Assembly: GCA_030063045.1 (NCBI GenBank)
Contig: JAQSEB010000041.1
Coordinates: 496,001 to 560,000 of the forward strand
From: Pratylenchus scribneri
Taxonomy: Eukaryota; Nematoda; Chromadorea; Rhabditida; Pratylenchidae
Direction of reading: 5' to 3'
Length of the DNA stretch: 64,000 bases
Below the pieces are notes generated by a model, which had not been told where the DNA came from, ran no database searches, and saw nothing but the letters and a program-made list of their open reading frames with translations. Of this stretch, positions 1-64,000 are shown piece by piece. Both the position numbers and the translations under genes were made by a program. The number at the start of each line of letters is the position of its first letter. Within the stretch, counting starts at the first letter, position 1.

Positions 1-175
1 CCAATAAAGTAATCTCTGATTCGGGGGCCACGGTTGTTCTGGCTTCTCGTTGTTTTCGATTTCTATTTGGAGAATTGCCCAGCGCCGATTGAATGGTGCC
101 AAGGAATCGCTTGTCTCGATCTCTGTTTTGTGTTCCGGCGCCAGCGGGTTTTCTCGTTGGAGATTCTTTTGACAT
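1..175 (-). CDS. 5' end of an unrecognised gene, runs off the left edge
   Basis: On the minus strand an ATG at 175 opens a frame that stays open to the window edge (58 codons visible). The stretch is clearly richer in G+C than the flanking DNA. A pyrimidine-AG acceptor lies a few bases before the ATG, as expected for a trans-spliced nematode start. The visible N-terminus is rich in Arg, Lys, Ser, Pro and Asn, looks disordered, and contains a short hydrophobic run (RFLGTIQSALG). I do not recognise the family. The rest of the gene is outside the window. Confidence 0.6.
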   Translation of the reverse strand, partial: MSKESPTRKPAGAGTQNRDRDKRFLGTIQSALGNSPNRNRKQREARTTVAPESEITLL

Positions 176-499
176 TTTTTTTCTGTTAAAAAACTGGCCT
201 AAATCTATTAAGTGGTAAAAGAATGTATTTAAAAATATTCAAATCTGGTAAAATAATTTGATTTCCATGTTAAACACTTTTGAAAATGAAATAGACTTTT
301 ATGAGAAATTTTATCAGGCAAAATAAAATAAGTGAAAACAAATGGGATCATTAGGGACCGGATTTATATGATTTTAATTTTTTTACTGATTTTGATAGAC
401 TTTTATGTCATTATATCGACATTTTTCGGTAATTTTTGCCCGTTTTCGAAAATATTTTGAAGCTATATTTTTTAAAATTTAGAAAAAAAAGTAAAATTT

Positions 500-770
500 T
501 TTAAGATTTTGACAATTTTTGAAAAAAAATGATGAAAAATTGATTAGCGAAATTATTTGGAAAAAAATATGAAAAACTAATTTTGGCAATTTTTGAATGA
601 AAAATTAATTTTGGCAATTTTTGAAAGAAAAATAATGAAAAATTAATTTTGACAATTTTTGAAAAAAAAAATAATGAAAAAATAATTTTGGCAATTTTTG
701 AAAGAAAAATTAATTTTGGCAATTTTTGAAAAAAAAAAAAAATAATGAAAAATGTTTTTGGAAACTTTTT
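500..770. repeat. AT-rich imperfect tandem repeat
   Basis: Repeated units of about 35-40 nt built around AATTTTTGAAAGAAAAAT and TTAATTTTGGC. Open frames through it are low-complexity Phe/Lys runs and are not credible genes. The rest of 176-1066 is AT-rich intergenic sequence in which I see nothing else. Confidence 0.7.
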
Positions 771-1066
771 AGAAAAATTTATTGATCTCTAAATGAAAAT
801 TTTCATCTTGTTTTTCTCTATATAAATCCGATCCCTAGTGACCAAAAAATGTCCAAATGTAAGAAAAATATGTGAAAATATATAATGATATCAATATTGT
901 GTGTCAAAAATAAGTCCATCCTGGGATATATTCGAATATTCATTAACCCGCCTCGTTGATTGGTTCAAGTGTAAATAAGAGTAAATATTTTTGAGCCTTC
1001 TTCCATTGTCCTTTATTTTTCGGTATTTTCTTATTGAAGTGTAAACTGAAAAGTGAAACCTGTGAA

Positions 1067-1684
1067 TCATTCAAATCGAAGATTATCTGACCCGCGCATT
1101 TCGTACTAAATTATTCAGATTTAAATTCACAAATACATTAAAACAATTTACGGTGCAAAAGTAATCACCATTGGGGCCCTGTCCATCATTTGCGGTGATC
1201 TAATTTTGATAATCATTTTAATAATCTAGTCTAGTGAAAAAAAAAACCGTGAACATAATGCGACCCTGATCATCCAAAAGCAATCGTTGCATTTGACGAC
1301 GGCGCCCCGTCGAAGCAGCATTGACGACATGATCATTGACGAACTCAAAGAATGGCATGCTATGAAAAATAAAAAAAAAATTAATGATATTTTAAAAAAT
1401 GCAAACTCCAGTTGGGTAGCCGTCAAAATGTGATAAGGATTCGCAAAATTCGCTCCCCCAATGGTCAACTGAAAAATTAATGTATTCTATATGAGATAAA
1501 ATTATAAGTAAACAATAGTTATGCTGGCAGGTGGATTGCTATTCTCAAAGTAAACATCAATGAACTCATCCAAGACATCTCGAACTGTGCGTGTGTTTGA
1601 CCCATCGAAATGGACATCACTATTATCGCTTCTTGTCGGTGAACCGGTAGAATCAGCAGGAGCCTTATTGTTCCCAGAAGCCAT
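1067..1684 (-). CDS. Unrecognised small protein, five exons
   Basis: Exons at 1684-1514, 1468-1407, 1359-1248, 1199-1152 and 1105-1067 join in frame with GT-AG introns of about 38-50 nt and give 143 residues ending in TGA. The N-terminus is Ser/Thr/Asp-rich (MASGNNKAPADSTGSPTRSD). The middle, with pieces such as TRTVRDVLDEFIDVYF and MPFFEFVNDHVVNAAS, looks folded, and a basic patch (GRRRQMQRLL) follows. I do not recognise the family. Exons 1-3 are well supported because phases fit and translations are complex. The last two short exons are less sure. The gene is divergent from the kinase gene to its right and probably shares its upstream region. Confidence 0.55.
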
Positions 1685-2464
1685 TATTATTGAATATAAA
1701 TTGGATTTATAAATGCTCTGTAAATTAGCAAATAATCATTAATCAGTCGTAAGAGGATGTATGTAATTAATAATAATAAGTATTAATCATTCATTAGGGA
1801 GCGCATTTTTAGGTTTTGTTGAGACCTATTTTTTGTTAGCATCATCAGATTTGATGTGAAAGTGCATAACTTTTTAAGCATTTTGTTTTTTTTTTGTTAC
1901 TTGCTTTAGCACTTATTTGTGGGAAAATTTCATTGTAAAAAATGGAATAAAAATCCAAAAATTATCAAAAATTTTTGGCAAATTTCACGAAAAAAAAACC
2001 TAAATACGCATCTGGCTTAGGTATTTTACTTTTTTGCGACCTAAAAATTCGGTAATATAATCTTCTTCTCATTAAATAAATAAAATTAGCCTCGGCACTA
2101 AATATTCAAATTTATAGAAAAAAACGGCAAGCATAAAAATGCTGTTTTTCCTTCCCGCTTCCCCATAAAAATAAAGGAGACTTTGTTTGCAAATTGAAAA
2201 TCACTCAAAATTGATGTTCTATCCAATTCAGAAAATTTATCCTTCACTATCTCACTTCTGTTTTTATGTCTCGCCTATTATATTTTATCTTTTCTTTTCT
2301 ATGTACTCAATTGATTTTGGTTTGCGAAGTCAGAGACGCAGATCGAGTTAATTGGCGAAGGTTTTTTGGTTTTGGTTTGGGATTTGGGTTTGATTTAAAA
2401 GCAAAAAACGAAATTCGATTTAATTCCCCATAAACAGATTAATGATTTGAATAATTTTTCAGAG
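1685..2464. other. Divergent intergenic region
   Basis: A 780-nt AT-rich spacer between the unrecognised minus-strand gene and the Tousled-like kinase. About 1795-2060 resembles a dispersed repeat seen also near 9175-9560 and 62394-62684 (starting GGGAGCGGATTTTTAGG or close to it). A pyrimidine-rich AG acceptor immediately precedes the kinase ATG. No gene is seen. Confidence 0.6.
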
Positions 2465-5400
2465 ATGACTGATACATCAGATCAAATGTCTGTGATAAAT
2501 AAAATTGAAGATCCAAAGCCAGCAGGCTTCAATAATGAATATGAAATGGAAAAACAACGCTTTAACACGGGTCCTTGCGCAAGCAAAACTTTCCCTGCAC
2601 AATTTGTGAGCTTTCTTGATTAAAATTTACATAAATTAATCAAACAAAATTTAGAATATGGTGACCGGTGGTTCCCAAATGCAAATGGATTCCATACAAC
2701 AACAACAACAAAATAGAAGTGCACACAATTCTCCGGAAGAACAACCAATGAACTTGGCCAATTTGGCACCGCAGCCACAAATATCCAGCAATGACTCTTC
2801 AAATCTCAGTTCCGATAAAGAGCTGGAAATTGTTTTGATCAACACAACAAAGGGCGGCGGTGGCAGTTCATCAAGTCAACCATTTGCGGAGATTAAAGGC
2901 CATGGCCGGAAGAGGAAAAGGCTTGAATTCAACAAAAGTGAGGCAACGCCAAGACCGGGAGAGCTCAAAAATGATCGGAAAATTACGGATTATATTCGAG
3001 TAATTTTAAACGGAAATTTAGCATCAAAACGTGTTTTCCAGGTCAAGACAAGCCCAAAACGGCCTAATGCGAACTTTCCGAACACAAATGGGAACAGCTT
3101 AAGCAATGATGGAGTGCAGGTTTATTTTAATTATTTACAAAATAATAATTGATTGGTTTAAGCTAACTCCTCTCTGCACTTCCCCAATACAATGTTTCCA
3201 GCAGAATAACCAAAACCAACAACAATTGCAACATCAAATTGCGGTGGCAACAAAGCCCAGCAGCCAAAACATTACGGCGTATTCCTCAACTTCAAGTGAC
3301 TCCAACCAAAGCCCACCTTCCACAAAAACCGAGCGGGGCGTTCAAACAAGCGAAATATTAATTCTCGACCCACAAGCGGAAATGGGAACCGGAAAATCGG
3401 CGGCGGCGGTGGTGGATGAGAAAAAGACCAACAATGCAAATGCCAGCGAAGTTGAAGCATTGATGAGGGCCAATGCCGAATTGAAGCAAACAAATTCGGA
3501 ATTGAAACAAACACTGGAGAGGAAGGTTCAAGCCAGCAAGGAGACAATTATGCGATTGCTGATTGAACAATCCAGAATGCAGAGAAAACAGGTTAATAAC
3601 TTAAAAATTTTTGGACCTTAAGTTTTTATTCTGAGACCTTAAGTTTTAAATCAGACCTTAAGTTTTTATTCGGGACCGTAAGTTTTAATTCGGAGACCGT
3701 AAGTTTTAATTCGGACCTTAAGTTTTAATTCGGAGACCGTAAGTTTTAATTCGGACCTTAAGTTTTTATTCGGAGACCGTAAGTTTTAAATTAGACCTTA
3801 AGTTTTTATTCTGAGACCTTAAGTTTTAATTCGGACCTTAAGTTTTAAATCAAACCTTAAGTTTTAATTCGGACCTTAAGTTTTAATACGGACCTTAAGT
3901 TTTAATTCGGAGACCTTAAGTTTTTATTCGGAGACCGTAAGTTTTAATTCGGATCTTAGGTTTTAATTCGGAGACCTAAACTTTTAAACCAGACCTGAAG
4001 TTTTTATTTCAGTCCTTAACTTAAACTAGACCTTAAGTTTATAATTTTCGAACCCAAAATTGTAATTTTTAAAATAAATTTCCTAACAGGCAAAAGAACG
4101 GGTCATGGAGGGAACCCTGCGAATTGGTCAATTCAAGCCAGCCCGCGTCGGTGAACATTTCAAGGACCAATGGACGGCGGGATGGGCCGTCGAAGAGAAT
4201 AAGAAGAAAATGGACCGAATAGAGTCGGAAATAAAGAAAATCGACTTGGATAGCAAAAACCTGAAGAAACTGAAATCGACAAAAAATTCGAAGAGACAAC
4301 AAAATTCAACGGCACAAATGCCACCACCGTCCACATCCTCCTACACGGATGATGGATTCCTTCGACCGGAGCTGCCCAAGGAAATGACCGTCCAAGAATA
4401 CATTGAGCAGGAGGAAATTTATCGTTTACGAAAGGTTTTCAATTTTACATAATCAAAATGCTATTTCCATTCCATTCATAAAATATTAGTGATAGGCGTT
4501 GAAATTTACGGTCCATTAGATTCAGTGCAGTGGCGTAGTCAGAAATTTCATTTCGGGAAAGGGAATTCCAACAAAACAATTTTATTTCGGAGGGGAGAAT
4601 ACTAAAAAAATTGCTTTTTTATGGGGTGTATTTTTCAAAAATTGTAAATTATAAGGAAAAACACAAAAAAAAAAATTACAATTTTTCACGATTTTTGTCC
4701 AAAATTTCACCTAGGAAAGCATAAAAACTATTATGCGAGCGCCGAAAGCGAAACTTTTTTTTTGCCTTTTTTAAAGAAAAAAAACTTTTTTTTCCTCCCC
4801 GATTTCATTTCGGGAGGGGATTTCCCCTTTTCCCCCTGCTGGTTACGCCACTGATTCAGTATGGTTGTTTTGGTTGGGGAAATCCCAATTCTGGTCAGTT
4901 TGACCAAATTTTAAAAATGCTAAGCCGCTTTTTAACCAATTTTAAACCGGTTTAAAAACCCAATCTAATTGAAAAATGCTAAACCGGTTTAAAAACTAAT
5001 TGTCAATTGCTTGTTCAAACCAATTAAATCAATTTGAAATTGAAATCTTAATAACAAAAACAAACTTCCCGAATCGATTGAACCATAGATCAATGTTTTT
5101 TTAAGACAATATATACATCTCGAAAGTCGAAACTAGAATTGACCTTTGCTCTTCGGCCAATATAAAAAAATATGTTGTAAATTAATAAATAAATTGAATT
5201 TTTAAGGAACACTTGAAAAACGAGGAAAATGAAGTCAAAGCGGAGGCAGCTCGCCTGGATCGCGAAATGCATTTGCACATTCGCGAAATGAAACGGGTCC
5301 AATGCGAGGAGCAATCACGGTTCAAAGAGTGGGAACTGCTGAATGGACGCTATTTGCCGCTGTCCCTGTTGGGCAAAGGCGGATTCAGGTTATCCAAATT

Positions 5401-8400
5401 CAACCAACAAATTAAAAATTGAGGGGACGATAATTTGGGAGGGGGGGGGGATTTTTTTTTGGAACAAATTTTCCGCAAAATGAAATGAGTATTAAAAAAA
5501 GCATTGATTTTAAACAGTAAAAAAATTTTCGGCAGCCCGCACCCTTAAAGAAGTTACCCCTTGGCTACCAAAAATTAGTCACTTCACTAGGTTTAGAGCC
5601 TAAAACTAGCATTTTATAGCCATGCCATCCTTTATTAATCGCTGCAGAGCCACAGCCATTTTTTTGGATCGGAAGTGTTCAAAATTTGGTGACACAACAT
5701 AACCAAATGTGGTCAACTCACCCAAATTCATCCAAAGAGAAGAGAAAAAATTTAGGGTTTACTTAGTTAAATTAAAGACTTTATAGTTTTCTTATAGGTA
5801 GGATGGCGGATGGGGGTATTGAATTGAGATTGGCGTTGTGAATTTACCCTAGACTTTTTGGTTATTGGGATTTTTTAGGGTCAATCTATATTAATCTGAT
5901 TCCTATTTCCCAATAAATGCTATATAAAATAATAAAATTGGCAAAAAAAAATGTAGTCAACTAAAATTTTTAGGAATAAAAATTGGCCAAAAAAAATTCA
6001 AATTTTATTGTCAATTTTAAATTTACACAGTGAGGTTTGGCGTGCATTCGATTTGGAGGAGAACCGCTATGTGGCATGCAAAATCCACCAAGTCAACAAG
6101 GAGTGGAAAGAGGACAAAAAAGCCAACTACGTCAAACATGCAATGCGCGAAAAGGACATTCACAAATCGCTGGACCACCCCCGGATTGTACGCCTGTTCG
6201 ACCTGTTCACCATTGACAACGACTCATTTTGCACTGTGCTCGAATATTGTGATGGGAATGATTTGGACTATTACCTGAAACAGAACAAACAAATCCCCGA
6301 GAAGGAGGCCCGTTGCATTATTATGCAGGTTTGCATTTGCACCGTTTGGGAATTGTGTTGAATTTTAAATTGGAAAAGTTTAATATAAATGTGTTATAGA
6401 GAGAGAGTTAATTGACGGAAATTAGAGCGAATGTTGGAAATCTCCGAATTTGGCAATTCAATGTGCCTTGAAAATAGCCAAAAATCGATCGATTTCCTTT
6501 TTTGGTTTCTCACCCATTTTTTAAAAAATGGAGAAATCGCTAAAAAATTTTAAATTTCCTAATCATTTAAAAATCCAAAATTTAATAAATTTTAAAGGTT
6601 GTGAGTGCGCTGAAATATTTGAGCGAGCAAAAATGCCCAATCATCCATTACGACCTGAAGCCGGCGAACATTTTGCTCCAATCCGGCACGACCAGTGGCG
6701 AAATTAAGCTGACCGATTTTGGCCTATCCAAAACCATCGCAAACACGGAGGACGACGATGCCAGCATTGAGTTGACTTCACAGGGCGCCGGCACTTATTG
6801 GTTTGTGGCCATTTTTTCGAATTTAAAAATTTGAAGGAAAAATTTTTGATTTTGTTTAATTAAAAAATTTTATGGGTTTGATTTTTTTGATAGATATAAA
6901 AATTCAATAAAAAAAATTTATTCGTTTGTTTTTTAAAGTTTAAAAAAATTTATGGGTTTGATTTTTTGATACGGAAAAATTTTTGATTTTTTTTAAATTT
7001 AAACTTTATCTAAAATTGAAGGTATCTTCCACCGGAAGCATTCGTCACACGCTCTGTCGACGGTGGCCCACCAAAAATTAGCAACAAAGTGGATGTTTGG
7101 AGTCTTGGCATCATTTTCTACCAATGCCTCTATGGCAAAAGGGTAAGGCTGAATCCTATAAAATAAGATTTTTGGATCGAAAATTTTCAAAAATTTTTTG
7201 GGGTGAAAATTTTCAAAAATTTTTTTGGGTTGAAAATTTATAAATATTTTTTTGGAACGAAAATTTTCAAAAATATTTTTGAGTTGAAAATTTTAAAAAA
7301 TTTTTTTTAGGTCTAAAATTTTCAAAAATTTTGGGTTGAAAATTTTGAAAAAATATATTTTTTGGGTTGAAATTTTCAAAAAATATTTTTTGAACCGAAA
7401 ATTTTCAAAAATTTTTTGGGTTCAAAATTTTTAAAAATTTTTTTGGGTTGAAAATTTATAAATATTTTTTTGGAACGAAAATTTTCAAAAATATTTTTGA
7501 GTTGAAAATTTTTAAAAATTTTTTTGGGTTGAAAATTTATAAATATTTTTTTGGAACGAAAATTTAAAATATTTTTGGGTTGAAAATTTTTTAAAAAAAA
7601 ATTTTGATTTAATATGTATATATTTATTTTTTTCTGTATTGTAGCCAATTGCTCATGAGCAGACGCAACAACAAATTTTGGAGAATCAATCAATTCTGCA
7701 CGCGGAAGAAGTGAATTTCCCGCCAAAACCACCAGTCAGCGCATTGGCCCAGGTTTTTTTTTCACACTATTCAATTTGAAATAAAAATTTATTTTTCATA
7801 GGATTTCATTCGACGTTGCCTCCAACGCAACAAGGCGGAAAGGGCCGATGTGGGTGAGCTGATGCGCCATGACCTTTTCAAGACTCGAGGACAGGTTCGT
7901 AAACACATTTAGTAAAAACAGAGCATGTCATGTTCTGGTAGTTTTTTGGTTCAAAAATACTCTATTTGTTCTTGAAATTTACTGTAGATTTTATGTAAAT
8001 GTATAAAATCCTTAAACAACAACTTGAAAAAATAACTTCTTTTGGATTGGGTTCGAACCCGAAACTTAAATAATTCGTGTTCTTTAATTAATGTATAATT
8101 TAACCAAATCGACAAAAAAATTTTTGTAGCAAATACATGAAAATGCTTAAAAATGTGGATTAAATCCGAAAAAAATTGAATTTCTCTGATGAGAGGATTC
8201 GAAACCTAAACCTAAATACAGCAAAATTATAAAGGCTTCCCTGCTCGAAAAATTAATTTTTCATTGGCGGCCGGATTCGAACCCGCGACCTAAAAGAAAG
8301 AGTCTCCACATCCTTTGGGTTGGTTGTCGTGACTAAGTACTTTCAACCAAAAATGTTACCAGGAACGTACAAGATTAGACCGATTTTTTAATTTGAAAAA

Positions 8401-8497
8401 ATAACAAAAAAAAACAATTTCTTTTTAGAAAAGCCAACAACCACCATCGCCGAGCGCAAAGTTGGGAGGCAGCAAAATGGATCAATCCGATGAATGA
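2465..8497 (+). CDS. tlk-1: Tousled-like serine/threonine kinase, complete
   Basis: Eleven exons join in frame: 2465-2605, 2655-3119, 3202-3591, 4090-4434, 5207-5388, 6031-6328, 6598-6800, 7022-7142, 7645-7752, 7802-7894 and 8429-8497, giving 804 residues, a normal TLK length. The N-terminal half is Gln/Asn/Ser-rich and disordered, followed by a coiled coil (about residues 290-490). The kinase domain follows, with the Gly loop LLGKGGFSEVW, VACK lysine (K525), catalytic HYDLKPAN (D626), DFG at 647-649 and a final helix with FIRRCLQRN. TLKs are nuclear kinases that phosphorylate the histone chaperone Asf1 and act in chromatin assembly. An acceptor AG directly before the ATG suggests trans-splicing. 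The start is the first ATG in the exon. Confidence 0.95.
3607..4045. repeat. Intronic minisatellite in the kinase gene
   Basis: More than 20 imperfect copies of a unit of about 19-21 nt with the core GACCTTAAGTTTTAATTCG fill most of the intron between kinase exons 3 and 4. The variants differ mainly by GGAGACC versus GGACC. Confidence 0.9.
7180..7600. repeat. Intronic AT-rich repeat in the kinase gene
   Basis: Imperfect repeats of about 25-30 nt (GGGTTGAAAATTTTCAAAAA and variants) in the intron before kinase exon 9. The same sequence style recurs in other introns of the window (about 10040-10460, 34450-34780, 43740-44060). Confidence 0.75.
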
Positions 8498-9664
8498 ATT
8501 TTGAAGGATTTGGCGCTGACTTGTTCAAAATGAAAATGTTATTTTCCCGGACGACCCAACCAACATCCAAGTTCCCGACGAAAACCACAAAACGTGTTTT
8601 GCAACAAAGCGATCTTTTCTCCTCTCCCATCCTCCACCCAAGACCCAACCCAAAACCATACGAACACCTAAAATACCCTTGATTCCCTAAAATTCCCATT
8701 GAATTTTGATTTTGACACATTTTGGCTCATCACCCATTCATTGTTTTAAATCATTTTTTCAATAAATGGCAAATTTTTTTTTGTTTGTTTTTTTCCACCA
8801 ATACCCAATGTTTTTTCCCCAGTTCAAAAATTGCTGGTGTGTTTTTCTATTTTATTGTATATTTTTCAACCCATTTTACATTTTATTTAAACTTGAATTG
8901 TACCAAAAAACACAAACAAAAACTGCTCTGCTGGAGGTACGCGCAGTTTGTTGGGTATTTCTCTCGAAATCTTTCTTCTTCTTTCTATTTGGATGAATAC
9001 AAATTCCCCTCCCTTTCCTCCCTAATTTTCACATATTTTCATTCTTCTACTATTATATTTAAGTTGCGAAAAAACACACAACAAAACATTTGATTCATCT
9101 TTATTTAATTTTATTTAAAATATGTTTATTTTGTAAAAAATTAAAATCACTTCAAAAAAAAAATTCAATCAAAAAATTTACAGTGGAAGCGGATTTTTAG
9201 GAGTAATGAAAAATATGTCAGAAAGATGTCTTAGGTTTTTCCGTGAAATTTACCAAAATAAATAGGTTCCACGGGGGAATCCTAATACAGGTAATTTTTG
9301 GTTTTTATAATATTATATTGCATTTTTTAAATTAAATTTTCCCTGAAAAAATTGACAAAAAAATTAAAATGGATCAAAAAATCTTTTTTTTGTAAAATTT
9401 GCCAAATTAGGTAACTGGAACATCAAAATAGGTGATTTTTGGTTTTTTATTGCATTTTTTTTCTAATGAAATTTTTACCGGAAAAAGTGCCAAAATGGTA
9501 AAATAAGTCAAAAAGTATGCGCCAAAAACATGAAAATAAATGCCCAAAAACATATTATTTATCTGTATTTATCATAAAAATTTGATTAAAAAAAATATAA
9601 AAAATAGTTTAAATGCAAAATTTAAGAAATCCATCAATATTAATTTTATATAAATTAATAAATG
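8498..9664. other. Convergent intergenic region
   Basis: Spacer of 1.17 kb between the 3' ends of the Tousled-like kinase (+) and VPS33 (-). AATAAA at 8760-8765 is a likely polyadenylation signal for the kinase. About 9175-9560 is a copy of the dispersed family that carries an AGCGGATTTTTAGG end. No gene is seen. The Phe-rich open frames around 8722-9093 are AT-rich noise. Confidence 0.6.
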
Positions 9665-12600
9665 TCAATCATGGAATGTGCTGAGCAACGTGTTGGCATT
9701 GAGGAATGCGGTTGTGCAGCAAACCATGCGTTGAGGTTGGGGCAAATGGCTTAGCATGGCCATTTCGTCGCGGGTCACGCCGCCAACAACAAAAACCAGA
9801 GTTTGGGGGGCCACTTTGCTTTGTTGTGTGATTTCTGCCGGTTCATTCACATTGTTTTCCCTTTCCATAATTGTTTCCATTGAAACTCGGGTAAAATCAG
9901 CGAAATTATTGGCCAAACCATCTTCGAGTGCGCGCACTAAAATGGAAGGTCGTCCTTCGGGGGTGGCCAAATCGGAACGTCTCTGAAAATAAAAATTTGA
10001 ATAATTTATTAATTAAATTAGCAAATAAATTCAGATAAAAATATTTTGAAAATTCAGATAAAAATATTTTGAAAATTCTGATAGATTTCTGAAAATGATT
10101 AGCATAATTTTTAATTAATTTTGAAAATAATGTGAATTTTTGAAAATTCTGATGGAAATTTTTGAAAATTTGGATGGAATTTTTTGAATACCTATGAAAA
10201 TTTTTGGAAATCTTGATGAAAATTTTCTTGAAATTTTGATGAAAATTTTCTTGAAATTTATGAAAATTTTTAAAAATTTTGATGGAATTTTTTGAAAATT
10301 CTTATGAATTGAAAATTCTGATGGAAATTTTTGAAAATTTGGATGGAATTTTTTGAAAATTCAGATGGAAATTTTTGAAAATTCTGATGGAAAATTTTTT
10401 AAAATTCTGATGGAAATATTTTAAAATTCTGATGCAAATTTTTTGCAAATTTTTTGAAAATTTCTGACCCAAACCCAACCAACCATTTCTTGGATGTCGC
10501 CCAACGGCAATTTGTATTTCTTTTGTAATTGAGCAAAATTTAAAACAGAATATCGAGTCTATAAAAATAAATAAAATTTGATAATTTTGTTAAGTGAAAA
10601 CCACCTCCAATCGTCCATCCGCAAAATTCTCATCCCTCAAAAGGCGGGCGAGTTGCAATTTGAGTAACCATCTCAATTCAGAAATTCCATAACTCTTAAA
10701 TAAAATAGGAAATTTGGAATTTCGTGTTAGTTTTCGGCCCATAACTCAATGAGAAAATAACCAATTTGGGAAGGCAATATACCATTTGAAAGCCAAAAGT
10801 GTCCTCTACAAGGTGGCCGCTTTGAATTTTATAAAATCCAGCCGACAATTTTTTCTATTTGGAAATTTGAATTATGCCATCGGGCTAGATGATTTAATAT
10901 CTAGTCTAATTTTTGGCCCATATCTCATTGATGCCTTGACCAATTTGGGAAGGCGATATATCATTGGATAGCCTAAAGTATCCTCTATAAATGGCCTATT
11001 TAAATTTTGCCAAAATTCTTTCTATCGGTGAAAACTTTGGAGTAATGCCATTAGGGGGGGGGGGGCTAGATGATTCAATATTTTCTTGTGTTTTTGGCCT
11101 ATTTCTCAAAGAGGCACTGATCAATTCGGGAAGGCGATATATCAAATGAAAGCCAAAAGTGTCCTCTACAAGGTGGCCGCTTTAAATTTTATAAAATCCA
11201 GACTTTAAAAAAGTTACATATCTTTGAATGGAATAAACCCGAATATTTGTTTGTTGGAGGAAAAGCCGCTTATTTTACAAATTATTTTAACAGAAAACAA
11301 TTTAGAATTGGCCACTTTTTAGAGGACATTTTGAGCTTTCAAATGGCATATCGCCTTCCTGAATTGGTTGCTTCCTTCTCCAGATATGGCCAAAAATAAC
11401 TCATCAGGCAAGGATTTCGACTGACCTGCACAATAAGCCGAAAATATGTTTGCATTGTCGATGGTTTTAGGCCTTTTGGTGAGCATAATGATTGCAATAT
11501 GATGAGTCGAATCAGTGCCATTTTGTCCTTTCCCTGAATCAATGCATTCTCAATGAAAGGATGCACTTTGTCGGGTTGCGCATTTTTCAATATTTCTATA
11601 AATTTAGGGGAATTTGGGAGAAATAAATTAAACCATAATACGAATTTTTTTAAATTAGATTTAATTTTAAAAAGGAAAATATTATAATTTATTTATCAAT
11701 AAAATCAATGAATTTACCCTAAAATTTTCATGCCGAAAAAATCCGCCAATTTTGAAGCCATATAATTTGGCGCCATAACAAAATATTTGGGGCCTAGGAT
11801 TACGGCCAAATTTTAAGCAGGGTAAGGTTTAAAAAGTAGCCCAATTAGACCCCAAGTTTTATGGTCTCAAAAAATAATGATTGACACGAAAGTTTATGGG
11901 TAAATTTCAATGATTTTATGGAATTGAGTATTTTCCGGTAGTAGTTTTATTGTTCGAATTTCATCTAGAAATGTACTGTTGAATGTATAAAAAAGGTACA
12001 TAAAAATGGAGATTAAGCCCGAAAAAAATATATTTTCTTGGGTGGATTCGAACTCAAGACCTCCAAATTCTGCAAAATGAAGGTTTTACCCACCATGCTA
12101 AAATTTTCAAAAATTTTTGGATCGAAAATTTTCAAAAATTTTTTGGATCGAAAATTTTCAAAAAAAAATTTTTTCCCGTAAAATCTTCGGATTAGATTAA
12201 GATAATTCTAATTTAGGCAGGCTGAATAAGGCTTAAAATATGTTGAATTTGACCAAAATGGCCTTAAAAAATGCTTGATTTTTCAAAAAAAAAACTTGGG
12301 AAAATTCCATTTTTTTGGATAATTTTTTCATTCAATAAAAATTTGAAAAAATTTTCCACCTTGTTCACATCGCAAAATTCCCCGATGGAAATCATCGGCC
12401 TCATATCTTTGCAAAATTCCCGCCAACCGCATGAACATCCCCGTGGATTTCCTCTTCACCACAACATTTGGCAGTTTGGCCACAAAATTTTTATATTCCG
12501 CCAGAGAGGCAAGCGATCTTCGTTGCTAAAAACGATTTTTTTTTTTTGATGATTTTAGGGAATCAGATTTTATTATAGAATTACAAAAATGTTTTTGGAA

Positions 12601-15600
12601 TAATTTTTCATTTTTTGATTTTTTTTTTAAATTAATTTATTACATAGGTTGGATAGCCTAGTGGTAAAGTGGTTTGGTTAGGTAGCCAAGGCTAGGAGGG
12701 GTTCGATCCCGGGTAGCGGAAAATAATTTCTTTATTTTCTAATTTATTTTATTTTTAGTTTTTTGGCTGATATAAACTTAAAGTTTTGACCCAACAATTT
12801 TTTATTTATCAGATTTGATGACCTATATTTTAATTATTTTGGCACTTCTTGAGGGAAATTTCAATTTAAAAATGCAATTTATGTGTATCAAATTTGATGA
12901 GAAAAGCCGAAAAATGTGTTTTTGAGCATTCATTTCATGTTTTTAGCCTAATTTTTGATCTATTTTTGCAATTTTTTAGGTGAAAATTTCATTAGAAAAA
13001 TACATTAAAAAAGCAAAAATTTCCCATTTTTATGTTCCCCGATATCTATATGGCAAATTTCACAAAAAAAACCCCCATAAATAGGACGACCTATTTTGCG
13101 ATTGTGTCCCCAAAAATCCAACCCCAATGATAACTAAAAAGAACAAAATACTAATTTGGGGACGGACCTGTTCCTCTTCCTTCAACTCATCCACAATTTC
13201 GCGCAATTTGAAGGCAACATTTGTGACACTCAAATTTTGTAAATGCTCAAAAATTTGATCATTCAGTTGAATTTCTTTCATTTCCTTTGTGGCGGCGGTT
13301 AATTGTTTACTTTGACTGCTGCTGCTTTGCTGCTCTTCGCTTGACTCAACGACTTCCTCCAATTCATCCAATGGCACTTTTATGATGCCTATGGAATGTC
13401 ATAAAATTAATATGGGATGAATAAATATTTTAAAATAGCAGCTACTTATATTTTTTAATCGCGAAATAAAATTGTGAAGTACATAAAATAGAGCCCAAAC
13501 CTTTCCCCTTTCAAATTAATCCCATTCAAAATTCACCCTCCTACCCAATCCCAATTCTTTCCCTTCCCTTATAATCCCAACCTCCCATTTTCCTTTCCAA
13601 TCAATATTATAAATAAAATTTATCAAAACGAAATGTAAAAGTTTACAAAAAATTGTATGAATTGTATTTTATAAAAATAAAATTGTTTGTATTTTATAAA
13701 AATAAGATTGGTGAATTTTGCCAGCTTGAAAATGTTCTGCCGCTCAATTTATTGGCATGGAATATTCGATAATAAAAATGACGGCTGCACAGCATTTTCC
13801 TTTAAAATTTATAAATAATTAAATTTCTATTTTATGAAAAAAACCTTTTCAACGGCTTAAGCCGATGAGGAAGAAGAGGTTGATGGTCATCAACAACACA
13901 ATAATGACCAAAAGAGCCACAAAGTGGCGTTCTATTTTGAATTAAAAATATAATTTAAATTTACAAAAAAACCTTTCCAAAGGGCAATGCCCAATTGTTC
14001 ATGTCCATGTCCACCGCCTCCATTTTGTTGGCCATCTTCCTCTCCTCCTTCAACATCATTTCCTCCTCCAGCTTGCAAATAATTTCCCATATTTTGGTCG
14101 ATTTGTTGAAAAAAAATTTTAATTGAGATTTGTTTTTGCTAAAAATTGAAAGTTTATATTATGAAATTATTGATTAATGCGTTTATAAAATAAAATTATG
14201 TGAATGATTGGAATGATTGATATATGGAATGAAGATTATGAGGTGGTGAATGCATTTGATTTCATAATAATGATATTGATGGAAAGTAAAAAAGTAAGAA
14301 TACATTATGCCAAAAATTTAATTTTTAAATAAATTTGCAAATAACCTTTCGTTTTCGTAACATTATTAGTTTCAATTTTCTACAATATCTATAACCAAAA
14401 TATCTAAAAACAAAATAATTAAAAACAAAATATCTATAATCAAATTACTACATATGAAATATCTATAACCGAAATATCTATAACCAAAATATCTAAAAAC
14501 AAAATAACTAAAAACAAAATATCTATAATCAAAATATCTATAACAAAAATATCTATTACTAAAATATCTATATTCAAAAATATTTAATCTCTATAAAAAT
14601 ATATATATAATTAAAATATCTATAACCAAAATACATATACATTTATTCAAATTTAAAAATTCATTCTAAAATTATTTAAAAATGTCTTCAGAAAATAATT
14701 TTAATAAAAAATACGAAAGATTTGGAATTATACACAAGGGATATAGATATTTATATAAATGTCTAGTTTACAATCCCAGAGAGTGGATAAGGACAGATCA
14801 ATATGAAAGATGGAATTGCGATTTAGCCGATGCGGCTTACAAATGCAAAGCATATATCATAAGAGATGATTGGAATGTTGATGAAGATAAAATTAGAGCT
14901 TATGGAAAACATGAACATGCTCTTATTGAAGCATGGGAACCATATTATGGTTTACTCTATGATTGGCAAGATGATAACGATCAATATCCTCATCTAGATT
15001 TTGATTGGGGGGATATTCCAGATATCCCCGAAGACGATTGTGATCATTTCCCTCATCCTGATTGTGTTTATTTGGATGAAGATGACTTTTCTATCAACGA
15101 CATTCCAGAAATTCCTGAAGATAATTCTATGCATTTTCCTCTTTCCTCATCTTGATTGTGTTTGCTCGGATGAATATTGATTCGACAAAAACGCGTATAA
15201 ATATCGGAGTTTTTTGTTTAAATCATTTATAAATCATTTAAAATTTTAAAAATCAAAAATGTCTTTGCCTACATTAACTTCTCAAATTCTACCGGAAATC
15301 GATTTCAATATCCTTTCAACTGGAATTACTATTAATTCTAATGAACGACTTTCTACTCCTCGCTTCATTCCTTACGATCAATGTGGTCGTTGTAGGGAAT
15401 GTAAAGCAACTGAAGTGGAATTGGATTTTATCGTGACTAAGGATGGAGTGACAGTTTATTGTAGTCGAATTAAAGGACCAAAATTTGTTGCATTTGATAA
15501 TACATATGAACTTCCAGGTTACTGTTTCTTTCGGATTAAAAATAAAGGACGTGTTTTCAATATCCCACATGGAGAAATGCCACCTCCAAAAAATATGCAA

Positions 15601-18600
15601 CCTAATATTCCACCTTACTCAAATATTCCTCCTCCAAATATGATTTCAAAACCGGACTTTGAACAATTTCTTGGGCATTTGAATGCTATGAGATATCCAA
15701 TGAATTCACAAATCCAAAAACCAAATAAAGAAACTAATGAAAATGAAGATATAAAAATCATTGAAGAATTTCTTAAACCAGACATCCCATTAAATCAATC
15801 ATTATAAATATATTTATTATTTTCATTCTATATTTTTAAAATGTTTGATCAACATTTATTTGAAGATAAAGATTTAAAATTCAAATTACCATTTGGAATG
15901 ATAGTTTCTGGCCCTACATCTAGTGGAAAAAGTAGCTTTCTTCTAAAGTTTATTACCGAATCGGATGAGCTCATTGACCCAAAACCAGCATCAGTACTTT
16001 ATTGCTATGGTGAAATGAATCAATTAATACCAATTTTTCAAAAAGCTGGTGTTGGTATCTATTCTGGTGTTCCACCAGAAGAGATAATAAAACAGCAACC
16101 AAAACCTTTATTACTTATTCTTGATGATTTATTACTTTCTACACCAGAGGCTTATCTCTCATCTCTGTTTACGGCTAAAAGTCATCATCAAAATTTTGGT
16201 ATAATTTTTGTAACCCAAAACCTATTCGAGAAGAAGATCAAAGTTGCTAGACAGAATGCTCAGTATTTGGTATTGATGCGTTCGCCTAATTCGGCTCTAT
16301 CTATAAGGAATATTGGTGTACAACTATTTCCGAAACAGCTCGATTACTTTTTGGATGCCTACAAACAGGCGACAAAAGAACGATATGGTTATTTGCTTAT
16401 TGATATGCATGCTTCTTCTGATTCATTATTGCGTTTAAGAACAAATATATTTAAACGAGACGAAGAAAAAATTATATTCATTCCAAAAAATGGTTCATAA
16501 AAATTGTTGTCAAATTAATCCAATTATTTGTGAGAATAAAGATTTTTTAAAAAAATTATCCAAAACAAAATCATCTATTAAACGACATAAATTATTAAAA
16601 AATGCTACAAAAGAGCAATTATTGGCAATTGCAGAGATTTCATTAAACATTGTAAAATCTCGTTTTCCTTTGACAAAATGTCAAAAACAAAAACTTATAC
16701 CATATGCAAATATTGTTCGTCAAATGAGTAGACTGAGAAGCCAAAAGGGTGCAAAGAAATTAATTATACAAAAAGGTGGTGGAGCAGCCGGATTATTCTC
16801 ATCACTTTTAACTCCCATTCTTTTAGAATTGGCCAAATCATTATATATAAAAGATAAAGTTTAAATCATTTTTTAAAAAATGGCAAATAAATTTATTCTA
16901 TTACCTGATGAAATTTATCGAGGATTAACTTCTTTTAGTGATAGTGGTGACATAAACTTAGATTTTACAAAAAATCTACTTGAAAATACTAAGAGACAAA
17001 AAATTTCAAATTCTGCCAAAAATGTAAATTATAATCAAGAATTACGTCGCTATCTTTTTCTAAGAAATGAAAAAGAACATAAACCTATTAATGTCGCTGT
17101 TAGTAATGCCGATGCACTTTCAGGAGCATTATTCAATGAATCAATTGTACCCCAACCAAAAATTGAAGTTTCGAATACTCAAGAACATCCGCCTCCTCCT
17201 TCAACCCCTTCGAACAGAAGGAGAATAACTAAAATTAAACGAACCAGAAATACACCTCAAAATAATACGGAAGGAAATGTTTCAAATTTTAATGAGAATA
17301 ATGATAATTCCTTAAACAATAATGAATCTACAAATAATAATCCGGAAGAAAGAAATGATGTGGATGATGTTTTTGTGGAACAAAAAGATGAAGAACCAAT
17401 GCATAAAGGAGGAATTAAAAGAAAACCAGAAACGGATGAATTTCATCCTAGAATGTGGCCTTTGAAAAAACAATCGATTGAAATTGAACCCGTTTTTAGA
17501 GAATCCACTAAAAAACAATATGAAACAAAAAGAAAGAAGGGAAAACAAATTGAAATTATACAAAGACATGAAAAACCTATAGAAACTGAAAATGATGATG
17601 AATTTGGTGATTCTCCTCCACCTTCACCTCTATTACCTTTATCGTTACCGCTTCCAAGTCGAGAACAATTGGCTATATTGGATACTCCTTCCACAAAAGA
17701 TAAACTAAATTCAAAGGCCTTGGTAAAGAAGAATAAAAATAGAGTAACCGCATACCCTAAGGAAACGTCAGAGAGAAAGAAGATTGTCAAATCAAATAGA
17801 CAAAAGGGCACTGTATCATTGCTTTCTCGTCCATCCGTAATAAGAAATTATCATAAAATCAATGAAGAATTGGAAGGTCCATCAACTAAATCAGCATTAC
17901 CTTCATCCTCAGTTCAATTAGCTTTGGAAGCCCCATTACCTGAGTCTAGACCCCAAACATCTATGGAGTTGTATGGAAGACCCGGGGTAAAATATAGACG
18001 AGATCCGGATTTGATTGAAGTAGTTACTACGGGCGTAAGGAAAGAGAGGAAGAGAAAACCATTAGAAGGTGTTCCGGCCCCAGGAATAGAAAAAAAGACA
18101 CGAAGAGGAAAACCAGAAAGAGCTGAAGTTGGAATGAGAGTTAAACGAAATTGGGCATCCAGGAAGCCGACCCAAGATGAAATTGATTCAGTATTATATT
18201 CTACGAGTAGAAGACTTCCTAAAATGACAAATAAAGAAAGATTGGAAGCATTACAAAAGAGAGTTGCAAAATATAAAAATCAAGATTAATTATAATATAT
18301 ATTCATATTGTAATCATTATTAATTTTATTAAAATGGATAAAATTTTGAAAAATATTTACAATAATCCTTCAAATCCTGCCGGTTTTGCTGGCCAAGATT
18401 CATTGCTTAGGGAAGCGCAAAAAGAGAATCCTAATATTAAAAAAGAGGATGTAGAACACTTTTTGCAGGGTCATCGTACATATACTCTTATGCGACCTAG
18501 GAGAATACATTTTCCTAGAGTTAAGACAATTGCTTCTGGTTTTATGACCCATGTTCAAGTGGATTTAGCTGATATGCAAGCTTTGGCCAAGGATAATCAA

Positions 18601-21600
18601 GGAAATCGATACATGTTAGTTGGAATTGATGTACTTTCAAAAAGAGTATTTGCCGTTCCACTTAAAACTAAAAAAGCCGAGGATATGGTTAAAGCATTTG
18701 AAGAACTGATTAAACAAATGCCGATGAAACCTATGGTTATCTATTCAGATTTGGGAACGGAATTCAAAAACCGTCTAATGAATAATTGGTTTAAAAATGA
18801 GGATATTCAAAAGTATGAAGCAAGTTCCACTTATCAAAAAGCTGCAGTAGCGGAAAGAGCTATCCAAAATTTAAAACAACGCCTTTATAGATATTTTGCT
18901 GAAAAACAAACCCAAAAATGGATAGATGTTCTACCGAAAATCGTTAATGCAATCAATCTTTCAAAAAGTAGAGTGCATGGGATGAGACCTGTAGATGTCA
19001 ATTTTAAGAATGCTCAACGAGTATGGAAGAAAATTTATGGAAATGCATTGAGTATAAAAAATGATAAACCAAAAATAAAATTCAAAGAGGGTGATTTTGT
19101 AAGAATGAGTCGAGGCAAAGGTAAATTTGAGAAAGGATATTATACAAACTGGGGAGACGAAATATTGGAGATTGATAAAATCAAGAAGAATTCTAAACCT
19201 GTCGTGTATAAGGTTAAAGATGAGAAAGGCGAACCGTTCAAGGAAAATTTCTATGCGGAAGAATTATCGAAAGTACGGAAAGATGAAGAGACATCTTATA
19301 GAATTCAAGAAATTTTGAAAACGAAAAAGAGAAGAGATGGAACCATGGACTATTTAGTAAAGTTTATTGGCTATTCAGAACCAGAATGGATACATCAATC
19401 TCAGCTAGTTGGAATAGATACATAAATCAGAATTGATATAAATATATTCATTTTATTTTTTCAAATTCATTTGTAAAATTTTAATTGAATAAAAACTTTA
19501 AAAATGTCAAACAGTTTCTTTGTTTATGTTCCCAGCAATATTAAAGATTATCCCGATAATACATCAAATAAATTTCGAATGCGTCTACCCAAGCCATTAA
19601 AATTTAATGGAGATTGGGTATGCGGATTACATAGTATAAGTTTTCCTTATAGCTGGCATTCAACTATTGGAACTCTTGATGACCAAGCAATTTTTATTCA
19701 TTATAAAGATGATAAAGGAAAAAATTATACACTTAGGATACCCGTTCCATCTTCCTCCAATAATTCCGTGGAAGATTTACATGATTTTCTAAAAGCAACA
19801 CTTAAATATCAAAGTCAAGCATTAGAATCAATTAGAAAAGGATTCATTGATTCGCCAACAATTACTAGTTCGGTCCGTAAAAGAAGGAATGTTGAGAATA
19901 TGGAACAAACCAGTGAAGAATTATTGAATTATATAATTACATTTTTCCATGAACATCCCGATGACTATTGGGATGTAATTAATGATAAGAAAAATGAGAT
20001 AGAAGAAATGGAAAAGGAATTAAAAGAAAAAGCTGATGAATATAAAAATATAAGCAATGAAAATATAACTGAAAAACAAAGACTTTGGCATAAAATGCAA
20101 CAGCAAATGAGAAGTTCCCGTGAAATGAAAGCTAAAATTGAAAAATTGGAAGAAGAAGCAAAAAGGAGAGACGATTCAACTGAAGAGAATAATAAAATTA
20201 TTGTCGAACAATTTTTACAAGTCTTTCCCACAAATTACTGGGAAAAGATTGGAGAAGAACGAATTCGCTTGGTAGATTATTATACAAAAATAAAAGAAAA
20301 TTTGGAAAGGTATAGAGATGCAAAAGAACCTAAGGAAATTCAAGAAATCGCACATGCATTGAACAGATTGAGAGTAAAACAAAGACATTTACGTAATAAT
20401 TTGAATGTTATTATGAAAGGAATTATTGAGAAGGAACAACAAAAAACTAAAGAAGAATACGAAAAAGATAATTGGGAACGAAACTCAGCATATGTGAATG
20501 ACTTTTTTATAAAAAATCCTATTAATTATTGGGATGCTATAAATAAAAAATTACAAGAACTGCAAAAATCATATATAGAACTTAGAGAAAAAAGGGAAAT
20601 TTTGAATTTGGAAACAGATGAAGAAAGAAAAAAACAATTGACTAATGAAATCAATCAGCTCTCTGGATTGATTGCTTATCGCCGAAATCGATTCTCCGCA
20701 TTAGAATATGAAGGTAAAAGAAGAGATGAAGAAAATTATAAAAAAGAATATGAACAAATGAAATTATTGGGGCAGATTGGTTTTTACAGTGTCCTTGGTG
20801 AAGCATTGACTCCTACCCCAGAAATCCCGGAAGCTCAAGCTCGAAAAGGAAATTTTATGCAAAATACCTTTGGATTCCGTCCAAGAAATAAAGAAAATGA
20901 TTTTATGCAAAAAGGATTTGGTATAAGACCGAAAGAGAAAGTAGAAGAAAATAAAAATGATAAACAAGAAGCGGAGAATAAAGATGAAGAGACAATACCA
21001 AAAACCTTGCCCAATGATGATTCCACGAATGTGAATGAAAATAAACATGAACAAGAAGAGAGAGAGGAAACATTTAGCGAGAATAGAAATGATATGGAAA
21101 CCCAGACAATACATACAGATGAGGAGAAACCATTTATGCAAAAAGTATTTGGATTCCGCCCAAGAGACAGAAATAGGGATATAATCGCATCGATGGGACT
21201 TGGTAAACGAGATAAGAATAAGGATGTGATGCAAGTATTTTTTGGACCTCAATGGAAAAATGATAATATAAATGTGTCCTATGCTAAACAATTAATCGAT
21301 TCACTTGAAATCATCTATCATACAGAATTTGAACGTTTTATGGTAACCTTTGACAATCCTAACATAACACATATCTCTTTCACCCATCAGCTTGGTTATG
21401 TATTAGGTTTTGAAAATGTAAATTTGGTGAAAAACGGTGAAATCGCAAAATATGTTACAGATCTTCGCGACAATTTGGCGTAGATGGTTGGCCATCTAAA
21501 TCAGGAAATTTGACAATTTCTGGTGCATTCCAATCATAGTCCTTGACAAAGATAGAGCGCGGATTCTCATGCTCAACATAAAATTTCTTCCATTTATGGT

Positions 21601-24600
21601 GTATTGTAAATAATGTATAATCGGGTATGTCATGACATCTTTCTGAAAAAGGTATGTCTTGGCATGTATCAATTCGAGAACAAAATACTATAATTCCGCG
21701 ACAATTAATTGAGAAAGACAATTCAATATCCTGGATAGAATCTTCCTCCAAATTGTATGGTAAAAAACGTGAAGAATCACCAAAACGATGACTCCTTATT
21801 GAAATTCCATTGTTTAATATAAAAAATTCAGCATAAGGAGGAAAATCTTTAGAGAATATTAACATTTTAAAAATGACAAAATCTATGAAATTCTTCCTTT
21901 ATATACTCCTCCCGTGGCGGCGGCGGCGGTGGCGGCGGCAGTGGCGGCGGCGGCGGCAATGGCGGTGGAGGGGCAAGGGGTTATGAAACACCTGACTTCT
22001 TTTGATTATCGTTAAAATTATGAAATTTTTGGAATTTTTTAAAATTTCGTAACTGCTGTCTCCCTAATGACTGACGTCACTGATTACGTCATTTGTGATG
22101 TCATTAAAAATGACATCACTAATTACGTCATTAATGACGTCATCAAAAATGCGTACCAAATTACGTCAATGATGACGTCATCAAAAATGCGTACCAAATT
22201 ACGTCAATGATGACGTCATCAAAAAAATGACGTCAATAATTACGTTATAAATGACGTCATAAAAAATGCGTAAAAAATTACGGCAATGATGACGTCATCA
22301 AAAAAAATGACGTCAATAATTACGTTATAAATGACGTCATAAAAAATGCGTAACAAATTACGTCAATGATGACGTCATCAAAAAAATGACGTCAATAATT
22401 ACGTTATAAATGACGTCATAAAAAATGCGTAACAAATTACGTCAACGATGGCGTAATCAAAAATGACGTCAATAATTACGTTATAAATGACGTCATAAAA
22501 AATGCGTAACAAATTACGTCAACGATGGCGTAATCAAAAATGACGTCACTAATTATATCATTTATGACGTAATAAAAATTTCTTAATTTTATGTACTCCT
22601 TTTTTTTTAAATTATTAATTACGGATTAAATATTTATAATTATATTGAAAAGAAATTAACAAATATTAACTTCATTTGTATTTTGAATTAATCCATGTTG
22701 ATCGATAATTTTTTGGCTGCTCGATTGAATGTAGTGTTTCTTCAAAAAATTTTTTCATATTTGGGTTCCTCTTCTTTTCCTTTCGAATTTTACAGGGCCA
22801 TTTAACAATGATTTGATCGACAAAATTTTTAAGATACTCGGTACGCTGAGCATCTTTTTGTCGTTGTTGGCCGGCAGTTCTTTGAACTTTAGGAAGCCAA
22901 TGGTCGTCATTTCTAAAGCATTTCACGCATCCGTGTATGTCACATCCGTTGATTTCTATTATAATTTTTTCCGTTCGCCCATCCTTGGTTGTTTGTTCAT
23001 AATACCCGTCAACAGAAAATCGGCCAATTCTTTTTTCACCCTCTTTGGAATAAAATGCCTGGATTTCAGTTTTATTTAATTTCTCTAGCCATCTCAAATA
23101 TTGGTAGGCAATTATTGACTGCTGCCCATTTATTCGAATCATGATTGAGGAATATTTCGGACACAAAAATTTTTAAAACTGAGCTCAAGAATGTCGGAAA
23201 GCTGATTATATACTCTAAAAATGGGCGTGGTCCAATTCATACAACCAATTAACGACAAGCATTTAGATACAGCTGTAATAACGAAAAATTTTATCAAGTA
23301 AAAGGGTGAAAATTTCTAAAAATAGGAATAATTAATCATTCATAAAATATATAGGAATAAATGAATATTTTTTTATCATATTTTATCCATTTTTCATCTA
23401 TTCCTTTTCAAGCTTTTCCACAAACTTCTTTGGTGTAGCTGGTGCCATTAAATTGGTCATCCAGCAATTTACACGAACACAACGAGGGCAAAGATGAATT
23501 TTTACATCCACACCATTGTTGTTTCGAACCCATTTTTCAGTAGAATGGAACAGTTTGTATTGACAACTTCCACAAAGACGAAACATTAAGACCGTTTTAC
23601 CTTTGAATAGTTTCCACATTTGTTTCTCCTCAGTTGGTTCCAATTTGCGTTGCAAATCTGTAATAGGTACTGCTTCAATGTGTTGGTTAATGGAAGCAGC
23701 TGGAATATTATTCGTTTGCTCCATAGCTTGAACTTCCTCAACTTCATTTTTTGCTTGCTCGGTTTTAGTGGGAATAGGAGAACTTGGAGAACTCATTTTA
23801 TTAATTAAAAATTAAATTTTTGAAGAATGAAAATTTTTGAAAAATTTCACTCCTTTTATACTAGAGAAAACGTCAGCTGATGTCTATTTCGAAATTCCAT
23901 TCATTCCATCAAAAATTCATCTCAGTTATTGTCTATTACGAAATAATATTCTTAATTACGAAATAATATTCTTAATTACGAAATAATATTCTTAATTACG
24001 AAATAATATTCTTAATTACGAAATAATATTCATATTTAAGAAATAATATTCTTAATTACGAAATAATATTCTTAGTTACGAAATAATATTCTTAATTACG
24101 AAATAATATTCTTAATTACGAAATAATATTCTTAATTACGAAATTCCATGATTAAAATCGCGTGAGCTTGTCATTTAAGAATATAAAAAGTATTTAAATT
24201 CGTATTTTTTTTTCAAAAATTTCATTTTTTACAAAATGTATTTTATCCCATTTATGAATAATGTGTTTAAAATTTTTAAAAATAAATATTCTAATCCTAT
24301 TGAACGTCTTAATTATTATATTACGCCTACTATTTTATTAATTTTTGCTGTTTTCCTTTCTGCCAAACAGTATTTTGGGAAACCAATTCAATGTTTAATA
24401 CCAACCGAATTCAAAAATGGTTGGGATGATTATGTAGAAGATTATTGTTTTGTTCAAAATACATATATAATTGCAAATAAGGAATTATTTAGTATTGACA
24501 CCGCCCTCTTTGGAGATTTTTCAAATGAAAAGAAGGAAATAAATTATTATCAATGGGTTCCATTAATGCTAATTCTACAAGCTTTAATGTTTTATGTGCC

Positions 24601-27600
24601 CAACATAATTTGGAAGATTTGTAAACACTTTTTTAATTTGGAATTTATTATCAAGGATGTATCCAAAACTAATTTGATTCCTGAACGTTTACAGAAAATT
24701 TCAGCAAATCTTAAACAAAATTTTATTTACTCAAAATGTCTACCAATTGATTGTTCTATTACAATTGCATATGCATTTGTCAAATTGCTCTCTTTATTGA
24801 ATTTATTATTACAATTTGCCCTGCTTATGCTATTTATTGGACAGAACTATATCTTTTGGGGTTTGTCTGCAATAAAAATGATTTTGTTTGGAAATGGATG
24901 GGTCGATTCCCCAATGTTTCCTCGTGTTACGCTTTGTGATTTCAATGTTTATAGATTGGCTGCTGATCATCACTATACAGTTCAATGTGTTTTAATGATT
25001 AATATGTTTAATGAGAAAATTTACTTATTTTTATGGTACTGGTTTTTCTTATTACTCACTGGATCTTTAATTGATATCCTATTTTGCATTTATAATTCAA
25101 TAATGGCACCACTTTTATGGAAAAAGAGACTACAAAAAATATATGGTGAATCATATTTAACACTGGATGGCTTATTCATCTTAAAAATGATTGAACAAGA
25201 GATGAATGGTGGTGAAAAAACCATTAAGTTAATTAGAGAAATATAAAGATATAATAATTAATTTATTAATTGTATGTCGTAAAAAAGTATAAATACTTGA
25301 AAAATTTTCATTTTAAATCATTCTGAATCATTTTTAAAAATTAAAAATGGTTCTTCTAACAGATGAATGTTCCCGTCTTCTAAATTGTAATGTAAAATCA
25401 ATACGTGATAAAATTAATCATCCTTCAAATCAAGCTATCTTACATCAAGCCCTAATTGGTCGGAAAGCTCAAACTACATATTCCGATCGTTATGGGATGA
25501 AGAAAACAATTATAATAGGAGGTATTACAACAAAAGGCGCTGATAATATTCCAGCATATGGTCGACTTTCAAGACCATTCAATATATGTGTTACTGCATA
25601 TTTTTTTTGTCGGCATGGAATTAAACTTCACCATCCATTTCATCCCTGTTTGATTGAAATTTATCCAAGAGGAGAGAATCGATACTATCCGCTTGAATTG
25701 ATGGAATTAATTGAAGAAAAACACGAGCTAAAAACCTTATTACCAAATTCTAATTATTCAAAAAAATATCTCGGAAAAATGTTCACTACAATTGAGGATA
25801 AAGAAAGCGAAAACAATGATTCAGATGAAGAAAGCTGGAGAGCATGCTGTAGTCAAGATACATGGTAACGATACACACATACCTCTTGTTCATATATGCA
25901 TATTCCCTTTATTTTATTAAAATTTTTCAAATTATTTTACTAATATCTTTAAAAAATAAATAAATTTTTATTAAAATTGTTAGTTTTCTTCCTTAAATTT
26001 TATAATTTATCATCTTATATTTTTCAAATAAAAACTTTATTTACAATTAATACGTATAGCCATAATCAAGAACAGTGAAATCAGAAGGTCTTACAATTCC
26101 TTTCGCAACGAAAGGCTTATAGATTTTAGTAAGAGGAATAGAATATACAATTCCTTTTTTAACATTAGGACGTAAAAAATTGGGGTAAAGAATAGGTATT
26201 TCAGGGGGTATTCCAGTATTTGCGAACTGTAGAACACTTTTCTTGAATGTCTCAAAGCGAAGACCCTGCTCGCTTAATACATTTTGATTCAATGTCATTC
26301 CGCGAATTTTTAGTACATATTCGAATTCAGCGAACGGTTTATTTTTAGCTTGTAATTTTATTGCGTATTGTTTGGCACCTCCACTTACATATTCGAGAAT
26401 ATTATGGTTTGGATATTCGTCGGTCAATCCACCAAGGTGGGGCGAAGTTTTTAGTGGATTTTTATCTTCCGGATGGACATAAATGACCGAGTCTGTGTCG
26501 GTATAGAGAAGCCGACATCCAGAGGAACGGACAATTTTTTGCATTAATTTCAATAAATGTAAACGAGCGCAACTGGTTGTCCAAAGTGATATGACCACAT
26601 TGGAAGATTCATGAGCTTCTGTCCATTCCTTTTTATCCAAATAAGTGATCATAATTACATCCTTTGACAATTCATCTATATCTGTGACATCAATTTTCCG
26701 GTTATCTAGATGTTGCCGAAGAACATAGGGATCATCTGTGATAATAGTTTGAGCCAATCCATAATTTCTTAAGCCAAATCGACCCCAAAGAGCATTTAGA
26801 AGCATTTTATCTGTCTCTCGAAGCCCTTTATTTGGGATCATCTTTTTGCGATCTAGTTCAATACCAAACTTTTCTTTAGTCTCTCTAATGAATTGATCTT
26901 CGGCCATTGTATTCCCTTTAATGTTTGAATCAAAACCGGATGCATGAAATTTACCTGCCAAATAAATACGCATGTATTCTCGAAATAATTCCTTGTCCTC
27001 TTTTTCATATATAATTGCCCGATAGAATTTGCTCACTACATAACCATTCTTTAGTGCCTCATTCAATTCCACAGAAGTACACGTGCTAACCCATCCGCGT
27101 TGCCTATCTGTATGTTTGCATTCATAATCTTCTTTAACACCTCCATGAGGGTATTCTTTGGCGCATTTTGAACACAAAGGAAATAATAGACGGGCATCAT
27201 CTTTTTTATCCAATTTCATTGGTAAAATTGGAACATCAATTTTACGAGGAGGAGTAATAAAAACTTTGAGAATGGCCAACGGATACGGATTATGTTCTGG
27301 CTTGTTCCACCTTACATCCTTTGGGCCATTTGGTGGAATAAACACTTTGGGAATGCCAACTGGATATCCACGAAGACACATTTCTTCATGCATAAAATTA
27401 GTATATGGATAGAGACTTGTGACATCATAATAGCTGATTTTCTCTCCTAATTTTGGTTTATAATATAATGATACAGGTCCAGTCCTTCCTCCAAAAAAGC
27501 AACTCCTTATGTCAATTGGTCCTTCATCTAAATATTCATCAAATTTCTTTTTCATTTCATTGTCCCTCTCTAACATTTGATCAACTTGGCATCCCCAGTA

Positions 27601-30600
27601 AACTTCGACTTGATATCCCTGCTTTCTAAAATATTCTAATCTTGTATTATCTTTCTGACGATGCCATCCAGCTGTTTTTCCGGTGATCATTTTCTCCTGT
27701 TCATCGGGAAAGCAATGGGGACACCCATGGTATTGGCATCCATTAAATTCAATAATTTTATTTTCGCTATCAATAAACCCATCAACTTGATATGTGCCAA
27801 TTTTCTTCTCCCCTCCCCTTGAATGTGCATGTTGGATTTCTACATTGTGAAATTCGCCATACCACTTTAAAAATTTCATTCCAATTGTGCTCTGTTTTTC
27901 GGCCTTATCATATCCTCTATCAGTCACCATTGCCAAATGATTCTCTTTTAAATGGTTCATTCTAAATAATTTCATGCATGCCGAAGCAATGGTCATTGAT
28001 TGTCGTAGAGGATCAATACCAGCATGTGGTTCGGAATATATCTTTTTGAATCCAAATCGTTTCTTTACTCTTTTGCTTCTAGACATAAAACTTTCACGAA
28101 ATGCCACCAATGCTGCCATAAGTATATCAACATCGTTCAAACAATAACTGGCCAACGCTTCATCCAAGAAAAATCCATCGTTATAATGCTCATCATACCA
28201 TTTGTCAAATGCCTTTCTTTTAGCTGGCATAAAACCTTTGTAAAGATAATCCTCTTTAGGTGGGAGTGTTTTCATTTTCCTTCCATAGTTGTCTGTTCGA
28301 TTGGCAAGGTATGGAAAATAAGGTTTGTCTTGTACATCTAAATCAAACATTGGAACAAGCGTAGCAAGTGGTCTGCTAAGCAGATTGAAGCTGTCCCAAA
28401 ATTTAAGTTCTGAGTATTCTCCCTCTTTTGCTTCAATTAATAATTCATAAAGTTTATTTCCTCTTTTTGTCATTCGTGGATTAATTCTTCTCTTGTAAAG
28501 TTCCCGACAAATAAACATAAAATCAAATCGGCCACCATTATGCGCAAAAGCATGTGTTTTATATTTTTCCGGTAAATCATTCAAAAGCCAATTTACAAAT
28601 GATTCTATTGGATCAATAGTTTCAAAATGATAATCAACACTTGTCTCTTTAAATGGCCGATGGCCGAATGTTACAGTTCTATTTTTGCCACATATTTCAC
28701 AGTCATAACTGCCTTGCATATCCCTTTTCCATTCTTCATTTCTTATGCATTTTGGACATGAAACTTTTGCTGCAATGAAATTAACTTTATGTTGTCGTCG
28801 ATTATCATTAGGAGTTTTAATGTCCATTGGGTGATTTTGAGTTGTTTCAAAATCAAATGCGACAATTCGATATGCTTTTTGTTTCCAAGGTTCTAGAGGA
28901 GTGATGAAACATCCATCTTCTTTATTATGCCAGATTCTACATTTATTGCACCAAGTTTCATCACATTCATGTCCTTCTTTCCCATTCTCTAAATATACTT
29001 TTTTATTCCATATAACTCCACATTTTTCGCATTTCTTTGATACATCACAAAATACAGTATCTTTATGATGTTGAAAGCATAATCGATTCTTGAAGATTTT
29101 ATTGCATTCTGTACATTTTTGATGGAAGCCATCTAGTTTTAAACATGGTAGAGAATGGTCCATTTTTGAACATAGCTGGCAACGCGAACGACAATACATT
29201 GAATGATTGCTTGGGGAATTATAGGTAGATTCACATGATAAGCAATATGATTGATGAAATAATCCATATGGTTTTTTAACAGCATCAAAATGTTTCTGTT
29301 CACTATTATGGTAAAGAATAATTGGTATCGTATAATTTTCTGGACCATATTTGAATTTTGGTTGATAATGTCCGAGATGTCCAAATATAAATAATTTAAA
29401 GCGATATCGACCAGCGAATTCCCTGTTAAAATGATCTATTATAATTGGACCATAGATACAAGCATCGTATTCTCTCAATGATGGATCAATGTTAAGTTTA
29501 TGCATTAAATCCCAAGTATCTGCTTTCCATTTTCCACTTCTTTTTACATAATCTGATTTTTGCCATTTACTATATCCACGTGTATTTCTTGCCACAATCG
29601 CTTGTATTGCATAGAATAAGCAATAAGCATCTTTGTTTTCTACTTTTATTAAGGCTTTTTCCCTGATCATATGATGAACTTGTTTTAATTTTCGTTTGCC
29701 GCCACCAATTATTTGTTGGGTGGTTGGTAATCTACTACGATCAACATTGTAAATTTTGATACTGAATGGCTCACCCCATAGTGTTAAACCTTGTTGTTTT
29801 TTTGATTGCGCAACTTTTAGAAATTCATTGAGTACAACATCAATTGTATTTTCTGTATATGGTCGGTAAGGAAGATAAATATGTGGATCAAGTAGAGTAC
29901 TGCGTATAGTAATTGCCATCAAATCCGGCTCAATTCCATTTTTTTGTGCTTCTTTTCTCGATTCATTTAAGCAATAGTCAAATATTCCACCCAATAAAGT
30001 TTCTGGGTCATTGGGGATATCAACAATTTGGAAATGGGAATCGTATTGAGATAAAGAAAATTTTTGGTTAAATGTTGATACTCCATCTAACTTTTGAATA
30101 TATTGCTCCAAAGCATGCGTTTTTTTATGGTGAATAACTTCATTGTATACAAATGAAGGCGGGGGAGTCAATGCTCTATGAAGACGAATTCGCTTAATTG
30201 GGGGAGAATTTGAACGCGTATGTAAACGCTTCATTGTATTTTGAATTTAGTTGAAAATTGGAAAAATGAAAGGAGAAAAATTTTAAAAATGAAAAATCCA
30301 TTTCTTTTATACTCATTTTAATAACTATCATGCGATAATTACTTAAAATTCGTGAGTTATTACATTTAATATTATGAAATTTCATAAAATTACGAAATTT
30401 CATTAAAAATGTTAGTTGCTGTTTTTGATATTACAAATTCCATAGAGAGTCAGCTGTTTCGAAATAATTTCAAGCCTATATAAATCGAAGAAAAAGTTAA
30501 ATTTTTTCATTTATCTGATAAAATTTCAAATTTTCCTCTCATTATTTAAAAAATGGCAAGCCGTCAAAAGGAATATATTCGTATCCTCGGTGAAATTGTA

Positions 30601-33600
30601 TCCTATCTTGTCATAACAGAGGATGTTCAATTAAAGGAAGAACAAAAAAATAATGAGGATTCGCTCCTAGATTTTATCCAATCTCTAGAACAAATTATAC
30701 CCAAATATCCGGATATTCCAAATCCATACATGATAGCCAAAAAAATGAATAAACAAGCCGGTAATGATTTTATCCGTTATCTCTTCGATTTAAATATTTG
30801 CGTGCTTGATCCGCCTGTGCATAAAGAATATGATTTTCCACTAGAAAAATTACAACTTTTCTTTAAGAATATGTCTCATTTGCACAAAAGGACGGAAATT
30901 TTTCCAATAAAATTAATGCCAGATGATCTCTATATGTTGCTCATTATCATCGCCGCAGGAGCAGCATATTTAAACCATTCAATGGAACTAAAACTTGAAC
31001 GATATGTCCAACAACTAGAAATTGGATCGGTGAAGGAAAAGAACGAAGATAAATTGAATGATAAGGAATGATATTTTTGATTAATAAATATTTCATAATA
31101 AAATTCCAATTCTTTCTATTTTTAGATTTTTTATATTTTTAGATATTTTTTTATATTTATAATTTTTTATTATTAGATATTTTATATTTATAATTTTATT
31201 AGAAATTTTTAATTTTTATTTTTTCGCTTTATATTTTTCAATTAGTAGTTATTTTTGATATAAATTATTAATAATTTTTATTACTGAAATAAATTGAAAG
31301 GTGGGCCATCATCAGTACAATGCCTTTCAAAATATTTCCTTAAATTTCTGTTGTTTCGGCCCTTTAAATTGTATACAACACTCACAAACCACAACAAATT
31401 CTATTTAAATTTAGACAATTATTTTATAATTAGACATTTTTTCTAGGCATTTTTTCTATATATTAGACTATTTTATATTTAGTCTATATATATATATTAG
31501 ACTATTTTATATTTATTCTTTATATTAGACTATTTTATATTTATTCTATATTTAGATATTTTTGTATATATATACTTCTTTCTATTTATTCTATATTTGG
31601 ACAATTTTGTATGATTAAAACGAATATAAGAATGTTCGGCTAGAATAATAATTTGGTGAGGTATGCAATGTTCGGCTACAATAATAATTTGATGAGGTGT
31701 GGTGAGGTATATAATAATAATTGGTGAGGTATATGATAATAATTGTTGTGGTGAGGTATATATCTTTTGGTGAGGTATATGATAATAATAATAATTGGTG
31801 AGGTATATGATAATAATTGTTGTGGTGAGGTATATATCTTTTGGTGAGGTATATGATAATAATAATAATGGTTGTGGTGAGAAATGTATTTTTGATTAAT
31901 ATGTTTTTGGTTAAAATGTGTTTTGACTATAATTTTTTGATTAATAAGTTTTTGATTAAAATGTGTTTTGAGTATAATGTATTTTTTGATTAATATGTTT
32001 TTGATTAAAATATATTTTTGATTAAAATGTGTTTTGAGTATAATGTATTTTTTGATTAATATGTTTTTGATTAAATATGTTTTTGATTAAAATGTGTTTT
32101 GAGTATAATGTATTTTTTGATTAATATGTTTTTAATTAAATATGTTTTTGATTAAAATGTGTTTTGAGTATAATGTATTTTTTGATTAATATGTTTTTGA
32201 TTAAAATATATTTTTGATTAAAATGTGTTTTGAGTATAATGTATTATTTGATTAATATGTTTTTGATTAGATATGTTTTTGATTAAAATGTGTTTTGAGT
32301 ATAATGTATTTTTGATTAATATGTTTTTGATTAATTGTGTTTTTGGTAATAATGTGTTTTTGATTAAATGTTTTTACATGCCAGCAAGGCGAATTGGAAA
32401 GCAGTCTTGTTCGCTGTCAATAGTTCTTTTACAGACCGCACATTGGGGAATTTTTGATTCAAAAAGATTGTTATTAAGACAATTAAAGCAGCTATAAGCG
32501 TGGGAGCAGGATAAAACCACATTCACACTTTCTTCAAGACAAAAAATACATCTTGTTCCCTGTAATTGCCCTTCTTCAGTTCCCAAGTCATATTGAACTT
32601 TTGCAGCAGCCTCTCTTGCTATTCTGCATTTATTAATTGCATTGCGTTCCATTTTGATTGCAAATTCTTTATTATTTTGTTCTGATGCTTCTTTGGCCTT
32701 TTTTCGTGCCAGTTGTGCCTCTTTCATTGCATTCCTAGCCAAATATTGATCGCAACGCTTCTGTTAGTGCAAAACAGGTGGAATTAAATTGGGGCAAATA
32801 GGCAAAATTAAATTGGGGCAAGCAAAACAGATGGAATTAAATTGGGGCAAGCAAAACAGGCGGAATTAAATTGGGGCAATCAAAACAGGCGGAATTAAAT
32901 TGGGACAAACAAAACAAGCGGAATTAAATTGGGGCAATCAAAACAGGCGGAATTAAATTGGGGCAAGCAAAACAGATGGAATTAATTTGGGGCAAGCAAA
33001 ACAGGCGGAATTAAATTGGGGCAATCAAAACAGGCGGAAAATTGTGGCAATCAAAATAGGCGGAATTAAAATGGGACAAACAAAACAGGCGGAATTAAAT
33101 TGGGGCAATCAAAATAGGCGGAATTATATTGTGGCAAGTAAAACAGGCGGAATTAAATTGGGGCAAGCAAACCAGGCGGAATTAAATTGGGTCAAACAAA
33201 ACAGGCGGAATTAAATTGGGACAAGCAAAATAGGCGGATTAATTCACAAATCAGAAGAAATGAAATTACCTTCCAGAAAGTAGGGGGCCATTTTCGGCGA
33301 TTGATCGCTGAGAGTTGTGAAATTGCGAAGTTTGCACGCTTGTGTTCGCGGTAGCCAAATTGTAAGACAATCTCTTTTGCTATGTTTTGTTCCTTGATTT
33401 TTTCTTCTAATGCCACATTCTTTTCTCCCTCTCTTATAAACTTAAGAAAGTTCAAAATTCAAAATATTATAATTAATAATTTACTGCTTCTTGCGCATTC
33501 TTTAGATCGAGTATTAATCTGGAATTTTCTCGCAACGTTTGGCCATACACATGCTTTAATATTGCGATTTCGATGCGAAAGTTAGCTAAAGAATGCATGA

Positions 33601-36600
33601 AAACTAATCTGGGTTTAGAAAAAAATACCTATTTCTTGTGCTTTTGTTGTTAAGGGCATTTTATGATTTAGTAAAAAGTAATGAGGATTGGTAAAAAAGT
33701 TTGAATTTTGAAATGATGGTATATGAAGAGTTTGGGAAGACTTATATATAGTGGTTATAAGGATGTTTGGAATGATACATAACATTCCATGCACGCCCAT
33801 TTTCATTATAATTTATTCCATTAGTTTTTATGTTATTGGCAAAAATGTTCCATCAAATCATTTTCATAATCATATATTCCATTCGTTTTTATGGAATTGG
33901 CAACATACACGCCATTTTCATAATCATTTATTTCATTCGTTTTTATAGGATTGCCAACATACGCGCCATTTTCATAATCATTTATTCCATTCGTTTTTAT
34001 GGAATTGGCAACATACACGCCATTTTCATAATCATTTATTTCATTCGTTTTTATAGGATTGCCAACATACGCGCCATTTTCATAATCATTTATTCCATTC
34101 GTTTTTATGGGATTGACAACATACACGCCATTTTCATAATCATTTATTTCATTCGTTTTTATGGGATTGACATCAAAATGATGGCCACTCTTGTATTAAT
34201 CTATCCAAACATCAAAAATCATATTTTTATGTTTTGTAAACACTCAATTTTTGGCAAAAATTTATTATATTAATTGATTCGGAGTTGGGAAAGTTGGGAA
34301 TGGAAATTGATTGGGAGAGGATTATATTAATTGATTCGGAGTTGGGAAAGTTGGGAATGGAAATTGATTGGGAGAGGAAAGGTTTGGGCTCTATTTTGTG
34401 TACTTCACAATTTTATTTCGCGATTAAAAAATATAAGTAGCTGCTTAAAATATTTGAACTCAAAAAATTTTTTGAAAATTTTCGACCCAAAAATTTTTGA
34501 AAATTTTCTCAAAAAAATTTTTTGAAAATTTTCGACCTAAATTTTCGGCCCAAGTGAAAATTTTGGACTTAAAATTTTTTGAAAATTTTCAATCCTAAAA
34601 ATTTTGAAAATTTTCCGAAAATTTTTGACCTAAAAATTTTGCGAAAAATTTGGACCTAAAAATTTTTTTAAAATTTTCGAACCAAAAAATTTTTAAAATT
34701 TTCGAACCAAAAAATTTTTAAAATTTTCGAACCAAAATTTTCAATCGAAAATTTTTGTCTCAAAAAATTTTTTTTGGAGCCGTGGCTGGTCACAATTCAA
34801 GGCTTAATTTCCTCTAAAATTCCCGTTACTTACCTCTTGAATCAATGCCAAAGAATTCATCCAATGCACCGGCAAATGTGAACTGTTTCATCATTGGGCA
34901 CAGGGGGTCAATCCATCGATCGATAATTACCACATTTTTGATGCTATGAAAATCATCGCCCACGCCGCTTTGCAATGTTTCTGCCGTTTTCAATTCCAAC
35001 TTTAATTAAAATAAATTGGAAAATTTTAAAAATTTATAAAAAAAGGGCATTGAAATTATCGAAAAATGAGTACATAACGCCAAAATAATTATAACGGTTT
35101 AAAGAAGGGTTTATCCCACACATTCACAAACCAAATATAGAATATACCCAAATTTGGATAGAGCTGGCCAAGACGCATTGAATGGTAGTATATAATTTGA
35201 TTATGGTTTGGTCAACAATTAATGGATTTTAAACGGTTTAATCCAATTTTGGTTTTTAAGCGGTTTAAATCGATTTAGTTTTTTGGTTCAAAGCTAAGTT
35301 AGAATTGGTTAAATCTAAACCAAAACATATCGAATGAAGCATTCTGATTAGTTCTATCAATTGAATATAAGATTATGGCTTATGAGTCTAGGATAAACCA
35401 CTGAACTGTACAAAATGAAATTACAATCTTTTCAGCAATTTAAGTGTTTTTTTGGATGTCAATTTTTTTTATCTGCTATTTCAATTCTTTTTATCTGCAA
35501 GGTTTTTTCTCCTTTTCTTTTCCCTTCTTCATGTTTATCTCTCATCCCCTTTGCTCTGTTGCTTACATAAACGGTTCCAGGGGTGCGCGGAAGTCAAAGA
35601 AGGTGCGCGGGATATCCGGATATATGGGGATTAAGGAGGATTAAGAGGGATTAAGCCGGATAAAGCCCCGAATTTGTTGGGAAATGGCCCGTAGGGCCAG
35701 AGGAAGGTCAGGGAAGTTGGCCGAAGGCCCTGAGACTGGGCAGGATATAGCCGGATATAAGGGGATATACGTGGATTAAGGGGGATTAAGCCCTGAAATG
35801 GATATGGAATGCCCCGGAAGTCCATGGGAACGTCGGGGAAGTGTAACAGAGGCCTGGAGACTGCGCGAGATTAAGCCGGATATAAGGGGATATACGTGGA
35901 TTAAGGGGGATTAAGCCGGATTAAGCCCCGAAATGGATGGGCGTGAGTCTTGGTTTGGCTGTTTGCTTCCGGCTTCACGTGAATCCCATTCTCCGAACCC
36001 CTAACCCTAATCCCTAGCCCCTAAGTAAGCTTAATCCGGCTTAATCCACCTTTATCCACCTTAATCCCCCTATATCTGGCTATATCCCGCATGCTCCGAA
36101 CCCTTAAGCCCCTAGCCTCTAGATCCCATGCCGCCCTAACCATAACCCTAATCCCTAGCCCCTAACTAAGCTTAATCCGGCTTAATCCCCCTATATCCAC
36201 CTTAATCCCCCTATATCCAGTTTAATCTCGCGCAATCTCCGGGGCTCTGTTACATTTGACCTTCCAGTGGCCTTCCTGGCCATTTCTCATCCATTTCGAG
36301 GCTTAATCCCCCTTAATCCTCCTTAATCCACGTATATCCCCTTATATCCGGCTTAATCTCGCGCAGTCTCCAGGCCTCTGTTACACTTCCCCGACGTTCC
36401 CATGGACTTCCGGGGCATTCCATATCCATTTCAGGGCTTAATCCCCCTTAATCCACGTATATCCCCTTATATCCGGCTATATCCTGCCCAGTCTCAGGGC
36501 CTTCGGCCAACTTCCCTGACCTTCCTCTGGCCCTACGGGCCATTTCCCAACAAATTCGGGGCTTTATCCGGCTTAATCCCTCTTAATCCTCCTTAATCCC

Positions 36601-38775
36601 CATATATCCGGATATCCCGCGCACCTTCTTTGACTTCCGCGCACCCCTGGAACCGTTTATGTAAGCAACAGAGCAAAGGGGATGAGAGATAAGCATGTAG
36701 AAGGGAAAAGAAAAGAAGAAAAAACTTTGCAGATAAAAAGAATTGAAATAGCAGATAAAAAAATGTTCCAAAAAATTGCAGATAAAAAAAATTGAAATAG
36801 CAGATAAAAAAAAAATATTTGCCGTTTTTTTTTCGACAAATATTTCCCATTTAAAATTATCCCCCAAAATTCACCTTTTCCGGCAATTTCCTCATTATAT
36901 CCGCAATCCTGGCCGACCATTCCCCTTTGCAATAAAAATTTGGCATCCGTGCAAATTTGAATTGGCCAATCAAATTTCTCAGCGATTTTGCACATAAATA
37001 GATGAAATTCCAATCGCCGTCAATCAACATTTTTGTGGGCAGCTGGGCCAAATCCATTTGAATCAGTGCGGAATGCTCCGTTGGGAACCAGTGAAGGGGA
37101 AGGCTGCGCACTGTGGCAATTTGGGCCCAAATTTTCGGATTTGCTTTCAATCTTTCCCTCAGGGTATAGGTTTCCTCCGGGATGAAGAAAATATGTTGGC
37201 TGCTGGTGGTGGAATCCTGAATTTAAAAAAAATAATTAATTTGGGGTTAAATTCCTGTGTAAGTTAGTCTAGTGGGTAATGAGCTTGTCTTGGAGAGGGA
37301 GGGGTCAAGAGTTCAGATCCCTGGTGGCGAGGTTAATTTTTTTTTATAATTATTATTTTTAAGGCTTTTAATTAAATCGATGAGTGTAGCATAGTCTTTA
37401 GCCTAGTGGTAAAATGATTAGATTTGGGGAGGGAGGGGGGGGGGGGGGGGTCAAGAGTTCGACCCTGGGAACACAGGAAGTTAATTTTTTTTTTTTGTTT
37501 TTGAATTTTTTTTTTTTGAAAGTTCAAATCCATGAGTGCTGATTAGCCTAGTGGTAATGGTTTAGCTTAGGGACCGAAAGCGAGGGGAAATTCGGGCCCA
37601 AATTTTGGGATTTGACTTCAATCTTTCCCTTAGGGTATAGGTTTCCTCCGGGATGAAGAAAATATGTTGGCTTGTGGTGGAATCCTGCTGAATTCGTAAA
37701 ATCAATTATTTTGGGGTTTAATTCCTGTGTAATTTATTCTAGTGGGTAATGAATAATGATGGGCTTGTTTTGGGGAAAAGGACTCGAAAGTTCACCCCCG
37801 GGGAAACAGAAGGTATTTTTCTTTTAGAATTATTTTTTAAGGCTTTTAAACCCATAAGTGTATAATAGCCTAGTGGTGAAATGATTTGCTTTGGGGAGGA
37901 AGGGTCAAGGGTTCGAACCCGGGTGGCGGAAATTAATTATTTTGTTTTTAAATTTATTTTTTGGTTTCCTTTATGTATATTAGAAAATGTGTTAATTGGT
38001 GGATTAATCTTCTATTCTTAAAATGATGGAATAAATGGATTATTTTCCTCTAAACCGGGACCAACTTGAGGCTGTGACGCGAGCGTATACAACTCGTCAA
38101 AGAATGAATTAATTTTGATGATTTTAGTATCAAATTAAAGTGCAGACTTTTGGCTATCCAATGATATTAAATTTATTTAAATTGGTTCAGAAATGATGAA
38201 GTTGTGTCCAAAAAACCATTTTAAATGAACTTTACAATGGATTAGCGAAATTTTCAGTGGTTTTAGCATCATAATTTTATGAATTCTGAACCAATTTAAA
38301 TAAAATTAATTTCATTGGATAGCTAAAAGTCTGCTCTTTAATTTGATAGCAAAATCATTATAATTAGTTGGGTACTTAATGAGTTATAAGTGATTGAGTC
38401 AGTAAGGCGAATCCCATTGCTCCTTACCTCATCATTTCGATTCTCCAGCCAATTTTTTATGAGCAATTCGACGGATCGTTGCGTTGGATAGAGGAGGAAG
38501 AGAGTATTTGCCGCATTGGAATGTCCGGCCACCTCCAGTGAGAAATTCTTGGCTACATTTGTGTGTTCAGTCAACAATTTTGGTGTGATAATCTTCCAAA
38601 TTTAAATAAATATAAATTTTAAAATTAATTTTGGCACCAAATTCAATTGTCTCATCAATTTTTTGCCATCCCAAACCAAATCGATTGACCCGTCAAATTG
38701 GGAAATGGCATCCAAGAATTGGCGTTGGCCCAGCTGCCTAATGGAATTTGAAATATTCAAATGCTTTTCTTGCAT
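9665..38775 (-). CDS. vps-33: VPS33 (Sec1/Munc18-family HOPS/CORVET subunit), split by a 21-kb insertion in intron 4
   Basis: Ten exons join in frame: 38775-38638, 38592-38428, 37216-36875, 34999-34834, 13388-13168, 12525-12360, 11595-11426, 10694-10605, 10558-10484 and 9982-9665, giving 616 residues, the usual VPS33 size. VPS33 is the Sec1-like subunit of the HOPS/CORVET tethers that chaperones SNARE assembly at endosomes and lysosomes. Landmarks in order: IFFIPEETYTLRERL, KNVVIIDRWIDPLCP, the LNDQIFEHLQ region, LIRLIILQSL with GLKPSTM, and the C-terminal VFVVGGVTRDEM. Intron 4 (34833-13389) is 21.4 kb because it holds a complete Polinton. The exon 4/5 junction codon (Gly, G|GC) and both splice sites are intact, so function is probably kept. 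The start ATG lies 163 nt downstream of GTF2H3 on the same strand. Confidence 0.95.
10040..10460. repeat. Intronic AT-rich repeat in VPS33
   Basis: Repeats of about 22-25 nt (GAAAATTCTGATGGAAATTT and variants) in the last VPS33 intron. Confidence 0.75.
10725..11400. repeat. Dispersed inverted repeat family (AAGGCGATAT family)
   Basis: In a VPS33 intron and the edge of the next. Direct and inverted copies of a segment that includes GGCCCATAACTCAATGAG, AATTTGGGAAGGC and AAAGTGTCCTCTACAAGG. A related inverted pair sits at 51205-51500. It looks like a palindromic, non-autonomous element that has partly duplicated in tandem. Confidence 0.7.
12648..12716 (+). repeat. tRNA-derived SINE-like unit
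   Basis: A tRNA-like A box (TAGCCTAGTGGTAAAG) is followed about 40 nt later by a B box (GGGGTTCGATCCCGGG). The acceptor ends do not pair, so this is not called a functional tRNA. Related units occur at 37262-37940, 57045-57618 and 63386-63748. Confidence 0.55.
13431..13436. repeat. Left target-site duplication (TAAAAT)
   Basis: TAAAAT directly abuts the left element end. The same six bases follow the right end at 34446-34451. Polintons make 6-bp duplications. Confidence 0.93.
13437..13506 (+). repeat. Left terminal inverted repeat
   Basis: Seventy bases match the reverse complement of 34376-34445 with one difference (position 13484). Beyond this the two ends stay similar in a degenerate, C/T-rich way for perhaps another 80-100 nt. 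Confidence 0.95.
13507..13848. other. Subterminal region of the element, no gene
   Basis: Pyrimidine-rich then AT-rich sequence between the left terminal repeat and the first gene. It includes an AATAAA on the minus strand near 13760 that could end the small membrane-protein transcript. Confidence 0.5.
13849..14090 (-). CDS. Small tail-anchored membrane protein, two exons (element cargo)
   Basis: Exons 14090-13973 and 13931-13849 join across a 41-nt GT-AG intron to give 66 residues. The N-terminal 38 residues are Gly/Glu/Gln/His-rich. The C-terminal end is one hydrophobic helix (HFVALLVIIVLLMTINLFFL) ending in Gly-Leu-Ser-Arg, which implies a tail-anchored, type II protein with a cytosolic head. 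I do not recognise a family. It is close to the left end of the element and is one of only two element genes with an apparent intron. Both splice sites look good, but without transcripts the model is a prediction. Confidence 0.55.
14091..14681. repeat. Intergenic region with ATATCTATAACCAAA repeats
   Basis: About 14390-14640 holds some 15 imperfect copies of a 15-16-nt unit (AAAATATCTATAACCA). TATAAAAA near 14595 could be the core promoter of the next gene. No gene is seen. Confidence 0.75.
14682..15155 (+). CDS. Acidic element protein of unknown function
   Basis: 157 residues. The first 90 residues are Tyr/Trp/Lys-rich and look folded. The tail is strongly acidic and made of an imperfect repeat around DIPDIPEDD, HFP and PDCV. 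A third repeat copy follows just past the stop in another frame: a 7-nt tandem duplication (TTTCCTC twice, near 15136-15150) shifts the frame so the protein ends early in HFPLSSS. No family is recognised. It is the first of a run of plus-strand genes that lead into the packaging ATPase. Confidence 0.7.
   Translation: MSSENNFNKKYERFGIIHKGYRYLYKCLVYNPREWIRTDQYERWNCDLADAAYKCKAYIIRDDWNVDEDKIRAYGKHEHALIEAWEPYYGLLYDWQDDNDQYPHLDFDWGDIPDIPEDDCDHFPHPDCVYLDEDDFSINDIPEIPEDNSMHFPLSSS
15196..15203 (+). promoter_or_regulatory. TATA box (TATAAATA)
   Basis: 63 nt before the ATG at 15259. Same context as the TATA boxes of other genes in this element. Confidence 0.6.
15259..15807 (+). CDS. Element protein of unknown function, paralogue of 21455-21865
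   Basis: 182 residues. The N-terminal 110 residues form a compact Cys-containing domain (RFIPYDQCGRCREC; VTVYCSRIKG; FFRIKNKGRVFNIPHGE). The tail is Pro/Asn-rich. The same domain recurs in the minus-strand gene at 21455-21865: the shared skeleton is IL-x2-GI-x-I-x-S, RF-x-PY, then IEL/VEL-x-F, VFCSRI/VYCSRI, DIP-x-Y/ELPGY and a closing H-x-E, so the element holds a diverged pair. The function is unknown. Its place beside the packaging genes suggests a structural or late role, but that is inference. Confidence 0.75.
   Translation: MSLPTLTSQILPEIDFNILSTGITINSNERLSTPRFIPYDQCGRCRECKATEVELDFIVTKDGVTVYCSRIKGPKFVAFDNTYELPGYCFFRIKNKGRVFNIPHGEMPPPKNMQPNIPPYSNIPPPNMISKPDFEQFLGHLNAMRYPMNSQIQKPNKETNENEDIKIIEEFLKPDIPLNQSL
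15841..16500 (+). CDS. Packaging ATPase (FtsK/HerA, A32-like)
   Basis: 219 residues, a usual size for Polinton ATPases. Walker A is GPTSSGKS (24-31), Walker B is LLLILDD (90-96), and the following sensor strand is IIFVTQN (121-127). These ATPases drive genome packaging into capsids in Polintons, virophages and related large DNA viruses. The start is the first ATG after a 33-nt gap from the previous gene. The end overlaps the next gene by 11 nt, which points to compact, virus-like expression. All key motifs are intact. Confidence 0.92.
   Translation: MFDQHLFEDKDLKFKLPFGMIVSGPTSSGKSSFLLKFITESDELIDPKPASVLYCYGEMNQLIPIFQKAGVGIYSGVPPEEIIKQQPKPLLLILDDLLLSTPEAYLSSLFTAKSHHQNFGIIFVTQNLFEKKIKVARQNAQYLVLMRSPNSALSIRNIGVQLFPKQLDYFLDAYKQATKERYGYLLIDMHASSDSLLRLRTNIFKRDEEKIIFIPKNGS
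16490..16864 (+). CDS. Small conserved Polinton protein (basic, with hydrophobic C-terminus)
   Basis: 124 residues. An N-terminal Lys-rich helical part (KKLSKTKSSIKRHKLLKNAT, then KEQLLAIAEI) leads into RFPLTKCQKQKL and a short Gly-Gly-Gly hinge followed by a hydrophobic, amphipathic end (AGLFSSLLTPILLELAKSL). From memory this pattern is common in invertebrate Polintons and resembles small adenovirus-like core or membrane-lytic proteins. The assignment is by pattern only. It overlaps the ATPase stop by 11 nt and lies 15 nt before the next start, so the three are probably co-expressed. Confidence 0.75.
   Translation: MVHKNCCQINPIICENKDFLKKLSKTKSSIKRHKLLKNATKEQLLAIAEISLNIVKSRFPLTKCQKQKLIPYANIVRQMSRLRSQKGAKKLIIQKGGGAAGLFSSLLTPILLELAKSLYIKDKV
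16880..18289 (+). CDS. Basic, mostly disordered Polinton protein
   Basis: 469 residues. The first 75 residues (MANKFILLPDEIYRGLTSF; NVNYNQELRRYLFLR) look conserved and folded and recall the N-terminus of a protein often found next to Polinton capsid genes. The rest is low-complexity, rich in Lys, Arg, Glu, Asn, Pro and Ser, with KKGK and KRKP clusters that would bind nucleic acid. The function is unknown. A DNA-associated virion or scaffold role is inferred from position and charge. Confidence 0.65.
   Translation: MANKFILLPDEIYRGLTSFSDSGDINLDFTKNLLENTKRQKISNSAKNVNYNQELRRYLFLRNEKEHKPINVAVSNADALSGALFNESIVPQPKIEVSNTQEHPPPPSTPSNRRRITKIKRTRNTPQNNTEGNVSNFNENNDNSLNNNESTNNNPEERNDVDDVFVEQKDEEPMHKGGIKRKPETDEFHPRMWPLKKQSIEIEPVFRESTKKQYETKRKKGKQIEIIQRHEKPIETENDDEFGDSPPPSPLLPLSLPLPSREQLAILDTPSTKDKLNSKALVKKNKNRVTAYPKETSERKKIVKSNRQKGTVSLLSRPSVIRNYHKINEELEGPSTKSALPSSSVQLALEAPLPESRPQTSMELYGRPGVKYRRDPDLIEVVTTGVRKERKRKPLEGVPAPGIEKKTRRGKPERAEVGMRVKRNWASRKPTQDEIDSVLYSTSRRLPKMTNKERLEALQKRVAKYKNQD
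18334..19425 (+). CDS. int: Retroviral-type integrase with C-terminal chromodomain
   Basis: 363 residues. The rve core carries the acidic triad D77 (HVQVDLAD), D139 (VIYSDLGTEF) and E174 (AVAERAIQN), with 34 residues between the last two. A basic SH3-like region follows, then a chromodomain at about 321-360 (YRIQEILKTK; YLVKFIGYSEPEW). Polinton integrases insert linear element DNA and make 6-bp duplications, which matches the TAAAAT repeat here. The chromodomain may direct insertion to marked chromatin. The frame and catalytic residues are intact. Confidence 0.95.
   Translation: MDKILKNIYNNPSNPAGFAGQDSLLREAQKENPNIKKEDVEHFLQGHRTYTLMRPRRIHFPRVKTIASGFMTHVQVDLADMQALAKDNQGNRYMLVGIDVLSKRVFAVPLKTKKAEDMVKAFEELIKQMPMKPMVIYSDLGTEFKNRLMNNWFKNEDIQKYEASSTYQKAAVAERAIQNLKQRLYRYFAEKQTQKWIDVLPKIVNAINLSKSRVHGMRPVDVNFKNAQRVWKKIYGNALSIKNDKPKIKFKEGDFVRMSRGKGKFEKGYYTNWGDEILEIDKIKKNSKPVVYKVKDEKGEPFKENFYAEELSKVRKDEETSYRIQEILKTKKRRDGTMDYLVKFIGYSEPEWIHQSQLVGIDT
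19504..21483 (+). CDS. Penton/minor-capsid-like protein with coiled-coil insertion, probably C-terminally truncated
   Basis: 659 residues. Residues 1-100 (FFVYVPSNIKDYP; LPKPLKFNGDWVCGLHSI) match the start of the Polinton protein usually taken as minor capsid/penton. The segment from about 605 to the end (LIDSLEIIYHTEF; FDNPNITHISFTHQLGYVLGFE) matches its middle. Between them is an unusual insertion: three repeats of about 95 residues that each open with F[FL]-x4-P-x2-YW-x2-I (147, 237 and 334) and run into coiled coil, then three or four short FMQ-x2-FGFRP repeats. The protein stops at DLRDNLA, where homologues normally continue, and the stop overlaps the next gene, on the opposite strand, by 29 nt. 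A capsid role is inferred, and it may no longer be functional. Confidence 0.7.
   Translation: MSNSFFVYVPSNIKDYPDNTSNKFRMRLPKPLKFNGDWVCGLHSISFPYSWHSTIGTLDDQAIFIHYKDDKGKNYTLRIPVPSSSNNSVEDLHDFLKATLKYQSQALESIRKGFIDSPTITSSVRKRRNVENMEQTSEELLNYIITFFHEHPDDYWDVINDKKNEIEEMEKELKEKADEYKNISNENITEKQRLWHKMQQQMRSSREMKAKIEKLEEEAKRRDDSTEENNKIIVEQFLQVFPTNYWEKIGEERIRLVDYYTKIKENLERYRDAKEPKEIQEIAHALNRLRVKQRHLRNNLNVIMKGIIEKEQQKTKEEYEKDNWERNSAYVNDFFIKNPINYWDAINKKLQELQKSYIELREKREILNLETDEERKKQLTNEINQLSGLIAYRRNRFSALEYEGKRRDEENYKKEYEQMKLLGQIGFYSVLGEALTPTPEIPEAQARKGNFMQNTFGFRPRNKENDFMQKGFGIRPKEKVEENKNDKQEAENKDEETIPKTLPNDDSTNVNENKHEQEEREETFSENRNDMETQTIHTDEEKPFMQKVFGFRPRDRNRDIIASMGLGKRDKNKDVMQVFFGPQWKNDNINVSYAKQLIDSLEIIYHTEFERFMVTFDNPNITHISFTHQLGYVLGFENVNLVKNGEIAKYVTDLRDNLA
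21455..21865 (-). CDS. Element protein of unknown function, paralogue of 15259-15807
   Basis: 136 residues. It shares an ordered skeleton with the 15259-15807 protein: FFILNNGISIRS, RFLPYN, IELSFSI, VFCSRID and the DIPDY-x-LF end, but lacks that protein's Pro-rich tail and its N-terminal CxxC. Transcription runs leftward from a TATA box at 21898-21905 and its 3' end overlaps the end of the penton-like gene by 29 nt. The function is unknown. It could have arrived by an inverted duplication that also cut short the penton-like gene, but this is inference. Confidence 0.7.
   Translation of the reverse strand: MLIFSKDFPPYAEFFILNNGISIRSHRFGDSSRFLPYNLEEDSIQDIELSFSINCRGIIVFCSRIDTCQDIPFSERCHDIPDYTLFTIHHKWKKFYVEHENPRSIFVKDYDWNAPEIVKFPDLDGQPSTPNCREDL
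21866..22671. repeat. GGC-rich tract and tandem TGACGTCA array
   Basis: 21906-21975 is a G/C-rich GGC-triplet tract just upstream of the 21455-21865 promoter, unlike anything else in the element. From about 22065 to 22570 there are roughly 20 TGACGTCA or one-mismatch copies, organised in larger units of about 75-80 nt that pair TGACGTCAT with ATTACGT. TGACGTCA is the palindromic CRE/ATF-CREB site. No gene is seen. Confidence 0.9.
21898..21905 (-). promoter_or_regulatory. TATA box (TATATAAA)
   Basis: About 40 nt before the ATG at 21865, read on the minus strand (GAGTATATAAAGG). Confidence 0.6.
22672..23166 (-). CDS. Stand-alone Vsr-like nuclease-module protein, homologous to the polymerase insertion
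   Basis: 164 residues. It aligns over most of its length with residues about 783-905 of the element's own DNA polymerase: a Trp-Leu helix, EKRIGRFSVDGYY, then IIIEINGCDIHGCVKCF, RTAGQQRQKDAQRTEYL and a final KKFFEETL helix. Asp53 of VDG and Glu71 with Asn73 of E-x-N fit a PD-(D/E)xK/Vsr-like arrangement. Cys75, His78, Cys80 and Cys83 could bind zinc as in Vsr. Vsr-type enzymes nick DNA. Activity here is untested and is inferred from conserved positions. The gene has its own TATA box and is intact. Confidence 0.7.
   Translation of the reverse strand: MCPKYSSIMIRINGQQSIIAYQYLRWLEKLNKTEIQAFYSKEGEKRIGRFSVDGYYEQTTKDGRTEKIIIEINGCDIHGCVKCFRNDDHWLPKVQRTAGQQRQKDAQRTEYLKNFVDQIIVKWPCKIRKEKKRNPNMKKFFEETLHSIEQPKNYRSTWINSKYK
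23206..23212 (-). promoter_or_regulatory. TATA box (TATATAA)
   Basis: About 46 nt before the ATG at 23166, in the context AGAGTATATAATC on the minus strand. Confidence 0.55.
23398..23796 (-). CDS. Zinc-ribbon-like element protein of unknown function
   Basis: 132 residues. The N-terminal half is disordered (Glu, Ala, Thr, Pro). The C-terminal half has two CxxC pairs, C75-C78 (RLCGSCQYKLF) and C103-C106 (HLCPRCVRVNC), 24 residues apart, as in a zinc ribbon. Possible roles include nucleic-acid binding or transcription control, but nothing in the sequence decides this. It has a good TATA box (23853-23860) and is divergent from the innexin gene. Confidence 0.65.
   Translation of the reverse strand: MSSPSSPIPTKTEQAKNEVEEVQAMEQTNNIPAASINQHIEAVPITDLQRKLEPTEEKQMWKLFKGKTVLMFRLCGSCQYKLFHSTEKWVRNNNGVDVKIHLCPRCVRVNCWMTNLMAPATPKKFVEKLEKE
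23853..23860 (-). promoter_or_regulatory. TATA box (TATAAAAG)
   Basis: 64 nt before the ATG at 23796, in the context AGTATAAAAGGAG on the minus strand. Confidence 0.65.
24182..24189 (+). promoter_or_regulatory. TATA box (TATAAAAA)
   Basis: 54 nt before the innexin ATG at 24236. Confidence 0.55.
24236..25246 (+). CDS. Innexin (gap-junction/hemichannel protein) carried by the element
   Basis: 336 residues, four membrane segments (about 29-47, 107-127, 182-209, 262-285). Innexin signatures are present: loop 1 with GKPIQC (C53) and DYCFVQNTY (C71), the hallmark YYQWVP at 104-109, and loop 2 with C234 and C251, so each extracellular loop keeps two cysteines. Innexins form intercellular channels or hemichannels in invertebrate plasma membranes. 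The cytosolic C-tail is short, ending KLIREI. The gene has no intron, unlike typical nematode innexins, and its codons are as AT-rich as the rest of the element. It has a TATA box and lies between element genes, so it is cargo rather than a host gene. Host origin by capture is inferred. Confidence 0.9.
   Translation: MYFIPFMNNVFKIFKNKYSNPIERLNYYITPTILLIFAVFLSAKQYFGKPIQCLIPTEFKNGWDDYVEDYCFVQNTYIIANKELFSIDTALFGDFSNEKKEINYYQWVPLMLILQALMFYVPNIIWKICKHFFNLEFIIKDVSKTNLIPERLQKISANLKQNFIYSKCLPIDCSITIAYAFVKLLSLLNLLLQFALLMLFIGQNYIFWGLSAIKMILFGNGWVDSPMFPRVTLCDFNVYRLAADHHYTVQCVLMINMFNEKIYLFLWYWFFLLLTGSLIDILFCIYNSIMAPLLWKKRLQKIYGESYLTLDGLFILKMIEQEMNGGEKTIKLIREI
25288..25295 (+). promoter_or_regulatory. TATA box (TATAAATA)
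   Basis: 59 nt before the ATG at 25347. Identical octamer to the one at 15196. Confidence 0.6.
25347..25868 (+). CDS. Stand-alone PAZ-domain protein (Argonaute-derived), possible RNAi modulator
   Basis: 173 residues. About residues 45-122 read as an Argonaute PAZ domain: YSDRYGMKKTIIIGGIT, then VTAYFFCRHGIKLHHP, HPCLIEIYP and YYPLELMELI, which match the PAZ pattern of a V-x2-YF helix, a [YH]G-x-KL strand, lPC and the closing yPlElc/elv motif. Residues 1-44 resemble the linker before PAZ in worm Argonautes. There is no MID or PIWI domain, and the tail is acidic and Ser-rich. PAZ domains bind the 3' end of small RNAs. A free PAZ could compete for small RNAs or partners and so dampen RNAi, but that is inference. 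The gene is intronless, intact and has its own TATA box. Confidence 0.7.
   Translation: MVLLTDECSRLLNCNVKSIRDKINHPSNQAILHQALIGRKAQTTYSDRYGMKKTIIIGGITTKGADNIPAYGRLSRPFNICVTAYFFCRHGIKLHHPFHPCLIEIYPRGENRYYPLELMELIEEKHELKTLLPNSNYSKKYLGKMFTTIEDKESENNDSDEESWRACCSQDTW
26047..30234 (-). CDS. polB: Protein-primed family B DNA polymerase of the Polinton
   Basis: 1395 residues, intact. Order: an N-terminal domain with ENKDAYCLFYAI and HFDAV (about 195-320) that recalls an OTU-like Cys/His layout; a multi-CxxC zinc region (331-442); 3'-5' exonuclease motifs FDFETT (460-465), HNGGRFDF (565-572) and YCLNDVDIL (697-705); a Vsr-like nuclease insertion (783-905; VDG 817-819, IIEFNGC); palm motif A YYDVTSLYP (935-943), motif B KMLLNALWG (1143-1151), motif C YTDTDS (1244-1249) and KQY (1288-1290). 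Such enzymes copy linear element DNA from a terminal protein. All catalytic residues appear present, so it is probably active. The start is the first ATG in the frame. Confidence 0.96.
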   Translation of the reverse strand: MKRLHTRSNSPPIKRIRLHRALTPPPSFVYNEVIHHKKTHALEQYIQKLDGVSTFNQKFSLSQYDSHFQIVDIPNDPETLLGGIFDYCLNESRKEAQKNGIEPDLMAITIRSTLLDPHIYLPYRPYTENTIDVVLNEFLKVAQSKKQQGLTLWGEPFSIKIYNVDRSRLPTTQQIIGGGKRKLKQVHHMIREKALIKVENKDAYCLFYAIQAIVARNTRGYSKWQKSDYVKRSGKWKADTWDLMHKLNIDPSLREYDACIYGPIIIDHFNREFAGRYRFKLFIFGHLGHYQPKFKYGPENYTIPIILYHNSEQKHFDAVKKPYGLFHQSYCLSCESTYNSPSNHSMYCRSRCQLCSKMDHSLPCLKLDGFHQKCTECNKIFKNRLCFQHHKDTVFCDVSKKCEKCGVIWNKKVYLENGKEGHECDETWCNKCRIWHNKEDGCFITPLEPWKQKAYRIVAFDFETTQNHPMDIKTPNDNRRQHKVNFIAAKVSCPKCIRNEEWKRDMQGSYDCEICGKNRTVTFGHRPFKETSVDYHFETIDPIESFVNWLLNDLPEKYKTHAFAHNGGRFDFMFICRELYKRRINPRMTKRGNKLYELLIEAKEGEYSELKFWDSFNLLSRPLATLVPMFDLDVQDKPYFPYLANRTDNYGRKMKTLPPKEDYLYKGFMPAKRKAFDKWYDEHYNDGFFLDEALASYCLNDVDILMAALVAFRESFMSRSKRVKKRFGFKKIYSEPHAGIDPLRQSMTIASACMKLFRMNHLKENHLAMVTDRGYDKAEKQSTIGMKFLKWYGEFHNVEIQHAHSRGGEKKIGTYQVDGFIDSENKIIEFNGCQYHGCPHCFPDEQEKMITGKTAGWHRQKDNTRLEYFRKQGYQVEVYWGCQVDQMLERDNEMKKKFDEYLDEGPIDIRSCFFGGRTGPVSLYYKPKLGEKISYYDVTSLYPYTNFMHEEMCLRGYPVGIPKVFIPPNGPKDVRWNKPEHNPYPLAILKVFITPPRKIDVPILPMKLDKKDDARLLFPLCSKCAKEYPHGGVKEDYECKHTDRQRGWVSTCTSVELNEALKNGYVVSKFYRAIIYEKEDKELFREYMRIYLAGKFHASGFDSNIKGNTMAEDQFIRETKEKFGIELDRKKMIPNKGLRETDKMLLNALWGRFGLRNYGLAQTIITDDPYVLRQHLDNRKIDVTDIDELSKDVIMITYLDKKEWTEAHESSNVVISLWTTSCARLHLLKLMQKIVRSSGCRLLYTDTDSVIYVHPEDKNPLKTSPHLGGLTDEYPNHNILEYVSGGAKQYAIKLQAKNKPFAEFEYVLKIRGMTLNQNVLSEQGLRFETFKKSVLQFANTGIPPEIPILYPNFLRPNVKKGIVYSIPLTKIYKPFVAKGIVRPSDFTVLDYGYTY
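30304..30311 (-). promoter_or_regulatory. TATA box of polB (TATAAAAG)
   Basis: 77 nt before the polB ATG, in the context GAGTATAAAAGAAA on the minus strand. Confidence 0.65.
30477..30484 (+). promoter_or_regulatory. TATA box (TATATAAA)
   Basis: 76 nt before the ATG at 30553. Confidence 0.6.
30553..31071 (+). CDS. Helical element protein, possibly SKP1-like
   Basis: 172 residues, mostly alpha-helical, with no signal peptide. The second half (about 72-155) has the order of motifs seen in SKP1: DFIRYLFDLNI, then DFPLEKLQLFFKNMSHLHK, then a DLYMLLIIIAAGAAYLNH helix with the A-A-x-YL element and a final LERYVQQL. SKP1 links F-box proteins to cullin ubiquitin ligases. The similarity is by eye and weak, so the fold is a hypothesis. 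The gene is divergent from polB and has its own TATA box. Confidence 0.6.
   Translation: MASRQKEYIRILGEIVSYLVITEDVQLKEEQKNNEDSLLDFIQSLEQIIPKYPDIPNPYMIAKKMNKQAGNDFIRYLFDLNICVLDPPVHKEYDFPLEKLQLFFKNMSHLHKRTEIFPIKLMPDDLYMLLIIIAAGAAYLNHSMELKLERYVQQLEIGSVKEKNEDKLNDKE
31072..32373. repeat. AT-rich region with two tandem repeat families
   Basis: 31640-31880 holds copies of GGTGAGGTATATGATAATAA with GTTGTGGTGAGG. 31890-32370 holds about ten copies of a unit near 45-50 nt (GTTTTGAGTATAATGTATTT, then TTGATTAATATG). 31080-31600 is simple TA/TTTTATATTT sequence. No gene is seen. Confidence 0.85.
32374..33659 (-). CDS. Coiled-coil/RING-finger protein, four exons (element cargo)
   Basis: Exons 33659-33629, 33585-33485, 33440-33270 and 32760-32374 join in frame with GT-AG introns to give 229 residues. 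The first 165 residues are a charged coiled coil (KEAQLARKKAKEAS; REAAAKVQYDL). A C3HC4 RING lies at about 172-211: C172-x2-C175, C186-x-H188, C192-x2-C195, C208-x2-C211 (CIFCLEESV; CSHAYSCFNC; CAVCKR). RING proteins are E3 ubiquitin ligases, and the compact spacing recalls IAP-type RINGs. Targets are unknown. Intron 3 is filled by a minisatellite. Being spliced, unlike the element's core genes, suggests recent capture from a host genome. Confidence 0.8.
32770..33240. repeat. Minisatellite in RING-gene intron 3
   Basis: About 15 copies of a unit of about 30 nt (GGCGGAATTAAATTGGGGCA then AGCAAAACA). The open frame through it is repeat-derived. Confidence 0.92.
33660..34375. repeat. Right subterminal repeats of the element
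   Basis: 33850-34165 holds about five copies of a 60-64-nt unit (CGCCATTTTCATAATCATTT, ending GGCAACATACA). 34265-34376 is a two-copy 57-nt tandem duplication starting ATTATATTAATTGATTCGG. No gene is seen. Confidence 0.88.
34376..34445 (-). repeat. Right terminal inverted repeat
   Basis: Reverse complement of 13437-13506 with one mismatch. It ends ...GTAGCTGCT. Confidence 0.95.
34446..34451. repeat. Right target-site duplication (TAAAAT)
   Basis: Identical to 13431-13436. Confidence 0.93.
35090..35400. repeat. Dispersed AACCGGTTTAAAC-type element, copy 1
   Basis: In VPS33 intron 3. It shares one end (ACACATTCACAAACCAAATA, then GGATAGAGCTGG and CGCATTGAATGGT) with copies at 39055-39745, 42755-43150 and 55375-55735. 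The middle is made of GGTTTAAACGG-like runs. Confidence 0.75.
35447..36770. mobile_element. Fold-back (long inverted repeat) element in VPS33 intron 3
   Basis: Two arms of about 490 nt (35447-35935 and about 36285-36770) are nearly identical in inverted orientation around a spacer of about 350 nt. An open frame of 64 codons in one arm (35631-35825, -) is repeated with the same residues in the other (36402-36596, +), so the arms are very recent or are homogenised. The content is GC-richer than the surroundings and made of GGATTAAGCCGGATA and GGATATAGCCGGATA motifs. It carries no transposase. A related element is at 58975-60770. Confidence 0.88.
37262..37940 (+). repeat. Cluster of tRNA-derived SINE-like units in VPS33 intron 2
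   Basis: About five units with an A box (TAGCCTAGTGGTAAAATG) and a B box (GTTCGAACCCGGG or close variants) at about 37262-37330, 37395-37470, 37541-37575, 37735-37800 and 37865-37935. Acceptor stems do not pair. A G-run at 37430-37450 and T-runs separate the units. Confidence 0.6.
37592..37686 (-). pseudogene. Partial duplicate of VPS33 exon 3
   Basis: Nearly the same sequence as the 5' part of VPS33 exon 3 (37125-37216). It reads DSTTSQHIFFIPEETYTLRE on the minus strand with an acceptor-like AG before it, and the adjoining intron and SINE-like sequence are copied too. It breaks off after about 30 codons without a donor, so it is probably a dead duplicate rather than an alternative exon. Confidence 0.75.
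38090..38392. repeat. Palindromic MITE-like element (TGATGAGTTAT family), copy 1
   Basis: In VPS33 intron 2. Inverted arms share TTAAAGAGCAGACTTTTGG and TTTAAATTGGTTCAGAA. Other copies are at 42031-42349, 44668-44991 and 45375-45699. Confidence 0.85.
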
Positions 38776-38938
38776 TTTTGGCTTGGAAAAAATTTAATTT
38801 TATAATTAAAATTAAATTAAATAATTATTGATTGGAATTTACATATACATATAAAAAATATGATAAAAATTAATCAATAAATTTTATTTAAAATGTAAAA
38901 TAAATAAAAACATAAAAAAAAACAAAAAATTATTTTCA

Positions 38939-41095
38939 TCATTTCTCCAGCCGAGGTCGCTTTTGTTGATTGTAAACTGCTGCTGGTCGAGGGAAGATGG
39001 CACTGGAAAAAAAATAATCTAGATTATTTTGAATTGAAAAAAGTATTGAAAATGCCGAAAAGCTTTATTACTGGTTCAATGGTTTATCCTAGACCCTCAA
39101 AGGTCTCATACCCAATCGATAGATCTCGGTCAAAACGCATCGATTTGATATGTTTTGACTTTGGGTTTAACCAATTCTAAATTAGTTTTGAACCAAAACC
39201 CAAACTAGTTTAAACGGTTTTGAACCAGAAGCCAAACCGGTTTAAACGGTTTTGAACCAAAACCCAAACCGGTTTAAACGGTTTTGAACCAGAAGCCAAC
39301 CCGGTTTAAACGGTTTTGATCCAAAACCCAAACCGGTTTAAACGGTTTTGAACCAGAAGCCAAAACGGTTTAAACGGGTTTGAACCAAAACCCAAACCGG
39401 TTTAAACGGTTTTGAACCAAAACCCAAACTAGTTTAAACGGTTTTGAACCAGAAGCCAAACCGGTTTAAACAATTTTAAACCAAGACCCAAACTAGTTTA
39501 AACGGTTTTGAACCAAAATCCAAACTTGTTTAAATGGTTTTGAACCAAATACCAAAACCCAAACCGGTTTAAACGGTTTTGAAACAGAAACCAAAATATG
39601 GTTTAAACCGTTTAAACCCGTTAATTTTTGACCAAACCGTAACTAAATTATATACCATTCAATGCATTTTGACCAGCAGCTCTATCCAATTTTGGGTATA
39701 TTTGGTTTGTGAATGTATGGGACTTATAATGAATTTGGCCCACATATTTTCCTTAACTTACTTGCAATTCTTACAAAATGGCACAAAATTGCACGTTACG
39801 GACAAGCAAACAGAGCAAACCCATCCAATGCTGACCAACTTTTGATGGCAATGGCAAACCGCCCGGTAGTCCATATCGCCGCATGGCCGAGTGAACACCG
39901 GATTTGGGCCATCGACGAAGCTATTTCCCTGATGAAAATGCAATATTAGACGGAATAAACAGTAAAAAAGTGAACCAAAAGTTCCTGAGCCAACAATTTG
40001 TAATCCGTAATGAGCATATGAACTCCACCGGTTATGTCGCAAGCCTTTTAAATTTTGTGGGTCTTATAAAAATTTTTATATGCTTATAAAGTAGAAAAAA
40101 TGCCTATAAAAATATTTACCAAGCCAGAAAAAATTACTTCCTCTGAGTGGATTGATTTGAACCCGAGACCTCCAAAATTTTGGAAAATTGAAGGGTCCTC
40201 CTCTCTTTTGGTTGAAAATTTTCAAAATTTTTTTCGCCAATAAATGTAAGTGATAATGAAGTGAAAGGTCTCATCTTACTTGTTAGGGTCGAAAATTTTC
40301 AAAATTTCGATTTACGAAAAAAATAATTTCCTCTAAGCGGATTCGAACCGGAGACCTCCAAATTTTACATAATTTAAGTGCCCTCCTTTGGATCGAAAAT
40401 TTTAAGAAACTTTTTATTGTAAAAATATGGAATGGAATGTGAAAAGTGAAATAAATAATTTAAACCTGTTGTAAAATTGGAACAGCACCATTCAACGAGG
40501 CCACATCAACTCGGAGGGAATGTTGGCGCGAGGCAAAAAACAAATTCATTAAAACATTTTGTTCCGTTGAGAGGTTGTCGGCCAAATTAATAATCAACTA
40601 AAAATTCAATTTTACAATTTATTATTATCAATTTTAATTTACGATTTTGCCAGCCGAATTGGGAAATTGTTTTTTGAACTTTTGGAATGCTAAAAAAATC
40701 GAATTTTATTTGAATATTTTATAATTAAATTAACCGCAAATGCTGAGCGATATTGGCCCGGCATAATGAGAGGATGTAGACTCTTCATCATCATTGGAAT
40801 TTGATAAAACATCGAGAATATATTTTTCGATGGATTCCGTAAATTTTTGTTGTCTTTCTTGATTCCCGTCCGTCGATTCATAAATGAATTTTTTCCGTTT
40901 TTGTGCTGTCGTCCCAGCGGCCAATAGAATCAATTGATTGTTTAGCGATGAAAACAGATGTAAATTGCACAATGCAATTGTGGCTTTGAGTATTTCTTTG
41001 TGAACATTCTGCACTCCAGCAGATTCTTTATATTTTGCAAGGGTTGTGCCCCAATCAAATTGGTTGCAGTCGAGAATTACACTAAGAAACGACAT
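38939..41095 (-). CDS. gtf-2H3: TFIIH subunit GTF2H3/TFB4 (p34)
   Basis: Six exons: 41095-40735, 40689-40643, 40597-40466, 40044-39976, 39928-39762 and 39002-38939, in frame, giving 279 residues (the human protein is about 308). It starts with a von Willebrand A-type fold (SVILDCNQFDWG; LCNLHLFSSLNNQLILLAAG), followed by ACDITGGVHM. The C-terminal zinc module reads VCHCHQKL, GWVCSVCLS, TCNFVPFCKNC, and the end is basic (KRPRLEK). TFB4 supports XPB/XPD helicase core assembly in transcription and nucleotide excision repair in the nucleus. Its stop lies 163 nt before the VPS33 ATG on the same strand, so the pair could be an operon. An AACCGGTTTAAAC-type repeat fills the last intron. Confidence 0.93.
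39055..39745. repeat. Dispersed AACCGGTTTAAAC-type element, copy 2
   Basis: In the last GTF2H3 intron. It holds about twelve alternating copies of a unit near 35 nt (AACCGGTTTAAACGGTTTTG, then AACCAAAACCC). It ends like copy 1 with GGTATATTTGGTTTGTGAAT. Confidence 0.85.
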
Positions 41096-41644
41096 AGAGA
41101 TCTGTCTATCTAAATAAGAAATAAGCGGGTTTAGGTCTAAAAAATTTGGGATCCGCGATCATGGAAGGGATCAATGATCATGATTGTCTTTGTGTAATAA
41201 TATTTCATTTGCTCTGGCAAAGAAAATTTCTGAAAATTTCTTCCAAAAAATTTTATGTGATTGTAAAAAAAAAGAGAAAAAAAAAATTAGAATTTTTTTG
41301 GAAATTTCATCTCAAAAAAAAATCTAGAGTGAAATTAAAAGAAAAAATCCAAAAGATTTGATTGCGGTGCGGTTTGCAGATCCAGAGGATGGTGATTGTT
41401 AGTTGTTAGCTTAAATATAGTAACATGTATTTTCTATTTCTTTTTTTTGTTTAGGGTTCGATTCCGACTTCCGAGTTTGGAAAACAATTTTCCAGTCTAT
41501 CAAAATTTGAAAAACTTACTAAATTCACATTATTGAGAATTGAATAAGTCTATGCTTACTTCAATCTATTTAACTTTTCATTACCATTTATTCAGAATTT
41601 TATTCAGATTAAGATTACTTATTCATTGATCAATTAAATTCGAA
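41096..41644. other. Divergent intergenic region
   Basis: 549 nt between GTF2H3 (-) and the NDRG gene (+). There is a possible bidirectional promoter but no clear motif. The Lys-rich open frame at 41146-41361 is poly-A-driven noise. Confidence 0.6.
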
Positions 41645-44319
41645 ATGACGAATATTACAAATTCAATGGAATTAGGCACTTATCCTTTCGTTGCTGAAGC
41701 GAATTTACCGGATCAAGAGGTTTAATCGATTAATTTTTACTCTCAAATATGATCACCAAATTTAGGAACTTGTGGACACTGCCTATGGAAATGTAAAAGT
41801 GAATATTTATGGCGAAAAAGGCCGACAACCAATTATAACTTTCCACGACATTGGAATGAATTCAATGATGAATTTTGAGAATTTCTTCCAACTTCAACTC
41901 CCAGCATATTTGTCCAAACGCTTCTGTGTTTATAATGTGAATGCACCAGGCCAAGATATTGACGCGAAGAATTTGCCTATCAGGTTTATTCCTATACTTT
42001 TTATTATACGGGTCGGCCCAATTTCGGCGCACGCCGTTTAAAATAACTCATCAAGGATTGAACCAATTTCGGCAATTTTGGTATCAAATTAAAGAGCAGA
42101 CTTTTGGCTATCAAATAAAATTAATTTTATCTAAATTGGTTCAAAATTAATGAAGTTGTGCACAAAAAACCAAATAAAATGACCTTCACTATGGATTTAG
42201 CGAAATTTTCAGTGGTTTTTTAGGCATAACTTAATCAATTCTGAACCAATTTAAATAAAATTAATTTCATTGAATAGCCAAAAGTCTGCTCTTTAATTTG
42301 ATACCAAAAACATCAAAATTGGTTCAGTCCTTGATGAGTTATAAACGATCGTGTCAAGTTGGGTCTTTTATTTTATTATAATTTCTCAAAATTGTTTTTA
42401 GTTTTGATTATGCTTATCCCACAATGGACGGTCTAGCCAATATCGTTGAGGATGTTGTGAGACATTTTGGGTACATTTTAATATTCTTTAAATTTTTTAA
42501 TTGTAATTTTTTTAGCATTAAAACATTCATTGGTTTTGGAGTCGGCGCTGGGGCCAATGTCCTCCTTCGATATGCAGTAATTAATTAATAATTTTAATTT
42601 AATATAAATTTAAAAGTTGAATCATCCAAACAAATTGATTGCCCTCATTTTGATAAATCCAAATCCACAAAAGGCCGGTTGGATTGAATGGCTCTATCAA
42701 AAGGTAAACAATTAAGGAGAGATATTTACAACCAAAATGTCGAGAAAAAAAAATTGAAATGCCGAAAACGTCTAACGCTTTAGTGGTTTTAAACCCATAA
42801 ACAGATCTTGTCAAGACGCATCATTTGATTACGGTTTTGGGTTTAACCTATTCTGACATAGTTTTGAACCAAAACCCAAAATGTGGTTTAAACGGTTTAA
42901 AACCCTTTAATTGTTGACCAAACCAAAATGTGGTTTAAACCGTTTAAAACCCTTTAATTGTTGACCAATTTAAAACCCTTTAGTTGTTGCCCAAACCAAA
43001 ATGTGGTTTAAACCGTTTAAAAACCCTTTAATTTCTGACCAAACCATAACCAAATTATATACCATTCAATGCGTCTTCTTGACCAGCTCTATCCAATTTT
43101 GGGTATATTTGGTTTGTGAATTTGTGGGACAAACCCTCCTTAAACCATTTTTCGGAAAATTTAATTAAATGCATAATCAATTCAATAAAAATTTAAACAA
43201 ATTCAGTGGAATCTGCGTTATCTACGAGCAGGCGGAAGTTCAAAAATTACAATTGACTATTTTATGTGGCATCATTTTGGCCGGTAGGTGGCTTTAAATT
43301 AATTAAAAATTTAATTTTCGAAAAATTAATCTTAAAATCACTTAAAATAATTTAAAAAATTTTTTTGGCTTCGAAACACCTAAAAATTTTTTCACCTAAA
43401 ATCAATTAATTTTTGAAAAATTTTTTCACCTAAAATTTTTTAGAAATATTGATGAATGCAATCCGGACATTGTTCAACAATACCGAGCTTATTTCAATTC
43501 CATCCAAAATCCACGGAATTTATCGCTGTTCATTGAATCCTATTTGAATCGGAATGAGCTGGTTTTGCGAGACCCAAGGACCACAGATGACTTCCTTTTG
43601 AATGTGCCAACCCTCATTATTGTTGGTGCGAATTCGGCATTCGTCGACGAATCAGTGCATTTGAATTCGCAGCTGAATCCAAAGTGCACGGATTGGCTTA
43701 AAGTAAAATTTTGGAACTTTGGGATTTTTGGATAATAAAAACCTGAGGTTTTTTTGTTAATTTATGGAATTTTCAAAATTTAAGGTTCTTAAAACTCACG
43801 ATTTTTTTTTGAAAATTTAGGATTTTTTGGAAATTTGGGTTTTTGAAAATTTAAGATTTTGAAAACTAGTTGAAAATTTTAAGGTTTTTTGAATTGAGGT
43901 TTTTCAAAATATAAGGTTTTTGAAAATTTTAAGTTTTTTGAAAATTTAGGGATTTGAAAATTAAAGATTTTTGAAAATTTAGAATTTTTAAAAAATGTGT
44001 TTTTTTGAAATTTGAGAATTTTTGAAAATTTGGAGTTTTTAAAAATTTTTGAGCACATTTCTTTTTAGATTTCCGATGGTTGTGGCCTAGTTTTGGACGA
44101 TAAACCGGGAGATGTGACCCAAGCATTTTTGCTTTTCATGCAAGGGCTCGGCTATTGTGAGTGATTTTTCCATTTAAATTATTTAATAAAATTTTATTTT
44201 TAGGCACTGATTTGAATGTTCCCCGCATTGTTGCATCGCTGAGAGGCGAATTACAAGACTTAAAATCGTCGCCGAATTCAACAAAAATTTACGAAAAGGA
44301 CGAAGTGATGAATGGATGA
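41645..44319 (+). CDS. NDRG family alpha/beta-hydrolase-fold protein
   Basis: Nine exons: 41645-41719, 41766-41983, 42402-42470, 42516-42576, 42617-42703, 43207-43283, 43444-43702, 44069-44156 and 44204-44319, in frame, giving 349 residues, normal for NDRGs. Signatures: VDTAYGNVKVNIYGEKGRQP, ITFHDIGMN (where other hydrolases have the oxyanion region), VNAPGQDI, YPTMDGLANIVEDVV, FIGFGVGAGANVLLRYAL (lacking the catalytic nucleophile context), LILINPNPQKAGWIEW and PTLIIVGANSAFVDES. NDRGs are catalytically inactive hydrolase relatives linked to stress response and membrane trafficking. Introns 2 and 5 hold dispersed repeats. The gene converges on PGRMC with 148 nt between stops. Confidence 0.93.
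42031..42349. repeat. Palindromic MITE-like element (TGATGAGTTAT family), copy 2
   Basis: In NDRG intron 2. Inverted arms start near CGTTTAAAATAACTCATCAA. Same family as 38090-38392. Confidence 0.88.
42755..43150. repeat. Dispersed AACCGGTTTAAAC-type element, copy 3
   Basis: In NDRG intron 5. It includes four CCAAAATGTGGTTTAAACC units and the end GGTATATTTGGTTTGTGAAT. Confidence 0.8.
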
Positions 44320-44467
44320 AAAGCGCAAAATTTGAATTTTTGATAATTCCCAAATATATTTTACTTAAACATTTTTATTTCATTCCATTTAAAATAGTCA
44401 TAATAATAAAATTGAATAAAATTGGAAATAAAAATTTTGGAAAATTGGCAAATTTTTATTAAGGAAT

Positions 44468-46012
44468 TCACTTCGAATTGGACCCGTCTTCTTTCGTCTT
44501 GTTGGTCTCACTTTTTTCTCCTGGCGCTTCTCCCGGTGCCAACAATCGACCAACATATGGATATTTGACTGAAAATTAACAGAAATATAGATTAATGATT
44601 AATAAGTTCTTCTCGGTAATTTAACTGCTGCAAATTTTGAACACCCCCAAAAAGGGGTATGACTTCCGCGCCGTTTAAAAATAACTCATCAAGGACTGAG
44701 CCAATTTCACTGATTTTAGTATTAAATTAAAGAGCAGACTTTTGACTATCAAATAAAATTAATTTTATTTAAATTGGTTCAGAATTATTGGAATTATGGC
44801 CAAAAAACCACTTAAAATTTCGCAAATCCATCATAAAGGACATTTTAAATGGTTTTTTGGTTACAACTTCATCAATTCTGGACTAATTTAAGTAAAATTA
44901 ATATCATTTGATAGCCAAAAGTCTGCACTTTAATTTGATACCAAAATCATCAAAATTGGTTCAGTCTTTGATGAGCTATTTTAAACGGCGCAAAGGCATA
45001 TCTCTCCTTCCCTCCTTGTGAGGGTTTTTAAAATTTATATAACCGAAAATTATTGATTAAACCCTTTTAAACCCATTTAGTGAACTCACAAGCCAATCTT
45101 TGTTCCCAATCCTTTGCATCCTCCATGTCATCTTCATTCAGTTCGGAATGATCGTCGAATTCGTCTCGCACCAATTTCAGGTCCATTTTAGCCAGGGCCC
45201 TTGTGGCGTCATGTCCGGCCAAAGCTGCATTTTTTTTTTTGTTAATAATTATTAAAAAATTAAAAATATTAAATTTACTTCCATATGCACCATCCGGCCC
45301 ATAGAAATCCTTTCCACGGGTCACGTCGTAAATCTATAGGGGAATTAATGTTTTAATTGGATATTTCCCAATTTGACGCCGTTTATTAAATAACTAATCA
45401 AAAACTAAACCAGTTTTGGTGTTTTTGATATTAAATTAAAGAGCAGACTTTTGACTTTTAAATGATATTAAATTTATTTAAATTGGTTCAGAACTGATGA
45501 AGTTATGGGCAAAAAACCATTCAAATTGACCTTTATGATGGATTTGCGAAATTTTCAGTGGTTTTTTGGTCATAACTTCATCAATTTTGAACCAATTTAA
45601 ATAAAATTAATTTTATTTGATAGCCAAAAGTCTGCTCTTTAATTTGATACCAAAATCATCAAAATTGGTTCAGTCCTTGATGAGTTATTTTAAATGGCGA
45701 CAAGTTACATTGTTTAAACCAATAAATCCCTCCAATTAACCTTTCCCAAAATTGCCATGCAAATATGTTCATCATCGACGCCGTTGTATTTTCGCAACTC
45801 TTCAACCGTCATATCCCGTTTCTCCAACGGTTCAATTGGTTTATGTTGGGGCAAGTCGACGATTTCATGTTTTTTGAAGAATAATTTGTAGACGACATAG
45901 CAGAAAAAGACGAGCAGAACAATGTCTTAAATTAGGCATTTTTATTTGTAAATTTTGGAAATATTCACAGCAAACCTATTGGTCCAACTTCGAAAAGTTC
46001 AGCGAGACCCAT
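44468..46012 (-). CDS. vem-1: Membrane-associated progesterone receptor component (PGRMC/VEM-1), cytochrome b5-like
   Basis: Five exons: 46012-45976, 45925-45741, 45333-45279, 45224-45090 and 44568-44468, in frame, giving 170 residues. The N-terminal anchor is DIVLLVFLCYVVYKLFF. The cytochrome b5-like heme domain follows: DMTVEELRKYNG, ICMAILGKVYDVTRG, FYGPDGAYG, LAGHDATRALAKM, and the end FKYPYVGRLLAPGE. PGRMC proteins bind heme and sit in ER and other membranes. In worms VEM-1 partners UNC-40/DCC in axon guidance. The final segment is acidic and Lys-rich. Two introns carry copies of the palindromic MITE. Confidence 0.93.
44668..44991. repeat. Palindromic MITE-like element, copy 3
   Basis: In the last PGRMC intron. 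The outermost termini are GCGCCGTTTAAAA at the left and its complement at the right (TTTTAAACGGCGC), which makes this the best-preserved copy. Confidence 0.92.
45375..45699. repeat. Palindromic MITE-like element, copy 4
   Basis: In PGRMC intron 2. Termini GACGCCGTTTATTAAATAAC and TTATTTTAAATGGCG. Inverted arms as in the other copies. Confidence 0.9.
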
Positions 46013-46701
46013 TTTTTTAGGTATTTATTTCAATTAAAAAATCTGTAAAATTAAATTTATTGGAAAAGAGATTTTTATTTCTTCTATAAATATTTCTAGA
46101 ATTTTTGCACCCTCAGCCAATAAAAAATGAAATTTATAACTCAAGTCAAACCCATAAATCCTAATAAGACTGACCCATCCTCCGAGCCACAAAAAATCAT
46201 AAAATTGGCCCTAAATTTACTCTATTTTATAATTTATTTTGGCCAGGGACGCAAAATTCGGAATTCGCCAATTTTCTCAGCAGAGAAGATGAGTCTTTAA
46301 GTCTTTTCTTGTGTTCATTTTTATCGACAAATTTAGAATTAAAAACAAAATTTTCCAATAAGTACATACTACAATTCCATCCAACAACCAATCAGAAATC
46401 ACAAAGTAACCTCTAATTTCCAATTTTAATTTATTGATTTTTATGTAATTAAATTAGAATTTGAAAAGGATAAAGGAATGAATTGAACAAAAATATATAT
46501 AAAATCGAAATAAAATTTATTCGAGAATTTTTTTTGAAGTAAATGTTTAAAAAAATATCGGAGGTTTTTCGGACAAAATGGGATTTTTCCTGAAGCATTT
46601 AAATTAAAACATATGAGGTAATATTCAATGATTTATGAGAATATTTTGTCCTAATTCTTCATCTTCTTCAACAATTCGACCAAATGAAATTTTGGAAACT
46701 T
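46013..46701. other. Intergenic region, nothing recognised
   Basis: AT-rich spacer between the PGRMC start and the 3' end of the thioredoxin pseudogene. I see no gene or clear repeat. Confidence 0.6.
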
Positions 46702-47505
46702 TCATCGCATTAAATTTGTTATGATTTGATCCAAATAGGCGTCATCTGTAAAATTATTTAATTAAGCTAATCTCAATTCTCAATGTTTTTGTCTTACCAA
46801 CATCTCCTTGGAAGTTGTTTACTTTTTTCCCATTCTTGAAACATAAAACCGTTGGAACCGTTTTGACTTGAAATCGTTCAGCTATGGCCGATCCGGATTC
46901 CATATTTACTTTCACCAAAATAATCTAAGTGGAAAAAATTGGATAAATTTGAAAAATTTTTTCACCTTTCCTTGTTGCACTCTAACTTTTTCCTCCAATC
47001 TACGGACCAAATTTCGGCTTGAACCACTCCTGAAAACAAGGAATTAATTCGGGAAAACAGAATTAAATATTTTCGGAACAAAATTATAATTTAACCGGAA
47101 CAACCGGAAATAAATTACAATCTAAGCGGAACAACCGGAAATAAATTACAATCTAACCGGAACAACCGGAAATAAATTACAATCTAACCGGAATAACCGG
47201 AAACAAAATTACAATCTAACAGGAACAACCGGAAACAAAATAACAATCTAACCGGAAGACTTAGAAAATTAAAAATGTTACCAATCTGCATAGAATTGAG
47301 CAATAATTGGCTTTGTTGAATGGTAGACGAATATCAAAGTCATCTTCGCTTCCAATCTCCAAAATAAATTTTCCAGAAGACGAAAAATGTTGGACATATG
47401 CCTTAAATGCAAATTAATCCATATTTTCTAATGATTTTTTTGAATTAAACAGACCGTTTGCTGTCTTTCCGGTTTGTACAACCATTGATTATATTCGCCT
47501 GACAT
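46702..47505 (-). pseudogene. Thioredoxin pseudogene (frameshift and lost active site)
   Basis: Five exon-like blocks match the intact thioredoxin gene at 51039-53516: 47505-47455, 47401-47282, 47029-46966, then about 46924-46798 and 46746-46702. Block 2 lacks two nucleotides relative to its paralogue just after the EDDFD codons, which throws the rest of that exon out of frame. The redox centre WCGPC reads W-S-G-S-S here, so both cysteines are lost. A stop comes early (LDQIITNLMR). The cis-Pro strand (TVPTVLCF) remains. The first block lacks the presequence of the intact gene. Splice sites are still recognisable, so decay is fairly recent. Confidence 0.85.
47040..47270. repeat. Minisatellite in thioredoxin-pseudogene intron
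   Basis: About six units of about 31 nt (AACCGGAACAACCGGAAATA, then AATTACAATCT). It sits in the same intron position as the much larger, different array in the intact paralogue. Confidence 0.85.
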
Positions 47506-48814
47506 CGAAATTTTACTCTTTAAATTCTAAATAAAATTTTCATCTTTATAACGACAAATTAAAAAAATAATAAAAAAATTTTCAACAGTAAACGTCCTTA
47601 AGATACCGTACTTTGACAGTGGGAACTGTGAATCAACCATAATAGGGGAAAAAGGGAGAAGAATAATTAGGCCAAGTAATTCACAGAGAATTTGGCGAAA
47701 TAATCTGGATCGAGAATAGAGGGGGACAAATCTAAAGTCGAGAGAAGATAAAATGGAGGGGAATGAAGGATGAATGTAAAATGAATAGCCAAAGCCAAAC
47801 ATTGAAAGGGGAATTGACCACTAGAGCTATCAAAAACCCGGGAATCCCCAGTCCCCACACAACTCATAGTACACTACAAAGTACGGTTCCAAGTTCCAAC
47901 AAAGAACCAAAAAAAAAACCAAATTAAACTCTGATGTCCTATGAAACCGGTTTGTAAACCTATATTCAGGTAATTTAATTCATGAAAAATAAATGCCAAA
48001 TTCTGATTCCCCATCATCAGAAGCCTCTAAAAACAAGGGTAAAATAAAATCAAAAAAAAATTTTTTTTTGAAAAAATGTGTGGAACAAACTTAACCTATT
48101 ACCAAAAAGAATACTTGATTGACCACAATAAAAAGCTACAGAATCAACATCAAGACTGTGCCACAGGTAGGTGCGCTACCACTATCACTGCTCTCTCATT
48201 TTTGAAAACTGGTAAATCTTCTACGAGGATAGTAAAATAGGACAAAGAAATTATTAAAAACATAAAAGCCGTACGAGGTCGCGATTCCTGAATAGGCAAA
48301 GGGCCGTGCAAATGTGGGCTTTTTCTACTTATAATAAATCAGAAACCTGTTTTAAACTTTACAAACCTTATACCAATTTTGTAGATCTCATCGAGACGCG
48401 TCGATTGGTATATAATTTGTCATGGTTAAGTCAGTATTAAGTTGTTTAAACCATTTTTCCAGTCTTTGGTTTTAAACTCTTTAATTTTATTAGCCCAAAC
48501 CATGACAAATTATATACCATTCGATGTGTCTCGATGCGATCTACAAAATGGTATAAGGTTTGTGGGGACTAAAACCATTTTCTCTGATTTATTATTAGTC
48601 GAAAATATCTACATTTGCACTATTCAGAGGAAACGACATAGCACCCATAAAAAAGATAAAACCCATTGAAAATTTGAAGATAAATTAAATTTGCTTGCTC
48701 ATATCAATTTATTTTACGATTAAATGAATTTAAAAAAATGGCGAGGAAATATTCATATATATTTTAAAAATCAATTTTTAATGTTTTCTTTTCCTTCTTC
48801 TCGCCTCTTCTCTG
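47506..48814. other. Intergenic region with palindromic repeat
   Basis: 1.3 kb. 48340-48600 is an inverted repeat with arms containing GTAGATCTCATCGAGACG and TGGTATATAATTTGTCATGG. The same family is found at 49125-49375. No gene is seen. The open frames at 47527-47867 are not supported by codon pattern or homology. Confidence 0.65.
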
Positions 48815-49887
48815 TCAATCGCAGATTTCACAGTGCATACCATGACAGGAACCAGGGCAGTCCATAAGTCCCCATTGATCGGATGGAAATGTCTGCTCAG
48901 TAGTGGTGGTGGAGGAGCCTTCTTCTTGATCACCTGCTACTGCTGGCACATTTCGCTTGAAGATGGTCAATTGGTCATCAGCAGAAGCCGGGGGGCCAGA
49001 AGGAGCCTGAGTGGTGGTGCTTATAGCTCCCTGGAATGAATCGAATTTAATTTATTTAAGATAAATATTTTTTGGCACAAAATTTACTCTTTTTGGCACA
49101 AAACAATTTTTTTTACTTCTAATAAATCAAAAACCGGTTTTAGACCCCACAAACCTTTAACCAATTTGTAGATCTCATCGAGACGCATCGAATGGTATAT
49201 ACCTAATTTGTTATGGATTGGCCCAATATAAAAGAGTTTAAAACCAAAAATTGTAAAAGTGGTTTAAACGGTTTAATACCCTTTAATTTTGGCCATAATC
49301 GGACAAATTATATACCATTCGATGCGCAATGATGAGATCTACAAATTGTTATAAGGTTTGTGTAAAACCGGTTTCAAAGTCAAAAAATAGTTTTGTGTCA
49401 AAAAAAAGCAATTTTTGTGACAAAAAATAGTAACCTTTATATAATAATTGGTTTATTACCTGGCGACGAAGTGGAGCTGCCCTGACGCCGCCAAATTGAT
49501 GGCGTTTTCGACGGGTCAATTGATCCGAAGCCGGGCCAGCAGGGGGTGCTTGGGGAGTGCTGGAGCCTCCCTGTGTAAATAATAATATTTATAAAATTAT
49601 TGTTAAATAGAGCAATTCTCAACCTGCTGCTGCCGAGGAAGTGCCGCCGGCACATTACGCTTAAAGATGGTCAATTGATCCAATTTGGGTGGAGCTTCAT
49701 CGTCGCCTGCTGCTGGAGATTCAGTCGTAGAAAATGGTTCCTATATTTTTGGGTTAATTCTGCTGATTCCCCCCTTAAATCACCTTATTACCTTTTGATG
49801 AGGCACAGATGGGCTTGCCAAAATGGAGAGAATATAAATTCCGGCAATAATGAGGAAAATGAAGAGAGACGATTTTGCGGGATTCAT
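48815..49887 (-). CDS. Secreted protein with dibasic KR repeats, neuropeptide-precursor-like or effector-like
   Basis: Four exons: 49887-49792, 49740-49624, 49570-49460 and 49030-48815, in frame, giving 179 residues. A clear signal peptide opens it (KSSLFIFLIIAGIYILSILA, cut likely near ASP). Three repeat-like blocks follow, each with a dibasic site after Asp-Gln-Leu-Thr: DQLTIFKR|NVPAALP, DQLTRRKR|HQFGGV and DQLTIFKR|NVPAVAG. Linkers are Ser/Thr/Pro-rich. The C-terminus is Cys-rich (DCPGSCHGMHCEIC). Block boundaries coincide with exon boundaries, as in genes grown by exon duplication. I do not recognise the family. Processing at KR to release peptides is inferred from the pattern. Confidence 0.75.
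49125..49375. repeat. Palindromic repeat (GTAGATCTCATCGAGACG family)
   Basis: In the last intron of the secreted-protein gene. Inverted arms as at 48340-48600. Confidence 0.8.
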
Positions 49888-51038
49888 TTTTTTTGGTATA
49901 ATAGGATAAATTATTAGTTAATCTATATCTACCTAATTCATAGAATAATTTGAAAATTAAAATATTTATTTTTGATTGTGAATTAAATCGTTTTTAATAA
50001 AGTTTTAAATATTTTGAATTTTAAAGAATATAATTTCGGAAGGATTTTCTCCAATAAAATGGAGATTTCAGTAGAGACCGGGTGCCGTACCGTTGGCAAA
50101 AATACGGCAAGTTTTTGGAATACCGCAATATGGTAGGGCAAAAAAAATTGGGCAAATACGGTCCCCGGAATACGGCAATTTTTTTGTGTAATTTTCCAAA
50201 ATACGGACAAATACTACGGCAATTTTTTGACAAATACCGCAAATTTTTTGAGGGAAAAAAAATATGGTACGGAATAACGGAAAATCCATTTTGCCGGTCT
50301 CCTAGATTTCAGCAGAGGATTTTTAGGAATATAATAATAAATGTAGGATTTTGTTTTGCCAAATTTTATATATGTATTCCGCTGAGTGCTCACATGAAAT
50401 TTTCGAGCCCTCTGCTGCCAAGCCGCCAAGCACAAATTGCATTTCTCATATTTATATGAATAAGCATCGACAGTTTTAACCAATTTAAATTTCATGAATT
50501 AAATCAGCCTCCCTACTTTTTTGGAAGGCCGATTTGCTGGGAAATTGAATAGTCATCAGAAGAAAATTGCCCAATATTGTTGAAGAACAATTCGTTGAAA
50601 GAATTTGATCATAAGAAAAAATGCGTAAAAGGTCTTTCTGGATTGCCCAATCAGAGAAAAAGGAATTTTGTTGAATAAAATGCCAGCAACAATTTTTGAC
50701 ATTTTTTCCCTCTATAATTTTTTGTAATGTGATGTGTTTAATTGGGTGCTTATTTCTAGAGAATGAAACGACTAAAAATCATAATTTTTTTTGGAAAAAA
50801 CAATTTTTTCCAGAATTGAACATAAAAATCAAAAATAAAAACTTTTTGGGGTGAAATAAAAAAAAATCAGAATTAAAAACTATCCGGAAATAAACACAAA
50901 AAATCAGAATTGTTTTCAGGATGATACACAAAAATCAGAAGAATTTTTTCAGGAATGAACTGATTAAAATAGAATTAATAAAATTTATTCGTGAAATTTT
51001 CCCGAAAAAAAATGTTTTTATAAAACATGAAGGTCCAT
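49888..51038. other. Intergenic region
   Basis: 1.15 kb. 50080-50300 has short repeats of AATACGGCAA and related words in both orientations. The rest is AT-rich simple sequence. No gene is seen. Confidence 0.55.
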
Positions 51039-53516
51039 TTAGAATATTTTGTCTTTCTCCTCATCTTCTTCAACAATTCGGCCTGATGAACTCTTGTAGA
51101 GGCCCTCATCCTTGAGCATTAAATTTGTCATAATTTGATCCAAATATGCGTCATCTGCGAAATTGTATAAAAATTATTCCTCAAAATTGGACAATTTGGT
51201 ATATTTAGGCCGCGCTTTTGGCCATATCTCAAGAAGGAAGTAACCAATTCAGGAAGGGGATATGCCATTTGAAAGCTCTAAATGTCCTCTAAAAAGTGGC
51301 CAATTCTAATTGTTTTTTGAAATGTTAAAAAAATTAGTAAAATAAGCGGATTTTCCTTCAACAAATCAAATTTGGGTTTATTCCATTCAAAGACATGTAA
51401 CTTTTTTAATGTCTGGATTTTACAAAATTTAAAATTGCCATTTTGTAGAGGACACTTTGGGCTTTCAAATTGGCAATTGCCTAAGTAAATTATAGGCCAA
51501 AAACCAAGGGAAAGTTTTATAACTTACCAACATCTCCCTGGAAACTGTGCACTTTCTCTCCATCCTTGAAACATAAAACTGTTGGGACCGCCTGGACTTC
51601 AAATCGTTCAGCAATTGCGGATCCGGATTCCACATTTACTTTCACTAAAATAATCTAAAAGACAAAAATTAAATTAATTTGTAAAAAATTTGCGCACCTT
51701 TCCTTGCTGTCCTGCCACTTTTGCTTCCAACCGCGGGGCCAAATTTTGACATGGACCACACCTGAATAATATGTTTAAATAAGGAAAAAATTTTTAATTC
51801 AAATTTAATTCCGGAAAACAATTAAATTCTTTCCGGAAAACTTTATTAAATTCTTTCCGGAAAATTGAATTAAATTCTTTCCGGAAAAGTGAATTAAATT
51901 CTTTCCGGAAAAGTGAATTAAATTCTTTCCGGAAAATTTAATTAAATTTTTTCCGGAAAACTTTTAATTAAATTCTTTCCGGAAAATTGAATTAAATTTT
52001 TTCCGGAAAACTTAATTAAATTCTTTCCGAAAAACTTAATTAAATTATTTCCGGAAAAATTAATTAAATTCTTTCCGGAAAATTGAATTAAATTTTTTCC
52101 GGAAAACTTAATTAAATTCTTTCCGGAAAACTTAATTAAATTATTTCCGGAAAATTGAATTAAATTCTTTCCGGAAAATTTAATTAAATTCTTTCCGGAA
52201 AACTTTTAATTAAATTCTTTCCGGAAAATTGAATTAAATTTTTTCCGGAAAACTTTTAATTAAATTCTTTCCGGAAAATTGAATTAAATTTTTTCCGGAA
52301 AACTTAATTAAATTCTTTCCGGAAAACTTAATTAAATTCTTTCCGGAAAACTTTTAATTAAATTCTTTCCGGAAAACTTAATTAAATTCTTTCCGGAAAA
52401 TTTAATTAAATTTTTTCCGGAAAAATTAATTAAATTCTTTCCGGAAAATTGAATTAAATTTTTTCCGGAAAAATTAATTAAATTCTTTCCGGAAAACTTT
52501 TAATTAAATTCTTTCCGGAAAACTTAATTAAATTCTTTCCGGAAAATTTAATTAAATTTTTTCCGGAAAAATTAATTAAATTCTTTCCGGAAAATTTAAT
52601 TAAATTTTTTCCGGAAAAATTAATTAAATTCTTTCCGGAAAATTGAATTAAATTTTTTCCGGAAAAATTAATTAAATTCTTTCCGGAAAACTTTTAATTA
52701 AATTCTTTCCGGAAAAATTAATTAAATTCTTTCCGGAAAATTGAATTAAATTTTTTCCGGAAAACTTAATTAAATTCTTTCCGGAAAATTTAATTTAATT
52801 CTTTCCGGAAAATTTAATTTAATTCTTTCCGGAAAATTTAATTTAATTCTTTCCGGAAAATTTAATTTAATTCTTTCCGGAAAATTTAATTTAATTCTTT
52901 CCGGAATGAATTAAATTCTTTCCGGAAAATTTAATTTAATTCTTTCCGGAAAATTTAATTTAATTCTTTCCGGAAAATTTAATTAAATTCTTTCCGAAAA
53001 ATTTTTAGTTAAATTCTTTCCGGAAATTTGAATTAAAAATATTTTATTTTTACACCTACCAATCTGCATAGAATTGGACAAGAATTGGCTTCGTTGAATG
53101 GTAGACGATCTCATCAAAGTCATCTTCGCTTCCAATCTCCAAAATTAATTGTTCCCGCTGGCGCTGATTAGCCGAAAAATGCAAATGTCGTAAAAATGTT
53201 ACCTTAAATTCAAAGTGTTAAAATTAATAAATATTCAAGAAGAAAAATTAACCGTTTGTTGTGTCTCCGGTTTGTACAACCATTGATTATATTCGCATCC
53301 AAATTTGTTGATTGTCATCAGATTGATTTCGGCATTTCCTGCAGCCGAGGATGACCATAAATTGCGGCACAATTGGCGATGGTAATATTCCCCGATGCTT
53401 CCGAATTTATTAATTGTTTTTGTCATCGAGTTGATTTTGCCATCCATCGCCGTGATTGAGGAAGACGAGGACCATAAACGGCGACATAATTGGCGAACAA
53501 CAAGCAGTTTATTCAT
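51039..53516 (-). CDS. Thioredoxin with duplicated N-terminal presequence
   Basis: Five exons: 53516-53253, 53202-53060, 51761-51698, 51654-51528 and 51154-51039, in frame, giving 237 residues. The thioredoxin fold is complete: FYADWCGPCQNLAPRL with the active site CGPC spanning the exon 2/3 junction, IILVKVNVESGSAIAERF, cis-Pro AVPTVLCF, and an acidic C-terminal extension. The N-terminus is Arg/Ser-rich and could target mitochondria. It contains a tandem duplication of about 30 residues (RQLCRRLWSSS and RQLCRNLWSSS, each ending INKFG). The ATG directly follows a TTTAG acceptor, so trans-splicing is likely. Intron 2 is swollen by a 1.25-kb minisatellite. Confidence 0.88.
51205..51500. repeat. 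Palindromic element (AAGGCGATAT family)
   Basis: In thioredoxin intron 4. The arms contain GGCCATATCTCAAGAAGG, ATTTGAAAGCTC and GTCCTCTAAAAAGTGGCC with inverted partners. Related to 10725-11400. Confidence 0.75.
51785..53035. repeat. Large minisatellite in thioredoxin intron 2
   Basis: About 50 near-identical copies of a unit of 23-26 nt: TTAATTAAATTCTTTCCGGA followed by AAAC or AAAT. Higher-order groups of two or three unit types alternate (CTTTTAATTAAATT, TTGAATTAAATT, CTTAATTAAATT), which shows segmental duplication within the array. Confidence 0.97.
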
Positions 53517-54234
53517 CTAAATAAATTATTGAGAATTGGCTAGATGCTGGGCTAGGAAATTTTGGAAATCTCGACTTCCAGGCAATATAGAAAATCAAGA
53601 ATAGGATCATTTGATTCGACATGGTCGATTTAGTCTAAGAAATTTTAATTTCAAACCGCTATGAGCTAGTTTTGAAAAGCTGAACCGTTGTTTAAACCCA
53701 AACTGGTTTCGGTTTACTAACTTTTGCCTAAACCTTATTTCGTTCCCGAAAATGAAATTTCATAGACTAAATCGACTATGCCGAATTGCATGAGCCTGTT
53801 CTCGAGTCTCTAGGTTTCCTAGTAGTAGTAGCCGAGATTTCCAAAATTAGCTAAGCCAGCATCTAGCCAATGGCAGAAATAGAAATGCCCAATTACCAAA
53901 ATTATCTGTAACATAGGTTAATAAAAATAATTTACAAATATTTTTAAAATGATAATTTTTTGTACATTTGTGAATAAAAAATTGAAAATAAGAAAAGCTT
54001 ATTCATTTTTATTCGTTGCTCATTTAAGGTACAAGAGAGTGGGAGGAGAAAGCGAGAGTAATTTTATCGATGTGAATATTGAGAAATTGACAAAAATTGC
54101 AAAATTGGCTAACTAATTAAGTAAAAGAAATTTGAAAAAATATTCATGGCACACTCAAATCATTACAATTATTGATAAAATTGAGGAAAATTATCAAATT
54201 AAAATTTTAGGCTTAATCATTATTGTAATTTTAA
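53517..54234. other. Intergenic region with palindromic repeat
   Basis: 53535-53875 is an inverted repeat with arms GGCTAGATGCTGG and GGAAATCTCG and an AAACC-rich middle. The same family is at 58045-58375. The rest is AT-rich, with no gene. Confidence 0.7.
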
Positions 54235-57200
54235 TCATTTTTCATCCGCCAATTTTGTCTCTTCTTCGTCATTATTTTCCTCCAATTTTTCCTTAAATTG
54301 CTGTTTTGTACTAATGTGAATTCCATTAATGCATATTTCCTTCAATTGTTTCATTTTTTCAGCCTTTTCCCCGGCGGCCAATTTTTGCCATTGGGCCAAA
54401 AGTAAATTTGAATATAGCGGCGAACGCATGAATTTCAAAAATTTGTCGGAATTTTCTTTGGTCGGATAAATTAGTTGGAAGCCGCCTTTTCGATAGAATT
54501 CATCCTCGAATTCAACTGAATTAAATTTATGATTTTTATTGTAAAAATGCGATTAAATTTACTCAAAATCCTGGCATCCGCATCGGTTAAATCATTGCAA
54601 ATGTCGGAACGAATTTCCTATAAAAAATAAAAATTAAAAAATAATTTCTCAAGCCCATAAAATTTTAATTTTTTTTTAAATAAATTAATGAAATTTAATA
54701 GGATTATGGATTATTTTAAAATTAAAAATTCAAAAAAAAAATAATAAAAGTTACAAATAATTTTTTAAACCCATAAAATTTCTCATTTTAATTCGAATTA
54801 AAAAAATGAAAAAATTTTTGTAAGGAAAAAATAAAATTTTTATTTTAAAAATCAAAAAAATTACAAAATAATTTATTAAACCCATAAAATTTTTCATTTT
54901 ATTTCTAATAAAAATGGTAAAAATTTTATAATTTTTTAAAAATTTTTTATGGGTTTAAAAAAATATTAAAAATTTAAAAAATACAAAACTCACTCCATTC
55001 TTGACAAAATGCTCCAAATGTGTTTGTTCTTTGCCAAGATGTTCCTCACTTTTATGGATTTGAAAATTCCTCGTCCGAAAATAGAGGGAAGATTGAAAAT
55101 TGTCCTCAAAACTACACAAAAAATAATTAAATATTAAAGGAAAATTGGCATTTTTTGAAGGTAAACCTAATTGGAAATGGAATGCCGGCCATTGTCAAAG
55201 TGTCCTTGGCAATTGGAGTTTTCACATCCGAATCCAATGGGGTGGAGGAGTGCAAACTGGGCGAAATGTTCATTTCAATCAGCCACGGTTGCAAATTGCT
55301 ATCAACTATGGAAAATTAAATTAATTAAAAACAAATAAATTGGTTAATTTATTTGAGTAATTTGTCGAAAAAAACCAAAAATATTGGTTTAATGAGGGTG
55401 TTTGTCCCACACATTCACAAACCAAATATACCCAAAATTGGATAGAGCTGGTCAAAACGCATTGAATGGTATATAATTTGGTTATGGTTTGGTCAACAAT
55501 TAAAATGGTTTTAAACGCCACATTTTTGGTTTTGAATTTCTGTTTAAACCATATTTTGATCTTAAACCCATTAAACCGGTTTTGGTTTTTAAACCATTAA
55601 ACCTATTTTGGTTCAAAACTAAGTTAGAATTGGTTAAACCTAAGCCAAAACATAATCAAATGATACGTCTTGACGAGATCTATCGATTAAGTATAAAGTT
55701 TACGGGTTTGTAAATTTTTTAACCGTTACAATCTTTCCGAAAACTTTGGTGTTTTTTTGAAATTTAAATATTTTTCTTTTTTAAATTATATTGTTGAATT
55801 AACCTAAAATGTCCATGCCGTAAAGTTCATGACTGAAAAATGTGTATAATAAAAATTAATTAATTCAAAATTAAATTCTATAAATTTTTGACCCACCTGA
55901 CGAAAGGATATTTGCTGAAAATTTGTCAAAAATTAATTAAAAAATTCAAAAATAATTCAAAAAACCTATAATGCGCTGCATGCGCCCGAATGTGACTTTC
56001 ACAACTCACTACCGCCTTAATGGCCACATCATTGATTTTGGCGCGGAGTTCGGCGGAATTGTAGCCTTTTCGGTCCAAATGGGTCCAAAAATCGGTCAGC
56101 GGCCATTTGGGGACGGGCTCCTCCGTGGTGCCATTTTGTTGGGCCAGCTTATTGATTGAATAATTTGTCAAATGAATGTATTGATTTGAGTAGGAGGCCA
56201 GCGCTGAACTGTAGGGAACACTTGCAAATCTAAATAAAAATTAATTAATAAAATAAAAAATTGGAAGGCAATAAATTTATTCATAAATTTCAATTAATTT
56301 ACCAAAAAATTTTTGTGTCAAAAATTAACATTTTTAAGGCTGTAAAATTGGCCAAATTTTGAAACTGGGCTACGGCCATCTTTTAAGCCCAAGAGGCCTA
56401 TTGCTTAAAGCCGAACCTAATTCATTGTCATAATTCATAATCAACATTCTGATGGGTGTGAGCTAATTAAAAAATTTTCGATAAAAATTTGTGCCGTAGG
56501 GGAAAATTTAACAAAAAAATGGTCACTTAATTAGAAATTTTACTCAATGTAGAGAAAAAATAGCCGCGGCCTCAACCTCAACCACCCGACCCCCTCACCC
56601 AATGGCGACGGCAATTCTTCCCCCTAATCATTTCTTAAGCCCAATATTTTGCTCTATGGCCAAATTTAATATTCTCAAAAATGTTAAATTTTTCATATTA
56701 AAATAATTATAAATAAATTTTTGGGTAAATTCAATGATTTTCTGAATATAATATAATATTGCGAACCGGACTAGTCCCTGATTGTAAATGTAGATGCGCA
56801 GCGGATCATAGGAGGTCACATAAATGTAAAGGCGCAAATCAAACTTTGAGCCATTTATTAGAAATGGACTTTCAATGTAACTGAAAATGATTATTGATTT
56901 TAATTAGGAAAATTAAAAAATCAATACTGTTGAGCGACAAGCGGTGTTTTTGTTGGGATCATGTTGAAACGTGAAACAATGCTTAAAAATAAAAAATATT
57001 TCATTGATTGAAAATAGTGCATTTCCTACTTGACATTTTTAGTCGAGTGGGTTAGAGGATTGTCTTAAGAAAATTTAGGTCTCGGGTTCGAACCAGCCGA
57101 GAGTAGAATAATTTTTTAGCTTTGGTTCTACAATAAATTTCCATGCTTGGAATTTTTGATCGAATCGGTTAGATTGTTGCATCATCGAATATTTAGGTCT

Positions 57201-58787
57201 CGGGTTCGAATTCCCTGATCAGAAATTAATTTTTTCAGGCTAGGTGCCCACTTTAATAAATTTTTAAATATTTTTCAATAAATTTCCAGACGAAAAATAT
57301 TAATTTTTAATTTTAGAACCAAAAAATTATAAGAAATACACTAGTGTAGTTTTTCCCATAGATATTTTTTCGAGTTTACCTAATTCCAGTGCCTCGGGCT
57401 GATGCAGGCGGTTTCAAAATAACATGTCGAATGGTTTGAACGGAAAGGTAGGCACGCAATTTCTTCGCATCTTTAGGCAGAACATAAGTAAAAGGCATCA
57501 CGCAAAAGTCTTCATCCTTAAAAATATTAATAAAAATTTATTGATTTCTAAAATTTTTTGTATAGTGGGTAAAACCCTTGGCTTTATAAATTTAGGAGTC
57601 TTGGGTTCGAACCCACTCAAAGGAATATATTTTTTCCTTGTTTGGTTGTCAATTTTATTACCAAAATTTATCGATTTTCCACAAAATTTACCGGAAATCT
57701 TTCCATCGCTTCATGCAGGTGGAGCCAAAGTCGATCCTTCCTCCCGAGGTGGAATGCCCCCGGAAAATGGTTCACTTTCTGGTATGGTTTCAGTTGGCGA
57801 TATTGGGCCGATTTCAAATGCCTTCCCCAATAGCCAATCCACATTCGGCTCTCATCGACCAGCTTGAAATGGCTAGCCATCAAACTATGCCGAACCACCA
57901 AAGCCAACAGTGAATTATTGCACCATTGAAGTTGAGGTAGAAATTGGGATGGCGGTTTTTTGACTAATAAAAATTATATTAGAATAAATATTTGTTAGAG
58001 TTTAGAAAAAATATTGGAAATTAGTAAATTCCGGAATTTAATTGGATGCTGGTCCTGCTGGTCTAGTAAATTTTGGAAATCTCGGCTTCTAGGCAACCTA
58101 TGGATTTGAGAATGGGTTCATTCGACTCAGCATGGTCGATTTAGTCCATGAAATTTCAATTTCAAACCGGTATTAAGGCTCAGGCGAAAGTTAGTGAACC
58201 AAAACCGGTTTGGGTTTAAACAACGGTTTACGGTTCAGCTTTTCAAAGCAAGCTCATACTAGTTTGAAATTGAAATTTCATAGACTAAATCGGCCATACC
58301 GAGTCGAATGAGCCTATTTTCAAGCCTCTAGGTAGCCTAGGAATGGAGATTTCTAAAATTAGCTAGCTCAGCATTAATTATAATTCCGAAATTAGTTAAT
58401 TTCCAATATTAATTACAAATTAAAACCTTTAGTTCCTTTCGAATAAAAAATGATTGTAGGTGGCACATTTACAAAGATGCTGGAACGAAGAAAGGGCTGG
58501 TAATCACCGGAAAGTGTGCTAAAAAAATCATTTTACAATAAATTGCTAATAAAATACAATAATTCCGCTAGATCTCCTGCATTTGTTGGCAAAATTAGGT
58601 CAATTTGTTCCGAAGGCAGACTTAAGCATTTGGCCAGGCAGTAGAGACTACAAATTGCACCATCCTTTTCGCCTACATTTTAATTATTTAATGTTTTTGT
58701 AAATAAATATCAAATACCTTGGTCGGCTCCATCATTTCCGGATGATTCATTTGATGAAGTACTCGCTAAAGATGAACATGATTTCAT
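54235..58787 (-). CDS. ttll-4: Tubulin tyrosine ligase-like protein, TTLL4-type glutamylase
   Basis: Fourteen exons: 58787-58718, 58672-58558, 58518-58427, 57963-57692, 57516-57380, 56981-56928, 56880-56767, 56229-55966, 55914-55897, 55832-55804, 55305-55167, 55111-54994, 54617-54563 and 54515-54235, in frame, giving 585 residues. Signatures in order: VNVPPTIIFYSKG, MWIGYWGRHLKS, KVNHFPGAFHLGRKDRL, VILKPPASARGTGIS, SKFDLRLYIYVTSYDPLRIY, GLVRFA, IHLTNYSINK, ELYGMDILVDSNLQPWLIEM then NISPSLHSS. TTLL enzymes add glutamate to tubulin tails with ATP; TTLL4 prefers initiation on beta-tubulin. ATP-grasp residues appear present. The C-terminus is acidic and Lys-rich. Exon 9 is only 18 nt, and all phases agree. 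Confidence 0.94.
55375..55735. repeat. Dispersed AACCGGTTTAAAC-type element, copy 4
   Basis: In a TTLL intron. It begins CACACATTCACAAACCAAAT, GGATAGAGCTGG as in copy 1 and ends near GACGAGATCTATCGATTAA. Confidence 0.8.
57045..57618 (+). repeat. tRNA-derived SINE-like units in TTLL introns
   Basis: Units at about 57045-57100, 57155-57215 and 57560-57618 carry AGTGGGTTAGAGGATTG-like A boxes and a B box GGTCTCGGGTTCGAA (or TCTTGGGTTCGAACCC). Acceptor stems are absent. The span is interrupted by TTLL exon 5 at 57380-57516. Confidence 0.5.
58045..58375. repeat. Palindromic repeat (GCTAGATGCTGG family)
   Basis: In TTLL intron 3. Inverted arms as at 53535-53875, with AAACCGGTTTGGGTTTAAAC in the middle. 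Confidence 0.8.
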
Positions 58788-61190
58788 TTCCTTATTACTA
58801 GCTAAGCTTTGCTAAATAATCTTAAAACAAAAATGTTGTTTAATTGATAAATCTTAATAAACAATTTTAAGAAAGAAAAGGTCTTTGTTTAAATTGTTTA
58901 AATCTTTTCACCAAATATTCATTATTTAATGTTTTGAAACTAATTTTAGGAGTTTTCCAATCGGGAGTCATTTATTTTGGCAAAAAAAATGCTGAAATTG
59001 GCAAAAAAAATAATTATTTTGGCAAAAAGTAAATATATATTTATTTTGGCAAGAAATATACTGAAATTGGCAAAAAATATATTTATTTTGGCAAAAACAA
59101 TAAAAAAATATATTCGCTCATTATAATCAATGCAAACCGGTTTGAAAAGAACAAAAATTGGTTTAATAAATTAAAAATTGATGGAATATTAAATTATTAA
59201 GGGTGCGCAGGATATAGCCGGATATTGGTGAATTTGGGGGTGGATATAAGGGGGATTAAGCCCCAAACTTGTTGGTAAATGGCCCGGACGACTATTGAAA
59301 GGTCGGGTAAGACGGCCGAAGTCCCTGAACGTGCGAGGGATATAGCCGGATATAAGGGGATTAAGGTGGATTTAAGGGGATTAAGGCGGATTTAAGGGGA
59401 TTAAGGCGGATTTAAGGGGATTAAGCCCCGAAATGGATGGGGAATAGCCCGGAGGGCCTTTGGAAGGTCGGGGAAATGCCTGAGAGTGCATGGGATATAG
59501 CCGGATATAGGTGGATTTGGGTGGATATAAGGGGTATTAAGCTTAGTTAGGGGCTAGGGATTAGGGTTATGGTTAGGAGCCGGCATGGGATCTAGGGGCT
59601 AGGGGTTTAGGGGTTCGGAGCACACGGGATATAACCGGATAAAGGGGGATCAAGTATCAAAATGGTGGGATTAAGGCGAGAAATGGGTTGGAAGGGAAGG
59701 GAAAGCATGCCGAAGGCACGTGGGCAGGGCCAGAAACCCAGGATTGCGCGGGAATTCACAGTCTCTAAGTGGAATTTAGCTTATTCACGGCTTTATCCCT
59801 CTTCATCCGACTTAATCCCATTTTATCCGGCTTATCCCGCGCACTCCTCGGCCATATTTATCAATCCTCGCCTCTTCGGGGCTCAGGGGGTGGCCTCCAG
59901 CCCTCCCCGCTTTAATCCAACCATTTTGACCTTTAATCCCTCTCCCCCTAAATCCGCCTTAATCCTCCTATATCCGGCTTAATCCCGCCCACGTTCAGGG
60001 CCTTTGGCCGTCTTCCCCGACCTTCCAATGGCCGACCGAGACATTCCCCATCCATTTCTGGGCTTAATCCCCCTAAATCCGCCTTAATCATCCTATATCC
60101 GGCTTAATCCCGCGCACGTTCATTGCCTTTGGCCGTCTTATCCGACTTCCAAAGGCCGTCCGGGCCATTTCCCATCAATTTTGGGGCTTAATCCGGCTTA
60201 ATCCCCCTTATATCCCCCCAAATCCACCTATATCCGGCTATATCCCGTGCACTTTCAGAGCCTTCGGCCGTCTTATCCGACCTTCCAAAGGCCGTCCGGG
60301 CCATTTCCCCTTCCATTTCGACTCTTAATCCCCCTAAATCCGCCTTAATCCCTCTTAATCCTCCTTAATCGCCCTATATCCGGCTATATCCCGTGCACTC
60401 TCCTGGCCTCTGTTACTCTTACCCGACCTTCCAGTGGCCTTCTAGGCCATTTTCCATCCATTTCAGGGCTTAATCCGGCTTAATCCCCCTTATATCCACC
60501 CCCAAATTCACCAATATCCGGCTATATCCTGCGCACCCTTAATAATTTAATATTCCATCAATTTTTAATTTATTAAACCAATTTTTGTTCTTTTCAAACC
60601 GGTTTGCATTGATTATAATGAGCGAATATATTTTTTTATTGTTTTTGCCAAAATAAATATATTTTTTGCCAATTTCAGTATATTTCTTGCCAAAATAAAT
60701 ATATATTTACTTTTTGCCAAAATAATTATTTTTTTTTGCCAATTTCAGCATTTTTTTTGCCAAAATAATATTATCTCTTTTCCAATCTACCAAAACCGAA
60801 ATCATCATCGGTTTTTTGGTTAATCCCTGTATAATTAACCGAGAAAATTGTTTTGGTTAAAATGTCTTTTAAACCGATATTTTCGATTTTTTAAGTAAAA
60901 AATGCCTGCCAGTGTCTTTTTTTAAAGTTAATTTGATATTTATGGATGCTTGGTTATGATTTATGATTAACATTGATATCTTATTAAAAGAAAATATAAG
61001 TCTAGATCTAGTAAAACTTTTGGAAATAAAAAATAATAAAAACCAATTTTTTATCAACAATGGAAATGGAAATAACCAAATAATATAATTGAAATCATAA
61101 ATCATTCGTGAGATCTCCAAAATAAATATAGTAATTAAATTTCCAAATTCCACATTTGTGTTCACTTTTCTTCTTCATTTCATTGTTCAT
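58788..61190. other. Intergenic region occupied by a fold-back element
   Basis: 2.4 kb between TTLL and the RPA32-like gene. 58975-60770 is the fold-back element. The remainder is AT-rich. The open frame at 59662-59982 is within the fold-back and is not a credible gene. Confidence 0.7.
58975..60770. mobile_element. Fold-back element related to the one in VPS33 intron 3
   Basis: Outer arms of about 290 nt (58975-59270 and 60490-60770) are near-perfect inverted copies, with TTTTGGCAAAAA runs at the tips, AATGCAAACCGGTTTGAAAA, then GGATATAGCCGGATATTGG. The interior is made of degenerate GGATTAAGCCCCGAAATGG-type blocks in both orientations. It has no coding capacity. Confidence 0.88.
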
Positions 61191-61640
61191 TCATTCGCCA
61201 ATTGAATAGTGGTCATCATCGACGGTGGTGTAAATTTTCCCAGCATTTTGAAGGAATTCCAAGTCATCATCAATGTAATTTCCCACCGCAGCTCGGATTT
61301 GCTCAACGTGAACGCCAACAATGCTGTTTAAATCGTCGGATTCAAGGATGAAGTCATAAATCTAGAAATAATATTTAGGATTTACTACATTTAAAATATT
61401 TAAATAATTTAAATAAACTCGTTGTTGCCGTGCCGTCAGTCCATAACTATTGCTGCTTTGTGCCTGATTTTGTTGCACTGTGCTGCTATTTGATCTAATA
61501 CGCCGTAAAGATTCGTTTAGGATTTCGGCAATTTCAGGGGAATCCTGGATGTATGATGTAGGAAAGGAATAAACAATATTGATTAAAAATTAAAATTTGA
61601 TATTTTTCTCACTAACTCGCACTCGCTTGTCAGTCACCAT
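61191..61640 (-). CDS. RPA32-like protein reduced to the C-terminal winged helix
   Basis: Three exons: 61640-61617, 61544-61419 and 61361-61191, in frame, giving 106 residues. The C-terminal 55 residues match the RPA2/RPA32 winged-helix domain (IYDFILESDD; DLEFLQNAGKIYTTVDDDHY). A Ser/Gln-rich linker precedes it (DSPEIAEILNESLRRI; SSTVQQNQAQ). The OB-fold that binds single-stranded DNA and the phospho-N-terminus are missing: only MVTDKRVR comes before the linker. In RPA32 the winged helix recruits repair and replication partners such as XPA and SMARCAL1. Either this is a reduced paralogue, or the ATG chosen is wrong and more exons lie upstream, though none is seen before the next gene at 62027. 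Confidence 0.7.
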
Positions 61641-62026
61641 CGGTCAAATTAGAAAAAAAGGATATTTTAGTCTCATTATTTTATTTTAACTCCAGAGCTT
61701 TTAACTCTTTCTTTCTAATTAATCATTGATCATGATCAGATCAATGAAAAACCTGGATCAAAAATGCGGATAAATATTACGGTAAATTAAAAATTCAAAC
61801 ATAAATTTTGGCTAAATATGTAATAAACTTATGAAAAATGACATTTTATCCATCTCTAATTCTCTGTTTTGTCTCTTCGATTTATATTATATTTTTATTT
61901 TCCATCGAATTTTTAAAAAGGGAATTTTTTCTTGAATTTTTTGTTTCGATCTCGGCATTGGCCTATTTTTTTCAATTTTTTGATTAAATAAAAAAGCATT
62001 AATTTTGGTCCATTTAGATCGAAATT
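61641..62026. other. Divergent intergenic region
   Basis: 386 nt between the RPA32-like gene (-) and the next gene (+). AT-rich; no repeat or motif stands out. Confidence 0.6.
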
Positions 62027-63156
62027 ATGGGTGATCAACAAGCAGCAGCATTAAATGATTTGATTAAATTTATTGACCCTATTACGCGGAAGGATATTCT
62101 GGAATCAAGCCTCAATCTGCTGTTCTCTTTATCGAATGATGAAAAATTTCTGAAAATGTTTTCTTTGGAAGAACAAGAGGATTTATTCAAAAGATGCGGA
62201 ATGGTTTATTCATCGATTACGGCAACAGGTTCCCTAACAAAAGTCAAAATTTTATCCATCCTCGTGAATTTGACTGCCAATAAACAATGCAATGAATGCC
62301 TTTTAAAACATCTCAAACCAATTTTGGATGATTGCTTTGATAAATTCATTCAACAAACATGTTCGAATGAATTTGAAGAAGGTAATCCGATAAAGGGAGC
62401 GGATTTCTAGGCATCAAAAATGGCAATTATGTGCCTAATTATGGTTTTTTTTTGTGAAATTTGCCAACAAAATTGACCCTGGCAGCCTCAAAATAGTTGA
62501 TTTTTTGGTTTTATTGCATTTTTTGATAAAATATTCCCCGAAAAATGTGCCAAAATTGGTAAAATAGGTCAAAAAATTACACCAAAAACATGAAATAAAT
62601 GCTCAAAAACATTAATTTATTTGATTTTTCCATCAAAACTTTCAAAAAATCGGTTAAACCTAAAAAAATCCGCTCCCTATAATTACCAAATTTATTTTTA
62701 ATTAATTTTTATTTTTAAGATGCCAGTCAATTACGTGCTGCGCAATTTTTATCCAATTTATCTCGGCATTTTCCTCATCTTTTGGCCGAAGAACTCACCA
62801 CAAATGATTCGGAATTCCTTTCAAAACTTATTGGTAATATTTCTAATTTTATTAAATTTGATTTATAAATTTGTTTTTTAGATAAAATTTGTAATTCAAA
62901 AACAAAAATTCCACAAGGAAAGAATTCAGTGAATACATTTTTGGGTTTGTTTTACATTAAATCCATTAAATATTTATTTTTTAAGGTTTTCTATTCGTCA
63001 ATTTGTCCACTGTGCATTCGATCGGCTTTGAAATTGCAAAACATAAATTCAGCTCAATTATTTCGATGCTTTCCTCCTCAAATTCAATTGAATTGAATGA
63101 AAATGCAAAGCAAATTGTTGCACTGGAAACAATCTACAATCTTTCGCTTCGTGATG
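62027..63156 (+). CDS. Armadillo/HEAT-type protein, HGH1-like, 3' end outside the window
   Basis: Four exons seen: 62027-62381, 62720-62833, 62882-62944 and 62986-63156, in frame (234 residues). The last donor leads out of the window or into a later exon I cannot find. The protein is helical with leucine-rich repeats that recall armadillo units: ILSILVNLTANKQCNECLLK, AAQFLSNLSRHFPHLLAEE, FLGFLFVNLSTVHSIGFEI. This order of LVNLT, FLSNLS and FVNLS blocks fits HGH1 (FAM203), an eEF2-folding chaperone factor, but other armadillo proteins are possible. Intron 1 holds a MITE. Confidence 0.7.
62394..62684. repeat. MITE with GGGAGCGGATTT termini
   Basis: In intron 1 of the HGH1-like gene. Inverted ends GGGAGCGGATTTCTAGG and its partner CCTAAAAAAATCCGCTCCC. 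Interior words (CAAAAACATGAAATAAATGC) recur at 9175-9560 and about 1795-2060. Confidence 0.8.
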
Positions 63157-64000
63157 GTGGGTTGGGTTTATATTTATATATAAAATTTTATGAAAATGGT
63201 TTATTAAAATTCTATAAAAATAAATTAATTCTTCCAAATATTAAATTCAAAAAATGTTAAAAATATATTTTAAAATTATTACCACCCACATGTAATTATT
63301 CGCCATAGCCATAGCCATATTTCTTCAGACATTTTCAATTTTTCCCCAAAGGATAGAATTAATTAAATATGACATGTACATTTGCATAGTTAGCGCAGAT
63401 GGTAAAGTGATTGGATGATAAAATAAGGAGCTGTGGGTTCGAGTACCGGTGATGGCAAATAATTTTTTCCAAATTTTTATTTGCTCTTTTTTTTAAATTT
63501 TAAACATTCATTAATATTATTAATCTGTAATCACCCTTCGAATTCTCCTGAAATTTTTTGCAAATTTACCTCAGAAATCTCATTCAATCCCAATCTTCTA
63601 AATATTTTCTTTCATTTCTGCTGACATTTTCCCTAAAAGCCTAAAAGTGAATTAATCAAAAGCAGAATGTTGCTTATTAGTTAGCGCAGTTGGTAAAGTG
63701 CTTGGATGACTGGCTGAAGGATGCGGGTTCGAGTCCCGTTGGTGGCAACTTTTTTTCCAACTCTATTTGTTCTCTTTTTTTATTGTTCATTTCCCAATTT
63801 TCCTGAAAATGGTTTTCAAAATTATCACCCATCCAATCACATCTTCTCTAAATATTGAATATTCAGCCAAATTTTGCTGATATTTTCCCCTATAAACCAT
63901 TCCCCATCCCACCCCTCTCCCTTCATTTGCCATGAGCAATTAAAATTAACCCCTCCTAACCACCCCTCCGGTGCCAATCCCACCAATTTTGCTGCCATCA
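63157..64000. other. Right-edge region with two tRNA-like units
   Basis: 63386-63457 and 63680-63748 each hold TTAGCGCAG-x-TGGTAAAGTG (A box) and GGGTTCGAGTCCCG or GGGTTCGAGTACCG (B box), but their ends do not form an acceptor stem, so they are called tRNA-derived rather than tRNA genes. The rest is AT-rich, then pyrimidine-rich. No further exon is found. Confidence 0.5.

What the first reader, a model, noticed from the sequence alone, without database searches (positions are those of the whole stretch)
25347..25868. PAZ-only protein as a candidate RNAi decoy
A single PAZ-like domain without MID/PIWI, in a virus-like element of an animal that relies on small-RNA silencing. PAZ binds small-RNA 3' ends, so a free copy could sequester guides or act as a dominant-negative Argonaute fragment. 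This would be a transposon-encoded silencing suppressor.
Basis: inference. Interest (0 to 1): 0.92.

Follow-up and report, generated by a model that had tools for sequence, protein, structure and literature searches.

The report
Stolen Argonaute fragment in virus-like transposons
A virus-like mobile element in a nematode genome carries a gene for only the RNA-gripping (PAZ) piece of an Argonaute gene-silencing protein, and many related elements in the same genome keep such a gene under selection, so it may help them escape RNA silencing, although that function is untested.

Summary

It is not a one-off. The own genome gave 150 matches (the cap). Of 150 ATPase loci, 106 have a PAZ match within 30 kb (98 of the best 107). 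Named relatives come from Meloidogyne, Globodera and Heterodera. The family forms one clade apart from AGO/ALG, beside WAGO-like worm Argonautes. Deep pairs show purifying selection; several 3'-end-pocket positions are among the most conserved.

New here: an acidic, probably disordered tail ends in tryptophan in 55 of 94 tails, against 2.3 by shuffling, like an Argonaute hook.

Best reading: a captured Argonaute fragment that interferes with host silencing by gripping small-RNA 3' ends and, in many lineages, docking on Argonaute. RNA binding, Argonaute binding and suppression are inferred.

The parts
25347..25868 (+). PAZ-only gene, 173 aa
   Evidence: ORF; Pfam PAZ 3.4e-9; fold match to AGO2 PAZ
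25347..25721 (+). PAZ domain proper, residues 1-125, equal to AGO2 227-350
25722..25865 (+). Acidic, low-confidence (probably disordered) tail, residues 126-173, with RACCSQ and a C-terminal Trp (codon 25863-25865)
   Evidence: pLDDT below 50 for 125-168 and 170-173; tail statistics; sequence
13437..34445 (.). Polinton/Maverick element carrying the gene; inverted repeats 13437-13538 and 34344-34445; target-site duplication TAAAAT at 13431-13436 and 34446-34451
26047..30234 (-). DNA polymerase B of the viral/organellar type, 1395 aa (that it is protein-primed is recalled for Polintons)
   Evidence: DNA_pol_B_2, E 6.5e-35
18334..19425 (+). Retroviral-type integrase
   Evidence: rve, E 4e-8, 33.9 bits vs cut-off 32.6; a chromodomain hit (E 0.33) is below cut-off
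15841..16500 (+). Packaging-type ATPase (Adeno_IVa2 over cut-off, Pox_A32 below)
   Evidence: 150 genome matches, the cap
23398..23796 (-). 132-aa protein of unknown function; a match lies near PAZ in 21 of the 26 sibling loci examined
   Evidence: tblastn
24236..25246 (+). Innexin gene in a single open frame, next to PAZ; found only in the closer PAZ subgroup (7 of 26 loci, L009-L015)
   Evidence: Innexin, E 6e-82
21464..22568 (.). Right edge of a gap: about 4.2 kb by coordinates, at least 3.9 kb without a long match, is present in the C2 sibling copy and absent here (MCP-like, 171-aa, 144-aa and C5/C48-type protease ORFs)
   Evidence: the MCP label is a recalled resemblance without Pfam support

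Best explanation
A single ancient capture gave these nematode Polintons the PAZ domain of a worm (WAGO-like) Argonaute. Shown here: the fold, the element context, one clade, purifying selection, and conserved residues at several 3'-end pocket positions. Inferred: the free PAZ grips the 3' ends of host small RNAs. Inferred: in the lineages with a C-terminal tryptophan, the acidic tail docks into the tryptophan pockets of a host Argonaute's PIWI domain, so the protein sits on the silencing complex and blocks guide anchoring or partner binding. Net effect: local protection of the element from RNA silencing.
For: PAZ by sequence and by fold. In 102 family members the residues aligned to AGO2 H271, F294 and H316 are Y in 100, Y/F in 101 and H in 100; they rank 2, 17 and 11 of 124 in conservation. 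AGO2 pocket residues were taken from passages of PMC4504477, PMC5896489 and PMC5389725. Genome-wide link with the Polinton ATPase: 106 of 150 ATPase loci have a PAZ match within 30 kb (98 of the best 107, 8 of the other 43; the cut was set after seeing the list), while 5.3% of the genome lies that close; 0 of 21 host-Argonaute-like PAZ places have an ATPase within 30 kb. More diverged pairs have dN/dS mostly 0.14-0.41. The tail ends in W in 55 of 94, shuffle mean 2.3, maximum 9 in 2000 shuffles; G precedes it in 23 of 55. None of 19 other ORFs of the element or its C2 sibling ends in W (read by eye; one is a truncated form of another). WG/GW Argonaute-hook suppressors exist: SPMMV P1 (PMC2904775, passages). 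PRG-1 was not found and CSR-1-like Argonautes are reported amplified in Meloidogyne (PMC5934874, passages).
Against: No binding or silencing data. At the AGO2 K335 position the family has E in 89 of 102, a charge reversal; at R277 it has K in 79, and at Y311 it has H in 86 (two of three class-B host rows also have H), so ligand preference may differ. 39 of 94 tails do not end in W, including 15 of the 20 ORFs from L009-L028 (two of these are frame-shifted or truncated), so the hook is not universal. Related tails are not independent observations. A terminal Trp could bind something other than Argonaute. Whether host PIWI domains here have Trp pockets was not tested. Distant members L058 and L060 fall below Pfam's PAZ cut-off (21.1 and 23.3 bits vs 28.8).
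Confidence: 0.5

Rival explanations
1. The PAZ protein serves the element's own replication or packaging: it binds 3' ends of displaced single-stranded DNA or of element RNA, or is a virion component, and has nothing to do with silencing.
For: It is near-core and lies within a few kb of polymerase, MCP-like and protease genes in many loci. PAZ identity follows polymerase identity over 11 loci (Spearman 0.78). A PAZ complex with deoxynucleotide overhangs is known (1si2 title).
Against: Only 8 of the 43 lower-ranked ATPase loci have a PAZ match within 30 kb, so some Polintons appear to do without it, though matches beyond the caps cannot be excluded. The domain derives from Argonautes; no viral protein of BFVD matched the model at E<=0.001.
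Confidence: 0.22
2. Licensing rather than inhibition: the protein recruits or mimics a protective Argonaute (CSR-1 type, reported as amplified in Meloidogyne) so that element transcripts are treated as self.
For: CSR-1-like expansion and no PRG-1 found are reported (PMC5934874, passages). A tail with a terminal Trp would tether to Argonaute without needing inhibition.
Against: No data separate tethering from inhibition. It was not shown that the donor was a CSR-1-type gene (weak inner support).
Confidence: 0.15
3. A decaying or passenger fragment without function, or a host gene family merely lying near Polintons.
For: Some matches carry stop codons, the L009 copy has a changed tail and L014 a stop after the PAZ part.
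Against: Only 3 of the first 101 rows carry a stop inside; dN/dS is mostly 0.14-0.41 in the more diverged pairs; pocket positions are nearly invariant; the gene is inside the inverted repeats of a recently moved element.
Confidence: 0.03

Closest known systems
PAZ domain of AGO-clade Argonautes (human AGO1/AGO2)
   Same: Fold over the whole domain; aromatic/His residues at several 3'-end pocket positions; conserved P, C, P and E positions
   Different: About 19% identity; no N, MID or PIWI; K335 position is mostly E; family-specific AYGRL and nearly invariant N79; acidic tail, often with a terminal Trp
Worm-specific Argonautes (WAGO-like genes of the same genome, among L033-L048)
   Same: Same side of the tree (classes B, C, E, F; 86.6/96); F at the Y279 position, F/Y at L339 in these classes
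   Different: Host PAZ stretches are broken by stops and lie in genes with Piwi or Argonaute-linker pieces; Polinton copies are single open frames with one domain. The label WAGO-like is by divergence and recall, not named by a call
WG/GW viral suppressors of RNA silencing (SPMMV P1)
   Same: Trp, often GW, in an acidic/Ser-rich context; PMC2904775 passages describe the Argonaute hook
   Different: P1 is a plant-virus protein with several internal motifs instead of one terminal Trp; that it has no PAZ domain is recalled
Polinton/Maverick cargo genes of nematodes
   Same: Host-derived gene inside a 6-bp-TSD, TIR-bounded element
   Different: Published Caenorhabditis cargo is of other families (recalled; Jeong 2023 was not held, and Widen 2023 was seen only as a citation). 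My searches listed no report of PAZ or innexin in Polintons

Membership tests
PAZ domain (PF02170) | Sequence profile over curated cut-off | tested here: met
   37.2 bits vs 28.8; 20 of 20 members of A1 at E<=0.01; distant L058 and L060 are below cut-off
PAZ domain (PF02170) | PAZ fold | tested here: met
PAZ domain (PF02170) | 3'-end pocket residues | tested here: inconclusive
   H271, F294, H316 positions are Y, Y/F, H in nearly all; K335 mostly E, R277 mostly K, Y311 mostly H
PAZ domain (PF02170) | Binds small-RNA 3' ends | not testable with these tools
   needs purified protein
Argonaute protein | PAZ plus MID and PIWI | tested here: not met
   173-aa ORF; PAZ is the only Pfam hit; neighbours are innexin and polymerase B
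Polinton/Maverick | Polymerase B, rve integrase and packaging ATPase | tested here: met
   integrase and ATPase just over cut-off
Polinton/Maverick | TIRs and 6-bp target-site duplication | tested here: met
   TAAAAT; siblings GTTGAA and TCTCTC
Polinton/Maverick | Capsid and protease genes | tested here: inconclusive
   absent from the window copy; the C2 sibling has Peptidase_C5/C48 (E 7.3e-5, 1.5e-4) and an MCP-like ORF without Pfam support
RNA silencing suppressor | Suppresses silencing in an assay | not testable with these tools
   no assay data
Argonaute-hook (WG/GW) protein | Trp in a disordered acidic/Ser-rich context | tested here: met
   window tail ends in W; 55 of 94 tails do, 26% D+E; window tail pLDDT below 50
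Argonaute-hook (WG/GW) protein | Trp-dependent Argonaute binding | not testable with these tools
   needs pull-down

The most novel reading that the evidence does not exclude
A bipartite anti-silencing protein invented by animal virus-like transposons: a stolen Argonaute PAZ takes the guide's 3' end while a C-terminal GW-like hook holds the same Argonaute by its PIWI domain, making one polypeptide that clamps a loaded silencing complex. It has been kept and diversified in the Polintons of root-knot and cyst nematodes.
Probability: 0.27. Interest if true: 0.93.

Novelty: new variant of a known kind. Interest (0 to 1): 0.82.

Why it matters
How DNA transposons survive in animals that silence them with small RNAs is an open question, and transposon-encoded silencing suppressors are little known in animals (recalled). 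Here a near-core gene of an abundant Polinton lineage is a piece of the silencing machinery itself, under purifying selection, with relatives in several plant-parasitic nematode genera. That makes the question testable with one small domain and one short tail. It also warns annotators that many 'PAZ domain-containing' entries in Meloidogyne, Globodera and Heterodera may be element genes rather than host Argonautes (their context was not read here).

Tried and rejected
An exon of a host Argonaute: rejected, the ORF lies between innexin and polymerase B inside the TIRs. A one-off recent capture from a present host gene: rejected, the family profile scores most host classes about equally low (34 bits class B, 32-33 C, F and ALG, 27-29 human AGO1/2, 10-21 D and E). 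Against a WAGO-like donor: for the window protein alone the best single host score was class D (21.8), then ALG (19.5), with class B at 13.8-16.9. Naming the donor gene: not possible, 78 columns, inner support 47-66 (SH-aLRT) and 57-84 (bootstrap). Relatives in viral contigs: 37 pattern stretches, none confirmed. Viral structures: nothing at E<=0.001. Distant L058-L060 showed no window or L055 protein within about 2.5 kb, though an ATPase match lies within 30 kb of each (coordinates). L017 has only a weak p132 match (29% identity) and no ATPase match within 30 kb (coordinates). Of rows 102-150 only 3 of 49 lie within 30 kb of an ATPase match. The 26 loci were not a random sample: 20 near the top, six lower down. 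In one search, 8 of 102 proteins were dropped because the PAZ-end motif was not found (5 of these 8 end in W). In one search the listing was cut at 900 characters, so short matches of L055 to the window may be missing.

Full report

Element. Flanking genes are a viral-type polymerase B (26047-30234, -), an rve integrase (18334-19425), an IVa2-like ATPase (15841-16500) and an innexin (24236-25246). Inverted repeats at 13437 and 34445 begin AGCAGCTACTTATA, and both sides bear TAAAAT. Two other copies, on contigs C2 and C64, encode an identical PAZ protein, match the window at 99.8-100% in the longest aligned block of each piece compared, end at the same TIR, and lie in different flanks with their own duplications, GTTGAA and TCTCTC. 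The element has therefore moved recently. The window copy lacks a block that the C2 copy has, about 4.2 kb by coordinates and at least 3.9 kb without a long match. That block holds a 449-aa ORF that looks like a Polinton major capsid protein (recalled resemblance, no Pfam support) and a C5/C48-type protease. Matches to the 449-aa ORF lie in 10 of the 20 loci L009-L028.

A family, not a curiosity. The window protein gives 150 matches in its own genome (the cap); of the first 101 rows 3 carry a stop inside. In 20 loci fetched around close PAZ matches (L009-L028) and six lower-ranked ones (L058-L063), 22 of 26 hold at least one of polymerase, MCP-like, protease, ATPase or integrase within the stretch. 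By coordinates, 106 of 150 ATPase loci have a PAZ match within 30 kb: 98 of the best 107 and 8 of the other 43, a cut set after seeing the list; 5.3% of the genome lies that close. Of the PAZ rows, 90 of the first 101 and 3 of the last 49 have an ATPase within 30 kb; 0 of 21 host-Argonaute-like PAZ places do. The innexin accompanies PAZ only in the closer subgroup, 7 of 26. PAZ and polymerase identities rise and fall together over the 11 loci with a polymerase alignment over 300 columns (Spearman 0.78, p 0.004), as expected of long co-inheritance. A profile search found 82 proteins (81 besides the window's own). Named sources are Meloidogyne hapla, incognita, enterolobii and graminicola, Globodera rostochiensis and pallida, and Heterodera schachtii; names shown were 'PAZ domain-containing', 'uncharacterized', 'hypothetical' or 'unnamed'. 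Their genomic context could not be read. That the window itself is from a Meloidogyne-like nematode is inference.

Selection and pocket. NG86 dN/dS of the more diverged pairs is mostly 0.14-0.41; some close pairs differ (window-L009 1.10, where L009's tail is frame-shifted; L011-L012 0.61; L013-L015 0.05). Over 102 proteins the positions aligned to AGO2 H271, F294, H316 and L339 hold Y (100), Y/F (101), H (100) and Y/F (101) and rank 2, 17, 11 and 15 of 124 in conservation. H271, F294 and H316 are among the guide-contacting AGO2 residues listed in passages of PMC4504477; PMC5896489 passages name H271, R315, H316, Y311, K335, T337 and Y338. Against an unchanged pocket: K335 is E in 89, R277 is K in 79, Y311 is H in 86.

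Origin. Against host Argonaute PAZ exons of the same genome the family profile scores 34 bits (class B), 32-33 (C, F and ALG), 27-29 (human AGO1/2) and 10-21 (D, E); the window protein alone scored best with class D (21.8) and ALG (19.5). A 78-column unrooted tree of 47 rows (12 host, 35 element or public) puts all element and public sequences in one clade (SH-aLRT 99.9, bootstrap 100), apart from ALG and human AGO (97.5/100) and, with classes B, C, E and F, apart from D as well (86.6/96), with weak inner support. One class-B gene has Piwi pieces, below Pfam's cut-off, and one class-C gene a linker-2 piece. One old capture from a worm-specific Argonaute is the simplest reading.

Tail. After PAZ the proteins have divergent, acidic tails (26% D+E). 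Of 94 tails, 55 end in tryptophan, where shuffling gives 2.3 on average and never more than 9 in 2000; the residue before it is glycine in 23. Of 81 public members, 54 end in W. RxxxSQ/TQ occurs in 38 of 94, where shuffling gives 0.8. By 4-mer clustering the tails fall into 45 groups, of which 28 have W at the end in at least half of members. None of 19 other ORFs of this element or its C2 sibling ends in W (read by eye). A Trp in an acidic disordered stretch is how Argonaute hooks look, and the plant-virus suppressor SPMMV P1 uses such motifs to bind AGO1 (PMC2904775, passages). Five of the 20 ORFs from L009-L028 end in W; those of L016-L028 do not, and this counts against a universal hook, although the more distant L060 and L061 do.

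Mechanism. Shown: fold, context, number, selection, conserved pocket positions, recurrent terminal Trp. Inferred: 3'-end binding, Argonaute docking, inhibition of silencing. I give 0.5 to suppression by sequestration and/or Argonaute docking, 0.22 to a replication or packaging role, 0.15 to licensing. The mended counts did not change these odds.

Literature. Full-text searches for PAZ with Polinton, for Meloidogyne with Polinton, for PAZ with Maverick and nematode, for Maverick/nematode/Argonaute/innexin, and for innexin with Polinton listed no report of a PAZ gene in Polintons, judged from titles and abstract starts; the two papers that hold both terms were not read. Passages on Argonautes of these worms in PMC5934874 and PMC4901422 and on Mavericks of Meloidogyne graminicola in PMC7593179 (three Mavericks reported) mention none. 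Jeong 2023 (PMC10748475) is not held and Widen 2023 was seen only as a citation, so absence from print is not established.

Noticed in passing
24236-25246: An intact single-frame innexin (gap-junction protein) gene inside the Polinton, reminiscent of the vinnexins of polydnaviruses (recalled); present beside PAZ in L009-L015 at 51-100% identity.
   Followed up: partly
21464-22568 against L055: The window copy lacks about 4.2 kb with capsid-like and protease genes that a sibling copy has, yet kept PAZ, innexin and polymerase.
   Followed up: partly
22672-23166 (-): A separate fragment resembling an inner part of the polymerase (30-39% identity to the polymerase genes of several sibling loci); near-identical or 69% fragments also lie in L009, L011 and L012.
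   Followed up: no
32374-32742 (-): A RING-finger ORF (zf-C3HC4_3, E 1.2e-6) inside the element near its right end, looking like an IAP-type RING (recalled).
   Followed up: no
L058, L059, L060: A distant PAZ subfamily (33-36% identity) with long tails. L058 and L060 share neighbours without a Pfam family over cut-off: a short protein with IPW...YSKP, one ending ITFRFR, and one with a YFGRLLAE/RYGRMLAE stretch.
   Followed up: partly
tails of the PAZ family: A second short motif, roughly [GW]RxxCSQ, 0 to about 11 residues before the terminal Trp; its loose form RxxxSQ/TQ is in 38 of 94 tails; meaning unknown.
   Followed up: partly
G000:C40, C15, C20, C31, C78, C200: Another group of Polinton ATPase loci (about 50% identity) has a still more diverged PAZ match about 8 kb away in open frames of about 126 aa.
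   Followed up: no
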